Shown here in pieces: positions 1 to 64,000 of a stretch of DNA of 64,000 nt; the first letter of the stretch is position 1; the number at the start of each line of letters is the position of its first letter. Under the pieces are notes generated by a model. That model did not search any database. It was not told where the DNA came from and saw nothing but the letters and a program-made list of their open reading frames with translations. The position numbers and the translations under genes are program-made. This DNA comes from Apoderus coryli. Lineage: Eukaryota > Arthropoda > Insecta > Coleoptera > Attelabidae. The DNA lies in the NCBI GenBank assembly GCA_911728435.2, contig OU452209.1:13932869-13996868 (forward strand), in the 5' to 3' direction.

Positions 1-535
1 ATTACAGGATTTGGAGGAAGAAGTCTGTACCGCCTCAAAACTATTTCCGCTGCGATGTAGAAGTGTTTCTTTCTCTCGTTCCCTCTTTAATTTTTTTTTT
101 CTCAAAAATGTACAAAGGGTGTAATCGCGAGTGCGTTATTTTATTCTTCTATACTCAAAAGGTTCCTTTGTTGAATGGAATCGTTTTTACGTTTTGTGAA
201 ATAAATTGTTGACAAGCAAAAAAGTTGAAATAGGATAATGATGATATGTCTCTGTGATTTTTTTAGTTTAATTTGTTTTCTATTTCAAGGTTATACTATT
301 ACGATTTGTATGGCTTTGCGTTTTAATAGATATAAATCTACAAATTTTAACAATCCCACGGTCAGAATCAGCTAAATTGTTGGGGGTATACGTTGACGAG
401 AGGTAGAGCTAGACAAAAACATTCACAACATTTGTAGTGTGACTATGCGGGAATTTGTATGTTTTGCAGTCATTGAGTAATCACGCGGACAGAAAATCAT
501 TACTTGTCATTTAATTCTCTCAAAACTACTCGATC
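1..535. other. No gene recognised
   Basis: AT-rich sequence without a convincing coding segment, RNA gene or inverted repeat that I can see. It ends where a LINE-derived reading frame becomes recognisable. Confidence 0.5.
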
Positions 536-1062
536 GTAGCTTATAATATAGCAGTTTGCGGTGCATGCTGAGAGAGTCTTCAGTTTACAAGAGAGACCAA
601 TCCGATGCATTTTCGGAATACCTTATAGAGGCACCTGTAGAGCCGCCTTTAAACAGAACAAGATTCTTACTGTCGCGTGCATCTATGTATGCAAGTTACT
701 CAGATCAATATTTAAATATAAAAATAAAATTCCCACGTCTAGGAACAATCATGAACATTTTTACAAGACGGAAACATCACTTGTACCTACGTACCCAGAC
801 CACATCATGAATTCTACAAAACATCTCCTATGTATTCTGGAGGACAAATTTTTAATACGCTTCCCTCTGACATAAGGGACTACCAATCTGAGGGTTTATT
901 TATGAGAGCCATAAAGCAGTGCCTGACTAATGAAGCCTTATAGAGTCTGCAGGAATTTTCCGTCTCAATAGCCTAGTATGTAGTTATAATATTGAATTAT
1001 AATAAGCTTTGACTTGTCTATGTACAAAAAACTATTGTACCAATAAAGATTATTATTATTAT
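536..1062 (+). pseudogene. 3' end of a non-LTR retrotransposon (LINE) with ATT-repeat tail
   Basis: The frame through 561-943 reads like the C-terminal part of a Jockey/CR1-type reverse transcriptase, past the palm. It contains LQERPIRCIFGIPYRGTCRA, a typical insect LINE motif in which basic residues lead into IFG. One frameshift lies near 800, after which the frame reads EFYKTSPMYSGGQIFNTLPSDIRDY and stops with TAG at 941-943. The 3' UTR ends in an AATAAAG sequence followed by a short ATT repeat at about 1049-1062, the tail type also seen at 46.03 kb and 55.3 kb. The element is strongly 5'-truncated: no endonuclease or catalytic palm remains. It is a dead copy. The family name is uncertain, but LINE origin is fairly sure. 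Confidence 0.75.
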
Positions 1063-1489
1063 AACATAAAATCTGATAAAATGGTCCTAATGTTAGACGA
1101 CAACACGATATATTTTTTAACTTAATATGTATCAAAATCCATCTTGTATATATCCACAGAACATCTCCCTATAAAGCCTAAGCCTTTTGAAACTAAAACA
1201 ACCTTTCACTATACGATTCATTCATCGCACATCGCGAATACATTAAAGTTTTCTTATTTATTTTAAAATGTTCACATCAAAAGTTTAATAATAAACCATA
1301 CATATTTCATACATAGAGTACATACACACACACCAAACTTCCACAAATATCTCGATACAGAAACTTCAATCAATCATTTGAACGGAAATCTGGCACAATC
1401 TAACTTTAAAATGAAATTTCCACAACTTGCGTTTGCAAACTGTAAATTTACAAGTTTGTTCTTGTTGTTGTTGTTGGATGAGCTGGTGT

Positions 1490-1900
1490 TTGTGAGATGG
1501 GATGGAAACGTGAAAGTGCGATCGTTTCAAGATTATATTGATACGTAATATTTAAGATTTCCTTAATTCTGGAAGATGCATTAGCCAGATACCCATTGGA
1601 TTTGTGCTTATTGAATTTAAAGTTAGAAATTGGACAATATTTAGCTTGATTTGTGAAAGGTAATTGTGTGTCATTTATTTTGATATCTAAGTTGGACGCA
1701 AAGTGAGCTCTATGGTCTTTTGAGCAAAATATCGTGGCCGTAGTTTTACCTGCATTGAGTCATAGACCAAAGAATATTTATAAATACCTTTGAGATCTTG
1801 ATTGATTTTGGCTGAAGCCAACTAAACATTTTTATTATCAAAGAAATGTAAAAGATGAGGATCATCAACGTAGAAAAGCATCTCCCATACATGTTGCTTT
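1490..1900 (-). pseudogene. LINE reverse-transcriptase palm fragment
   Basis: Read on the minus strand, the sequence gives FYVDDPHLLHFF, matching the catalytic YxDD box. With frameshifts it continues into INQDLK and then NAGKTTATIFCSKDHRAH, matching the segment after the YxDD box where LINEs carry an N-x-x-K-T motif. It continues as INDTQLPFTNQAKY and FNKHKSNGYLANASSRIKEI. At least one frameshift and one stop interrupt it. Only about 130 codons survive, so it is non-functional. The next LINE fragment, on the opposite strand, begins immediately beyond 1900, so the two truncated copies are head to head. Confidence 0.6.
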
Positions 1901-1904
1901 AAGA

Positions 1905-3490
1905 TCTTTTTATCTTTTCCCTACTACGGTTATTAGAGTTGCCAGAATGGTTTGTAGGAAAAAATCAAGTGGTACAGATAACATTCCGGGTCATGTGGTA
2001 TTGAGTATTACTGAAATAATTGCAGAACCTCTATCCGCGATCATTAATAAGAGTTCTGAGGAAGGTGTTTTTCCAGAGTGCCTTAAAACATCAAAAATAG
2101 TTCCTATTTATAAATAAAAAGGTGATGCAAAAGATACAAATAATTACATACCGTTGGCACTACAAAGTCAATTTAGTAAAATATTTGAGTGCTTATATAA
2201 CATGAGACTTAATAATTATCTCGAAAAATTTAAGATCCTCTCTTGCAACCAGAATGGATTCAGGATCGGTCGATCAACAGAAACAGCTCTTAATCAGGCT
2301 TTCGAGAACGTATACCAGTCACTCAATAATAAGGAAATAGCTCTTGGCCTTTTCTTTGATTTAAGCAAGGCGTTTGATTCCATAAGCCATGATCTTTTGT
2401 TTCTGAAACTGAATGCTGTTGGTATAAGAGGAACAGCGGCCGCATGGATACGTAGCTATCTTACACAGCGTACACAGATGGTTGAAATTGCGGATGTCCG
2501 TTCGAAGTCCGAGATCGTGAGCAGTGGGATGCCGCAGGGCTCCTGTCTCTCACCTACCTCGTTCAATGTTTTTATTGACGATATCTCTGAAGTTCTGGGT
2601 ATTTTTGGATATCCCATTCTTTATGCAGACGATACTAGTGTTTTTGTTTCAGCTGAGGATGAAGCAGGCTTAGTTCAGGCTGCCACCGTGGTGACTGGGG
2701 CGATGTATCAGTGGTGTGTGCATAACGGACTTACCCTTAATGCATTAAAAACGGTTGCTCTGCCTATATCTATAGCCAACAACACCAGCAATAAGAGTTA
2801 TCTGATACGTATAGGAGGTGAGTCTATAAAAAATGTGAGTAATACCAAACTGATCTGATCTGATCTGATCTGGGAAATACATATTGACTGAGGTACTGTA
2901 TCAACCAGCATTCTGAAATTGATATACTTCGGCTTAGTCCAGTCTACCTTGGCATATAGAAGCATATTTTGGGGAGGTGCCGGTGGATTGACTAGAGTAT
3001 TCAGGGCCCAAAAAAAGGTTATAAGAGCAATACAAAAATTCCTCAGACAGCATCATCTAGGGAAGATTTTGTGAATTTGAAAATAATGACTTTTTCTTGC
3101 CTCTACATGTACGCACTCATAATTCATATCAAAAAACAAAGTGAATCGTTGTTTAAAAGAGAAGATGTTCACAATTATGGCACTAGAAACAAAAATAACG
3201 TGGTTTTGCCATTTTCTAGACCAAGTATTGGTTAGAAAAATCCTAACTATATCGGCGTACAGTGTTATAATAAGAATCTGAAAATTAACAAATTTAAACC
3301 CCTAACATTTAGGAGATTTAAGCTGGAGTTGAGAAATTATTTTGTGGATAAATGTCTTTATTCTGTGGATGAATTTTTGAACTATACAACGGACTAATAT
3401 GTATCTATTAGTTATTATGTTTGACAATCCCATAATGTAACATGTTGTATTGTTATCATTCGGTGGAACTAAGAAATAAATAAAAAAAAA
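1905..3490 (+). pseudogene. LINE reverse transcriptase, 5'-truncated, with A-rich tail
   Basis: A reverse-transcriptase domain is recognisable almost throughout. The finger region (KKSSGTDNIPGHVV) lies near 1955-2000 and is followed by an in-frame TAA at about 2115. An open segment at 2154-2858 carries NGFRIGRSTETAL, FDLSKAFDSISHDLL, SSGMPQGSCLSP and the intact catalytic box LYADDTS near residue 160 of that segment. After a TGATC pentanucleotide repeat at about 2850-2872 the frame changes. LIYFGLVQSTLAYRSIFWGG then resumes, as does a C-terminal region ending at a stop near 3396. The 3' UTR closes with an A-rich tail at 3474-3498. This is a Jockey/CR1-type LINE remnant lacking the endonuclease. 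The palm motifs are intact but the gene is broken by a stop and a frameshift. Confidence 0.8.
2850..2873. repeat. Pentanucleotide microsatellite (TGATC)n
   Basis: About four consecutive copies of CTGAT lie inside the LINE reverse-transcriptase remnant. The LINE reading frame is lost at this point, so slippage here is a likely cause of the frameshift. Confidence 0.8.
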
Positions 3491-3498
3491 ATAAATGA

Positions 3499-4560
3499 AA
3501 AATGAGAATAAACCAGACGTTGAAGTAAGTCAATTTAGAAGTTCATAGACTTCAGTGGAGCTGTTTCCCAGCATCTATGAAGCAAATTTGAGTAAATACA
3601 CTAAACTAAAGCCTCTAAAAACAACACATACGTTATTAAATTAAGTTGTATCGAGTAATTATGGATTTATAAGATTCATTCTATAAACGGAATAGATAAT
3701 ACATTCCTGCTGTAATAGTAATATATTCTCTACCATCAGCACATGCCTATTATAATTATTCAGTCGAAAACGATCCAGTCTAATTAATAAATAATTAACA
3801 ACAAAGCAAGTTTAGTCTTAATATAGTCTCATACCCTTCTCTATACTAGACATTCCTCTTTTCGACATGTTTCCGCCAATGAATTTTCCATATCCATAAA
3901 CCAGAAGCATATCTAAATTGTGATTTATGACTAGGCAAAAAGCCCTATCCATAACACAAACTAAAATATGAGAATCTATTATATAAAGAGAACAATCTTC
4001 AATCAATCTATGAAGGTTTATTTATTACAACGTAATTCCAGAGGAAGCTTCTATCAATATTTTAGCTGAGCTATATCATGCATTGATTATGTTTTTGTGC
4101 ATTCCGAAGCCACATCGCATTTTGTTTTAATGGTAGTTATGTACGACTATCATATAAAAATGTAGAAGCACCAGTCACAATTATTATACCACAAGAAATA
4201 TTTGCGTCAATTAAGTCTCTCACTGATGCTGAATTTATTAATAATTCAGTATTATTATTAAGTTTAATTAATCATAATTATATGCAACAATATAAAATTT
4301 TAAGTTTAATTAATTCATAAAGTCCCAGTGGTTTAACGCTCAATACCAGTAAATAAAACCCTTGATCTAGTGAATGAACGAACAAATATTTAATAATTAA
4401 TAAATAATAAATAAACATTTATTGCAATAACAAACGAAATACATGTAGGTATGTATTATTTTTGAACTTTGAAATGTGATTATGACAGAATAAATAATAA
4501 TAATTAATTATTAGTACCATCTTAATCCTTTATTTATTACTATTTATAGTAATAAACTGC
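3499..4560. other. AT-rich stretch without recognised gene
   Basis: No coding similarity is visible. A short direct repeat, TAAGTTTAATTAAT, occurs near 4258 and 4304. Open frames here are short and have the low-complexity composition expected by chance in AT-rich DNA. Confidence 0.5.
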
Positions 4561-4568
4561 TGAATCAG

Positions 4569-5215
4569 TTATAGCTTCTGGAATATTGGATTGTTTATAT
4601 AATTAAACAAAATTATTAAATTACAACCATTCGCGCCTAACTTGTAAATATTATTTAGAATTGTCTTTGAATTTTCTTTGGAAAATGAAAAACAAAAAAT
4701 TGATCTAATAGGTATAACATGTATTAAATATATTTCCCTATTTCTTTGCATTCGTAGCGTTCTAGTTTTTTCACATACGGTGGTACAATCTCTTCCATGA
4801 TCTGGTTTTTGTCGTACGAGATTTGGTCTTTTGGAATGGCCATTTAAATAAATTAAAGCCGGGAGGGGCCATAGTTTTAACTTCCTATTCTTCCTCTTTG
4901 ACGTTAAGGACAATTCCAGGAAAGTACTTCTTTTAGTACCATACGAAGTTTTACGACCCAAAACTTTTGCACTTTTAGCACAAGTCTGCAGCCCTGTCTC
5001 GTCAACTACATGGATCATTCAGTATGTCTATGGAATTCTCACACTGAAAATATTCATATACTTCCTGAAACAAACCTCTGATAGCTCCTTCCGTCACTGA
5101 TGCTCGATACTTAGTTATTTCAGTATTTCGAATGGTTATTTTTGGGTGGCTTTGTAAAAATAACTTCCGCTTGTCATCCACAAATGGATTTTAACACGCG
5201 TTCGACAAAATCCAA
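4569..5215 (-). pseudogene. Tigger/pogo-type DDE transposase fragment, frameshifted
   Basis: On the minus strand from about 5213 the frame reads NPFVDDKRKLFLQSHPKI, ASVTEGAIRGLFQEVYEYFQ and SIDILNDP. The frame shifts at about 5018 and continues as HVVDETGLQTC and KSAKVLGRK. This order, [F-L-x2-HPKI] - [E-x-x-x-x-F] - [ILNDP] - [DETG], is that of pogo/Tigger transposases, in which the D of the DETG motif is the first catalytic aspartate. The reading frame after GRK stays open but is no longer recognisable. The HTH/CENPB-like N-terminus and the remaining catalytic residues are missing. It is a dead fragment. The family call rests on motif order only. Confidence 0.6.
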
Positions 5216-5298
5216 TTAAATATTTTGTTCATCCGCTATCAAAACTGAAGTAGGGCCTATTTTTCGGACTAAATGGACCTTCCCTTTTAAGTTTTAAA

Positions 5299-5992
5299 TA
5301 CGAGGGTTGCCTTTTGTATTTCGAGATTTAGCAACCCTGGTGTTGCAATCTGGCAATCGACAGCTCGTTTTGACATACGAGCGCTATTTGTGTTGTTTAG
5401 AGTAACTTAAAATATTCATCTCGGCCTAAAACTGTAATTAAATCGTAAACATTTTCGTGCAATTATTTTTTACAGCTTTCGACGTGGATTAAGTCAGCAA
5501 CAGAAGCTCCATCAAGGACCAGTGTTTATCGATGGTATGGTGAATTCAATCGTGGTCGTAGTTCACTCCAAGACGAATTTCGTGAAGGTCGTCCAACATC
5601 AGTTGTTGTTCCGAAAACCATTGGTGCTGTGCGCGAACTGATATCGCAAGATCGTCATATGACCTATCAAGAGATTGAGACAACCTTAGGCATTAGTGGG
5701 ACCAGCATACATTCAAAATTGCATAAACATTTGACTGTCAAAAAAATTTGTTCGCGTTGGATCCCACACAATTTGTCAATCGCTCAAAAAAAAAGGCTCA
5801 TGTCGATTGGTCGAAAGAAATGCTGAAAAAATACGATCGCGGTGCTTCGAAACACGTCTATGACATCGTAACAGGTTCGTGGATTTACGCGTATGAGCCC
5901 GAAAGTAAACAGCAGTCGAGTGTATGGGTGTTTCAAGTTGAGCAAAATCCAACAAAACTTGTTCGCGCACGAAGCACTTCCAAGCAAATTAA
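5299..5992 (+). mobile_element. mariner transposon, 5' half, catalytic Asp deleted
   Basis: A TA followed by CGAGGGTTGCC at 5299 matches the terminal repeat of the second mariner at 42478. Coding similarity starts near 5470 with FRRGLSQQQ and continues as APSRTSVYRWYGEFNRGRSS, RELISQDRHMTYQEIETT, KKICSRWIPHNLS and WSKEMLKKYDRGASKHVYDI, which covers the HTH region and the first part of the catalytic domain of a DD34D mariner. One frameshift lies near an A-run at about 5790. At about 5875 the frame reads VTGSW, whereas the 42.5-43.4 kb copy reads VTGDESW. A 6-bp in-frame deletion therefore removes the first catalytic aspartate. The 3' half of the element is absent. Recognition as mariner is secure. 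The subfamily is not determined. Confidence 0.9.
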
Positions 5993-6036
5993 CACTTCAA
6001 ATTATAAAAATATTTTATAATTAAAAATAATTACCT

Positions 6037-6182
6037 GTTCATTCACTGGAAAACCCCCCGGAACAGCCATTTATTTAAATTTTCCAAGTAAAAAATATTA
6101 CTCAGAATTTAACGATATTCTTTTTAACGCGTACCTACTTTATAATGATATGGGCAGTGTTAGCATATCCCAGTGAATGAAC
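6037..6182. mobile_element. Small inverted-repeat element (MITE-like)
   Basis: GTTCATTCACTGG at 6037-6049 is perfectly inverted at 6170-6182, bounding 146 bp of non-coding sequence. The arms are short. No clear target-site duplication was identified. Confidence 0.45.
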
Positions 6183-9100
6183 AAGTTGTGACATTGTGTC
6201 TGAATGACAAGTCAAGATCCTTAAGAAGTGGAAACTAAAACAATATTGAGAAAAGCCCTGTAACTCGGAAACGACTAATCATATTGACTTGCGGCTTGAT
6301 CCACCACGTACAAAAAAACACTGGCAATGACACAGATTTAGAATTTTCTAGATCTGTAGGCAATGGCACCAATCTTCCCACTAGTTTTTATACAGGGTCT
6401 TTCATAGTATGTGAGACGCAAAGTTGATATAAACATAATATGTTCAAAACGATGTCAAAGTTCTAATTTAATTCGTTTTTTATTTTTCTCCAAGAATTTG
6501 CAAAAAAAGTTTCTAAATGAAATGTGAAATAGAAATTTCTTATTAATAAAGGTCAGAGGCGTTCCAAGATAAATTTTGGGGCGGAATAAAGGGTATTGTA
6601 ACGGTTCAAATTCTGCTCCCTTATTTATTTTACAAAGCGTAGAAATTTCCTTGTATTTGTCAACAAAAAAAAAATTGTATAGCTATACCTATTTCTTGAT
6701 ATGTGCTTCGCACGGAAAAGGGATCGATGGGAAAGCGAGTACTGATAGTCAGTATCCAGCTAAATGTCATAGGTGTTTCATTTGCGTTCGAATTTTTCGA
6801 TAATTACGTACTATATACGTGCCATTAATTGGGATTTCATCGAAGAATTCATATATTGTATCAGTATAGTGATGTATAGGTAGTGAAGTTGAGTTTGGTT
6901 GATACAATTACAGCTTATTGCTGGATTCATTAACGCATTAAGTGCCATAGCTGGCAGCAAACATAGAAAGTTTCTTATGGAAACTTGAATGTTAAGTACT
7001 TAAAAGCCACACAACATCCACGTAAGTCGTCTATAACATGATAAATTCTGGATTTCGTAATATTTACGGTGTTGTGTATTTCAGGGCTTCTTTTTGTGTT
7101 CCTTTTCTTTGCCGTCCTATTTTCTCCTCTGATGGATATATCATCCGTTGGACACATGATTTGATGTAATTTGCTTAATGAATGGTTGCTTACTTTACGG
7201 AAGCGGTCTGAACTTATTAAGAGTTTAATCCAGGACTGTGCCACCACCGCAGGGAAGTAAATTTTGTGTTATACTATCAAAAATCGAGTTAACGAGCAAT
7301 TGTGCATAATTTTCCGTTCTCTTTTTGCTCATAATTTCCTCCTCCGGTTTAATAATACATTAAAAGTTATTAACAACATTGGTTGAGTGACAAAAAAAAA
7401 TATAATACATAATAATAAATATATAAAAGTATATCTATAAGTAAGCAACATAAAGGCAAAATTCTAATAATTTATAAAATTAATATTCTCTTCTACTTGT
7501 TTATATAATAATTTTTTTTTTAAATAATGAATTAATAATTCGTCATTTCGTTTATGGTAATTTTATTACTGTTATTTTATTTGGAGTTGACTCTAAGTGA
7601 GAGTTATTTATTAACATTATCTAGTTGAATTGAATTTCAATCTCGTTGTTTTAAAGGATATATCAGGCTTTAAAATTTATTTTGTATTTACAAATTGTAA
7701 ATCCATTGCGACGATCGTGATCACGAGGGTTGTTGGGATAAGTAGATGCTACTTAATGTGTAATGTAATTAAAGACAATTGCATCGTATTATTAATACCT
7801 GTACATATTTAAATTATTTTGATTATTCAGATTCTGAAATGTAGTGCTTGGATATTCTATTATTTCTTTCGTTTAATTAAGTATCATAAAGTGTGTATTA
7901 TCTGAAATTGATGTGAAATTTCAATATACGAGGGTTATGCAACAATTGACTAGTATCATTAAGTTCAATCACGAAAAGTTACTTTTAAATTTAATCATAA
8001 ATTCATAGATACCTAATCGGTTATATCATTATAAATAAATTAAATAACTAAAATTATATTATATTAAAGTATCATAACAGTTTAATTAGTGGAGGATATT
8101 CAAAGTTTTTATTTCGAGTTCGGAGTTTGGTCTCCTGCTATCATTATTAAATTTTGACATATTTTGAAATTAAAAATCAGGAACTTAGTAGATTTTTTGT
8201 CAGGGTTTAGGAGCCGAATTCTGAATAACGTTTCGGGGATTTATTTGAATAAGGTTACTGGCGCCCAGGACTGTAGGGTCCACTTGTGTGCAGTCCTGCT
8301 ACCGCACGACCACTCCCGCTGTAGCTACCGAGGTAAGTAATTCCCCTTGTACATCATCCTAAGGACCACTTAACATCGTGAGGGTAAGAAACTTCATTTC
8401 CTAACATCGGAAATGTTACAGTATTTAACCATGCACCTTGCAGGAATTTATTAATTTTTTATGAACATAAAATTGCTCTTATTATTGAGTTTTTGTGTAT
8501 AAATTCAGTATAAATTTGCTTCTAAATTTGCAGTGCATATTATATTAACTTATTGACTAGATATAAATTCTACGGTTGAAATAAATAAAGCAACATGACT
8601 TTAAATATCGCTTACTTATCTAATACTTCAGAAATGCCAACAAAGCTTAAACATTCATATATTGTCTTAAAACTTAGTCAGTTAATTACAGTAACTCCGT
8701 CCCTGTGTCAAGCCCAACCACCAAAACTTCTAAAAGTCACTAAAGACCGTTCAACTGCAAAAGGCGATTAGAGCCAAGGCATAATAAATAACTTTATAAG
8801 TTCCACATTAGTTCCAAATGAATATTAATTGAGTTGGTGGCGTTGCTATGTATGATTCAGCTTTTACCACCATTGAGATATGATGACTCTTATATCGGAG
8901 GTAATCAATTTATTATTGAAATGGACCGATGCGGAATTTTACAGATAATAATATAGAGTTTCCATAATATTCATATCTTTATTGTAAGTTTCAATAGAAC
9001 CAAGTGGGGTTTATATGGGAATTTATGTTGTAGATACCTATAGAAGTTTGTTCAATGATAAATATATGGTGATTTTGTAACTCTTTTATAAAAATGGCTT

Positions 9101-9313
9101 CACCTAAATAATCAGTAAAATTAATAATATTTAAGTATTTAATTTTATTTTATTGTGTAATTATTTTTCTCCATATAAAATTTAAAGTACAAATTAATGT
9201 ATACTTAATATTTTCAACATGCTTTACCATACAACTGTAATTTTGAATTTCGTCTTCATCTGAAGCAGGCTTTATCGTATACACCTATTTAACATACCTA
9301 ATTTACACACCTA
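6183..9313. other. Long stretch without recognised gene
   Basis: No protein domain is recognisable on either strand. A frame on the minus strand at 6975-7247 is open for 90 codons, but its sequence resembles nothing I know. GC rises locally at about 8220-8330 and ends in a consensus splice-donor-like GAG|GTAAGTAA at 8333. The rest is AT-rich. This stretch may include intronic or intergenic host sequence. Confidence 0.45.
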
Positions 9314-9741
9314 TACAGGGTGTCCTACGGTGGCAACCCATTAGATTATTTCAGAAACTACTTCGAATTGAATTTTGAAAATTTCAGTGTCTATATTGTC
9401 AAATATGCTCTACTCAAATAATATAATAGCAACGGCATAGCACTTCCGGTTATACCGGAAGTTGATGGCAACTTTGTTATTTTAAATGGAATACCCTATA
9501 CATTATTACATTTTTGGATTCTAAATAAGATTTCACACATATTTCATGTATCATGTCCTATACCTAGCGTCACTCGTTTTTGACTTATATCAAGATTTAT
9601 GTCAAAATTGACAGCTTAGGGCTCCATAAGAATTCCGTTTTTTCCTTGTAAATCAGTATTTAATAATTATTTTGCAGGTATTTCCTTATCAGGTGGGATC
9701 TTCTTTTTCGAATTGACAAGACATTTTCTAATTAGTTTATA

Positions 9742-11364
9742 CAGGGTGGTCAAAAAATTATATTGAAAACGGTTCAAGAAAATCAGTTGAAAGTCAATTT
9801 TTTCAAATGGAATGGGTATATTATTATTATTTTATCTTCTTTAGCATTAAAAAATAATGCAATTTTGTAATAAGTTATCATTTTCCAAAAGGCATAGTTT
9901 TCGAAATATCGTCATTTTAAATTTTTCTGCAGCGCCTACCGTTGTCTATCTGGAAGCTAGCTAATTAATTTAGTTAGCCATGAAATTATTGTCATTTTAA
10001 CGTCAAACTAAACGTCAAATTAATAAAAATGAAAAATACTTATTGATATTATAAATTTCTTCGAATGAAGTTCGGATGCGTATTGTTAATATTAATTGGG
10101 GTGGAATAACCTTTTGTTTAATTGCCTCCAAACATAAAAATTCAGCGGTGATAGATCTGGAGATCTCGCTGGCCAATCCCAAGGCCCTAAACGTCTGATC
10201 CATCGATCTTCAAACATTTCATTAAGCTGTTGTGTGATTCTATTTCCACAGTGAGGTGGTGCTCCATGTAAGTGGTACCAACAACTTCTTAATTCATTTA
10301 ATGATCGATTATCCAAAAAATGCGCCATAACATTTTGCAAAATATAAAGATAACCTTCCGTATTTAAATTATGCTCGTAAATAAAATATTCAACATGTGT
10401 GTCTTTCACCATACTAAATTTATTTTGAAAATTTCGTTCACGAATAGCGTGCGGATTCTCAGAATCCCAAAAATGACTATTTTGTCTATTAACGATTCCA
10501 TCTCTCCAAAATTTCGACTCATCTGTCCAAATCACTTTTTGCAGAAACCCAGGATCTTCTTGCGTTCGTGTTAAAATGATTTCGCAGAACCGTACACGTC
10601 GTTCGGCATCACCTGCTTCCAGAACACAAAGATATTTGAATTTAAATGGATGTAAACCACTACTTTTTAATATTTTTTGGACAGAGGATTTTGAAATTCC
10701 TAGATCTTGTTCACGCACGCACGCACTGATGATTCAGGATATGTATTAAAATATGCCAAAACATTTACCACATTCTCCTCATTTGTAGTTACAGGTTTTT
10801 GTAGTGGTCGATTTGCATGACACTGCCCCACCGTATTTGATTTCTCAAAATTCTTCTTAATTTTTCTCTAGTCATTATTAGCAAATGCGGGTTTCTCTCG
10901 TTAAATATTCTACAGGTTCTATTAATCACTTTGTTACATTCTCCATGGATTAATAATACATTTACAATATCAGCATATGAATAAATATTTTCCATTTTGT
11001 AATAATTATTGTAAAATATATTGGTCAATAATAATATTGATAAATAACGACTGGTTGGATAGCAACAACTAATTTCATATTTAGTTTGACGTTTATGCTA
11101 ATTCAGAGAAATGTCATTATTTTCATGGCTAACTAAATTAATTAGCTAGTTTCCAGAGAGACAACGGTAGGCGCTGCAGAAAAATTTAAAATGACGATAT
11201 TTCGAAAACTATGCATTTTAGAAAATGATAACCTATTACAAAATTGCATTAATTTTTAATGCTAAGGAAGATAAAATAATAATAATATACCCATTCCATT
11301 TGAAAAAATTGAGTTTCAACTGTTTTTCTTGAACCGTTTTCAATATAATTTTTTGACCACCCTG
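9742..11364 (-). mobile_element. Inner element of the composite (long-TIR Tc1/mariner superfamily)
   Basis: The ends CAGGGTGGTC and GACCACCCTG are TA-flanked and followed by arms of roughly 300 bp. The arms include matching stretches such as GCAGCGCCTACCGTTGTC on one side and its inverse on the other. It encloses the transposase gene at 10092-10995. Arm divergence is low by eye, a few percent. Confidence 0.75.
10092..10995 (-). pseudogene. DD41D-type Tc1/mariner transposase, inactivated
   Basis: The N-terminal HTH segment begins at an ATG near 10995 (MENIYSYADIVNVLLIHGEC, then NRTCRIFNERNPHLL). The frame shifts at about 10855 into FEKSNTVGQCHANRP and VVNVLAYFNTYPESS. From 10718 it reads LGISKSSVQKILKSSG, VIWTDESKFW, NRQNSHFWDSENPHAIRER, GAPPHCGNRITQQLNEMF and RSPDLSPLNFYVW. 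The first catalytic Asp (TDES) is present. The second is His (W-Y-H-L-H-G where relatives have Q-x-D-G). The third is Asn (SPLNF for SPLDF). The spacing between these two positions is 41 residues, which fits the DD41D group of the Tc1/mariner superfamily. A short deletion follows FSM. The enzyme is therefore dead three ways: a frameshift and two lost acidic residues. The group call is inferred from the spacing. Confidence 0.8.
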
Positions 11365-11796
11365 TAGAAACTAATCAGAAAATGTCTTGTCAATTCGAAA
11401 AAGAAGATCCCACCTGATAAGAAAATACCTGCAAAATTTTTATTAAATACTGATTTACAAGGAAAAAACGGAATTCTTATAGAGTCCTAAACTGTCAATT
11501 TTGACATAAATCTTGATATAAGTCAAAAACGACTGACGTTAGGTATAGGACATGATACATAAAATATGTCTGAAATCTTATTTAGAATCCAAAAATTTAA
11601 TAATAATAGGGTGTTCTATTTAAAATAACAAAGTTGCTATCAACTTCCGGTATAACCGGAAGAGCTATGCCGTTTCTATTATATTATTTATTTTTAGTAG
11701 AGCATATTTGACAATATAGACACTGAAATTTTCAAAATTCAATTCGAAGTAGTTTCTGAAATAATCTAATGGGTTGCCACCGTAGGACACCGTGTA

Positions 11797-12830
11797 GGTA
11801 TTTCCCTCTTTTTTTATTCGTGTAATAATAGTAAAACATTGTTTATTTCGGTCTCTCTCTTCTCTGTATGCGACAGTTGACACCCTTGCCAGTGCTTGTG
11901 TCCTATGACAATAGCCTATTTATTTATCATACACGTTCTTATGCAGATGAAGCGTGCCTTAAAGCATTTTCATCTATAATTCAGCAACAATAGGCAACAC
12001 TGCCATCTGGCATATACCCACTATACAACCACCTATCGCTCTTCGTCTAAACATAGTCGCCAGCGTTTAATTGTACTAAACATAGCATACGAATCTTGCC
12101 ATTAAAAAAACACTATAATAAGCACGCTTCATATAGATGCAGCAGATATTTAATGTAAAATAAGGTTATATGACAACGCTTGGCGAGTGTTTTGTACCTA
12201 TTATGTCAATTATTATTTTGATTATATCTATTTCTATCACACAGTCGCAAATTTCTAGTGCTGTCACAGTTGTGCTCTGTGCTATACCTGTGCTAATATT
12301 GTTTTTATTTACTTTTCGGGAAGCTTAAAGTTTTTATTTTTGATATTTTGAATACAAATTACTCTTTCTATTTAGTTACCTACATATTTAATTTAAGTTT
12401 TAAAATCAAAAAAAGTTTTGAACAAATTAAAAAATATATTTTGATAAATATAAATAAAGACAAATGCATAAAAGCAGAGCTTTCAATAATATCTGGTATG
12501 ATACGTATTATGATGATGATTGAGGTAGCATAAAAGTAATTTGATTGACAGTTTCATAAAATGTATATGACTTTATTTTATGTTATGCTTCACCACATTA
12601 AACTGCCACAAGCCGCCACTGATTACGGTATACACAGTTAGAGCTGTGTCATTGTGTCTTCTAGTTTATAACAAACTTTGGCTTCCATGGACAAATGCTT
12701 TTAATCATAAATCCAAAATTGGTATTTCAAAGAAAAAATATTTTTCATTAGATACCAAGGAGATTTGGAGATTGTTAATAGAAAAATATAATATAATGGT
12801 CAATATTTTACACCAAACCTACATGGTCGT
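11797..12830. other. No gene recognised
   Basis: AT-rich sequence with short open frames only. Nothing in it matches a known domain or RNA gene by eye. Confidence 0.45.
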
Positions 12831-12832
12831 CT

Positions 12833-13275
12833 AGGTATTTAAATTTTAAATCAAACCATACATCAGCACAGAAGAGATCAGTCATCATAGGATTAGGAGA
12901 TAGAGCTACCTATTCAATTATCGGATGCAGAATTCAGACCAAAAGCTATTGAAATTGCGAAAAACGCACTAATTAAAAACAACTACCCAATTGGCTTAAT
13001 AAATAAAATTTGTAATAAAAGAATATACAAAACATATAACAACATAACAAATAACCAAAAGCAAAATAATAACTTAAATCGCTATCTCGCCTTGCCATAT
13101 ATAGAGGGATTGTCGCATCAGCTTTCAAAATATTTTAAAATGTATAATATTGTTGTTTGTCATAAAGCTCGTAACCTATTCTCAAGGTTTTTTAGCAGTT
13201 TAAAATCAAAAACTCCTAAAAACAATAAAAGTTTTAGATATTTGATAAAGATCAAAAAAATGATCGAAACGTCAT
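12833..13275 (+). pseudogene. Penelope-like element fragment (end of reverse transcriptase and linker)
   Basis: The frame reads FKSNHTSAQKRSVIIGLGDRA, matching the SNH-x-x-x-x-KR-x-V-x-x-L-x-DRA motif near the end of Penelope-like reverse transcriptases. It shifts frame to IQLSDAEFRPKAIEIAKNAL and NNYPIGLINKI. At 13092-13277 it reads ALPYIEGLSHQLSKYF, NIVVCHKARNLFSRFFSSLK and SKTPKNNKS, the linker that precedes the GIY-YIG endonuclease in this class. The endonuclease domain itself is missing. At least one frameshift is present. The motif order makes the class assignment fairly strong. The clade is not determined. Confidence 0.7.
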
Positions 13276-13302
13276 AATAACGGTGTTAAAATATTATCTG
13301 GT

Positions 13303-13990
13303 AGTTCTTCTTCAGGTGCCGTGTGCTATGCCGCACGTCGGCGATCATTTGTCCATTTTATGTTCACACAATAGCTAGGGTGCCCTCCTCAGCCTGTCTA
13401 AAAATGGTTGCGGCATCCAGTATACCACACCAGTTTCTTATATTGCGGAGCCAAGAGTGTTGTTTTCGACCCGGCCCCCTTCTACCTTCGATCTTTCCTT
13501 GCAGTATTAGCCTTGGTATGGAGTAGCGAGGTCCTCTCAATATATGCCCCATATAAGACACTTTACGTTTTTTCACCGTGTTCAACAAATGTCTTTCTAT
13601 GCCAGCTCTTCGGAGAACTTCATCATTAGTTGTGTAAGCTGTCCAGGGAATAGGCAGCAATCGGCGGAGTGTCCACATCTCAAAAGCCTCGATCCGATTT
13701 AGCGTTCTGGCTTTAAGCGACCAAGTTTCAACACCGTACAATAGAATAGGCCATACATAACACTGTCCTACACGTATTCGAGTGTGTAGTGGCATATTTC
13801 TGTGAAGAAGTATATTCTTCAGTTTAAAGAAGGTTGTCTTCGCGCGTCCAATTCTTCCCTTCACCTCTTCATCACATTCCCACTTTTCATTTAGAGAAGC
13901 GCCAAGATAGGTAAATTTGGCGACACGCTCAATATTTTCTCCGTTGATGTTGATAGGAGTAATATGCTGATTTCTGCTAATCACCATCAT
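13303..13990 (-). pseudogene. LINE reverse-transcriptase C-terminal region, 5'-truncated
   Basis: An uninterrupted minus-strand frame of 208 codons matches the region after the palm of a LINE class common in arthropods. It reads INGENIERVAKFTYLGASL, KTTFFKLKNILLHRNMPLHT, CYVWPILLYGVETWSLKART, RIEAFEMWTLRRLLPI and VSYMGHILRGPRYSIPRLIL, with GKIEGRRGPGRKQHSWLRNI close to the end. The terminus falls near 13303 in a GAA-type tail, as in the copy at 20.4-21.7 kb. On the 5' side the reading frame meets a run of 18 T (A on the coding strand) at 13988-14005, which marks the truncation point. The domain fragment has no stop, so it is relatively young, but no catalytic palm is left. Confidence 0.8.
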
Positions 13991-14005
13991 TTTTTTTTTT
14001 TTTTT

Positions 14006-14826
14006 TGGTAGTTAAATTTTATAAAATCCTGATCTAAAATCAAGAAAACAAAAAGCAAACTAAATATAATAAAGAAAAGGTCAAAGAAAAATAGAAACAA
14101 ATTTATATTTTAAAAACTATACAGTTTTGGAATAGATATCCTTTCATAAACTTGTCCTTATTTTTGATGCAAAAAAAATTAAATATATAAAAGTTGGGGG
14201 TTGCCATTTAAATATTTTGTATTTTGACAATTTTTTCAGTTGAATTTATAACGTTTTTAAAAATACCCCTGTATGAATATTTAAAAAAAAAATAAACCTT
14301 GGCGTCTAAAGTAGGTCTATTGCTACTAGGATAGGCCAACAAAATAAATTATTACAGCTTTTATATAATAAAAAATTGTAGTTACTCTTTATTCTGAAAA
14401 CGTCATTTTTATCATAAAATTTCAAATATTTCGAAAATGGCTGGACATAGGTAGAACATACCTACATGAACTAAAAATTGAAAAAAATATTATTGATATA
14501 TTAAAATATGGAAGTTGACATTCACTTTCAGTATAACTGGAAGTACTAAATTCTTGAAAACAGTTTAGCCGCATTGGCCTCAGGATATAGATTCGTCATA
14601 ATCGCTCGAAACCTTTCACGATGTGACACCCGGTATAGAGTACGTTAGGTTCAATACTGTACCTTTTGAAAAATCTACATCCTATACAATAAAGGAGTAT
14701 CAGTTTCGCGTGAGTATACACAGTGGTCTTTCGAGCCGCGATAATATTGGAACATGTATGCATATGAAAATTTGAGAGTGTACCAATGCCATATCGAAAG
14801 TAGGTGTTAACTTGCTTATTTTAATA
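14006..14826. other. No gene recognised
   Basis: AT-rich, low-complexity sequence with no recognisable coding or structural feature. Confidence 0.45.
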
Positions 14827-14828
14827 TA

Positions 14829-15054
14829 CAGGGTGTCCCTAATTAACGAAACGGCGATTATTTTCAAAATGGTACGAGACACATTAGTTTTGATTTAGTT
14901 TTATCAATTTTGTAGCTTACGTATTTGATTCGAAATCTACCACGATCTAAGTTATGTTTGGTTCAAATTGTAACTCCTATTTTTTTGGGCACTTTTAAGT
15001 TGCTGCTCTCGTCCTGAGTACAATGATGTGCCATATGTGGGAGGTAGCACCCTG
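14829..15054. mobile_element. TA-flanked short non-autonomous element, CAGGGTG ends
   Basis: It starts TA|CAGGGTGTCCCTAATTAACG and ends GCACCCTG|TA, 226 bp apart, with no coding potential. A related copy begins at 16395, sharing the start and the internal words AACTCCTATTTTT / AACCCCTATTTTT and GTTGCT. The ends resemble those of the DD41D-type composite at 9316, so that transposase family may mobilise it. That is inference. Confidence 0.55.
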
Positions 15055-15229
15055 TATATTTTTACATTTACTACAGGAACACCGTTTTTTAACATATTTC
15101 AAGATGTCTGTCAAAATTGACGTTTTCCAGTGCAAGAGTGACTCTAGTTTTTTTCAGTAACAACGCATTTATTAATGCATGTATGTCCCCAAATCATATA
15201 TATACAGTGTGTGTCCATTGGGCGTAGGA

Positions 15230-15625
15230 AAGACGTTTAAAAAAGGATCCAAAAATTTAAAAAATTTCATCATGGGTTTGATAGAGTATGACATTAACTA
15301 AAAAAAATTAGATCACATTGGCGTTCGAAAAGAGTGTAAAAAGGGTTACAAACTTAAAAAAAAAAACATATTTCTTAAACATAGCAGAAATATTGACTAG
15401 TAATTTATAGCTTTGATAGAATATAACCTATGAAATGTATCATAAAAAACTTGCTTACATAGGCGTTCTTAAATAGTGAAAAAGGGGTCAAAATTTACAA
15501 AATATTTCCTATCTAAATTTATTGGAAATCTGGAATAATTTTTCATAGTTACATAGGAGAATGGTTCACACTGGTGTTCACAAATAGTGTAAAAAGGGGT
15601 CAAAAATTAAAAAAAAATATATTGG
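15230..15625. repeat. Three diverged tandem repeat units
   Basis: Segments starting near 15321, 15462 and 15574 share GGCGTTC or GGTGTTC, then an AGTG(T)AAAAAGGGGT word, then an A-rich stretch ending in ATATT/ATTTC. Spacing is about 141 and 112 bp. No coding potential. Confidence 0.5.
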
Positions 15626-15639
15626 TCAAACAACCAGGA

Positions 15640-16085
15640 GGACGTTTATTGACATGAAAAACTTCTTTGTTAGTGGTGACCTAGATTTGGGTCTTAGAAT
15701 CCGAATGCTGTGCTGCTACGTGTTCTCCATCCTCCTGTACGGCTAGAGCTGGACCCTCAACCCCTCGCGACATGTATTTTAATAGGAGACTATTACGCAT
15801 GGTCTGGATCGAAAGAGTTAGAAACACCGAAGTTCTCAATAGAATGCAGAAAAACAAGGAGTTGATGCTAATAATCAAAGAGCGCAAACTAAGATATATT
15901 GAGGAGATCAGTTGATCATCGAGGGAAAGATTCAGGTAAAAAGGTCACTAGGGAGAAGGCAGAATTTTTGACTCAAGGACCTACGCCGATGGCACAGTGA
16001 AACATCATCCGAAATCTTCAGAAAAGCTGTGTTTCGAGAAATTATTGCCAGTTGGATCGCCAACCTTCGAAGTAAAGTATGAACG
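15640..16085 (+). pseudogene. LINE reverse-transcriptase C-terminal fragment
   Basis: The frame reads DLDLGLRIRMLCCYVFSILL, then G*SWTLNPS where relatives have GCESWT. After several frameshifts it reads IIEGKIQVKRSLGRRQNF, LKDLRRWHSETSSEIFRKAV and IIASWIANLRSKV. It aligns by eye with the last third of the 20.4-21.7 kb LINE (CYIFPVLLYGCESWT, KGKIEGKRSVGRRQNSWLRD and IAIWIANIRR). It is a more decayed member of the same family, with stops in every frame. Confidence 0.75.
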
Positions 16086-16394
16086 CACAATTTCAGTTGA
16101 CAGGATCATCACCAAAAAGTTAGCTAGTGTAAATTTGACGCAGGTTTGATCCAGAAGTTGTCTGTCTAACAATTTAAATTAGTTTTTGCCTCATCATTAC
16201 AGGAAAACATACAATAGATCGTGCTCATTGTTAGAGCTAAACATTAACACAACAACGAGTTTTCAATCTAAAATTGAATTTCGTGTAATATACCATGTCG
16301 ACGATAATTAAAATTGTGAATTTTATACCGCAACGCCATGGTAATTAAACATGAGTTTATGCATTTATAAAATATTCTATATACTCAGTATATA

Positions 16395-16595
16395 CAGGGT
16401 GTCCGTAATGTAACGCATCGGGCGATTATTGTCAAAATAATGGTACATTTTTAAAAGATACGCCGAGACATGTCAGTTTTGATTCATGTTTAGTCACCAT
16501 CTCATGTCATGTTAGTTTCAAATTGCAACCCCTATTTTTGAGTTGCTACTGTCGTCTGGATTACAATTATGTGTCACATGTGGGGGGGGAGTAAC
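16395..16595. mobile_element. TA-flanked short element, 3'-truncated relative of 14829-15054
   Basis: It starts TA|CAGGGTGTCCGTAATGTAAC and parallels the 14829 element for about 200 bp, to ATGTGTCACATGTGGG. The right end is missing. Confidence 0.45.
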
Positions 16596-17059
16596 GATTG
16601 ATATCTAAACTTTAGATGAACAAAACATAATCGACAAAATGGCAAACTTACGGCGCTGAAATGTAAACAACGAGAACATCTCTGGGCGTGCGCTGTGCAA
16701 CATTCGTAGTGTGTCAATTGCAGGCCAGTACTCGCAAACAAATTTGCGTTACGTACGCTGTTATGTCACTGACACCTATATTAACGGGTAATTTACGAAA
16801 AATGTTAAAAGGTAAAGGCATTGAACGGTAGTCGCAAAAAGAGTGCTACTCAACATTAACCTTAATTACTAATACTCATCAGTAACCAATATTAGGTAAA
16901 TAGATACAATAAAACGGAAATATAATGGTTAACAAAAAGTAAACACCATTTGCCTATGAATTTCTTACAGAGAGACAGAAAAAGAGAAAGAATTTCTAAT
17001 TAAATATACTAAAGTATTAACATAAATTCATCTATGATTAAACGGACAGATGCGGATGA

Positions 17060-17465
17060 AACTAATTGAGTGTGTTTAGCAAAAGATTACGAACAACTTT
17101 ACGAAAGACCGCCACAGAAGCACCCCAAAAACTTTCATGAAATGCATTAAAATATTTGACTACATTGTAAGAAAAACAGCGAGTAAAGAGCATAATCCTT
17201 TGCTGTAGCATTGTCAGAAAGTTGAATCTAATATGTATTTGATGGATTTGATTACGAAATAATAACTTGTTTCTTAAATATCTAGGCACGTTCATAGGTA
17301 AAAACAAGTAGAAGGTAAATAAATATGTTAAGTTAAGCCAATTCAATAGGTCTATCTTGCAGGAAACAGAGTCAAACTTTCTCAAACCAAATAGAAAACG
17401 GCAACAATTATTCTGAATTTTCTGCAAATGATATACATCATCTCTAGTCAATGCCGGAAAAAATA
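17060..17465 (-). pseudogene. Jockey-type LINE reverse-transcriptase C-terminus
   Basis: A 129-codon minus-strand frame reads RDDVYHLQKIQNNCCRFLFG, LRKFDSVSCKIDLLNWLNLT, NVPRYLRNKLLFRNQIHQIH, then CFSYNVVKYFNAFHE and VFRKVVRNLLL. This follows the pattern of Jockey-clade C-termini: a Q-K-x-Q-N segment, FGLR, a W-L segment, then a run with a Y-x-x-x-x-x-x-N motif and a final basic F-(K/R)-x-x-(L/V)-(K/R). Only the 3' end survives. No catalytic residues are included. Confidence 0.65.
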
Positions 17466-17569
17466 CTATTAGATGATAACAATAGTAGACATTACGTAAG
17501 ATTCACACAATTTGTTTCTGACTTTGAACCCAAACATAATATTTAAAACAAAAAGCTCCAAATTAAATA

Positions 17570-18330
17570 TTGCGTCCGTGCGAATCAGCCCTGCTCTGTA
17601 CGTGTAACAATCGTTTAACCTTCATCTCACACACCTGCTTATCAGCTGGGAAGCGGTGGTTGTGCGCAAACGCAGAGATGTTCTTTTAAGAGAAATCTGG
17701 CCGTATACTCATGTGTGGAAAATCACTTTTTCGCCCATGATTTGCCACTTTTAGTGTAATAACGCACGAGACGTGAACCGCGGCGGATGGCGGTAAGGCG
17801 GTGCCGCGTAGAGGCGCGGATTGCTCTTGCGGAGGCCGCCGTTGATGTTTGCGCGTACTACTACAAATATGGAAGTGTCCGCGGTAGGAGATGTAGCCAT
17901 TTGGTACAAATTTATTATTTCAAAAGAAGGTAGGTAGGTTCTACTTTTCGGTATCAAAATCCATTTGTTTTATAATTCTCGCACACCACGACGTCAAAAA
18001 TAATAATAAAATACTCTAGAAAACAATATTATTCTAGATCACTAATAAAACCACGCGAATTTGCGTTGTGTCGTGCGTAGTTTCTCATATAAGTTTGAAC
18101 ATGTCGACAACCGCGAGTCTGTACGGTTTTCGCGTTAGCCGCGTCCGATGCTGGAGTCCGCTTAACGCGCAGGTACGCGGTTACCAGTGTGGTGCCTACC
18201 ATTATTTACAATAGAAATTAGCACCCACGTGTCCGCCTTCCGCCGCGGTTCGTGCGTTTTCTCCTTAACATAAGCAGCGCATTCACATTGCGGGTCCAAA
18301 TTAGAGGTCAATTTTTGAGAAAAGGCAAGA
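17570..18330. other. CpG-rich segment without a recognised gene
   Basis: I count 19 CpG dinucleotides between 17763 and 17883, in sharp contrast to the surrounding AT-rich DNA. CpG-rich sequence resumes at about 18095-18290. A minus-strand frame from an ATG at about 17900 (MATSPTADTSIFVVVRANIN, ending near 17751) is open for about 49 codons and matches nothing I know. It could be a promoter or untranslated first exon of a host gene, or part of an unrecognised element. Confidence 0.4.
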
Positions 18331-18641
18331 TTTCCTAACGACTAAACGTTTGTATTTTGAGCTGCGATAACTGCTGTTATTGTAATAAACAGACGCGAGT
18401 TACGAGCCAATAAAGTACTTAGTATTTAAGAATTATTGTCATCTTTAATATTATATTTCGCTTATGTTTGTATTTTACTTCATATAAAACTGTTTTGCTA
18501 ATTAAATATAAATTATTCTCTAACTAATAGCTGTAAAGTAAAGATTTGAAGTTTTTACTGTTAATAAAGATTTTATAATTTTTAAAAATCGTTTGGAAGT
18601 TAATATATCCAAAATTCGCGAGCTTTTCTTTTCAAAATATA

Positions 18642-19223
18642 CAATGTGTCCATGGATAGAGCTTAGAAGAGGAAAAACTTTTTCTTCTAAATCTACAAAT
18701 AAAAAAGTTTTTGCTCTTCCAAACTCTATCTGTGGACACATTGGATAGAGTTTGGAAGAAGAAAAACTTTTTTATTTGTAGATTTAGAAGAAAAAGCCAT
18801 TCTTTATAAAAGCGTCTGCTTGTGGCAAAACTACAAATTCAAATACCAAGTTTACGATTACTATACAGGGTATATCAAAAATAATATTTTTAATGATTTT
18901 GATTTTCTTGTTTTTTTCATTTTATTATTTTCATAGTAGCTATGAAATTAAGCACTTTGAGAAAAAAGTTTATTAGTGTTTTTTGCACAATTGGTGTAAT
19001 AAATCACGGTTTTGAAAATATTTTCATACAATTAAAAAAAAAACAAAAAAATCAAAATCATTAAAAATGTTATTTTTGATATACCCTGTATAGTAATCGT
19101 AAATATGGTATCTGAAATTGTAGTTTCGACACCAGCAGACGGTTTTATAAAGAATGACATTTTCTTCTAAATCGACAAATAAAAAAGTTTTTCCTCTTCC
19201 AAACTCTATCCGTGGACACATTG
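18642..19223. mobile_element. Fold-back element pair: 102-bp mini copy joined to a 480-bp copy
   Basis: CAATGTGTCC at 18642 and GGACACATTG ending at 18743 bound a 102-bp palindromic mini-element. A longer copy runs on without a gap from GATAGAGTTTGG (18744) to GGACACATTG (19223), with TA next to the outer ends. Within the longer copy, arms 18744-18863 and 19091-19223 are inverted. At their centre lies a second TA-flanked element, 18866-19088, with ends CAGGGTATATC and GATATACCCTG. The 13 bases on each side of the inner element (TTTACGATTACTA and its inverse) are perfectly symmetrical. The same arrangement occurs at 46090-46728. No transposase is encoded, so it is non-autonomous. Confidence 0.8.
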
Positions 19224-20395
19224 TAGGTACCATTTTGAAAAAAATTGCCCGGTTCCGTTACTTTACGGACACGCTGTATATACTAGGCATGTATTTATGT
19301 ATATCTATAGAGAGACGGGCTTATAATAGAGCCGTCGTTCAAAATTGAATCGGGGTCCAGATCCAAAACCCATAATATTATACATACCACACTCATATAG
19401 AGTACGTGCATATAATAATGGACAAGCTGATAAATTTATAGTATATATTAGAATATACATAATCTGGAACATGTTTATGAAATGTGTCCCGAAGTTAGAA
19501 CAACGCCGATTTCAGGAATATTGAATTTTCGACAAATAATTCATCAGCTATAAAGCGTATAGAACTTGTCATATTATTTCAATGGTTTCACAAATTAAAG
19601 TGTTTTTTGAAGCAAATATAATGTGTTTTCAACATAAAATCACTGAATTTTTTATCTCCCAACGAGGAAATTGTTGGTTTCCAAATCCAATGAAAAAACA
19701 CACACCGTCTCCACCAATTTATATAAAAAAATGTTTCGCAGTTTCACCTCTATCATCGGCCTAAAAGGCAACAATATAAAATCAGTACCAACAACAATAA
19801 GAATGGCGTTGTAGTTGCAAAACTTATCAAAAATAGCAGATTGTTGTAAAGGCACACTGATAAAACTGTTTTAAAAATGCTCAAAAATTTAATTTCTTTT
19901 TGTTTGGGTTAAATAAAAATTACTTATTTCGAATAAATTTTGTTTCTGTAGAATATGTTCACTTGTTTGAATACCGGCTGTAATTTGTTTGATCAATATT
20001 TATTTGAAATAAATAATATCTGTTTAACACAAAGAAGAGAATTCACAATTAATACGAATTTTATATCTGAATAAAAGAGATTAAAAATAAGTAATCATTT
20101 GTTTGAATTAAACAAATATTTGTTTGTTTTAAGTGGTAAGAAGGAACGGACACGGGGTTTCCCTTTTTGGCGTGGCAAATACAAGAATAGTCTTCTCTTA
20201 GCATAGCGCAGTGAAATAGTGAAGCAGCAGTATTATAGTGATCAGCTTCCAGTCTAGTTTTCTAAATTAAGTTATAATATCTATAGGTATTATAAATATA
20301 GTTATTCTTATATTAAAAGTAAATAGGTACCTGTTATTAATCAGGATAAAAATATGAGTGAGATTACAGCTAAGGAAACTTGCGCATCTATGGCC
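19224..20395. other. No gene recognised; small terminal remnant near 19250-19285
   Basis: CCGTTACTTTACGGACACGC at about 19256 followed by TGTATA looks like the right end of another CAGGGTGTCC-type element. The rest is AT-rich. The part at 19890-20130 is repetitive in TTTGTTTGAAT/AAATAAT words. Confidence 0.4.
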
Positions 20396-20399
20396 ATTT

Positions 20400-21660
20400 T
20401 TGAAGGTTAGTATAATAGATCTCATAACCGCATTTACAAAAGTGTGAGTCCGTAATTGATCGCTCGCAATTTGGCTTTAGGAATGGAACGGGTACCCGAG
20501 AGGCTCTTTTCTCTTTGAATGTGCTAACTCAGAGATGTAGGGACATGAACGTTGATGTATTCGCGTGCTTTATTGATTATAAAAAAGCTTTTGATTGTGT
20601 GTCACATCAAAAAATGATCAACATCCTAAAATCAACCGGGATCGATGCTCAAGATCTAAAGATCATTACTGAACTTTATTGGCACCAAACAGCAACAGTC
20701 AAAATCGAAGGGTCCACATCAGAAGAAATAGCAATAAGAAGGGGCGTGCGACAAGGTTGTGTACTATCCCCACTACTGTTTAATCTCTACTCTGAGGCAA
20801 AATTCATCGAAGCTCTCGAAAATTCAACTGCAGGCATAAAAATCAATGAAATCAATATAAGTAACCTTCGATACGCAGATGATACCGTCGTAATAGCCAG
20901 CAGTATAACAGAACTTCAATCCCTTATGAACCTTATTGTGGAGTATAGTGAGAACTTTGAGCTTTATATGAATACATCCAAGACCAAACTGATGGTATTC
21001 TCAAAATCACCAAGACCCGTTACTCTAATGATCAACGGAGAGCACATTACACAAGTGTCATCTATAAAATACTTGGGGGTACTCGTCAGCCAGCAATGCG
21101 ACTCAAAGACCGAAATTAGATCAAGAATTGCGCAAGCACGGAAAATTCTGAATAACATGAGGACACTTCTGGCAAACCGAGACCTCAGCCTGGACCTCCG
21201 GATTAGATTACTTCGCTGCTACATCTTCCCTGTCCTTCTATACGGATGTGAGAGCTGGACCATTGATGCAACCACAGAAAAGAGAATCGATGCGTTCGAA
21301 ATGTACGCCTACAGACGAATGCTGCGAGTTTCTTGAACGGCACATAAGACAAACATAGAGGTTATGCAGCAAATGGGTAAACACAAAGAACTCCTCACGA
21401 CAATCAAGGAGAGAAAGCTGCAGTACCTAGGACATATCATGAGAGGCGAACGATATGAGATTCTCCGCCTGATAATAAAAGGAAAGATCGAAGGAAAACG
21501 GTCAGTCGGCCGTAGACAAAATTCATGGCTGAGGGACTTACGTAGATGGTTCGGACAGACGTCCATAGAAATTTTCAGAGCTGCGGTTTCCCGCACAACA
21601 ATAGCCATTTGGATCGCCAACATTCGTAGGGAGACGGCGTCCTAAGAAGAAGATAATAGA
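20400..21660 (+). pseudogene. LINE reverse transcriptase, 5'-truncated, single nonsense codon
   Basis: Recognition starts near 20420 (HNRIYK, one frameshift, then CESVIDRSQFGF). From 20515 the frame reads NVLTQRCRDMNVDVFACFID, YKKAFDCVSH, RRGVRQGCVLSPLLFNLYSE, LRYADDTVVIASS, LYMNTSKTKLMVF, YLGVLVSQQCDSKTEIRSRI and CYIFPVLLYGCESWTID. It stops at a TGA (21334-21336) where relatives have Trp (V-S-W-T). The same frame resumes as TAHKTNIEVMQQMGKHKELL and runs to the natural end at IANIRRETAS* (21645). The 3' end is AAGAAGAAGATAATAG, the same tail type as at 13303. All palm residues, including YADD, are intact, so this is a comparatively recent insertion. The N-terminal half including the endonuclease is missing. 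Confidence 0.85.
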
Positions 21661-23790
21661 TCTTAATACGAGCATATAAAATGTTTCATAATTGTTGGAA
21701 TATATTACAATATAAATTGTAATGGTATAATTATCCCATCGAAATACGCACATCCACTTGGATATCTTAATTTACATTAAATTTTTGTATCATAAAATAT
21801 AATTAGTTCATTTGACTATTTGTCGCACCGCGTGGTTTGAGAATCATCTGGAATCTTATCGTATACCTACCTAGAGGCAACAAATAATTATTTATTCGAT
21901 TCAAATAAATATGAAATTTAATTAAATAATACATATTTAAATGCAATATACAAATATCTGAATGTTAATTTTTGTGTTTCTAATTTTGTAGAACAAAGAA
22001 TAGATAAATTGGAACTGATTTTAAGTATTGAACAAAAACCAGATTGATTTCCTCAAGAAATGTATTGAGAGATAAAATTCGATTGAATTGGAGTCGTGAG
22101 GAACTTAAGGTAAACAAAATATCCATAAATAATTTCTAATGTAATTTTAATGTCGTTGATTTAAATACTATTGACGATATCGAAGTTTCTAACGGCAATA
22201 TACAAACTATAGAAAATATGCCAATTATATACATCCAATCTAACAAAAACGACATAGCAGAACACAGTGAAGCCTCTACGATTACGGTTACGATTAGTTA
22301 CGGTATATTAATAAAAAATAGTTTTATATTTATTTTATAGATGTTGCTTCTTTGCAACCAATATATGAAAATTTTATTTATGTACCGTAGAGAGATAAAT
22401 TAGATAATCTGTAAAATACAAATATTTATTTCCAATTTCTTGTTTAAACTTTTCATCCAGTATATTTTTTTTATTAGATACTTGTATCAAATGGTGAAAA
22501 ACTTTATCTTTTATTCTATTTGATACAATGTTTTGGGACATACTGTATACTATGATATTACTTAATAGTATATTGCGCATACAAATAACGGATTTTAATT
22601 GAATTGAATAAATAAATAAACTAAAACTAAACATTCAAGTAAATGAACAAAATAAATATAATTATTAAAATTGAATAAGTATGTCTTTATGTTAATTGTG
22701 TTAATTATTTATACCAATCAAATATTTAGGTTGTTGAAACAAATTGCATTCTGATCTACCAAATAAATTATGACTTTGTTTTAAAAAATTCATTTGTTTA
22801 GAGCATATCAAAACAATATTTGTTTAAGTCAACTGAATTTTTATTTGGTTCAAGGGTTTTTTTTTTTTTTTGAGTGCAGAGATCAAAACTAAATAAACAT
22901 AAATTTTAACGGAGAACCATCTAGAACTAACTTACAACTAATAACATTAATAAGAGGAACTAAATTGCATAAAGATGACAGGTCTACAAGTTGAAAAAGT
23001 ATCCTATCATTCACCCCTATCTTGATTTAACATAAAATATTTTTGTATAGGTGCTCAAGAACAAACTTCCCTTGATTAAGTCGAGCATGATAATTATGCT
23101 TCGAATACCACTTTCAAAAAACATACTAATTTATTTCAACACTCCTAAAGATAAACGTCAAATTATTTATACGAGAATGTGAATCTATTCTAAATTTCAA
23201 ATCACAGGCAAACAATAAAAGCCCCAACGCCCGTCAACAATGGCCTTCTCTATATTCCTCCTCCTCTCCTTTATCTCTTTCCTTCATGGTTTCTTTATCA
23301 CCCCATTGTGTTTTCTAACTAAGACTATAATATACTCTGCAGCATTTTTCCTCTATTCTTTTTGGAATCAATAAGAGCGACTTGTCTTCAAGTGTAATAT
23401 GCAGCAACTTAGCAAACGGTTTTCGTAAAAATAAAATATTCAGGGTGTTTATGAATTGCTGTAAAATAGGCTATAATAAGATTTTGAGTCTTTCGTATAA
23501 ATGTTTCATGGCAACCACTTTCCTGTAGGTCAGGCGTCTCCAAACTTTGAGGCTGATCAATGATTTCTCAGTATTGTAACGTTTTTCTGACTTCGTTGTA
23601 TGAAATAATAACGAGCTTTAATTAAAACTAATTTACACTTAATAACTAAACACATAACCAAACAAATATCATTAATGCACTAAAATTACTGTATTTATTT
23701 GTACTATCTATTTTGACTACACTATTTTCAAATATTCACTCATCACTTCATGTCTGATTGTCTGTCCCTGTTATATGTTGGCTATATATA
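21661..23790. other. No gene recognised
   Basis: Mostly AT-rich DNA. TTTCTAATTTTGTAG at about 21990 resembles a splice acceptor, but nothing after it is recognisably coding. A poly-T run lies at 22857-22872 and a terminal-like TTCAGGGTGTTTATG at about 23442. No RNA gene was seen. Confidence 0.45.
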
Positions 23791-23801
23791 TGGTTTGTCT
23801 C

Positions 23802-24075
23802 GTTTCTCGAACACTTACAGTAAATAGTCTTTGTTCTACAACATTCTGGCGCGCGTACGTCTATTCCAGATTTTATACTCATCAGAGTATGTATATTAAT
23901 TTTACTCCCCTTTACTATATTTCTAGATTTCTACACTAGTCCCAAATAGATACTATGTATTTGGGAATTTCCGTGTTGATTCGAGAAAGTTCTGGTTTTG
24001 ACTAGCGTACTCCGACCACTTCGAAATAGCAGTAATTGAATATAAAAAGGCTAGCGGCGCAACTGCGAGTCAGTA
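23802..24075 (+). promoter_or_regulatory. Heat-shock-type promoter (heat-shock elements, TATA, initiator)
   Basis: Three heat-shock elements are visible. TTC-TC-GAA lies at 23802-23809. TTC-TA-CAA-CA-TTC, with one mismatch, lies at 23832-23844. A perfect three-unit TTC-GA-GAA-AG-TTC lies at 23980-23992. TATAAAAAG follows at 24041-24049 and an arthropod initiator TCAGTA at 24070-24075. The putative start A (24072) is 31 bp after the first T of the TATA box. Heat-shock factor binds alternating nTTCn/nGAAn units, so this is the layout of an insect hsp70-type promoter. Downstream sequence (AAGCGAAAAATATACAGTGA at about 24194) is A-rich like a heat-shock 5' leader. No Hsp70 start or domain follows: a LINE fragment begins near 24285. 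An LTR carrying such a promoter is an alternative. Confidence 0.6.
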
Positions 24076-24284
24076 TGCGTAGGAAAGGCGAAGGACGCGA
24101 AACTGTCTATTGTGAAAAAAAGTAACGCGCGTGGATAACACTATTTTGATTTGACTTATTGATTTTATGTGTGATTTATTATTATCGAAAAGAAGCGAAA
24201 AATATACAGTGAATGCAGTATATTGTAATAAGGAAAAATTTGAAGCTTTTGGCTTTCTTTGAGGGCTATCAACGGTGACTAATT

Positions 24285-24600
24285 TGACCTGTTTTCTACA
24301 GGATGTGTTTTCTGTAGAGAGCAAAGGCTTACAAGTTTATGCTATCTATGCTGATTTTTCAAAGGCCTTCAGAAAATGTGTAACGACGGATTTGAGGAGA
24401 GTCTGTGTTCTTGAATTTAATAGCCACAAATCAAAGTAGTTCTCAGCTACTAGTGGACCGCCGCAAGGTAGTTGTTTGGCTCCATTAATATTCTTAATTT
24501 TCATTAATGACATTTCGTAGAGTTTAATAAGTAGTTATTTAATGTTTCCTGATGATATCAAAATATATCGCACTATTCAAAATGAATTAGAGTGTGTCTT
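24285..24600 (+). pseudogene. LINE reverse-transcriptase palm fragment
   Basis: With frameshifts and stops the sequence reads LQVYAIYADFSKAF (palm motif A), FSATSGPPQGSCLAPLIFLI followed by FINDIS (motif B), and MFPDDIKIYRTIQNELE (motif C, with FPDD where FADD is expected). The catalytic Asp pair is retained but the frame is disrupted. It resembles the family of the intact LINE at 51-55 kb. It ends at an AAT microsatellite. Confidence 0.7.
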
Positions 24601-24862
24601 AATAATAATAATAATAATAAGCGTATATTTCCAACAGATTCACACAAAAAATGCAATTACAGGAAATCTCTACAACTCAATACTTATTATTGTATGCCAC
24701 ATACAACGTATTATCAGTGATTACAAAGAACAAGAGAAATAAAAATGGAAACATTAGTGATAATAATAATACTACAATAATAATCACAATAGCAATAAAA
24801 ATAATAATAATAAACAACAACAACAATATAAGTAACAATTGCAATAGCCACATACAGAATAT
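24598..24862. repeat. AAT/AAC-rich microsatellite tract
   Basis: (AAT)n at about 24600-24621 and a longer interrupted run of AAT, AAC and AATA words at about 24750-24850. Such tracts commonly grow from LINE 3' tails, and LINE pieces lie on both sides. Confidence 0.75.
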
Positions 24863-24984
24863 TTATGAAAAACACTACATCTATACATACTCACGAAAGA
24901 GACACCGCACACGTAACAGCAATCAAATCGTGAATTGAGCTAATTATCCTTGCAACAGAGTCAAAGTACATATCGAATTCAGAA

Positions 24985-25560
24985 CAGTTCATGTTAAAAG
25001 TTGAACAAATAAGATAAATAGGACTCTGTCGCAGAAGATTTGTTCTTGGAGCATAGTCGCCAACCTAGGCACCCACATATTTATTTTGCCGACCAGGTAA
25101 ATGCAATCCAAATGGCTGTGCAATAGGTTGTACAAAAATTTGACGCCTAGAATTTTTCTTCGAGTCTCCAAAGGTACGATGTCGAAGCGTAAAAGAAGTG
25201 AATCATGATCGGTACCACGGCCCGGATTAGCACCATCCCTCCTAAAGGCAAGATATTTTACAAACCGTCCTTGAATAGATTCAATTGCACCAGTGTGACG
25301 CAGATATAAGTCACCGAGCTGTACTCCAGTTTAGATCTGACAAATGTGTAGTAAAGCAATCTGAAAGTTGAGGGGTTGTTGAAAAGGTTACAGTTTCTGA
25401 TAATGAATCCAAGCATCCTAGATGACGTGTTAACAACATCGTCGATATGTAAAGAAAAGCTGAATTCTTGATCGATCAATATACCCAGATCCTTAATATG
25501 GTCGTATATATTCAGCGAGGCACCATCCAAGTTGTAATCGAATAAAATAGGACTCTTAGT
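24985..25560 (-). pseudogene. LINE reverse-transcriptase C-terminal fragment
   Basis: The minus strand from 25530 reads YDHIKDLGILIDQEFSFSLH, NTSSRMLGFIIRNCNLFNNP and FRLLYYTFVRSKLEYSSV. The frame shifts near 25230. It then reads METRRKILGVKFLYNLLHSH and WVPRLATMLQEQIF. This matches, in order, the ORF2 C-terminus of the intact LINE at 54.4-55.1 kb (HLKDLGIVFDSQLTFTEHI, ALYFAYVRSKLEYGG and LCNNKIDCIELL), so it is the same or a sister family. Only the C-terminal third is left. Confidence 0.8.
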
Positions 25561-25639
25561 CCTTATGTAACTGACTGTCTTGTTGCAAAGGGACTTGAAG
25601 GTACTTGCACTATGGTGTCCGTAACAACAAATTGCCTCT

Positions 25640-26200
25640 ATATATGTATGTATATAGAAAAGTGTAAGTTTGTGATATTTTCAATGTCAAAGAGTACATT
25701 TGCCGTTCGTTATGAGCTTGGAGATACTGAGCTGCAGCAATGTGAGGTCGTTAGGGATTTGGGGGTTACAATCCATAATAAATTAACATTCAATCAGCAT
25801 ATTCAATATATTACACAAGAAGCTTTACGTATGCTGGGCTTTTTATTACGCACCAGCAAAGAATTTCATAATTTTGAATGCTTAATGAATTTGTACTAAG
25901 CTATCGTGAGATCTAATCTTGAAATTGCTTGAGATTGCAAGGAGAAAATCAGCTTCTCCCTGAGTTATATCAAATCTTTCAGGCAGAAAATAATACTACT
26001 TCAAATGCAATTACGTGAAAAATGTTTGACACATTTTGAAACATGTGAAATATTCCTCCACACTGCAGAGACTGAATTGCCGGTCGATTTTGCAATCAAA
26101 ACTTTGAGTGCTTTAAAGATAAATTTTGATACTCGTTCCGCAAATTTGATGTTATTGCGAATGAAATTAAGTTTTTCAAAATCCTTTTGCTTCTGAAATT
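25640..26200 (+). pseudogene. LINE reverse-transcriptase C-terminal fragment, head to head with the previous one
   Basis: The frame reads CKFVIFSMSKSTFAVRYELG, CEVVRDLGVTIHNKLTFNQH and ALRMLGFLLRTSKEFHNF, stops after LMNLY, and continues as AIVRSNLEIA (relatives: Y-x-x-xVRSKLEYA). After more disruption, DFAIKTLSALKINFDTRSAN resembles the next C-terminal block. It lies on the opposite strand to the fragment at 24985-25560 and its first recognisable residue is only about 100 bp away. Confidence 0.7.
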
Positions 26201-26960
26201 GAAACCCTGGCGTCCAGAAGTCCTCGTACCCTAAAATAATTACTTAAAAATAAAAATTAAGAAAAAAACACTTTATTTTTGCGGAAACTTATTGAACGAA
26301 GTGTGTTAACGTAATAATCCCACGTTGGGTATACTGCGGTAAAGACGTCGACAGTTTAGTGGCAGTAACGGTCTTGAAAAGGGGGATTTCTACCTTCCAT
26401 GAGATTGATTGAATGATTTTTTCAGAGCACTGGTCCGAGACTTTTATTTTCTATTGAGTGGGTTGGCTGATTTATTCTCTAATCCATATTCAGTAGCGCC
26501 AAAATGTCTTTTCATCCAATATACCTACCTAGTATGTTACACTTACTCTTGGCATCGGTTTGGCACGGTCTTAGATTTCTCTTAAAAGCAAATTTGCTTG
26601 TCGGTGATTTCTAAAAAGTGATTTATTTGTTGGCACTTTACATCCTTTTGCCGTATAATTCTACTTCATTCATATAATTTATATTCCAGCACACTTTTGG
26701 CAACACCTGCTGTTTTCAAGCTGAAATTTTCTGAAATACCATTATGTCGTATTGCGACTAAAATGGTGCTTAATGAGGGTGATTTTATATGTGTAGTAAC
26801 AATGGCCAAAACACCAAAGGGTAAGAGCAATTGGTAACGACGCGGCGTGAATTAATGAAACTTTTCATGTTTTATCTCAAATAGGTTGCTTCAAGTAAAA
26901 AAGCTAACGTGAAACTTATCTGCATAAAAATCATTTACATGCGTATTTCATAAATATACC
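26201..26960. other. No gene recognised
   Basis: Intermediate-composition sequence with no recognisable coding segment or RNA gene. Confidence 0.45.
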
Positions 26961-27016
26961 TGTACCGGGTGTGCAAGATAGCGCCGGCGTCCTTTCTTAT
27001 CTGTACACCCGGTACA
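26961..27016. repeat. 56-nt near-perfect hairpin with TGTACCGGGTGT ends
   Basis: TGTACCGGGTGT is followed by GCAAGATA, an 18-nt spacer, and the inverse TATCTGTACACCCGGTACA. Twelve outer pairs are perfect and the inner part pairs with a single bulge. The ends resemble transposon termini (TA-C-xGGGTG). This looks like an element reduced to its two terminal repeats. Confidence 0.65.
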
Positions 27017-27059
27017 ATCCAAACATTCAGTACATAAAAAAACTCAATGTTTACTCCAA

Positions 27060-28140
27060 CTTGAACAACACTTTACAGCATCAATTTTCTGTGATTTCTC
27101 CAAAGCATTCGACTGTGTAAGTCATAACATCCTAATTAACAAGATACCGCACTACGGAATTCGGGGGATTCCACGGGGATGGTTTAAGTCGTACCTTAGC
27201 AACAGACGTCAGTATGTGAGGGTCAATGCGGCTGTGTCTTCTTGCAGGCCGATGGATTGTGGAGTTCCACAGGGTTCGCTGTTGGGTTCTATTTTGTTTT
27301 TGCTATTTATCAACGACATTACGTGCCTAGACATCAGCGGTAAAGTATGTCTCTTTGCTAATGATACTAGTTTCACTTGGTGTGGCCCGGATAGTGTGGC
27401 TCTTCATAGTACCATATCCAAAGACTTAATCACCATCAAATCATGTGTGACTCTAACCTGTTATGCTTGAACACTGCGAAAACAAAATCTGTGTCATATA
27501 AAGGTGCGCTGCAGTCTTTTGAACCTAATAATTCAACTATTGACGTCGTTTCTTCTGTGAAGTTTCTGGGCCTTGTTGTTGGCAGCTCCCTGAAGTGGAA
27601 GTGGCACGTTGATGCGTTATCAAAAAAATTAAGCTCTGCCTGTTTTGCGTTAAGAACAGTTTCCAAAGAACTTAACTTGTCAACTTCAATAACAGTCTAC
27701 TTTTAACTCTTCGAAACCCATCTTCGATACACCCTCCCATTCTGGGGTACATGCTGTGTAATTTGGGCGTATTTTTATATTACAAAAAATAGCTATTCGA
27801 TACTCTCTGAGATTGCACTATAGAGCCCATTGCCAGGAATTCTTCAGAACATTTAAAATACTAACACTGCCTTCCTTATTCATATTGGAATCGGTCTGCT
27901 TAAACCGCAAACACCTGTCAGATGTCTCTGAAAGACCAGTCATAACTATCTGCTTAGAAACGCCGAACATGATCTTTATCTGCCAGCCCCATCCTCCGAA
28001 TTAATCAAAAGCTCGATCCTATACAAAGCAAAAAAATGCACAACCATCTGCCAATGGAAATCAAATTGCTATCATCCCATCCTCGATTCCGTAAAGCTCT
28101 AAAAACGTATTTGTTAGAAAAAGCTTTTTAGAGCGATTCA
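27060..28140 (+). pseudogene. Jockey/CR1-type LINE reverse transcriptase, catalytic Asp changed
   Basis: The sequence reads FCDFSKAFDCVSHNILINKI, YGIRGIPRGWFKSYLSNRRQ, CGVPQGSLLGSILFLLFIND and VCLFANDTSFTW. After a frameshift near 27440 it reads CDSNLLCLNTAKTKSVSY, VVSSVKFLGLVVGSSLKWKW and LSSACFALRTVSKELN. Motif C is F-A-N-D, so the first Asp of the usual FADD pair is Asn (AAT for GAT). The C-terminal part is riddled with stops and ends near SILYKAKK and FRKALKTYLLEKAF. The copy is inactive both by frame damage and by loss of a catalytic residue. The N-terminal fingers and endonuclease are missing. Confidence 0.8.
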
Positions 28141-31010
28141 CACACTGGATAGTAGTTTGTATTGTGTGTTTTGTATAAACATTTATATATTATATTGAAC
28201 TGTAGAATATTTACTTAATTAATTTACTTTAAGTATCTTAATTGATTTATTTATTTCACGATGTACCTGTATGTATTAATTATTATTCTTATGTTTTGTT
28301 TGTTGATGTATGTCTACAAATTATTTTTAATTTTTTGGCAATTATATATTTTATTTTGTATGTGTATTTGCCACAAATCGTTACTGGAATAGCGTTCAAT
28401 ATTCTCCATTATAAACTAAACTTGACCAAATTAATAAAATTAATGAAACAACTACCTCACAAATACTGTTTTGGCAAGGCAATTTTGGAGTTTCATCGGC
28501 TTTTGCTAAAAATATAGATTAAAAAAAGACCGTTGGAAATCGGTATACGAAAAGTTATTGCAAATCGATGGAAAATTATGTTCTGCATTTGTTCATCCAA
28601 TAATATACAGGGTTGTCTCATTATCAATCAATTATTCTATTATAAATGTTACAAAAATACGTTTCCTCGACAAACCTTTCTTATTTATTTTTGTTTTCTT
28701 TTGTCTAGTTTTGCAAGACTTGTTCCTTCATTAAACATAAACTTTATTTCCCTAAGATTATTTTGTTATTTTTGCTAAAATGATTTGGTTCTTCAGAAAA
28801 TTCCATATTATTTTTATTTCATTCAGTTCAATTCATTCAAAATCTGGTAAAAATCAAGAAAATATGAGAAATTCCACACTTTATTTGCAGATTTTCACCA
28901 TAAACGTTTTCCAGCACATTTTCCTCAATAAATCCACACATTACACAATAGATTTACACATGGAACATTCTTAGCTATTTGATTTTCCAACAAATTGAAT
29001 TTACTCAACTCCCACAATAATATAACAAATATTAAAACATTATTATCTAAAAAAACTACTAATTTATACTTATTTTTATTTTACTCCTATTCAATGAACT
29101 AAATCTGGCACAATTGTTTTTAAATGACTCAAGTTGACACATGTTGACATATTTGGCTACAATTCCAATAATAATCAAAAAAGTTCAATGAACTGGGTCA
29201 TAGAGATGCAAGAAATGTATTGATAGATGCCATTCGATCTCAGTTTCTTTTTAAGGTTGAACTATTGTCTCGAGGATTGCAACTGAGTGTATTGGACGTA
29301 ATTAATATAAAATTGACTTGGTGAAACGTTTCATCACTGATATTTTAGAGTCGAGGACACCGCATGATAAATTTCTCTTTGAATGGTTCATTTATAGCTG
29401 ACATAATATACAGGGGTATGCATTTGAAAAAAACCAAATATGGCAGCTCTATGTGATTTTTCAAATTGCAGTATCAGTTCAAACTGTTCAAAAATGATTA
29501 AGATATGCAAGAAATTCATCATCAAATTTTCTCAAGATTTAAAAAATAACATAACAGGCTGGCTGTTCAATTTATATTTTCAAATAAATAATTTGATGAC
29601 GACTCCCTGTAAAATCGGAAATGGTACGACCTTAAAAGAAATTTAATAATAGAATTCTTGTGCAAAAGACTCATATCTTATCTTACCTTGTCAGGCGTAA
29701 CCGATTTCTCTTCCCGGTACACCCGAGGGTCCCTTGTGGTTCGCTGGTATAATGTTGAAATATCGATCGATTAACATATTCACAATTCTTAATAGAAAAA
29801 CAAATATCTCTGCAATATGCATCGAATCACGGTCAACGGGCAGCTTTTTCATTTATCAGTAGGTAGGTAGATTCAAAATAAGTGGGACTGCACCGAACCC
29901 TCCAAGGATGTATTGTGGCTCACCCAGCATCAATGAAGTCGATTATTTCGCTGGGATTTACTGCTCCCGCTGACACCATCCCTCAGTCATATTCAGGGTA
30001 GCTAGATATCTAGAATAAGCAATTCTTTCAGAACTTGATCTGGATAGTATGAGCAGTTCATCAGAATATGCTTGAAACTCTAGCCCTTTCCGCTACAGTC
30101 CTGTCAGCAGGTCGTCCACCAGAAGTTACCACAAAAAGGGGGAAAGGATCCCATTTATCAGTAATGCCCTTCCTCTTCTCTGAAGAGATGAGAAGCATTT
30201 TCCCAGTATATTTTTACTAAGAAAACACATTTTAATAAACCATTATAGAAATAGAAACTTAAAATCCTAACTAATGAATTTATAGGTTCTGGAATTCTGT
30301 ATAGACATTTTTGTTGTTAAATAATCAATTGAACAAACAGGTTCTGATTAAAATGAGCAAATAAATAAAAATATTCATTAAATAAATAGATAAATAATTC
30401 TTACTATCTGAATTAAACACTCTGGACCCGAACAGTTTTAAATCATTTCGTTTTCCACGTTAAAATTCAATTTTACGTGGAGATGAAAGTCATAAAACTT
30501 CTCTACCAGAGTTGAAAAGAGAAAAAAATATTAAAACGTATAAATGAAATGGTCTAAAAGTGAAAGATCACATACAGTGGTGCTATTGGAACTTCAATAA
30601 ATTTAGATATATAATTCCTCGTCGATTTCTATAAAAGATAGAGCACCAATTACGCTGCATGCGACCAAACATGCTGTGTGGGGCCCTTCTAGATATTTTT
30701 CCCTTTGAAGACAAAATAGATTTAAACGAGCGCAATTTTATTTATTGGAAAAGAAAAATGGTACGAACGAAAATAGTTGGGCGAAATAAGTTTATTTTAA
30801 TTGCTGATTTCTCAAGCGATTAGACATCCTAAATAGAATCTATGTAAGCTGAAATATTTCTTAAGGATCTTGAATGTGTAAACATTTGTTAGTTGTTGCA
30901 TTAAATTTGAAACGCGTATTTTCTCTACATCACAATTTGTTATTTTTTCATAAGTAATTGTTTACATTTGGTTTGTTTTTGTTTACTAACGTCATCTTGA
31001 TTGTTGTGTT
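28141..31010. other. Long stretch with no firm gene; several transposon-end-like words
   Basis: TACAGGGTTGTCTC at about 28609 and TACAGGGGTATGC at about 29410 look like ends of short TA-flanked elements. A segment at about 29870-30150 has coding-like composition on the minus strand (frame DELLILSRSSSERIAYSRYL followed by ATLNMTEGWCQ), but I cannot assign it. The remainder is AT-rich. Confidence 0.4.
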
Positions 31011-31790
31011 AGGCCGTGGGCTATGAGAGTGCCGTTTAAAGAGTGTTGAGGGTGTCTGGACGTCTCGAGTGCCGGTTTGGACCTATCGGCGGTGTCCACT
31101 TTTCCCTGAACCACTGATTCAAGGCCCGTGAGACCGCAGACCGGTGCAGTGGTACTCTCCGAGGTGGCCCGTTTTGAGTTTCAATACACGGTCCCGCATA
31201 TTCCGCTATCCGGAAATTGTTTCAAGTTTCCGTTATTTATTGTTATTATTTAAGAGTTCTTGCATCTAAGTTTAACTGTGTTTGTTAGATACCAAGGCTA
31301 AGCCCTTTAGGTCCCCTGTCAGTCAGATTAAATCCCCGACCCCTGGAATTACTATCTGCACTTTAGTTGCCCGGTGTCGGTTGAGCATACCACGTAAAAG
31401 AACTGTCGCAATTCTATTTTTTGGTATCATGGGGTTAGTATCTATGTGTTGATTCCTTGGTTTTATGATTTTCGCCTTTTACCATAAATGCGATCCGGTT
31501 ACCAGAGGTTCAATCCACAAATCCGATCAATTGTTACCGTATTTTATCATGCAAACCGGTGGGGATTTACCGGGACTACCAGGACTGTTTGTAGAGGAAC
31601 AACCGCCGTGTAACCAGTTAAAAGCCAGTAACAACCCTCCCGTAAACAAACGTTACAAGGTGCCACACACGACAGGCTCTCGGAATCCCTTGGCAAAAGT
31701 TATTTCAGGCCGCTGCACTCACAAATGCTTACAGAGACGCATCCATATAATATTATGTCTGACAGTTAGACCGTATTAAACGCACTGAAT
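31011..31790 (+). other. GC-richer segment ending in an unassigned open frame
   Basis: About 31015-31460 is less AT-rich and lacks coding features. From an ATG at 31465 a frame of 104 codons is open (MIFAFYHKCDPVTRGSIHKS, GGDLPGLPGLFVEEQPPCNQ, KRYKVPHTTGSRNPLAKVIS). I recognise no domain. It could be the 5' untranslated region and ORF1 start of a retroelement whose tail lies at 32.1 kb. That link is a guess. Confidence 0.3.
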
Positions 31791-32119
31791 TCACCTTCAC
31801 ACACTACATCAAAGCTAGCATGAGAGTGAAGCTACCTGCAGCTCAACTAAACAGGATTGAAGACAACAATATATATTTTGGCGACATCTAGTGAGGGCAG
31901 GCAATATGCCCGGTGAAAGAAACGATTGCCGGACGAGAAGCAACAACCCCATCATATCCTATTGCCAAAAGTAGAACGCCCGAATTCCCTGGCGGGAGGC
32001 TCACATTAGATGTCGCAAACACATCTGTCTTGTTACTTTATGCAAGCAATTCACAAGAAAACTGATGATGAAAGCTGCTGCTTTCACATAACTTGTGGAG
32101 GGAGTGTCATGTTTGCTTT

Positions 32120-32800
32120 GCTTTAAAACAGGATTAGTCTGACTTGGGAGCTAGGACACGAAGGCATAGAGGGAGAAAAAACGGCTGACCAACTTGCAAA
32201 AGAGGGACCAACACTTCGGTTTGCGGTACGGAACTTTATAAAGCGCTATGTGATGGAGCTTTTTAAGACCAACATGAAGAAGTGTAGCTTAGATGTGAAG
32301 AACAACTGGGAGCAGATCGCGAACAACCGACCGAGATGGAGGCCTACCATTTACGAGGACCATCAAGATTTTGAGGAGCAGCGTCGACGACATGAGGATG
32401 TGTGTCAATTTTGTGACAAAATTTGCGACTCGAGGATCGGCCCGTTTAGCCATCTTAGGGTTCACAACAGAAACCCCTGCGTTGGCGCAATTCATACTCG
32501 TTAGCGAGTGAATCCTGGTGATGTGATGGGATGGAGGAAAGGCGTAAATAAGAAAAAGAACAATTAAAGTCCTACTAGCCCTGAGACAATCAAAGAGATT
32601 CATTAGACCCTCGGAATCAAAAGCAAAGACGCTTATCGAACTGGACAAAAATGAACCAATGAACACCTGCTCTGCGATTCCATGGCACTTTTCTGCAAAA
32701 TGGTGAAGTACCTTGAAAGGGTGATTCTAACAGGAGGCAATTGGCGCGCACAGAGATCATCAACTTGATGAAAAGTTTGGGGCAACTGAGCGAAAGAAAA
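32120..32800 (+). pseudogene. Two nested LINE tails: RNase H-type interrupted by a zinc-finger-type tail
   Basis: The first block (about 32128-32225) reads SLTWELGHEGIEGEKTADQL followed by AKEG, the last conserved motif (GHxGxxGNExAD-like) of the RNase H domain in I/R1-type LINEs. The frame then runs on into LDVKNNWEQIANNRPRWRPT, EEQRRRHEDVCQFCDKICDS and RIGPFSHLRVH, a C-x2-C-x12-H-x3-H finger that ends another LINE class. It stops at about 32504, with a TGATG-type tail at 32518-32530. The third block (about 32555-32800) resumes RNase H-type LINE C-terminal sequence: SESKAKTLIELDKNE, and in another frame LLCDSMALFCKMVKYLE and ATERKKI. The zinc-finger LINE probably inserted into the RNase H LINE in the same orientation. 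Confidence 0.55.
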
Positions 32801-32804
32801 TTTA

Positions 32805-33769
32805 ATGGGCGATTTAGCATCGACTGATGTCGCTAGAGCTGTAACATTGATCGAAAATGGTCGATCTTACAGTGTTGCTGAAATGTTTGGTAAAAGAAAA
32901 TCAACGATCCATCGTAATGTTACACGTTGGAGGCAAACTGGAGAGTATGTGAGAAAACGTTCAACCACGGTAGATGATGGATTTATAACTTTGAACATAC
33001 TACGAAATAGGCGTCTAACGGAAGAAGTGCGTGGAGCCAGAATAAGTGAGCGTACAGTTAGAAGAATACTCAAAGAAGTTGGTATCAAGTCCTATAGGCC
33101 AAAAAAAGCCCCAAAACTTCAGAGACGTCATCGAGTAGAGCGACTCGCCTTTGCTCGAGAACACCAAAATTCGAATAATGACCAATTGGGTCAAGTTTTA
33201 TTCACGGATGAGAGCCGTTTCTGCATACATTTGATTGATGGTTGGGAAAGATTGTATCGACGTCCAGGACAACAAAATGAACAATTTAATTTTACTCCTA
33301 CTGTCTCTTTCGGTGGAGGCTCAATAATGGTGTGGGTGGCATATGTTTAGGGGCATGCACAGAGTTAGTGGTTATTGATGGCGGTGCTTTAAAGTACATA
33401 AGGGATGTTCTGCAAAACCATGTGGTACCTTTCGCACCACCTATCGGAGCCAATTTCCTCGTAATGCAGGACAATGCTCGCCCGCACGTGGCTGTTTGTG
33501 TAACTGACTTTTTAAAACAAGTGGCGATACCAATAATGAATTGGCCAGCATGTTCCCCGGACTTGAATCCGATTGAACATGTATGGGACATGCTAGGCAG
33601 ACGACTGAGGTCAAAAATTCCTGGTGTCCAAGACACAGAAGAAGCGACAGCTGCTCTAATTGAAATATGGGATTATTTGCCTCACGAAATGATGGAGAAC
33701 GTCATTAAAAGTATGGGACGCCGAACGACTTCAGCCATAAGGGCTCGTGGGGGAAACACACGTTATTAA
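32805..33769 (+). pseudogene. Tc1-like transposase (DD34E), one 1-bp frameshift
   Basis: The paired-type HTH region reads RAVTLIENGRSYSVAEMFGK and STIHRNVTRWRQTGEYVRK. The second helix-turn-helix half is RLTEEVRGARISERTVRRIL, slightly shorter than usual. Then come LAFAREHQNSNNDQLGQVLF, TDESRFC (first Asp) and PTVSFGGGSIMVWV. At about 33340 one G is missing from the VWGGICLG codons and the frame shifts. It continues GGICLGACTELVVIDGGALK, VMQDNARPHVA (second Asp) and CSPDLNPIEHVWD (Glu), ending at a natural-looking stop in a basic R-x-x-x-x-R tail (33767-33769). There are 34 residues between the second Asp and the Glu, as in Tc1. All three catalytic residues survive, so this copy died recently. 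Terminal inverted repeats were not identified. Confidence 0.9.
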
Positions 33770-36416
33770 AAAAAATAATCCCTGTAGTTTTGCTTCATAA
33801 TTAAATGTTTAAAACAAATTAAAACGTACAATTAATTTCTTAAAAAAATGCTATTTGTTGTCGTCTGATTTTAAACACGCTCAAAATGGGTATGAAGCTT
33901 TGCAAAACAAACTGCAATTGGCTAGCTAGTCATTTTAATAAATTCCGTACAAATTTGTAAGAAGAAGAAAAGGATATGTAGAAAAAAATTGAAAAAACAA
34001 CCCAATTTATGTGCGTTCGTTTAAATTTTGCCAGTGTGTGTATTTTCATGAACTTTCAAAGCACACTTTAACTTACAAATCAATGAAACCATATACACTT
34101 GTAAGATAGTAGATCAAATTCTGACAATCATCTGACAATCTTTTTAATAATCACCATTTACTGTCAACAATAAATTATCCATAAGCCCTTACTTGCTTTT
34201 GAAAAACCATCAAGTTGTCCATCCAGTATACTGTAAAAGTTTACGCAAAATTAAAGTCTAAATCGTTTACCAAAATTACTTTATAACTTTGCAAAAAAGC
34301 ATAAAAACAAATTAAAACATTCAGTCAGAAGCTGTGAGCTGTAATATGAGCATAAAAACTAAAACTACCAACAACACCGTAGTTGAAAACTGTTATCAAA
34401 ATTTTTAATCGTATAGAGTAAGACTGCTAAACATTTATTTTGTGTGACTGAATTACCTACTTCAAAATGCAATAAGCAATCTAGTCTTTGCTATTTGCTT
34501 TTGCATAATATTAAACGTTGTAACGTTTGAGGTTTATTAAATGTACTCACAGGTTACTGCGACATATATGTACCTACCTACTGAAAACGGTTTTACAATA
34601 TTAAATAGCATGGCATGTCTGGATATGAACTCTATATTGTGTGATAATATGTGGAGTAATTTCGATATTTCGACGAAGTATTTAATCCATTTTGGAGTCA
34701 GTCGTAGATAAAAATAGCCCTTATTGTCCAAAAGCCAGTGACGTGCTCCCCAACTACTTAATACTGTAAATTTGCTACGGTCCGGACCTGACTATTAATT
34801 TCAACGCCCGCGCCAGCGCAAACGTAGGTATGTACGTAGTAATTAATGATAATTTGATCAATAAACTATAGCCCAAAAATGTTTCGTTACCGAATTACAA
34901 GGTGTTCAATTTTTAGGAAAAAAATTGATAATAATTAATATTTTCGAAACCTCTTTAGGGCCGATTTATCAGTGCAAAGTTAAAGGTGTTAGTTACGTAG
35001 CCAAAGGTTAACTGTATAGTTTCGTTTTCTAGTTTTGATATGCTTATGGTCGCCTTTCATATTGGATGCACTCCAACAAATTCTCGTCTTCATCACTATT
35101 AACTTAATTTTTTTTTTAAATACATATTTGTAGACTTTATTACGAAGTGAAATCAACTGTCAAAACTGTAGCCTTTATTTACCACATTTCCACACATTCC
35201 ACAATTGAACTGATGGTTACTTCTCGTCACTGGCACCTAAAAGCTCCAGTTAAGTTATTAGAAACTTGAACATACACAGAAAAAAAAAACTTGGTTTATC
35301 CAAATAAAAAATATTATTTAGAGGTGAATTTGCTAGTTTTCGAAAAATTTTTCTTAAAGTAGTAAATGTAGTTATCAAGTATGAGTAACTACATTATCTA
35401 AAAACGACAATTTTTCCTGCTAAGCTGATATCTTCTCATCTAAACGAGACTTGTATGTGCATTAGTTATAAGATTTCAAATTGTGAACCTATATAAAATT
35501 TTATTTGCGCTAAATGAGTTCGGTATTCTGTTTAAATTAGGTATTGTACACCTACAGATTTCCATACGTACCCACTTCGGTGTAGCTATTATTATTAAGA
35601 AAATACTTAATGAGGTAATTAGGTAGGTACCTATACGTACCTAACTATTCTCAAAAATCGTTTTATGAAACCCAAAACTAAATTAGTTCTAATAGGAACA
35701 TATACCTACCTACCTATAAATTTTATTTATCTGCTTTAGTATATTAATGGACCTAGGTATGTGCATTATAATATTTAAGTATAAATAAGATTTTAACAAC
35801 TAAGTAAGTACATAGCTAAAATAGGCACTGATTTAATTAAATCTGTGTAATAGTTATTTTACCTAATACTTCTCATTTACAAAATTTCTATCCTCCAAAA
35901 TACCTATCGAATTATTTTATCTGGTAGAAATGGGAACCTATAGTTGTCTACATAAGTCGTCATTCTATTCCAGCCAACGGTTATTCCCCGTTCTACCTAA
36001 TGTGTTTGTCCCCGCTGCTAGTCCACGTACCTAAAACCCTTTGTAGGAGCAGGTGCCGACAACAACATCTTCTATGTGTACCATGTTCTACCTAGCGCGT
36101 CTCACTTGGTGTAGAGGGAGGGGGTTTCATTTTGGTATTTCTTGATTAGACTCTTGGCGTCGCTCTAACTAGGATCTAGTTATTTGGTGTTCTATTCTGA
36201 AGATATTTTAATTTAATATATTAAATTTTGATTTATTGATAGTAAGTGTATACCTAGATATTGATATCCCAATTTCTACAAGTGGTGAGGACGGACTAGG
36301 TATACAGACAGTAACAGATATGTATTATACCAATGTGCATCCAACATAATTAAGTGTACTTAGTGATTAGTTTGGTGTGTTGAGTTTTGTTAAATATTCA
36401 TATATTATTAATAACA
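33770..36416. other. No transposon gene recognised; probable upstream region of the 36.4-kb exon
   Basis: AT-rich sequence. TACCTA/TAGGTA words become frequent after about 35.5 kb. AACTAG-GAT-CTAGTT at about 36168 is a short inverted repeat upstream of the candidate exon. The A-run with ACACAG in front at 35274 resembles the inverse of a motif at about 38855-38875. Confidence 0.4.
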
Positions 36417-36480
36417 ATGGAGGAAACAAAAGAAATATTAATTAGCTGGAATCTGGGGGAGCTCGTTGTTACTTTTCTCG
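36417..36480 (+). CDS. Candidate host first coding exon (SAM-like N-terminus), partial
   Basis: ATG at 36417 in a favourable context (AACAATGG) opens MEETKEILISWNLGELVVTF followed by L. It is followed at once by a consensus donor, CTCG|GTAAGTAAAT (intron from 36481). The W-x-L-x-x-L-x-x-x-F pattern is that of the first helices of a SAM-type domain, a protein-interaction module that begins several insect proteins. This is the only short frame in the window that combines a good start context, an amphipathic helix and a perfect donor. I could not find a second exon in the next 2.5 kb, where inverted-repeat elements lie, so the rest may be outside the window or lost. Function unknown. Confidence 0.4.
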
Positions 36481-37150
36481 GTAAGTAAATTATAATAATT
36501 ATTATTTAATTATTTATTTTTATAATTTTACGACCAATGCAAACAATCTTATTTCATGGCAATATCAGATATAATCTTTGGCAATAGATACCTATCTAGT
36601 TACGTATTATTTAGTAGGTACTTAATCCTAATTTAAAATACTTTTTCTAATTTAATCAATCATAATATGGTATTCCTCCATTTACAGCAAGTAAACAATA
36701 GTTTAGATGGGTTCACGATAATATATTTAATTTGCCAGGGACGGATTAATTTTTAGCAAATTAATGCAGTTTTTCAAAAGAAGTTACATAAATATTTTAG
36801 CTAGGTATGACTTTTTTCTTTCTTTTGTAAAGGTATGTATTGATTTGTTTACCATTTTACCAATGTCTGTGAATTAGGAGTTGTGGATTGGAATTGTCTT
36901 ATCATTCCTCGTACGTACCGGTAGAATCTGTTATTTTACTTAGTTTCCTCATAAGGAATCTAAAGTTTCATTGATAATTTTTTTTTGTTTCAGCGTCATT
37001 GTTTTTCGGAAAAACTCGATTTTTTTTTAATAGCCAATACTTACATTTTAGGTTTATTTGTCCCCAAATTAGATAACTACCTAGTACCTAGTTAGTAGAT
37101 CTTGAAATGTATAATATTTATAGTAGAAAATGAATTAGGTATAAACTATA
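36481..37150. other. Putative intronic sequence
   Basis: It follows the candidate donor. AT-rich with several TACCTA/TAGGTA words. Polypyrimidine-AG sequences (e.g. TTTTTTTTTGTTTCAG ending near 36993) occur, but no recognisable exon follows them. Confidence 0.35.
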
Positions 37151-37154
37151 TTTT

Positions 37155-38000
37155 ACAAGGCCGTATTTTTTTAAGAAAATGCAATTTTTTTGCGATTTTA
37201 GTTTTTATTGATTTCTGACATTATTTTTACGAATATAAAAAACTTAAAAGCTCTCATTGTTACTTTTTTATGAAAATAATATAGCGTTTACAAATTTTCA
37301 TTACGACGTTTCGTTTTTGAAAAACCATCAACTTCGATTTTTTAAATACGGCCCTCGACTTTTATTGTTAAATTTAAAGCCATTTTCAAAACCAAAATAG
37401 ATGTAACGGAATGGTTTAAACAAGTTTTCAGTATTTTTAGCTGTTACTTAAACTTTAAGAAAAACCACCATAGTTTGGCACTTATTTTGCGTAAAAGAAA
37501 GAAAGGCGTTTCTTTAATAATTTCAAAAAGCACAAAAATTTTAACAATTTAAAAAACTGCGTACAGAATAATATGTGCTGACAGAAATAAATTGGCAAAT
37601 AATAATAAATAATTTTGATTAACGTCGAAAGAATTTTATTGCCAAAATTACTAATTAGGTATATACTCTGCATTCAGTCAGTTAAGTCCCAAACTATGGC
37701 GATTTTTCTTGAATAAGTTTAAATAACAACTAAAAATACTGAAAAGTTGTTTAAAGCACCTATTTTTGAATTGAAAATGGCTTTAAATTTAACAATAGAA
37801 AATCAAGGGCCGTATTTAAAAAATCGAAGTTGATGGTTTTTCGAAAACGAAACGTCGAGTCTCCTCAAAAAGCAACAATGAGAAAGTGCTTTTCATTTTT
37901 TTTTATATATCTGTAAAAATAATGTCTGAAATCAATAAAAACTAATATCCCAAAAAATAGATTTTTAAGAAATTCTCGAAAACTGCTAAATTTACTTTAC
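37155..38000. mobile_element. Fold-back element with arms of about 320 bp
   Basis: The left arm (about 37155-37480) contains CATCAACTTCGATTTTTTAA and GGCCCTCGACTTTTATTGTT. The right arm (about 37675-37995) contains their inverse forms, AAAAAATCGAAGTTGATGG and AACAATAGAAAATCAAGGGC. The arms enclose about 200 bp of AT-rich sequence with no transposase, so it is a non-autonomous fold-back element. The precise ends and target duplication were not resolved. Confidence 0.7.
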
Positions 38001-38299
38001 TTTTGAAAACACCATTTAAAAGGTGTTTAAATTGTACAACTTTTCTCTAAGTTAACCGACATTGTCACTCCGACCGTTTCCAAGATCAAGCAACCCTAGT
38101 TGTTTATGTGCTGAGCAATATTCTCAGGAATTCCGGCAAAGGATTCAGCCGCATTATACCTACCCACTTTAACATGTGTAGATTGAAGTTTGACTATATA
38201 TACCTAGCTTATATTACTTATACATAATACAAGATTTTCAGTAGGCTTAAGTTTATTTTAAAAAAATAAATAAATAAGAGTCGCACTAAAAACCTGATG

Positions 38300-38856
38300 G
38301 TGGTTCAGATAAAAAAACGTAAGCACCACAGGGACCCCCAAATCTTGTCTACCCCTTCTAGAAAAAATTACTAGAAGAGAGACAAACACTATTTGTCATT
38401 TAAATAAAAATATATTGTATGTTAGCAAAGTTTATTAGTTATTTTAGTAATGTAGAAAAATTTACTGGATAGACATTAAACGAGTATCATCACTAAAATA
38501 ACTAGTAAACTTTGCTAGCATACAATATACTTTTATTTAAATGACAAATAGTGTTTGTCTCTCCCAGACAAGGAGCATATGTAAACTATTCAAGGATATT
38601 ATCTAAATGACATAATGTCTATCCAGTAAATCTTTCTACATTACTAAAATTACTAATAAACTTTGCTGGCATACAATATATTTTTATTTAAATGACAAAA
38701 AGTGTTTGTCTCTTTTAGACAAGAAGCATATGTAAACTATTCAAGAATATTATCTAAATGACATACTATCTATCCAGTAAATTTTTCTAGAAGGGGTAGA
38801 CAAGGTTTTGGCTGTCCCTGTGGTGCTTACGTTTTTTATCTATCTGAACCAAGGTT
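38300..38856. mobile_element. Inverted-repeat element with an internal 151-bp tandem duplication
   Basis: The left end (GGTTCAGATAAAAAAACGTA then AGCACCACAGGGAC and TCTACCCCTTCTAG) is inverted at the right end (CTAGAAGGGGTAGACAAGG, GTCCCTGTGGTGCTTACG, ATCTGAACC), giving terminal repeats of about 80 bp. Inside, TTTGCT[AG]GCATACAATATA recurs at 38511 and 38662, defining a tandem unit of 151 bp. A further copy of the same sequence lies inverted at about 38395-38450. Non-coding. Confidence 0.7.
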
Positions 38857-39136
38857 TTTTTTTCTGTGTAAAGTTAGGGCTAACCTGAATATTTTTAAAC
38901 ACTTGACTGTCAGTTATTAGTTTACCAACTTACTTACGGGCACCGATTCTGATGATTTTATCCCTTCGAAAATGGTTTTAGTTGCTTCCTTCAATTCTAA
39001 ACATAAAAGCTCTTTCGAGTTGCGTTATTGTGATACGCCGTTTTTGAGTAAAAAAATTAAAACTGCATGATTGATTGTCCCAGAAAAAAATTAAATTAAT
39101 ATGGAAAAATTTTTTCAACAAATCTTTTTGGCCTGG

Positions 39137-39345
39137 AATATGGGACTTCTACATCCACAAGCCAAACGAATTGATCGCCAGCGATTCCCCAATCGTACTT
39201 TGCCAGATAGTCGAACGTTTTCTGATATTGATCGACGTCTTTTTGAAAATGGCAGTGTCGGAAGAGGTATCTGTTAGACCTCAAAATGTGAGAACACCTG
39301 AAATTTAGGAAGCGGTGCTGCACGAAGTAGAAGCACCAAATGATT
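39137..39345 (+). pseudogene. N-terminal fragment of a DD41D-type transposase
   Basis: The frame reads HPQAKRIDRQRFPNRTLPDS, RTFSDIDRRLFENGSVGRG and, after a frameshift, SVRPQNVRTPEI*EAVLHEV. This is the HTH segment of the long-TIR Tc1/mariner group found at 62.4-63.1 kb: a basic R-x-F-P-N-R block, an F-x-x-I-x-R-R-L block and an R-x-P-E-x-E-x-x-V block. It is short and broken by a stop. Confidence 0.55.
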
Positions 39346-39469
39346 TGGTGAATTTTCATGGAGCTTTTGTTATATCCTTACCATATTTTAAGAGTACAGG
39401 CAGTATTCGCAGAGATTTTTCAGTCCCTATGACTTTTTTTCAAATGGTTTCTTAATAAAATTGCGCACA

Positions 39470-40160
39470 ACACATTTTCAGCATCAATTTGGCTGTCGCA
39501 GAAAAAATCTAAACAAGTTGGAGCGATCGCGGGGACCAAGAGTGTGGACCTCCTCGACCGATCGAACGTTCTTGGTATTCGTCGTCCAAGTATTGATGAG
39601 CGGCCAAACCAAAGTAGACCGCTGCTATATGTTTTGTCTTACTTGAAGCGGTACATCTTCCAGCAGTTCCGGCAGTAATTCTTCTAGAAGTTGTCGATAA
39701 TCTGCACCGTTTAATCTGTTCGGTAAAAAATGTGGGCCTATCAAATGATCATCGACGAAGTCAGCCTAAACATTCACGGAAAATTGTTGCTAATGATAGC
39801 CTTCTGTAATTTCATGTGGATTTTCCATCTCTCGAGAAATATGCGTCATCGGTAAACTAAGGATTTTGAGCTATTTTGTCTTGCATCCATCTACAAAAAG
39901 CTGATCTTAGCAGAAAATCTCTTGGCAATAAGGCTTGTACTCTTTGGATGTGGTAGGGATTTCAAAATTCTCCAAACCGTCGAGTGAGGTTGGTTCGTTC
40001 GTTGACGACAGCCTCTTGTAAGGGAATTGAAACTTCCATAGGCCGCCCATTATCAGGAGTATTCTTTTTCAAACATCCATTTTGCCATAGTCGTTGGTGA
40101 ATGCGTTGAAACAAGTTATGGTGTGGTACATGGTGATCAGGATGTCTTTCTTGATACAAC
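39470..40160 (-). pseudogene. DD41D-type transposase remnant, heavily decayed
   Basis: On the minus strand the HTH block reads YQERHPDHHVPHHNLFQRIH followed by QRLWQNGCL and GRPMEVSIPLQEAVV. Then, across frameshifts, come YHIQRVQALLPRDFLLRSAF, YFSRDGKS, GPHFLPNRLNGADYRQLLEE and LLPELLEDVPLQVR. These match in order the 62.4-63.1 kb relative (VLPDHLNGNGYLVFLRDILP, ELLEDVPLQLRRET). The QHDG box carrying the second catalytic Asp is not recoverable. It lies tail-on to the + strand fragment at 39137-39345, so it may be one rearranged element or two. Confidence 0.65.
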
Positions 40161-40635
40161 AGGAGGTAGCTTTTGTTTAAAAATTTAAACCCTACTTGAT
40201 AAAAAAATTATTACATTTTTTTACACAACCTCTGAAATGTGCGAAATGCGTTACTTCTTTTCCTGTTTGGAGAATTTTGAATAGACAACTTTTCTATAAT
40301 TTTTTCATTTTTTTTTTTATTTTGCAATTATGAACTTAACGTTAAAAAATTAAATTTATTTAAAAAAATTGACCATGTTGATTTCCCTGTCACTGTCAAC
40401 TTTAGAGCTTATGACCAAGAGTACCTTTTTTGGTAGAAAATATTGGCGGTTCAGATATCCATCTTAAAACCGTACTTTCGCCAGTGACGGAGAAATCTTC
40501 ACCAATAATAATTAGTATGAATTAAACAAAAATTCTTGCACAAAACATAGCTTATTACGAGTTTTTAATGGTGAAATGTAGAGGGTAATAATTGTATAAT
40601 TTCATGTCCAAACAATATTAAATAGTGGTGGATTC
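40161..40635. other. No gene recognised
   Basis: AT-rich sequence between a transposase remnant and a Penelope-type 3' remnant. Confidence 0.45.
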
Positions 40636-40639
40636 TTAG

Positions 40640-40740
40640 GGAATAAGGACTTTGAAAAATGCTAATAGCTTTTATTCATTCAAGCGACGTTTCGCCATAT
40701 AATTACTGGCTTCTTCAGGCTAAAAACACAAAACATAATT
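40640..40740 (-). mobile_element. Possible 3' end of a Penelope-like element
   Basis: On the minus strand CCTGAAGAAGCCAGTAATTA is followed by TATGGCGAAACGTCGCTTG. This fits the conserved CCTGAAGA...GGCGAAACGTCG motif I associate with the 3' region of arthropod Penelope-like elements. It is recognised from memory of the motif only and is about 100 bp long. Confidence 0.4.
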
Positions 40741-40779
40741 AAGTAATTAATTATTACATGTTAGTGTTATTAACAATCA

Positions 40780-41690
40780 TGACGACATTCGCGATCATCT
40801 TGGAAAATTTATGGATACTGTTGACAAATTAGGTAACAATCAATGCCGATCTGTTAAGTATAATGATGTTATATTCCTTACCACCATCATATGAAAATTT
40901 TCGAATTGCTATTGAAACTAGAGATAATATACCAAACCCAGAAAATATAAAAATTAAAATAATAGAAGAAGGAGATCCAGGAAACAACTTCAAACTTTAA
41001 AAATAAAAATTCATATGAAACAAAGCCAAAATGTACACACTGTAATCCATTCGGACATTTTCAAACAGACTGCAGATCTAAAATTTTGAATTCTAATACA
41101 AAAGAATCATTATTTAAAAGGTATAGGAAATATCAATTTAACAAATAATAAAAATAATCATATAATAAATTTGGCTAATACAAATTTACTTTCCGTGAGC
41201 AAAATTGTAAATACTGTAATTTTTAAAAATGAAAACGCAATTATTAAAAATAAATATGGACACATAATTTTGAAAGCAAATAAAGCAGAAAATGGTCTGT
41301 ATTATTTCAAATGGAAAGAATTTGAAGACGTATCAAATCAATGTTTGCAAAATGACGAAATTATGTCATGGCATAGAAAAATGGATCATTGAAATGAAGC
41401 AGATTTAAAGCTTGCTTTAACCAAACAACTTCTAAAGGGTCTACAGTTCAATAAAAATTCAAAATTAGATGATTGTGAAATTTGTATACAAGGAAAATTC
41501 TCACGGTTACGAATCAAAAATCGAATTGAAGGTTAAAACATAGACCATTTCGAGTACAAACTCCAGGAGCTCGATATTTTGTTTCAATCATTGATGAATA
41601 TTCTCGTTATGCCAAAATATATTTTATAAATCATAAAAATCAAGTGCTGGAAATTTTCAAAACATACAACCGAAAGTGGCACAAATATCA
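40780..41690 (+). pseudogene. copia-type (Ty1/copia) LTR retrotransposon gag-pol relic
   Basis: Gag reads SLPPSYENFRIAIETRDNIP followed by NPENIKIKIIEE. It is followed by a CCHC zinc knuckle, CTHCNPFGHFQTDC (spacing C-x2-C-x4-H-x4-C), near 41030-41075. The aspartic protease is missing. From 41171 NLLSVSKIVNTVIFKNENAI and ENGLYYFKW lead to the pre-integrase block MSWHRKMDH*NEADLKLALT and DDCEICIQGKFSR. Last comes an integrase-core piece, PGARYFVSIIDEYSRYAKIY. Order and motifs are those of Ty1/copia Pol. Several frameshifts and stops occur. Reverse transcriptase, RNase H and LTRs are absent. An old, inactive copy. Confidence 0.75.
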
Positions 41691-42475
41691 CAATTTTGTA
41701 GCGCGATTGAATGGATTGACCTGAGGAATCACCAACAACCCTCATATATGTTGAAATTGAAATCAGATTTATCAGATAATACGATATCCACTCCCCTTTA
41801 TTGAAACTTTAACAATTATTACACAAATCTCTACAACAAGAAGTCTAATACCAACCAAAACTTAACGACATTAACAGTATTCGAGTTACAAAAACAATAA
41901 TAGAACGGAATTAATAATTGATCATCCATTCTGATACTCCAGAGTTGGGATAGATACAATAAGGCTGGGTATAATACCAACCAGGAATAATATTGCTAGA
42001 CACAACTTAACTACAAGTTGATTGTTGTGACCTCCGAAACACAACCCCGGTGGAAATAGAAAATGGTTTTTGTTCCCGCTTTCTGTGGGTGGGCTTGTTT
42101 CACAGGGTGAGCTTATATGGGTTGTAATGTGATGTTATTAGCTGCAGTAGTACATTCTGATGTGGTAGGTATTGGCAATTACATTGGCAATCAAGGAGTG
42201 AACAATTGTTTGTCGTGTATGGGGTAAGTTTGTGTATTTAGTGCCTTGTTTAATTGAACCAGGATTTGGTGAATTGAGCTTTTTTGATAATGATAAATAT
42301 AACAGTGTGTTGTAGATTGTACGAGGGTCAAAATGGTCAAAATTTACTCTAAGTTTAACACCGCTTTTCTCTTGAACCTTGTAAAATATTGAGATAATTT
42401 TTTTTTAGTAATGTAGGTTGACTCTTGGACAACAGGTCTGATCTATTGCTGATTTTAAGCAATTGGTTCTTATGT
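41691..42475. other. No gene recognised
   Basis: Sequence after the copia relic up to the mariner end, without a recognisable domain or LTR. Confidence 0.45.
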
Positions 42476-42477
42476 CA

Positions 42478-43396
42478 TACGAGAGTTGCCTTTTATATTT
42501 CGGGATTAGAGAACAAAAACAAATATTTATCATCGAAAATCACTTTATTGTTTTTCAAAATATTCCCCATGATGATATATACACTTTTGCATGCGTTTAA
42601 ACCAATTGTCGAAGCACTTTTGCCACTCTGATTGAGGTATCTCCAAAATATGCATTCTGAATGCAACAACCGCTTCTTCAGGTGTCGAAAAACGTTGACC
42701 TCTCAGTTTGTTTTTTACGTACGGCAATAAAAAGTCATTCGGTGCCAAGTTAGGACTATACGGCGGATGACTCATCAAATCGATGTTTTGGGTGCTCAAA
42801 AATGTTGTTTGAGCCGATGTGTGAGAGCTCGCATTGTCGTGGTGAAGAGTGATTCGGCGGTTGGTTTTCCTGATTTCTTAGACAACAACTTGCAAACAAA
42901 TGGTTGTGTACCACTCAGAATTGACTGTTCTGCGTTGTTCTACCGATACGGTTGCGACATGTCCAATTTTTCCGAAAAAAAAAAAGGCGACCATTTGCTT
43001 GGAAGTACTTCGTGCGCGAACAACTTTTGTTGGATTTGGCTCATCTTGAAACACCGATACAGTCGACTGCTGTTTACTTTCGGGCTCATACGCGTAAATC
43101 CACGATTCATCACCTGTCACGATGTCATAGACGTGTTTCGAAGCACCGCGATCGTATTTTTTGAGCATTTCTTTCGACCGATCGACACGAGCCTTTTTTT
43201 GAGCTATTGGCAAATCGTGTGGGATCCAACGCGAACAAATTTTTTTGACAGTCAAATGTTGATGCAATATTGAATGTATGCTGGTCTCATTAATGCCTAA
43301 GGTTGTCTCAATCACTTGATAGGTCACATGACGATCTTGCAATATCAGTTTGCGCACAGCATCAATGGTTTTCTTTTTGATTAATTTTTGGAACAA
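42478..43396 (-). mobile_element. mariner transposon, 5'-truncated, one nonsense codon in the transposase
   Basis: The 3' end TA-CGAGAGTTGCC at 42478 (read inward on the + strand) matches the terminal repeat at 5299. The transposase runs on the minus strand from about 43387 to 42545 in a single frame with one stop (TAA at 42880-42878). It starts at TIDAVRKLILQDRHVTYQVI and includes KKICSRWIPHDLPIAQKK, VTGDESWIYAYEPESKQQST, FFFFGKIGHVATV, HHDNASSHTSAQTT, HPPYSPNLAPNDFLLPYVKN and QRFSTPEEAV. It ends at EYFEKQ. The catalytic positions D (GDES), D (HHDN) and D (PNDF) are all present. The stop lies where relatives read VVFQEIRK and reflects a small deletion. The HTH N-terminus and 5' terminal repeat are missing. 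Confidence 0.9.
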
Positions 43397-45145
43397 TATG
43401 TAGAAAGTAGAAATTATTCAGCTGATATTTTCTTTTTTTTCATGAAACTAAAATAGCCTCCATACATATTATATATTACCTATACGGGGTGTCCAGAAAT
43501 TATTGGACCAAACTAAAGCCACAAATTCTAGAGTGGATTTCATGGCAAGTCAAACTTCTAATTCGAAATTGCGTCCGAAAGGAAGGTCTTGAAAGATGGC
43601 GGCTTAGCATAGGTTTTTTAAAGGTATCGCGCCTTTATCATTGCAGTGAAATGTGACATACTTATTTCTCTATAGAGAAGCATTTGTCAGCCATACACTG
43701 CTGAATTAAATGGCAACCATAGGCGCCCAAACGGGGTGACTTTTTTTTTACTAATTTTTCGAGAATTCTGACATCAAGTTTATGAGAAAATAGGTTTTCT
43801 ACATCTATATAACAGTCCGTAGAAGAAAATCTTTTAAAGGAAGTTGAAGAAATCCCTATGAAATTAGCGTAAGACGATTGGCTGCAATGTATCCTTAACT
43901 TTCAAAATCTTCTATTTGGAATATCTTGCATAAAGATATTATATTTGTATTCTTTGTAAGAAATAAAAGTTACTTTCATGAGGATTTTGTAATTTAGAGA
44001 GAAAAGCACAGCACACATGGATAATACAGTCTTGACTTCTCTTTGTTGCCAAATATCAAGTAGAAATTGCGTGATCAACGATTTTTCTTTGAGAGGAGCC
44101 ACAGATGCAAAAAAAAATAATGAAATGTATTAAATAATCTCTAAAAATTCTCCTGTGAGCTGAGAAGTAGGAACTGATCCGACGTGCCTCCACTCATATT
44201 AAACGAATTTATACCGCATTCTAATTTTATTATAATCTGGTGTGAATACGTTAACTTTTGCGGTTTTATAATGAGAAAATCCCAGTATTAAAACTGCAGC
44301 TTTAGATTAGAAATCTCATTGTAAGAGGCGCATACATAAAATGGAGCTTTACGGTTTTACTCTATTTGTACGCTGTTGAAATTTGTATGAAATTCATTCT
44401 TTTTTTTTGCATTTTCTTTATTAAACAATTTAATATATGAAGAAGAATTAAAGAGCATTTCCTTTACTTAAATAAAAATTATAATTTTTTAAAAACCGCT
44501 AAAGCATTTGTCACTGGTCGTTTGGTGATGGAAAAAGCTTAACTTTTTTGGTTGCAATTTTCTTGTTAAGCTGTTGTCGCACAATCTTAACCCTTTGTCT
44601 TCTAAAGGTACTTATAAATAATTTAATGCCTCGAATTTATAATACCCGCAAATACCAAAACAAAAATGAAACTAAAAATAATACTAATGATAAACACATT
44701 TTTAATAAATAAGATGACAAATACAATTTTAACTACTTAAATGATATCATGATATTGTGAGAAACAATTGTTTTTTCGTTTACACAAAGGAATACTCGAC
44801 AAGTGGAACGTGTTGAATATGGTTTAAACTGTACTCCTTGGGCAATGCACATTTCGTGGAGTTTTTATTTGTGTTTTTTCAAAATCTGTCAGGTTCAGGC
44901 TCAGGTTCACACTGTTGCTTTTCTTCGTTTAGATCTAGAAGTTCTTGCTGGACTTCTTGATTTAGTTCTCATAGCAACAGTGCTATAGATCCGTTTGTCA
45001 CACTATATTTGGTCTCATCTGCCCCGTTGGACACGGCCAATTTTTCAAAATTCTCCTATATCAATTTAGTGGGACAGCCTGCAACCATATGTTTATTATA
45101 TTTGCGAATTATGGTAAAATAATAATAAGCCATGACATCCTGAAT
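43397..45145. other. No gene recognised; transposon-end-like sequence at about 43482
   Basis: TACGGGGTGTCCAGAAATTA at about 43480 followed, 130 bp later, by AAAGATGGCGGCTTAG looks like the left part of a TA-flanked short element, with no right end seen. The rest is AT-rich and without coding similarity. Confidence 0.4.
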
Positions 45146-45149
45146 ATAT

Positions 45150-46038
45150 TTGATTGAATTGTTTAACAAAATATCCTTAAATCCTGACAAGTGCAAAATG
45201 TCTGTGGTGGCTTTTGAATATGCAATTGAAAATGCTATTCTGGGTCGGTGTGAAACTTTAAAGGATCTGGGAGTCACTTTTGACAAGTCTCTGTTTTTTG
45301 CTGATCATATAACAAATATTGTGAAAGATGCATATAAAATGTATGGTTTTATCGTGAGAAATTCTGGATATTTCCAGGACTGTGGTACGTTGCGGATTCT
45401 TTATTATGCTTATGTGCGATCCAAGTTGGAGTACTGTTGTCCAGTGTGGTTTCCTTACTATGGGTATTATATTACCATGAGAGAGTGCAGCGGAAATTTC
45501 TTAAATATCTTTGTTTTAGTGGATGGAGTGTACCCACAACAGGGTATGCAATACCAGTATTTTATTGAATGCTTCGATATTAAGAGTCTGGAATTAAGAA
45601 GGGTGCAGCAATTTTTACGATTTTTGTATTGTCTATTCAGTGGTAGAGTGAACTGTGACAGTATTTTGATATGTTTCCATTTCTGGGTTCCGCGATTGAA
45701 TTCTAGAAGTGATATGACATTCTATACACCTCAAGCGAGAACTAACCTACTGCTGAAATCGCCAATTTATAATATGTGTAATTTATTTAACCAAATAAGT
45801 GAAAACTGCGATCTATTTTTTAGCTCACTGCATGCGATACTTATAGAATCTGAACAACGATTTTCATTGTAATCTGTATTTTTTCAGATGTAATGCCACT
45901 GTTTCTGTCTCATTTATGTTTCATGTATGTTATGTAATACATATTTATTTCTATATCTCTTATGTTAATATTAGTTCTTAAGATTGCTCTGTAAATGTAA
46001 TTTTCTGTTGAGCAATAAAGCCATTATTATTATTATTT
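45150..46038 (+). pseudogene. LINE reverse-transcriptase C-terminal region with ATT tail
   Basis: A 240-codon frame begins within the post-palm region (NKISLNPDKCKMSVV). It continues as CETLKDLGVTFDKSLFFADH, MYGFIVRNSGYFQDCGTLRI, LYYAYVRSKLEYCCPVWFPY, VDGVYPQQGMQYQYFIECFD, WVPRLNSRSDMTFYTPQART and NLLLKSPIYNMCNLF. It matches block by block the intact ORF2 at 52.3-55.1 kb, so this is a diverged relative. Between about 45475 and 45520 two compensating frameshifts replace the expected ERVQRKFLKYLCF block. The 3' UTR ends GAGCAATAAAGCC followed by an ATT repeat at 46022-46038, nearly the tail of the 55.3-kb copy. 5'-truncated and inactive. Confidence 0.85.
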
Positions 46039-46089
46039 TCACGCGGTAAAAGAAACCATTTGCTGAAGCGGCCTGTCTCCAGCGGTGTT

Positions 46090-46728
46090 AAAAAAAAACA
46101 AGGAAATCAAAATCATTAAAAATGTTATTTTTGATATACCCTGTATAGTTATCGTAAAATTCGTACTCGAAATTGTAGTTTTGACACAAGCAGACGTTTT
46201 TATAAAGAATGACTTTTTCTTCTAAATTTCAAAATAAAAAGGTTTTTGCTCTTCCACACATTGGATAGAGTTTGGAAAAAGAAAAACTTTTTTATTTGTA
46301 GGTTTAGAAGAAAAAGTAATTCTTTATAAACACGTCTGCTTGTGTCAAAACTATAAATTCAAATACCAAATTTACGATTACTATACAGGGTATATCAAAA
46401 ATAATATTTTTAATGATTTTGATTTCTTGTTTTTTTAATTTTGTTATTTTAAAAGTAGCTATGAAATTAACCATTTTGAGACAAAAGTTTATTAGTGTTT
46501 TTTGCACAATTGGTGTAACAAATCACGATTTTGAAAATATTTTCATAAAATTAAAAAAAAAAACAAAAAAGTCATTATAAATGATATACCCTGTATAGTA
46601 ATCGTAAATTTGGTATTTGAAATTGTGGTTTCGACACAAGCAGACGTTTTTATAAAGAATGCCTTTTTCTTCTAAATCTACAAATAAAAAAGTTTTTTCT
46701 CTTCCAAACTCTGTCCGTGGACACATTG
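46090..46728. mobile_element. Second locus of the fold-back family: half copy joined to a full copy
   Basis: A right half-copy (46090-46263, containing GATATACCCTGTATAG) ends in ACACATTG and is followed directly by a complete copy (46264-46728) beginning GATAGAGTTTGG. The complete copy has inverted outer arms and, at the centre, a TA-flanked inner element, 46386-46593 (CAGGGTATATC...GATATACCCTG). The junction ACACATTGGATAGAGTTTGG is the same as at 18735-18755. Confidence 0.8.
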
Positions 46729-47487
46729 TACTCGTATACTGAACCAACAAACAAAATAATACGAAACCTTTCAAAAATCCGTAATCAAATCACCACAAAA
46801 CGTATGCAATTAACTTATTTAAATATTTCAAATTAGTTTAATTTTGCGGGTAATTTAAAATGTCGTTAGAAACTTTGTTGAGTACAAAAATAATAATTTC
46901 AAAATTTATTATTCAAAATTATACGTCAACTGGCAGGTATTTATACAATTTCATTATAATATACACTAATAAATTTCCCCTAAAATACTGAAGCAAACTA
47001 TTATGTTATGTGTCACAAAATACCACACAGGACATCTTTATACACGAAGACAAGGTTTATTAATAAAAGCGAATGCGGTAGCACGCAAAGCAAAGATTTA
47101 TCTAGTGTAAACACTTGAAGATCCTATCTGGATTGACTGAGTGCCAAAAAAAGCGCTCATTTTAGAGATTTATACAATGCAGGTCATAATATGCGTAAGG
47201 ATCAATATTGCCTTATGTTAAAGACGTTTTGTCAAATCTCCTTCCAGGATGTTAGCAGGAAAATTTAAAGGTAGATCCTAAGCACCCGCTTGAGATTTTT
47301 CATGCAGAAATCCAACTTTTTTTTAATCATATTCTTTTCTGAAAAAGCCACAAACTATTTTTTTTAATCTTCTGTAATATTACTTGTTAAAGCTGATGAT
47401 GAATTTTTGCTCGAGACTACAGCTGATAAACCGTTAGTAATTACTGAGCTTTTAATGATGTCAGCTTCAGTACTGGTTTCAGGTTCA
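46729..47487. other. No gene recognised
   Basis: AT-rich DNA without recognisable features. Confidence 0.45.
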
Positions 47488-47790
47488 TCATGTGCTTTTA
47501 ATAAATGGTATGTTGTGGTCGAAGCAGGCAAACCGTTCGAGGGTTTTTGATGTAAGTTGATGATTGCAATTCAAATTTTTTTTAGCTACGCTGTTATTTA
47601 TTGAGTCTTTCACGTAGCCTTTTGCTACGGTAGCTGATTTCCATCCACCGTGCCTTTTCAGTGACAATATATCAGCTCCTGAATCGGCAAGAAGTGTGGC
47701 AGATGCCCTTCTGAACGAATTTCCAGGATATTCTTTGAAATTTGGTTGGTTTAAATAAAAAGCTAGGAAAAAGGAATTGCACCAATTGTA
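47488..47790 (-). pseudogene. Tyrosine recombinase C-terminal fragment (Crypton-like)
   Basis: The minus-strand frame reads YPGNSFRRASATLLADSGAD, ILSLKRHGGWKSATVAKGYV and KDSINNS. Tyrosine recombinases end with H-x-x-R, then H/W, then the nucleophilic Tyr. Here N-S-F-R stands for H-x-x-R (His to Asn), RHGGW supplies the second His and Trp, and AKGYV the Tyr. This C-terminal pattern is typical of eukaryotic Crypton/DIRS-type recombinases. The first catalytic Arg and most of the domain are not visible, and upstream sequence (to 47904) is open but unassigned. It is best read as a fragment of a recombinase-bearing mobile element. Confidence 0.6.
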
Positions 47791-47814
47791 AGAAAACGTA
47801 TTGGACAAAAATTT

Positions 47815-48090
47815 AAACAAATTGGTGACGAAGGTAGGGACTTCATTAGGAAAATTGTGTCTAGTTTTGATATGGTTCGAAAAAAACCTAAAAACTACGG
47901 ACAATATAATTACAATTATTGCTTGTCCACACTCGGGAAATACTGCGGATTTAAATATGAAAAATTGATGGAATCAAGAAGGATAGAAGAATTGCGGAAA
48001 GAATCAGATCCGTTGATATTATCTGCTAAAAATATAAGCGATTCGTCTGCAGATTATCATGAAGATATGAATGCTCAATTACCTATTTGA
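47815..48090 (+). CDS. Unassigned short open frame
   Basis: The frame reads GDEGRDFIRKIVSSFDMVRK, KPKNYGQYNYNYCLSTLGKY, ESRRIEELRKESDPLILSAK and SSADYHEDMNAQLPI*. Its composition looks protein-like (balanced charge, helix-prone) rather than random, but I recognise no family. It is divergent from the recombinase fragment on the other strand, with the 5' ends overlapping. It may be a remnant of another element. Confidence 0.3.
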   Translation, partial: KQIGDEGRDFIRKIVSSFDMVRKKPKNYGQYNYNYCLSTLGKYCGFKYEKLMESRRIEELRKESDPLILSAKNISDSSADYHEDMNAQLPI

Positions 48091-48586
48091 AAAATGAAAA
48101 GCTCTTTTGCAAAACACATGACCATGGCTTTTAGCAAACACTGTACGATATGACATTTATTTTTTGCTCTTTATTTCCATGTTCAAATATTTAAAATCGC
48201 GCCCGTTAAAACATGATTATAATAAATCTTCAGATAGCTACTACTTCAGTATTCGGTAACAAGGAATGTTATAAATAACTTCGGTAACAAGAACTTTAGA
48301 ATAGGGAGGGATTTTAGACAAACGGGTGGTAAAGGAGAATGGTGAACGCCTATGGAAAATTAATCAGCACAAGAAGACGGCAAAGTATCCAAACTATTAC
48401 GGAAATGTGCGATGTCATTACGTGGAATGGATTTTCTGGTTTTTGAGCCGATCGTTATTAGCGGTTGTATGACCAAACAGTTGGACTGTAATAGGTTGAA
48501 GGAATTACGAGGATAGTCGTGTTAGTTGTACAAACTGTGTCATAAAATCCTCCATTAATCATTTTGTTCCCAATATTAGATTAGAC

Positions 48587-48770
48587 TAGATTATTAAATG
48601 CAGTATAGCTTCAGCAAAAAGATTTCCAAGTATCACGAAAACCCACCAGATAGTTTGCAGGCAAAATTTTGTTTTCCGCAATGATGTACCCCGACAAATT
48701 CTCAGTGCTATGGAGAATAGAGCCTAGATGGTTGAGTTTTGACAACGATCTAAGAGCAGCTGCTCCAAAG
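48587..48770 (+). repeat. Direct repeat, left copy (about 185 bp)
   Basis: It starts at about TATTAAATGCAGTATAGC and ends at GCAGCTGCTC. The right copy at 49922-50103 matches over the whole length with scattered substitutions. Together they flank the 170-bp tandem array like long direct repeats. Confidence 0.8.
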
Positions 48771-49004
48771 GCTGTCTTCAACTGGGTAAACATTGATGAT
48801 ATTAGCAAACGCATGGTGAAAGATCGACATGGGTCATATAAGATTCAAGCATTATAGGAGATTTCAAAGATGTCAATTCAAACAGAAGTCTTTTTCCAGT
48901 TTACCCGTAATATGGATATTTCGAAGAATCCTTCGGAAACGTCAATTTTCTTTTCGAGGAAGACAGCTTATGAAAAATTTGAATTTTTGTAATACACAGT
49001 GAAA

Positions 49005-49850
49005 TGAAATTTACGCAGGACAATGATATTATGAAGGGCTATTTGCATGCCAAACGACATTCTTCTGAACGGTCATTAAGAATAGTTTCTTAGGTCTTTA
49101 TTAGGTCCTGTATAATAGCGTCGTATACCAAACCAAGGCACCAAAAAGTTGAAACCTGTTTTCTTAATAATGGGGTCGTGAAATTTACGCAGGACAATGA
49201 TATTATGAAGGGCTATCTGCATGCCAAACGACATGCGCAGCCAGTGTCATTGAGGATAGTTTCTTAGGGCTTGAATGATAGCGTTCTATAGTCCAATACC
49301 GAGCAAAAGCATCAAAAAATTGAAATTTTTTCCGTGCCTGAAGGGTTGTGAAATTTAGACAGGACAATGATATTATGAAGGTCTATCTGCATGCCAAACG
49401 ACATGCGCAGGCAGTCTCATTAAGGATAGTTTCTTAGGGCTTGAATGAGAGCGTTCTATAGTCCAATACCGAGCAAAAGCATCAACAAATTTAAATTTTT
49501 TCCGTGCCTGAAGGGTTGTGAAATTTAGACAGGAAAATGATATTATGAAGGGCTATTTGCATGCCAAACGACATGCGGAGGATTCCTCATTAAGGATAGT
49601 TTCTTAGGTCTTGATTAGGTCCTGTATGACAGCGTCCTATACAAAACAAAGGCCCCAAAAAATTTAAATCTGTTTTCCTAAATGGAGTCGTGAAATTTAC
49701 GCAGGACAATGATATTATGAAGGGATATTTTCATGCCAAACGACATACGGCTAAACGGTCATTAAGGATAATTTTAGGTCTTGATTAGGTCCAGTATGAT
49801 AGCGTCCTATACCACACCAAGGCCCCAAAAACACTGTACATTCAAAAAAA
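49005..49850 (+). repeat. Five-unit tandem repeat (about 170 bp) in two subtypes
   Basis: Units start with TGAAATTTA[CG]..CAGGA at 49005, 49179, 49349, 49519 and 49691 (periods 174, 170, 170, 172). All share GATATTATGAAGG and CATGCCAAACGACAT. Units 1, 4 and 5 carry a TTAGGTCCTGTAT-type second half. Units 2 and 3 instead carry TTGAATGA[TG]AGCGTTCTAT and CGTGCCTGAAGGGTTG. No protein is encoded. This is satellite-like DNA, possibly internal to a larger element. Confidence 0.85.
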
Positions 49851-49921
49851 AAAGTAGCTCACTGTACATTCTACAATGACCGAAGGTGCTCAGTACATTC
49901 AGAAGGTTGGCACCCACTGGA

Positions 49922-50103
49922 CTAGGTTATTAAATGCAGTATAGCTTCAGCAAAAAGATTTCCAAGTATCATGAAAATCCTACAGATAGTTTGCAGGCAA
50001 AATCTTGTTTTCCGCAATGATGGACCCCTACAAATTCTCAGTGATATGGAGAATAGAGCCTAGATGGTTGAGTTTTAACGACGATCTAAGAGGAGCTGCT
50101 CAC
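49922..50103 (+). repeat. Direct repeat, right copy (about 180 bp)
   Basis: It matches 48587-48770 from TATTAAATGCAGTATAGC to GAGCTGCTC and is then cut off by a mariner fragment beginning at about 50100. Confidence 0.8.
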
Positions 50104-50295
50104 CCACCCACCGTAGTCTCCAGATTTAACCTCCAGCGACTTTTTCCGGTTTCCAGAAGTCCAATGATGAAGTAATTGCTGAAACTGAGCCCTATTTTGA
50201 CGAGAAAGTGAAATCGTACTCTAAAACTGGTATCGAAAAGTTAGAAAATCGCTATACTCGTTGTACTGCCCTCAAAGGCAGTTATGTTGAATAAT
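50095..50295 (+). pseudogene. mariner (irritans-like) transposase C-terminal fragment
   Basis: The first block, SPDLTSSDFFRFPE, corresponds to the SPDLAPSD motif whose last Asp is the third catalytic residue. After a frameshift, SNDEVIAETEPYFDEKVKSY, SKTGIEKLENRYTRC and ALKGSYVE* follow, the usual C-terminus of irritans-type mariners. Only about 65 codons remain. It is a different mariner lineage from the 5.3-kb and 42.5-kb copies. Confidence 0.75.
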
Positions 50296-51040
50296 AAAAT
50301 CGAGTTTTGTCAAAATTTTGTTTTTTTCTTTCTTATCCGACGGGCTTATTTATATAAGAGAGGTGACTTGGAAATATGAAAGAAATCATAAAGCATAATC
50401 TAAATCTAAAATGTCTCAGCAAAACTTCGATACATCCCTGATTACTCCCGCTGTGTATTATTTATCATACGAAAACCCTTTCCTTCCTTTCCCGAGTACG
50501 TCCCTCACTGTCGTATAGTATTTAAATGCGAACATTTCCTTGGGTTGAGAACTGTGTCTAGCCGGGAAGAGAAATGTGAGTGAAACAGACGTCATCTCTG
50601 ATACTTTTTGCTATACGAAAATCTGGCTCCAGAAACTCCATTTCCTGCTAATAATGTTAGTGTCGTTTCTCATCTCGAGTAAATGGTGCTTATCTGAGAT
50701 GAATGTCCGTCGGTGGGGACAGAATAGGAAAACAGCTAAACAAAAAATGTTTTATTCTAAAGGTACGTGCACATACAACGGTAGCGGAGGGACGGAACAG
50801 TCGGCGTCGGCGATGCTCTACGGATTTTTCACTAAATTATCACACATAACATTGTGATACGCCACTGCCGAGGCGCTCTATCAGATTTTGAAGAGTGCCA
50901 TTTTAATACAACGCCATAAGAGAGAGAAAAGTTTGATTTCGTTGCACGCATTGAATGTGTTTTTAAAGTATTGAACAATGAAATGTTTTGTCTATATTTG
51001 CTAAATAGTCTAAGGTATGAATACCGAATACTTGCTCTTT
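50296..51040. other. No gene recognised
   Basis: Sequence upstream of the LINE at 51-55 kb. It includes an open frame at 50576-50857 that resembles nothing I know and may be chance. Confidence 0.4.
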
Positions 51041-51374
51041 CTGATCAGCGTCATTAGTGCGCAAATTTATATATACGGTCCTGGTTGATCGAAATATACA
51101 GTTTTAGTTGTGTGCTCTTACTAATTTTAAAATATCTGTTTTATATTAAGAAGTTAATTGGAGAATTTTTGTTGAGCTGTGTAATTTGTGATTTCGAACA
51201 GTTTTTATCCTGTTTTATTAAGTTGTACGTTTTGTCGTGTCTGATTCCGTGTTTTTTTTAATTGATTTATCAATAATATTTAATATTTCCAACAGAAATT
51301 CTATAAAAACGTTAATATATAGAATACAGAGTGTTAGTGACTGGTACCTACATTGAACAGTACCGTAGTAAGGA

Positions 51375-52262
51375 ATGATCATGGCGATTTCTGAAGATGT
51401 TTCGAATCGTGACATTTATAATTTGCTTAAGCAGGTACTTGAAAAAAGTAATGAGATTCAACGTGACCATTTGCAGTTGAGGCAGGATATTAAGGACGAG
51501 CTTGAATCAATACGGTCTGATGTGATTGATGGCATGAATGTTCTCCGTCAAGAATTTGTTGAGTTACAAGAACAAAATTGTAAGCTTCTAACCAGAGTCC
51601 AGCATATGGAAAGAAATTTGCGTAAGTACAACTTAATACTATATGGAATATCAGAAGATAATACGAGTGATGACCTTTCCAAAGTACTTAATACTTTTAA
51701 TAAAACTCTAAGTATAGCAAGCAGTACAAATGATTTTAGAGACATTCGTCGAATTGGAAAGGATGTAAGTTCTAAAAGGCATCGCCCAATCGTAGTGGAG
51801 TTTGTCAACTATCAGTTTCGCTCTAATATTCTTAAAAATGCTCACAAATTAAAAGGATCTGGTATATTTATTGCGAAAGACTATATCCCTGAGGATTACC
51901 AAAAGCAAAAGATATTACGAGAGCATTTAGGTAAAGCTAAAGAAAACGGCAGAACTGCCAGAATTAATAATAATACTTTGATTGTTGACGGTACTCGTTA
52001 CACACCTGAAGACCTACAAGGGTGTCAATTTGATTCAATTAAAACGATTGACACAATTGTTTCAAGCAAGAATACCGCGAGTCAAGTTGAAAGAAGTGAG
52101 TCAGTTCCTGAAGCGAGTTCTTATGCATCATGTTCTACAAATAATAAAATGTTTGGCGTTGCTGTTTCTAATGATAGAAAAAGAAAACAATTGTGTGAGT
52201 TAAATGATGTGTTTCCTAAACGCACCACAAGAAGTCAGTCACAGTCTGATCATTTAAACTGA
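51375..52262 (+). CDS. LINE ORF1 protein (coiled coil and RRM-like domain)
   Basis: The protein has 295 residues. ORF1 proteins of this class bind the element RNA and act as nucleic-acid chaperones. Residues about 10-85 are rich in charged and leucine residues at heptad-like spacing (IYNLLKQVLEKSNEIQRDHL and VLRQEFVELQEQNCKLLTRV), predicting a coiled coil. LRKYNLILYGISEDNTSDDL, RDIRRIGKDVSSKRHRPIVV and EFVNYQFRSNILKNAHKLKG follow the L1/CR1-type RRM-like domain. The segment ILREHLGKAKENGRTARINN and NNTLIVDGTRYTPEDL is the C-terminal domain. No CCHC knuckle is present. The basic end (KRKQLCELNDVFPKRTTRSQ) reads to the TGA at 52260. Two in-frame ATGs (51375, 51381) are possible starts, the second in the better context. 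The last two codons form part of a slippery heptamer. Confidence 0.85.
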   Translation: MIMAISEDVSNRDIYNLLKQVLEKSNEIQRDHLQLRQDIKDELESIRSDVIDGMNVLRQEFVELQEQNCKLLTRVQHMERNLRKYNLILYGISEDNTSDDLSKVLNTFNKTLSIASSTNDFRDIRRIGKDVSSKRHRPIVVEFVNYQFRSNILKNAHKLKGSGIFIAKDYIPEDYQKQKILREHLGKAKENGRTARINNNTLIVDGTRYTPEDLQGCQFDSIKTIDTIVSSKNTASQVERSESVPEASSYASCSTNNKMFGVAVSNDRKRKQLCELNDVFPKRTTRSQSQSDHLN

Positions 52263-55108
52263 GTTTGCCCAACAGTGAAGATATATTATTATACTATCAA
52301 AACGTTAGAGGACTTAGGACAAAAACTGAGCTATTTTATACGGGCGCTAGTCAGGCGGAATACGATATCGTTTCTTTAACGGAGACTTGGTTGCATGATG
52401 GTATTCGCAGCAGTGAGCTGTTTGGAGACGTTTACAATGTGTACAGAAAAGATCGTGAAACTGGCTTGCTTGGTTGTACCATGGGTGGGGGGGTATTATT
52501 AGCTATTAAGAGTTGTTTCACTTCAGTTCAAGTTAATACTGATTTTATTAGTGATAGTTTCCCTTTTATAGATGTTGTGGCATGTAAGTGTGAATTTGAT
52601 CATAAGAAAGTTTATATTTTTGTTATATACATACCACCTTCTGTGGATATAATTAATTTAGAACATTTTGTTAGTTTTTTGGATCAGATAGAATTTCTTC
52701 ATTCTAATAATGTTGTTTTGATTGGAGATTTCAATGTTCCCGGTTTCATATATCAAAACGCGACTGATAGGAAATCTTCTTTGATTACTGATTTTATAAA
52801 TTCTTTTAGCTTCAAGCAACATAATAATATTTTGAACTGCTCGAATAGATTACTGGATCTAGTAATCTCTGATATTACTTGTGGCGTATTCCACGAGGAC
52901 ATGTCTCTGGTGCCTGAAGATCCATATCATCCCGCACTCATGGTTGTTTTTCGTGGTTTTTGCTTTGTAAGGAACTTTAACATTAACAAAAGTAACAGAG
53001 CTTACAACTTTAAGCGTGCAGATTATGTGAATCTGTACGATTCTTTGTTGAATGCCGACTGGACATCAATGCGTGATTGTGATGATGTTAATTTGGCAGT
53101 TGAGAGTTTTTATGCTGTCATTTACGAAATTTTTGACACTTATGTACCTAGAAAAATACATTATAGCCATAAATATCCTTATTGGTATAGTTCTGATATA
53201 ATTAAAAATATTAAACAAAAGGCAAAACTTCTTAAAAGATATAAAAGAACTAATTGTCATGATCTGCTTCATGAGTTTAAGAGATTACGATCATTGATAA
53301 AGCAACAGATTAGAGATGCTTATTCCAATTATATTTCTAGTACTGAGTCGGCAATTAATAATGATAGCAGTAGGTTTTGGTCATATGTCCAATCAAAAAA
53401 TCAAACAACGAGGATACCGGGAGCAATGCGGTTTGAGGGTGCTGAATATACTAATTCGCAGGACATTGTCAATGCATTTTCACAGTTTTTCAGCGGTGTA
53501 TTTTCACAAAATGATGGTGCAGACTATGTTTGTGATGAAGCTGTTTTGAGTAACAACTTGAATATTTTGCTGCCCTTTGTTACAGAGGATGATATCCTGA
53601 AAGCGTCTAATAAGCTGAAAAATAAATTGACCTCTGGGATTGACAATATTCCTAGTTTCATTGTCCGCGATTGTGTTGGTGCTCTGACTGAACCTTTGAA
53701 GATGCTATTTAATTTAGCAATTAAAACAACCACTTATCCTGATTTTTGGAAAAGGGCAAAAATTTGTCCCGTTTTTAAGGGTAGCGATAAATCCGATATT
53801 GCTAATTATAGGCCTGTGTCAATTTTATGCAATTTTTCTAAATTATTCGAGATTATCCTTTATGACAGAATCTACCAGAGTGTTTCTAGTCAAATTTCTG
53901 TTTATCAACATGGCTTTATGAGAGGTCGTTCAACAATTTCTAATTTGGCTTTATTCACCCAGTATGTTTCCGAGATGCTTGATGATCGGGGCCAGGTGGA
54001 CGTAATATACACGGATTTTTCAAAAGCATTTGACCGTGTTAGCCATTCGATTCTTCTTACTAAATTGTCGACTTTTGGATTTTCCGACATATTGATCAAA
54101 TTCATTTGTTCATATCTGTATAATAGAAAACAGTTTGTTCACTATAATGGGTTTAGTTCTGTTGAGTATCATGCAGCATCTGGAGTTCCGCAAGGGTCTA
54201 ACTTAGGACCTTTGTTTTTCCTTCTATTTGTTAATGATATCGTAAATGTTATCACTTCACAGAAGTTGTTATTTGCCGATGACTTAAAAATATTCACCAA
54301 TGTTAGCAACTTGTCGGATTGTGTTAAGCTGCAGGGCGATTTGGATATGATTGCCGACTGGTGTGTAAATAATGATCTTCCCTTGAACGTTTCGAAATGT
54401 AAAGTTGTTACTTATACTCGTAAATCTGTATGCTATTTATACTCATATAAGATCAGAGAATATGAACTCTGTCGTACTGATCATTTGAAGGATTTGGGTA
54501 TTGTGTTTGATTCGCAGTTAACGTTTACTGAGCATATTGTAGCCAAGGTTGCAGAAGCCATGAAATCTTATGGTTTTGTAATAAGGAACTGCAGACATTT
54601 TGCGGACATTGACTGTGTTAAGGCACTCTATTTTGCTTACGTACGTTCAAAACTAGAATATGGTGGTTTGATTTGGTGTCCTTATTATAATTGGCAAAAT
54701 GCTTATGTAGAGAAAGTTCAAAGAAGGTTTCTTAAATATTTGGCATTTAAAACTGACGGTATATATCCCGCAAGAGGAACTGAGTATGAGCTACTTATAA
54801 ATAGATTTAAAATTGAATCCTTAGAACACCGTAGAATATATTCCGGCTTAGCATTTATGTATAAACTTTGTAACAATAAAATTGATTGTATAGAGCTGTT
54901 ATCACAAGTCGGATTTTGTGTTCCTCGTATTTCGAGTAGACAGGGTATAGTATTCAAGTGTCCAAGAGCTAGGACTAATTTGCTTTTGAAGTCTCCAATT
55001 AGCTTTATGTTAAGAAACTTTAATTTATTGTGCGGAATGTGTGACATACACTTTTCTTCATTGAATAGTTTACTGCAAAATGCAAAATGTGTAATGAGCA
55101 CACAGTAA
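52250..55108 (+). CDS. LINE ORF2: AP-type endonuclease and reverse transcriptase
   Basis: About 947 residues counted from a TTG at 52265. It nicks target DNA and copies the element RNA there (target-primed reverse transcription). Endonuclease, residues 1-225: YYQNVRG with Asn13, LTETWL with Glu40, GDFNVPG at 154-160 with Asp155 and Asn157, LDLVISD at 197-203, and the terminal His in PYHPAL at 222. Reverse transcriptase, about 490-740: YRPVSILCNFSKLFE, QHGFMRGRSTISNLA, DFSKAFDRVSH with Asp584, GVPQGSNLGPL, and FADD with Asp672-673. The C-terminal domain includes YAYVRSKLEY-type (FAYVRSKLEYGGLIWCPY) and ARTNLLLKSP blocks. There is no internal stop. The first in-frame Met is residue 73, after two catalytic residues, so initiation there would not give an active endonuclease. 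Frameshifting from ORF1, or a non-AUG start, is implied. Confidence 0.9.
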   Translation, partial: SFKLSLPNSEDILLYYQNVRGLRTKTELFYTGASQAEYDIVSLTETWLHDGIRSSELFGDVYNVYRKDRETGLLGCTMGGGVLLAIKSCFTSVQVNTDFISDSFPFIDVVACKCEFDHKKVYIFVIYIPPSVDIINLEHFVSFLDQIEFLHSNNVVLIGDFNVPGFIYQNATDRKSSLITDFINSFSFKQHNNILNCSNRLLDLVISDITCGVFHEDMSLVPEDPYHPALMVVFRGFCFVRNFNINKSNRAYNFKRADYVNLYDSLLNADWTSMRDCDDVNLAVESFYAVIYEIFDTYVPRKIHYSHKYPYWYSSDIIKNIKQKAKLLKRYKRTNCHDLLHEFKRLRSLIKQQIRDAYSNYISSTESAINNDSSRFWSYVQSKNQTTRIPGAMRFEGAEYTNSQDIVNAFSQFFSGVFSQNDGADYVCDEAVLSNNLNILLPFVTEDDILKASNKLKNKLTSGIDNIPSFIVRDCVGALTEPLKMLFNLAIKTTTYPDFWKRAKICPVFKGSDKSDIANYRPVSILCNFSKLFEIILYDRIYQSVSSQISVYQHGFMRGRSTISNLALFTQYVSEMLDDRGQVDVIYTDFSKAFDRVSHSILLTKLSTFGFSDILIKFICSYLYNRKQFVHYNGFSSVEYHAASGVPQGSNLGPLFFLLFVNDIVNVITSQKLLFADDLKIFTNVSNLSDCVKLQGDLDMIADWCVNNDLPLNVSKCKVVTYTRKSVCYLYSYKIREYELCRTDHLKDLGIVFDSQLTFTEHIVAKVAEAMKSYGFVIRNCRHFADIDCVKALYFAYVRSKLEYGGLIWCPYYNWQNAYVEKVQRRFLKYLAFKTDGIYPARGTEYELLINRFKIESLEHRRIYSGLAFMYKLCNNKIDCIELLSQVGFCVPRISSRQGIVFKCPRARTNLLLKSPISFMLRNFNLLCGMCDIHFSSLNSLLQNAKCVMSTQ
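52253..52259 (+). promoter_or_regulatory. Candidate -1 ribosomal frameshift site T_TTA_AAC
   Basis: In the ORF1 frame the codons read CAT TTA AAC TGA, so T_TTA_AAC fits the X_XXY_YYZ slippery pattern exactly and directly abuts the ORF1 stop. A one-base backward slip continues as CTG AGT TTG CCC into ORF2, whose frame is open from 52250. ORF2 has no ATG before its catalytic residues. No strong stem or pseudoknot is evident by eye in the next 90 bases. Confidence 0.55.
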
Positions 55109-55320
55109 TGTTTAGTGGTTCAGTATTTTGTTTGTTCTTATTTTTTTTTTATGTAGTATTCATGTAATTTAATCAATTTATCAGTTTTTTTGTGTATATT
55201 TCTAATCGTGCTATTTACAATAGTTGTTATATATTATGTATTGTTTGTTCTGGATTGTCCTGTAAATGGAATATCGTCTGTTGGGCAATGGAGCTATTAT
55301 TATTATTATTATTATTATTT

Positions 55321-56783
55321 AATGTAACAATTTTATCAGATATAGCGGGAAAAGGACGATTAGAAAAAAAATTAAAGAATCCAAAAAACAGAGGATACGG
55401 GTGTCGTTTCAGACAAGAGCAAGTAGAGCCATCAGGATCAACCAAAGATCACTTTAATGATATCTACATACCCTCCATGCACCCACTGACCTTGGCGTAC
55501 TAGTACATATCGCTGTGACGTCAGTGGTCTAGAAACCACCTAGTATATACCACTTTCGTTACTTTTATTGCATATTACGCATTGGCCACAAATAACAAGG
55601 TTAAGGTTAATCCTTTGTAGAAAATTAACGCACGATGAAAAGAATATTAAAGACATGTATCAAGAATAGGGACAAAAATTGAATAATCCTGGGAAATTAA
55701 TAATGACAAGTAATTAATTTGGTGAAAAATAAGTTTTTGACCAGAAGCTTAAGAAAGAAAACTGCATAAAAATGTAGCTTTTAGGAATCACTACTATTCC
55801 GAATACCGTTACCAAAAAAATGGAAACCTCAAAAAGTCATCCACGAAGACATGGTAGCTGTTTGCGAAGATTCTGCTCAATGATTATTCACTTTTGAAAA
55901 CTGGTCAAATGAATTTAAACCTGATAAAGAAAGCTTTGAAAATGACCTTCGTCAGTATACCAAAAATACATTACACCCCAGAAAAAAAAAACTAAAAATA
56001 AAAACAACAATCAATATCCCTTTCCAATTATTGACAAACCCGCCATCAACCTTTAAGTAAAATATCGTGTTCCACAAAATGTGAACATCCTTATTCGTTT
56101 TACGAAAACTCTTTGGGTCAGATATTGATGAATTCCAATGTTGGGGATTTTATATGTGTGACCGTTCTATATACCTAAACGGTAGTCTGATAACAAAAGA
56201 TATGGCAGGATTAGGGTTTAGGATGAAATGTCGAGGAATTTTGGAGAGATTCCGTTAATATTTTACGATAATATTTGAATAAATAAATATTTACCACACT
56301 TTTATAGCTATGCGTTGTTAAAATCATTTGCATTACATTTTTTTTATTTTTTAAATCACTGGGAATTTTCCTCTGCCTTTAACAACCTGCTTTACATATT
56401 TTTTTCGTAATAATATGTCGACAACAATAGAAAATGAATCTGCAAAATTAGAAATACTGAGTTTTAATAAAATGTTTTGACTTTTACTTTGCCCTACTTT
56501 AGAGTTACAATTTTATTCAGGCTAAATTATTTTGAACAAAGTTTAGACGGAACAGCCTTAGTTCCACATTAAATTTCAATTTGTGATTGTGATTTGAGAG
56601 ACCCTAAGATTAAACGTAATACTCGTTGCAATAAATAAACCTGTGGTCGATTTAAAAAATAAGAACAATGTGGATATTTTCAAACCGTTAACAAATAAGA
56701 ATGTTCTTGATACACACTTGCTTCGGGAATTCTTTTTAATAGTTCGTCTAGTGATTTCATTTCGCTGGTAAATGCATTTAGTA
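55321..56783. other. No firm gene
   Basis: A frame running on from the LINE tail to 55503 (GKGRLEKKLKNPKNRGYGCR, STKDHFNDIYIPSMHPLTLA) resembles no family known to me. A palindromic TGACGTCA lies at 55516-55523. The rest is AT-rich with short chance frames. Confidence 0.35.
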
Positions 56784-56785
56784 TA

Positions 56786-58482
56786 CAGGGTGTCCTACGG
56801 TGGCAACCCATTAGATTATTTCAGAAACTATTTCGAATTGAATTTGGAAAATTTCAGTGTCTAAATTGTCAAATATGCTCTACTCAAATAATATAATAGC
56901 AACGGTATAGCACTTCCGGTTATACCGGAAGTTGATGGCAACATTGTTATTTTAAATGGAACACCCTATATATTATTACATTTTTGGATTCTAAATAAGA
57001 TTTCAGACATATTTTATGTATCATGTCCTATACCTAACGTCAGTCGTTTTTGACTTATATCAAGATTTATGTCAAAATTGACAGTTTAGGGCTCCATAAA
57101 AATTCCGTTTTTTCCTTGTAAATCAGTATTTAATAATTATTTTGCAGGTATTTTCTTATCAGGTGGGATCTTCTTTTTCGAACTGACAAGACATTTTCTG
57201 ATTCGTTTATACAGGGTGGTCAAAAAATTATATTGAAAACGGTTTAAGAAAAACAGTTGAAAGTCAATTTTTTCAAATGGAATGGGTATATTATTATTAT
57301 TTTATCTTCCGTAGCATTAAAAAATAATGCAATTTTGTAATAGGTTATCATTTTCTAAAATGCATAGTTTTCGAAATATCGTCATTTTAAATTTTTCTAC
57401 AGCGCTTACCGTTGTCTCTCTGGAAGCTAGCTAATTAATTTAGTTAGCCATGAAATTATTGTCATTTTAACGTCAAACTAAACGTCAAATTAATAAAAAT
57501 GAAAAATACTTATTGATATTATAAATTTATTATTAATTCATGGAGAATAAAATAAAGTGATTAATATCACCTGTAGAGTATTTAACGAGAGAAACCCCCT
57601 TTTGCTAACGATGACTAGAGAAATTAGGAAGAATTTTGAGAAATCATTTAGAGCAGGTTGGGTGGTATACAAATCAAGTATTACAACGAACTAAGATTAA
57701 AATTTAAAATAATACAGCAGAAATGAACAGAAGATTAAACTAAATAAATTTTCAACTAAAAAAAGTTAATCAACTAACGATAACAAAACTAATTTAATTG
57801 TTCGATATGACCCCCATTTAGTCTTAACTAAATTAATTAGCTAGCTTCCAGAGAGACAAAGGTAGGCGCTGCAGAAAAATTTAAAAGGACGATATTTCGA
57901 GAACTATGCATTTTAGAAAATGATAACCTATAACAAAATTGCTTTATTTTTTAATGCTAAGGAAGATAAAAAAATAATAATATACCCATTCCATTTGAAA
58001 AAATAGACTTTCAACTGTTTTTCTTGAACCGTTTTCAATATAATTTTTTCACCACCCTGTATAAACGAATCAGAAAATGTCTTGTCAGTTAAAAGAAGAT
58101 CCCACCTGATAAGAAAATACCTGCAAAATAATTATTAAATACTGATTTACAAGGAAAAAACGGAATTCTTATGGAGCCCTAAACTGTCAATTTTGACATA
58201 AATCTTGATATAAGTTAAAAACGACTGACGTTAGGTATAGGACATGATACATGAAATATGTCTGAAATCTTATTTAGAATCCAAAAATGTACTAATATAT
58301 AGGGTGTTACATTTAAAATAAGAAAGTTGCCATCAACTTCCGGTATAACCGGAGGTGCTATGCCGTTGCTATTATATTATTTGAGTAGAGCATATTTGAC
58401 AATATAGACACTGAAATTTTCAAAATTCAATTCGAAGTAGGTTCTGAAATAATCTAATGGGTTGCCACCGTAGGACACCCTG
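56786..58482. mobile_element. Second concentric inverted-repeat composite, internally deleted
   Basis: Outer ends CAGGGTGTCCTACGG (56786) and the inverse ending at 58482 are flanked by TA. Inner ends CAGGGTGGTC (57212) and CACCACCCTG (to 58059) are also TA-flanked. The bases on both sides of the inner element (GATTCGTTTA and its inverse) are symmetrical. Arms closely match those of 9316-11794. Only a transposase scrap (57538-57670, + strand, corresponding to the HTH part near VINRTCRIFNERNPHLL) remains, so this copy is in the opposite orientation and cannot make transposase. Confidence 0.85.
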
Positions 58483-58744
58483 TATATTGAAGATCCTCTT
58501 CTGTATCAGCTAGGACAACATTGTCATCCTAATATCTCTGGAGCCTTTTCCCAAGAGATAAAAGAATTTCTACTTAAGAAAAAGGTCTGTTTAGACGAAA
58601 TAAAGATATATTTTAATTACAGAATGAGACAGCTACACCCTGTAGTTACATTTTTGTAGGGGTGTATTTTCAGTAGTAATACCCCCAGGGTGTTGACAAT
58701 ACCGAGATAATTTTGTCATAGAGAATGTCGAAAGCGTGTTGCTT

Positions 58745-58781
58745 GATAATAGTCCAAGGCCGCAGGCCGAGGGCTATTATC
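58745..58781. repeat. Strong hairpin beside the Crypton-like element
   Basis: GATAATAGTCC pairs with GGGCTATTATC (10 of 11, plus one G-T), and a GGCC-GCA-GGCC hairpin sits at the tip. It lies about 90 bp downstream of the recombinase remnant in that gene's orientation. Confidence 0.7.
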
Positions 58782-58800
58782 CTTGATGAACTCGATTGAT

Positions 58801-58834
58801 TGTCAATCTGACGTTTAATAATTTTCAATACAAA
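58801..58834 (+). repeat. Direct repeat flanking the Crypton-like element, left copy
   Basis: TGTCAATCTGACGTTTAAT followed by AATTTTCAATACAAA. It matches 59621-59656 with a one-base indel and a few substitutions. Confidence 0.6.
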
Positions 58835-58870
58835 ATGTATTAGTTTAAATCAAACAAATATTATTCATTT

Positions 58871-59608
58871 TTATTTAAAACTACAGTTGTGAAAAGTACA
58901 ATTGGTAAATGTTAAATTGGAAGAAGAGTTTGCTGAAGTTGACGGATTGTTAATTTCCACTGTTGAAGAAATTCCTCGCATGGTGTTGATTATTTCACCA
59001 TGGCGTTCTTGGTTAATATTGAAGTACGGTTTAATTGAATTAGAGCTGCTATGTCCTGTTATTTTTATTAATTGCTGTTCAGGAATTCTTTTATTTGCCC
59101 AATGGCTAACTGCAGTTGATCTGTTCGAATGATTGGATATCTTCTTTTTTTTTTGTAAACCTTCTGGTGTACATTCATGCCATAATCCAATGATTCTAGC
59201 CAAATCACTTGAACTCAAATTTGATGAACTGGATTTTCGTTTGTTTGGATCCTGCTGTAATCTTTTACGTTTTGAATTTCTTGCATCTCGCCTATTTTTG
59301 AATATCACACTGGTAAACGGGTCGAATACAATTTTGAAGTCATTGAAGTATTTTTCCTACTCGAAGTATTCCAAATTGTTTTTACAGTTGCTGCTTTATA
59401 TTCAGTTCCGTCAGCTTTTCTCATATTTCCCGCATAATCTTTCAATATATTAGCCAAATTATGCATTCAGTTCGTATTCTCTGGTCGCACAAAACTCGAG
59501 AAATATTTTCCATACATATTTTTTTGATTTGATTGTATTTTTTGGTATATTATTAGATATAATATCATTAATTGCATCGTTAGATGCAATACCACCTCTG
59601 CGCGACAT
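58871..59608 (-). pseudogene. Crypton-like tyrosine recombinase, catalytic core deleted
   Basis: It starts on the minus strand at ATG 59608 with MSRRGGIASNDAINDIISNN, IPKNTIKSKKYVWKIFLEFC, then (frameshifted) LANILKDYAGNMRKADGTEY and KAATVKTIWNTSSRKNTSM. From 59308 it reads RRDARNSKRKRLQQDPNKRK, SSSDLARIIGLWHECTPEGL and QKKKKI. It then jumps to SNHSNRSTAVSHWANKRIPE, QQLIKITGHSSSNSIKPYFN and INQERHGEIINTMRG. This is the layout of the recombinase in insect Crypton-type elements: an N-terminal SAM-like DNA-binding domain, then a tyrosine-recombinase core. Between TPEGLQKK and SNHSNR the stretch with the first catalytic Arg and Lys is gone. H-x-x-R (HSNR), the GHSS His and the Tyr of KPYF remain. 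The C-terminal NCTFHNCSF motif is also kept. It cannot be active. At least one frameshift lies at about 59450. Confidence 0.7.
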
Positions 59609-59620
59609 TTTTAAACCAGT

Positions 59621-59656
59621 TGTCAGTTTGACGTTTAATTAATTTTTAATAAAAAA
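59621..59656 (+). repeat. Direct repeat flanking the Crypton-like element, right copy
   Basis: TGTCAGTTTGACGTTTAAT followed by TAATTTTTAATAAAAAA. Pair of the repeat at 58801, same orientation, just beyond the recombinase start. Confidence 0.6.
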
Positions 59657-60450
59657 AACACCATACTGAAAACACCACATGTAGGGTATTATCGCTGTAA
59701 TCCAGAGGTGATTGGATGAAATTTGACACATGACTTAAAATTAAGTAATTTGATTGTTTACTATATTTAGTAAAAAATTATCAATGCTTCTTTCTTGTTG
59801 GCTTTTTCATTCTATCCTTTTTCAAAGTACTTCTTCTCATTTTTATGAAGTGATTTTGAAATGCAATCGTACTTCCTTTGAGGTAGATCTGTTCTGGCCG
59901 TTGAATTGTATCTACAGTCATTTTTATAAAGTTAATTAAATATTTTAATTTATTTTGGACAGATTTTTTACAGTTTAAGAATAATATTCTAGTTTATAAA
60001 GTCCATTTCATTTTCGTTCTGAAATAGTGAGTTTTTCTAAAGTTTTCTAATAGTTAAACGACGTAAAGCTTCTGTAAGTTCTTTGTTTATTCTTTTAATT
60101 TCTCAGATTAACAGACCTTCTTGTTTCTAAGTCAGTTTTTAACCAAGATTCAATCATATTTATTGCTTTGATTGTTATTCATATCCTTAATTAATTATTA
60201 ATTAAATTTAGTTGTTTTGAGTCCAAACCTTTGTGTTTTTATTTCAATAATGCTTTAGATATCTTGATGAACAGAAGGGTCATCTAATTCATTACTTTGC
60301 TTTTAAATAAATAAAGAGTGTTATATTACGGTTGCTGTCTACAAATATCCACAATCATAAAAGGTCAGTTAATTTTATCTTTTTATACAGATTAATAAAG
60401 TTTGGTATTCTTCGTTTGTTCTATCTTTAATTATATATATTATATCTTGA
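59657..60450. other. No gene recognised
   Basis: AT-rich sequence with no recognisable coding or RNA feature. Confidence 0.45.
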
Positions 60451-60453
60451 AGT

Positions 60454-60780
60454 TCAAGCCGCTCGGAAAACTTGTAATCGAACCAGTGCAGGGTGCAATT
60501 TGAATAGCATATCGGGATTCACCTGGACTGAGCTTTTAATTATCATTGAAAATGTTCCAATATCAAGGTTTTCATTATTTAAAAAGCTCAAGACATATGC
60601 CATCAGAGCCAGCTGCTTTGGTGTCTTTTTAAGTTGTCGAATAGCTTTATCAACTTCTTGCAGAGAGAGGTACATCTCCCAAATGTCATTGAGTTGGTCT
60701 ATGGCGCACCCGATCGAGTGTTGTATTATCCATTGTGCCATCGCTGGTTTGTAGTCGGTTAACACTCTGTAAACCACCAA
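60454..60780 (-). pseudogene. LINE reverse-transcriptase N-terminal (fingers) fragment
   Basis: The minus strand reads SLQEVDKAIRQLKKTPKQLA, LMAYVLSFLNNENLDIGTFS and VQVNPDMLFKLHPALVRLQV. EVDKAIRQLKK followed by a degraded A-x-GxDGI...ELF segment is the start of the reverse-transcriptase domain in many LINEs. The fragment at 63469-63815 shares the EVDKAIRQLKK segment and the AT-NNTGGAACATT-type DNA around it, so the two are copies of one family in the same orientation. No catalytic residues remain. Confidence 0.65.
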
Positions 60781-61858
60781 ATGTTGATTGAAAGTTTGTG
60801 CTGGAATTCACAGAGATTATCTTATTCCGAAACCTCTATGTTCTTTTTATTTCGTAGATATTGACTAGTGGGAAATCTTCTGGTAATAAATTTTGGACAG
60901 CTGCAAAACTGGAAGAAAATAATTTTTACAACCTCTAAACGCATTGTTCTCAGTTTCGGGTTTTCGTCGGCCAAACTCTCTTCGGTTTGTTCTACCATTA
61001 TTTGTGTCAGCAGTTGTAAGATAATAGTAGATTGTTCAAAGACGAAAATCTTACAAACAGGTTGAAATATCTGGATTAAAAAAAAAGTAGGATTTAATTC
61101 TGTATCATGAAGTACGTGGAAAACATTCGTTGGGAACCCTTAGGTCTAAACCAGCACCAAATTTAGATATCTCTTTCCAGACGTTCTAAAATTATAGCAA
61201 AATTGAGTTTCATTTATAACACGCTGTAGCTTTTTAATGAGTAAATCTTTCCACACAGTTATAATATGCTAAATCGCGGTTGCTGTATGCCGGATAAGTT
61301 ATTAAGCAGCCTGAATTGTTTTAGAAAAGACGAATTTGTTTCTCTCAAAAATATAATTTCCTTTAAATTACGGATTACTTCGTGTAATATTTATATATGG
61401 AGAAAAGCATTATTAGACAACATGGTGTAATTCCAAACTTTATTCAATTTCCATAAAATCCTTCCTTCCCGGTTTGGTTATTTGAAAGAGCTAACTAAGC
61501 TCTTATTGGAAGGTACCAATATATTGACGTGGCGTCCGACGATTGAAAGGATTGCAAATTCGTGGAAACAAACGGGGTATTAAAGTAATTTGCAATTCAA
61601 ATTTTGACGGGTCTATTCTTGTATCGTACATTGCCAACGGCAGTCTGGTGCTACGTGTGGTCGAGTATTGTACAATATTATTTTATAGATGTATAAAGAT
61701 GTTACTAGGAAAGTTAAATTATTAACAAAATTACGAGAGCCACTAGTAATATACACTGTGTCTCATCTCAATTGGAAAAAACTTCTGCGCATATTGAGGA
61801 ACCATAGACAAGCAGTTTGAGATAGAGACTGATGTCGGGAAGTGCATGGTTTTCAAAA
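60781..61858. other. No gene recognised
   Basis: Short open frames only. A transposon-end-like CACTGTGTCTCATC lies at about 61755. Confidence 0.4.
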
Positions 61859-61860
61859 TA

Positions 61861-63140
61861 CAGGGTGTCAAAAAAGTTTTTTCAAAAAACCTTTTTTATC
61901 AATAACTCAAAGACACGTTAACCGATTTTCTTGAAATTCGCTGGTGATGTAAGCTTAATAAGACGCTCAGTTAGCACTAATTAAATGTTAATTATGACTT
62001 CCAGTGACGCCCCGAGGGACAGTGTCACGAATAAAAATGACAAAAAAATGTACGCTACTGACTTTTTTTTTGAAAATTTTATTATAATAATTTTTTAGAA
62101 AGCTCAGTTAAAAATACAACTTTTTTGTCGCTTGATATTTTTTCGTATCTCTCTCCATTTTCGAGAAAAAAGTTTTATTAAAAACTTTATTAAAAGGTTC
62201 ATTATTATTAGAAAGAAAAACAAGAAGGCTTTTTTACAAATAATTTATTATTAATAGTGTTCGCCATGCATTTCGATGCATTTTCTGCACCTGTCGAGCC
62301 AGGATTCGCGCACCCGAGCAAACACGCCTGGATCGTTCGCGATAAATTCCGCTGCCACCACAACTCTCGCAACTAGGTCCTCCATTGTCGGCACAGGAGT
62401 TGCATAGATCAACCGATCCATTTCGCCCTAAAGAAAAAAGTCCAGGGGGCCAAATCCGGCGACCTTGCTGGCCAAGGGACGGACACCCCCTCTACCAATC
62501 CACCTGTTGTTGTAGGTTTGGTGGAGGTAACCTCTAACGGTGCGCGCAAAATGCGCTGAACAACCATCGTGTTGGAACCAGGTCTCTCTACGCAACTGGA
62601 GGGGTACATCTTCCAGCAGCTCGGGCAGAATATCTCGCAAAAAAACTAGATAGCCATTCCCGTTGAGGTGATCAGGTAGAACGTACGGCCCAATCAAATG
62701 GTCGCCCAGAAAACCTGCCCAAACATTAACACCAAACATCTGCTGATATCATCTGATGTGGCGATTTTGTTCGCTCCATTCGTGGAGGATTGAATGTCTC
62801 CTCGCGCGAAAATCCTTTTTCATCGCTCGAGAAGATTACAATTAAAAAATCAGCGTTTTCTTCTGCTTGACCGAGCAACCACTCGCAGAACTCAAGCTGC
62901 CGAGGAGCGTCGCCAGGCAGTAGATGCTGCACCTTTTGAAGTTTAAATGAATGGATCGTGGATTTTCAATACTCGATGGACAGTATTTTTGCTGCAATCA
63001 AGTCGCGACGCAATCTGACGAGTGCTAGTGTTGGGCTCATTCTGAATGCGTGCCATGACTTCATCCTCAACGGCATCTCTGATCAGACACTGCCTTGGAA
63101 ATTCTCGAATAGGCTGCAAAGATAACAAAGCCTCTTAGAT
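61861..63140 (-). mobile_element. Long-TIR Tc1/mariner element (DD41D-type), right end missing
   Basis: The left end is TA|CAGGGTGTCAAAAAAG at 61861. The matching right terminal repeat is not seen after the transposase start at about 63130, so the element is truncated on that side. It carries the transposase remnant at 62407-63128. Confidence 0.6.
62407..63128 (-). pseudogene. DD41D-type transposase with several frameshifts
   Basis: The minus strand reads REFPRQCLIRDAVEDEVMAR, NEPNTSTRQIASRLDCSKNT and VHRVLKI (the HTH). It continues in other frames with HLLPGDAPRQLEFCEWLLGQ, FLIVIFSSDEKGFSRE (first Asp in SDE where relatives have TDE), NVWAGFLGDHLIGPYVLPDH, LNGNGYLVFLRDILPELLED, WFQHDGCSAHFARTVRGYLH (second Asp) and WPARSPDLAPW-TFF or GPLDFFL by frame (third Asp). 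All three acidic positions are recoverable, unlike in the 10-kb copy, but at least three frameshifts break the gene. It is a distant relative of that copy, closer to the fragments at 39.1-40.2 kb. Confidence 0.75.
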
Positions 63141-63468
63141 TGGCTGTAAAACAGAACGAATGAGCCGGTCTCCCGTAGATTTGATTAATTTTGCCAAAAA
63201 TCTTATGGTTTGGCAATTCGTAACCGCCGACTACCCCCAATCTTCCCTACGAAGCAAAGTGGAGCAATGCAGCGCTGAGGAAGTCGAGGCAAATAAAATT
63301 CTTGAGAGCTCAAGCACTACAAAAATTATTACAAAATATTGACATTGCATAGTCGTCCGGAGAGTGTTCCTTTTTCTACAAATTACACAAAATACTATTT
63401 AAAGGTCATCAGCATTCACTCGCTGACGAGTATGAATTATGCCAACTTAGGGATTTCTGTTGTGAACT

Positions 63469-63815
63469 CTAACCCCTGTTAGATCTAACCCACATTGCAA
63501 GCACCCTTCCGAGAGTTGGAGAAGACGATTGGACAAAATTCTTGTAAGAACCTTTCTGGAGATGGAGAGGAGTGAGATCCCACGATAGTTTCCACATACG
63601 GACCTTAAATATAGTGAAAATTGAGGAATCTCGCATTATTTCAGCAGGCACGGTTTCGCTGTTCCATATTTTGGTTAGTAGAACACAAAAATGTTCCAAT
63701 ATCAAACGTTCTCCTTCTTTAAAAAGTTCAGGAGATATGCCATCGTTGTTTTTTTTAAGTTGTCGAATAGCTTTATCAACTTCTTGAGAAGGTAATTTAG
63801 TTTCGTTAATATTTT
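63469..63815 (-). pseudogene. LINE reverse-transcriptase N-terminal fragment
   Basis: The minus strand reads LPSQEVDKAIRQLKKNN and DGISPELFKEGERLILEHFC, then VLLTKIWNSETVPAEIMRDS, SIFTIFK and, after a frameshift, YRGISLLSISRKVLTRILSN. This is the standard fingers region (W-x-x-x-x-VP-x-x-x-x-x-x-x-x-x-IFK then NYRGISLL) of a LINE reverse transcriptase. It ends before the palm. It is the same family as 60454-60780. Confidence 0.75.
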
Positions 63816-64000
63816 TGTCTTCCAGATTTTTTTCTTATTTAGAAACAAAAATTATAAAGTTGTTTCTCAAAAGTTCGTCAAAGCTATTTAAGCACAAGAA
63901 ATTTAATAAATACCAAGCAACTGTTTATGAAAAGTTTTAAATTAAAAATAAATTGTAAATTTAATGAAAACATAAGAACACGTAGAGCTGGTATTAAACG
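63816..64000. other. No feature recognised
   Basis: AT-rich end of the window. Confidence 0.4.

What the first reader, a model, noticed from the sequence alone, without database searches (positions are those of the whole stretch)
52240..52330. Canonical -1 frameshift heptamer abutting the ORF1 stop of an intact LINE
Seen: ORF1 ends CAT TTA AAC TGA, giving T_TTA_AAC in phase. ORF2 is in the -1 frame, open from 52250, and has no ATG until residue 73, beyond the Asn and Glu of the endonuclease active site. Known: U_UUA_AAC is one of the most efficient -1 slippery sequences. LINEs more often use reinitiation or bicistronic translation. Inferred: ORF2 is made as an ORF1-ORF2 fusion by programmed frameshifting. 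AT-richness makes a chance heptamer less surprising, and I see no strong downstream stem, so this is a candidate.
Basis: partly seen in the sequence, partly recalled or inferred. Interest (0 to 1): 0.75.

Follow-up and report, generated by a model that had tools for sequence, protein, structure and literature searches.

The report
Jumping gene that shifts reading frame
A LINE jumping gene carries a ribosome-slipping signal of the kind retroviruses and coronaviruses use, placed where it would join its two proteins, and 24 of 28 related families read in the same genome keep such a signal although much of their protein sequence has changed.

Summary
The window carries a full-length 4.25 kb LINE (51074 to about 55319) whose ORF1 ends T_TTA_AAC|TGA (heptamer 52253-52259). 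ORF2 is open in the -1 frame from 52250; its first ATG (52481) lies past the endonuclease Asn and Glu. In the same 428 Mb genome I read 28 related lineages (median 48% identity in an ORF2 N-terminal fragment). Of these, 24 keep a canonical in-phase heptamer (16 TTTAAAC, 7 AAAAAAC, 1 TTTAAAT); one has GGAAAAC; two have ORF2 in frame directly after UAG CAA; one has neither. In the ORF overlaps these three heptamers occur 24 times in phase and never out of phase. The ORF1 stop abuts the heptamer in 19 of 25 lineages, using all three stop codons. No downstream stem or pseudoknot is supported in the window family. A linear element (GYCYAACAG) 7-10 nt downstream is conserved in most lineages, more than its amino acids explain. 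Best reading: ORF2 is made as an ORF1-ORF2 fusion by -1 ribosomal frameshifting. No fusion protein has been shown. Direct heptamer evidence comes from one genome; support from other records is thin.

The parts
51074..55319 (+). full-length LINE (family A), 5' end uncertain by about 25 nt; ends in an (ATT)n tail
   Evidence: alignment with 10 other copies, 98.6-99.0% identity
51375..52262 (+). ORF1 (ATG 51375 or 51381, stop TGA 52260-52262); no PHD hit; part of it similar to the ORF1 of families B, D, F and G
52253..52259 (+). slippery heptamer T_TTA_AAC in ORF1 phase
   Evidence: conserved across lineages
52260..52262 (+). ORF1 stop codon abutting the heptamer
   Evidence: abutting in 19 of 25 lineages
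52267..52276 (+). conserved linear element GCCCAACAGT (family-wide GYCYAACAG), candidate stimulator
   Evidence: motif score 245.5 against 163.1 +- 6.4 with synonymous recoding and 143.3 +- 3.9 with shuffles
52250..55108 (+). ORF2 (endonuclease, reverse transcriptase) in the -1 frame; after a shift it is read from 52259
52301..52303 (+). endonuclease Asn codon (YQNVRG), upstream of any ORF2 ATG
52382..52384 (+). endonuclease Glu codon (LTETW), upstream of any ORF2 ATG
52481..52483 (+). first in-frame ATG of ORF2
53789..54433 (+). reverse transcriptase domain (PF00078)
   Evidence: E 4.2e-29

Best explanation
ORF2 of this LINE and of most of the related lineages read here is made as an ORF1-ORF2 fusion by programmed -1 ribosomal frameshifting. 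Most ribosomes read TTA AAC and stop, giving ORF1 protein. A minority slip back one base with Leu and Asn tRNAs on U_UUA_AAC, continue at CUG (52259) and make a fusion of about 1,240 residues carrying endonuclease and reverse transcriptase. Shown: the heptamer, its phase, the abutting stop, the -1 frame, the lack of a usable ATG in the window family, and the conservation of the first four. Inferred: that slippage happens, its efficiency, and that the abutting stop and the GYCYAACAG element, rather than a stem or pseudoknot, help it.
For: 1) 24 of 28 readable lineages have a canonical in-phase heptamer at the ORF1 end; by phase in the overlap 24/0/0, and in up to 180 nt of ORF1 upstream 1/3/0 over 4,374 positions. 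Counted by locus, 64 of 86 scanned loci have one. 2) TTTAAAC and AAAAAAC interchange at about the same place after a G.P.IV-like motif near the ORF1 C-terminus, changing the amino acids but not the slipperiness; on a weak tree AAAAAAC needs 5 changes (4-6 in bootstraps), though well-supported branches force only one. 3) ORF2 is in the -1 frame in all 25 heptamer lineages. 4) 16 of 25 have no ATG between heptamer and endonuclease Asn, the window family included (A2). 5) ORF1s otherwise use TTA for 36 of 200 Leu and AAC for 48 of 151 Asn. 6) The stop abuts in 19 of 25 lineages: TGA 7, TAG 7, TAA 5. 7) The only two ORF1 homologues found in the protein database (species unstated) both end exactly in ...LN, as TTA AAC|stop would give.
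Against: No fusion protein, reporter or ribosome-profiling data. No downstream stem stands out (z from -1.87 to +2.15 in 12 lineages) and a crude pseudoknot scan stands out only in lineage C2. Nine of 25 lineages have an in-frame ATG that could start ORF2, three overlapping the stop. Lineage D (3 copies, one with a full ORF1) has GGAAAAC, and L104 shows no heptamer. The lineages share ancestry and were chosen by me from search lists. All direct heptamer evidence for this clade comes from one genome.
Confidence: 0.88

Rival explanations
1. Termination-reinitiation at the stop, as in silkworm SART1 (UAAUG): ORF2 is a separate protein started at an AUG or near-cognate codon overlapping the ORF1 stop; in the window this would be the CUG that overlaps UGA.
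For: Families B and H read heptamer|TAATG and Z reads heptamer|TGATG, with the ATG in the ORF2 frame. In A, A2, D, J, Q, V and Z the -1 codon over the stop is CTG. Reviews describe SART1 as coupled (passages seen). The abutting stop fits stop-start coupling.
Against: It does not explain why the heptamer is kept in phase in 24 of 25 lineages, nor the lineages whose stop lies 18 or 33 nt further on (C, C2, G, K, E, N), nor those where the overlapping codon is CTA or TTA without an adjacent ATG (F, L, O, P, U and others). 16 of 25 have no AUG before the endonuclease Asn (A2).
Confidence: 0.07
2. The heptamer is a chance match or an amino-acid constraint (...HLN at the ORF1 C-terminus) in an AT-rich element, and ORF2 is started by some other means.
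For: Per-lineage chance of any canonical heptamer in the overlap is 0.5-8% in the 11 lineages tested, so a single case would not be remarkable.
Against: Switches between LN and KN keep slipperiness, not residues. Phase counts 24/0/0. TTTAAAC/AAAAAAC elsewhere in phase: 1 in 9,992 slots.
Confidence: 0.03
3. ORF2 protein comes from a shorter transcript or internal entry downstream, with an inactive or missing endonuclease N-terminus.
For: The first ORF2 ATG is at 52481.
Against: It would lack the endonuclease Asn and Glu, which match human LINE-1 ORF2p and are read in the lineages compared.
Confidence: 0.02

Closest known systems
Retroviral and coronaviral -1 frameshift sites (U_UUA_AAC, A_AAA_AAC)
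   Same: Same heptamers, in phase, joining an upstream protein to a downstream enzyme in the -1 frame (viral heptamers recalled, from no call).
   Different: Here in a LINE; the 0-frame stop usually abuts the heptamer; no stem or pseudoknot found in the window family, but a conserved linear element 7-10 nt downstream.
SART1 UAAUG translational coupling (known to me from passages of reviews and recall; the original paper is not held)
   Same: ORF2 translation tied to the end of ORF1; families B and H have TAATG.
   Different: The window family has UGA and no AUG; the heptamer is conserved with and without an AUG.
HeT-A gag frameshift in Drosophila telomeric LINEs (section of PMC5009743 read)
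   Same: A frameshift in expressing a LINE ORF.
   Different: HeT-A encodes no reverse transcriptase; the review describes the shift as needed for gag, not for an ORF1-ORF2 fusion.
Jockey-superfamily (CR1/L2 lineage) LINEs with PHD + RRM + CTD ORF1 (one section and passages of PMC4120745)
   Same: Two ORFs, AP-type endonuclease plus reverse transcriptase; a PHD-like ORF1 in family F (Pfam PHD E 1.1e-4, just below its cut-off) and in B-E and G by similarity.
   Different: The word frameshift does not occur in that paper's main text; the window family's ORF1 has no PHD hit.

Membership tests
Programmed -1 frameshift cassette | X_XXY_YYZ heptamer in the upstream ORF's phase | tested here: met
   T_TTA_AAC at 52253-52259
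Programmed -1 frameshift cassette | downstream ORF open in the -1 frame across the heptamer, without a usable start | tested here: met
   13-nt overlap; first ATG 52481
Programmed -1 frameshift cassette | heptamer and phase conserved in diverged relatives | tested here: met
   24 of 28 readable lineages; phase 24/0/0; one genome only
Programmed -1 frameshift cassette | downstream stimulatory stem or pseudoknot at 5-9 nt | tested here: not met
   window family MFE z = -0.75, no pseudoknot by a crude scan; usual rather than strictly defining
Programmed -1 frameshift cassette | fusion product made | not testable with these tools
   no expression data
SART1-type UAAUG reinitiation | stop and start codons overlap as UAAUG | tested here: not met
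   window family has AAC TGA GTT, no ATG until 52481; met in families B and H
Jockey-superfamily LINE (CR1/L2 lineage) | ORF2 with AP-like endonuclease and LINE reverse transcriptase, no RNase H | tested here: met
   PF00078 E 4.2e-29, two endonuclease hits below Pfam cut-off, no other family at E 0.1; human LINE-1 ORF2p by profile, E 3.4e-32
Jockey-superfamily LINE (CR1/L2 lineage) | RT phylogeny with named reference elements | not tested
   no reference Repbase sequences available here

The most novel reading that the evidence does not exclude
A large clade of LINEs expresses ORF2 as a Gag-Pol-like recoded fusion, swapping between two strong -1 slippery heptamers and, where ORF1 is of another type, to UAG CAA readthrough; frameshifting is stimulated not by a pseudoknot but by an abutting stop codon plus a new linear element (GYCYAACAG) that binds a protein, ORF1p or rRNA. 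A UGA CUA junction in a distant LINE suggests that recoding is a wider LINE strategy.
Probability: 0.35. Interest if true: 0.92.

Novelty: new variant of a known kind. Interest (0 to 1): 0.85.

Why it matters
How two-ORF LINEs make ORF2 protein is not settled: the reviews seen here name reinitiation-type mechanisms for SART1 and human LINE-1 (passages), and in the parts of a large recoding review that I saw, frameshifting among non-LTR elements is mentioned only for HeT-A gag, with TART's mechanism unknown and a novel initiation thought more likely for mammalian LINEs. A heptamer kept in phase across diverged families would show that LINEs, like retroviruses, can use recoding to set the ratio of structural protein to polymerase and to tether the enzyme to its RNA-binding partner. 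It also gives a ready set of natural variants (TTTAAAC, AAAAAAC, TTTAAAT, GGAAAAC, abutting or distant stop, UAG CAA) for testing, and may point to a stimulatory element that is not a stem or pseudoknot.

Tried and rejected
Stem or pseudoknot stimulator: folded 70 nt downstream in 12 lineages, z from -1.87 (H) to +2.15 (L), window family -0.75; in a home-made H-type pseudoknot scan (15 shuffles each) only C2 stood out. ORF1 homologues elsewhere: a profile search and a region search gave one protein each, so counting across species was not possible; their species are unstated. ORF2 homologues elsewhere: 480 proteins found, best 120 listed, 62 of the 120 with a Q[NS][VIAL]R[GS] motif within the first 120 residues, an upstream FK or KK compatible with the heptamer in 2 of 62 (P0022, P0029); many start too late to show it, and whether the initial M is ATG, GTG or TTG cannot be told. 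Viral-contig scans: no relative in two scans. Of the ten loci from the prokaryote-genome scan only L065-L068 reach the ORF2 N-terminus and were read. 18S rRNA complementarity of the downstream element: never tested, because the rRNA search did not complete.

Rows: the lists hold 48, 47, 50, 47 and 62 places; I fetched a part, aiming at one or a few per distinct ORF2 length, so the 28 lineages are neither a random nor a complete sample. A mechanical scan of 86 loci (L012-L064, L075-L106, window) finds an in-phase TTTAAAC/AAAAAAC/TTTAAAT in the overlap in 64, none in 16, and no ORF2 motif in 6. The 16: L028-L030 (D), L058, L059, L075, L076 (I), L079, L080 (M), L104, L025, L093, L102 (junction or ORF1 lost), L060, L063, L078 (broken sibling copies; L060, L063 and L078 still hold the heptamer letters). 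The 6: L012, L014, L015, L086, L090, L099; L090 reads as family R by another motif. In family I the same scan lists an in-phase TTTAAAA in a +1 open stretch that is not its CCHC-type ORF1. Lineage labels are mine, one representative each; near-identical siblings are not independent.
Full report
What is in the window. ORF1 (ATG 51375 or 51381) ends CAT TTA AAC TGA; the heptamer T_TTA_AAC is 52253-52259 and the stop 52260-52262. ORF2 is open in the -1 frame from 52250 to 55108, an overlap of 13 nt. Its first ATG is at 52481, after the endonuclease Asn (52301) and Glu (52382), which align with those of human LINE-1 ORF2p. The element runs from about 51074 to 55319 with an (ATT)n tail and has ten more full-length copies at 98.6-99.0%. 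Those ten all keep the junction but are too young to say much.

Relatives in the same genome. The genome G000 (428 Mb) holds many related LINE families. Protein searches with ORF2 and with homologues from other sources led to junction sequences of 28 lineages that could be read. I chose them from the search lists, so they are neither random nor complete. Within a fragment of up to 62 residues at the ORF2 N-terminus they have a median identity of 48%, the closest pair 76%. Twenty-four have a canonical heptamer in phase: 16 TTTAAAC, 7 AAAAAAC, 1 TTTAAAT. One (D) has GGAAAAC directly before TGA. Two (I, M) have ORF2 in the same frame right after TAG CAA TCA (3 of 4 copies of I; the fourth has a 1-nt deletion) or TAG CAA CAA (2 of 2 copies of M), with no ATG before the endonuclease Asn; their ORF1 looks CCHC-like (I: zf-CCHC E 0.076, below the cut-off; M by eye). 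One (L104) shows neither. By locus, 64 of 86 scanned have one of the three heptamers in phase in the overlap, 16 do not and 6 lack the ORF2 motif (listed in Tried and rejected).

Is it more than chance? In the overlaps of the 25 heptamer lineages, TTTAAAC, AAAAAAC or TTTAAAT is found 24 times in phase and not once in the other phases; canonical heptamers of any kind are found 25, 2 and 3 times. In up to 180 nt of ORF1 just upstream the phase counts of the three are 1, 3 and 0 over 4,374 positions. In eight representative elements TTTAAAC or AAAAAAC occurs in phase elsewhere once in 9,992 slots. ORF1s use AAC for 48 of 151 Asn and TTA for 36 of 200 Leu, so amino acids alone do not explain it. 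The site lies at about the same place in the protein, a few codons after a G.P.IV-like motif in the PHD-type ORF1s, and changes between LN and KN. On a tree of the N-terminal fragments, which is weakly supported, AAAAAAC needs five changes (4-6 in bootstraps), although the well-supported branches force only one. The stop abuts the heptamer in 19 of 25 lineages, with TGA 7, TAG 7, TAA 5; otherwise it is 18 nt (4) or 33 nt (2) further on. The naive chance of 19 of 25 is 7.5e-21, which ignores shared descent.

What stimulates it? No stem stands out in 70 nt downstream (12 lineages, z from -1.87 to +2.15; window family -0.75), and a crude pseudoknot scan stands out only in C2. But 7-10 nt after the heptamer there is a conserved linear element, GYCYAACAG (window: GCCCAACAGT, 52267-52276). 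A motif search over 24 lineages scored 245.5 against 143.3 +- 3.9, maximum 151.3, in 40 dinucleotide shuffles (these ran with fewer iterations than the real set). With equal iterations the real score is again 245.5, letter shuffles give 143.2 +- 3.1 (15 sets), and random synonymous codons that keep the ORF2 amino acids give 163.1 +- 6.4, maximum 180.5 (25 sets). So the letters are kept more than the protein requires; shared descent at synonymous sites is not controlled for. The element is clear in most TTTAAAC lineages, weak in E and H, absent or out of place in T, V and Y, and in G and N it lies in another codon phase. Where it codes for Asn the codon is AAC in 14 of 15 lineages, against 133 of 521 in ORF2 generally. 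Whether it binds a protein or rRNA was not tested.

Alternatives. Nine of 25 lineages have an in-frame ATG between the heptamer and the endonuclease Asn (8 of 24, plus A2), and in B, H and Z it overlaps the stop, as in SART1. In 16 of 25, the window family included, there is none. Reinitiation at the CUG overlapping UGA is possible in the window family, but hardly where that codon is CTA or TTA with no ATG beside it, or where the stop is 18-33 nt away. Frameshifting explains all 24 and perhaps D; reinitiation may add to it in some families.

Beyond this genome. The only two ORF1 homologues found in the protein database end exactly in ...LN (P0121, P0122); their species are unstated, so it is not shown that they come from another organism. 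In contigs filed as prokaryotic MAGs but carrying LINE-like genes (four of ten loci reach the junction), L067 has a PHD-finger ORF1 followed by TGA CTA G and ORF2 in frame, with no ATG for 92 codons. L065 and L068, which are closely similar, have ORF1-TGA CAA-ORF2 in one frame, but an in-frame ATG lies just before the endonuclease, so readthrough is not required. L066 has ORF2 in the -1 frame with TTTTTTA in phase 3 nt before the ORF1 stop, but also an ATG 21 codons into its ORF2. These are few, distant (27-28% identity) and unverified: they fit recoding, and only L067 seems to need it. That UAG CAR YYA and UGA CUA are known readthrough contexts is recalled, from no call.

Literature. In the passages and one section that I saw of the recoding review PMC5009743 (the library holds only part of its text), frameshifting among non-LTR elements is mentioned only for HeT-A gag. 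PMC2881922 and PMC5972666 (passages) describe coupling or reinitiation for SART1 and LINE-1. PMC4120745 on Jockey-superfamily ORF1 (one section and passages) has no occurrence of 'frameshift' in its main text. PMC7175516 and PMC1925062 (passages) do not bear on it. The searches listed no paper whose title or abstract start reports canonical -1 sites at LINE ORF junctions; most listed papers were not opened, long result lists were capped, the library lacks most subscription papers, and the SART1 paper is not held, so priority is not established.

Verdict. I rate it a new variant of a known kind: a known recoding mechanism, with known heptamers, used by many related LINEs, with an unusual abutting stop and a possible new stimulator.

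Noticed in passing
L058, L075, L076, L079, L080 (own genome): Two families with a CCHC-like ORF1 have ORF2 in frame directly after UAG CAA UCA or UAG CAA CAA, a possible stop-codon readthrough junction; they group together (96/94) among the frameshift families.
   Followed up: partly
L067:1088-1093: A distant LINE with a PHD-finger ORF1, in a contig filed as a prokaryotic MAG, has ORF1 and ORF2 in one frame separated by UGA CUA G, with no ATG for 92 codons.
   Followed up: partly
L065:353-358, L068:1230-1235: Two similar LINEs have ORF1 and ORF2 in one frame separated by UGA CAA; an ATG just before the endonuclease means readthrough is not required.
   Followed up: partly
L066:480-492: A LINE with an upstream ORF resembling an esterase (my reading; no domain search was run) has ORF2 in the -1 frame with U_UUU_UUA in phase 3 nt before the ORF1 stop; ORF2 also has an ATG 21 codons in.
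   Followed up: partly
window 52267-52276 and the same place in most lineages: Conserved linear element GYCYAACAG 7-10 nt after the slippery heptamer, kept more than its amino acids explain; role unknown.
   Followed up: partly
L016-L019, L055-L057, L105: Families B, H and Z combine the heptamer with a stop-start overlap (TAATG, TGATG), so they may use both frameshifting and reinitiation.
   Followed up: partly
L104: A related LINE whose upstream ORF is not in the +1 frame and has no heptamer; the ORF1 stop lies 40 nt before the ORF2 frame opens. Either decayed or a different mechanism.
   Followed up: no
L065-L070: Several prokaryotic MAG records contain LINE-like (eukaryotic-looking) contigs, i.e. 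likely contamination.
   Followed up: no
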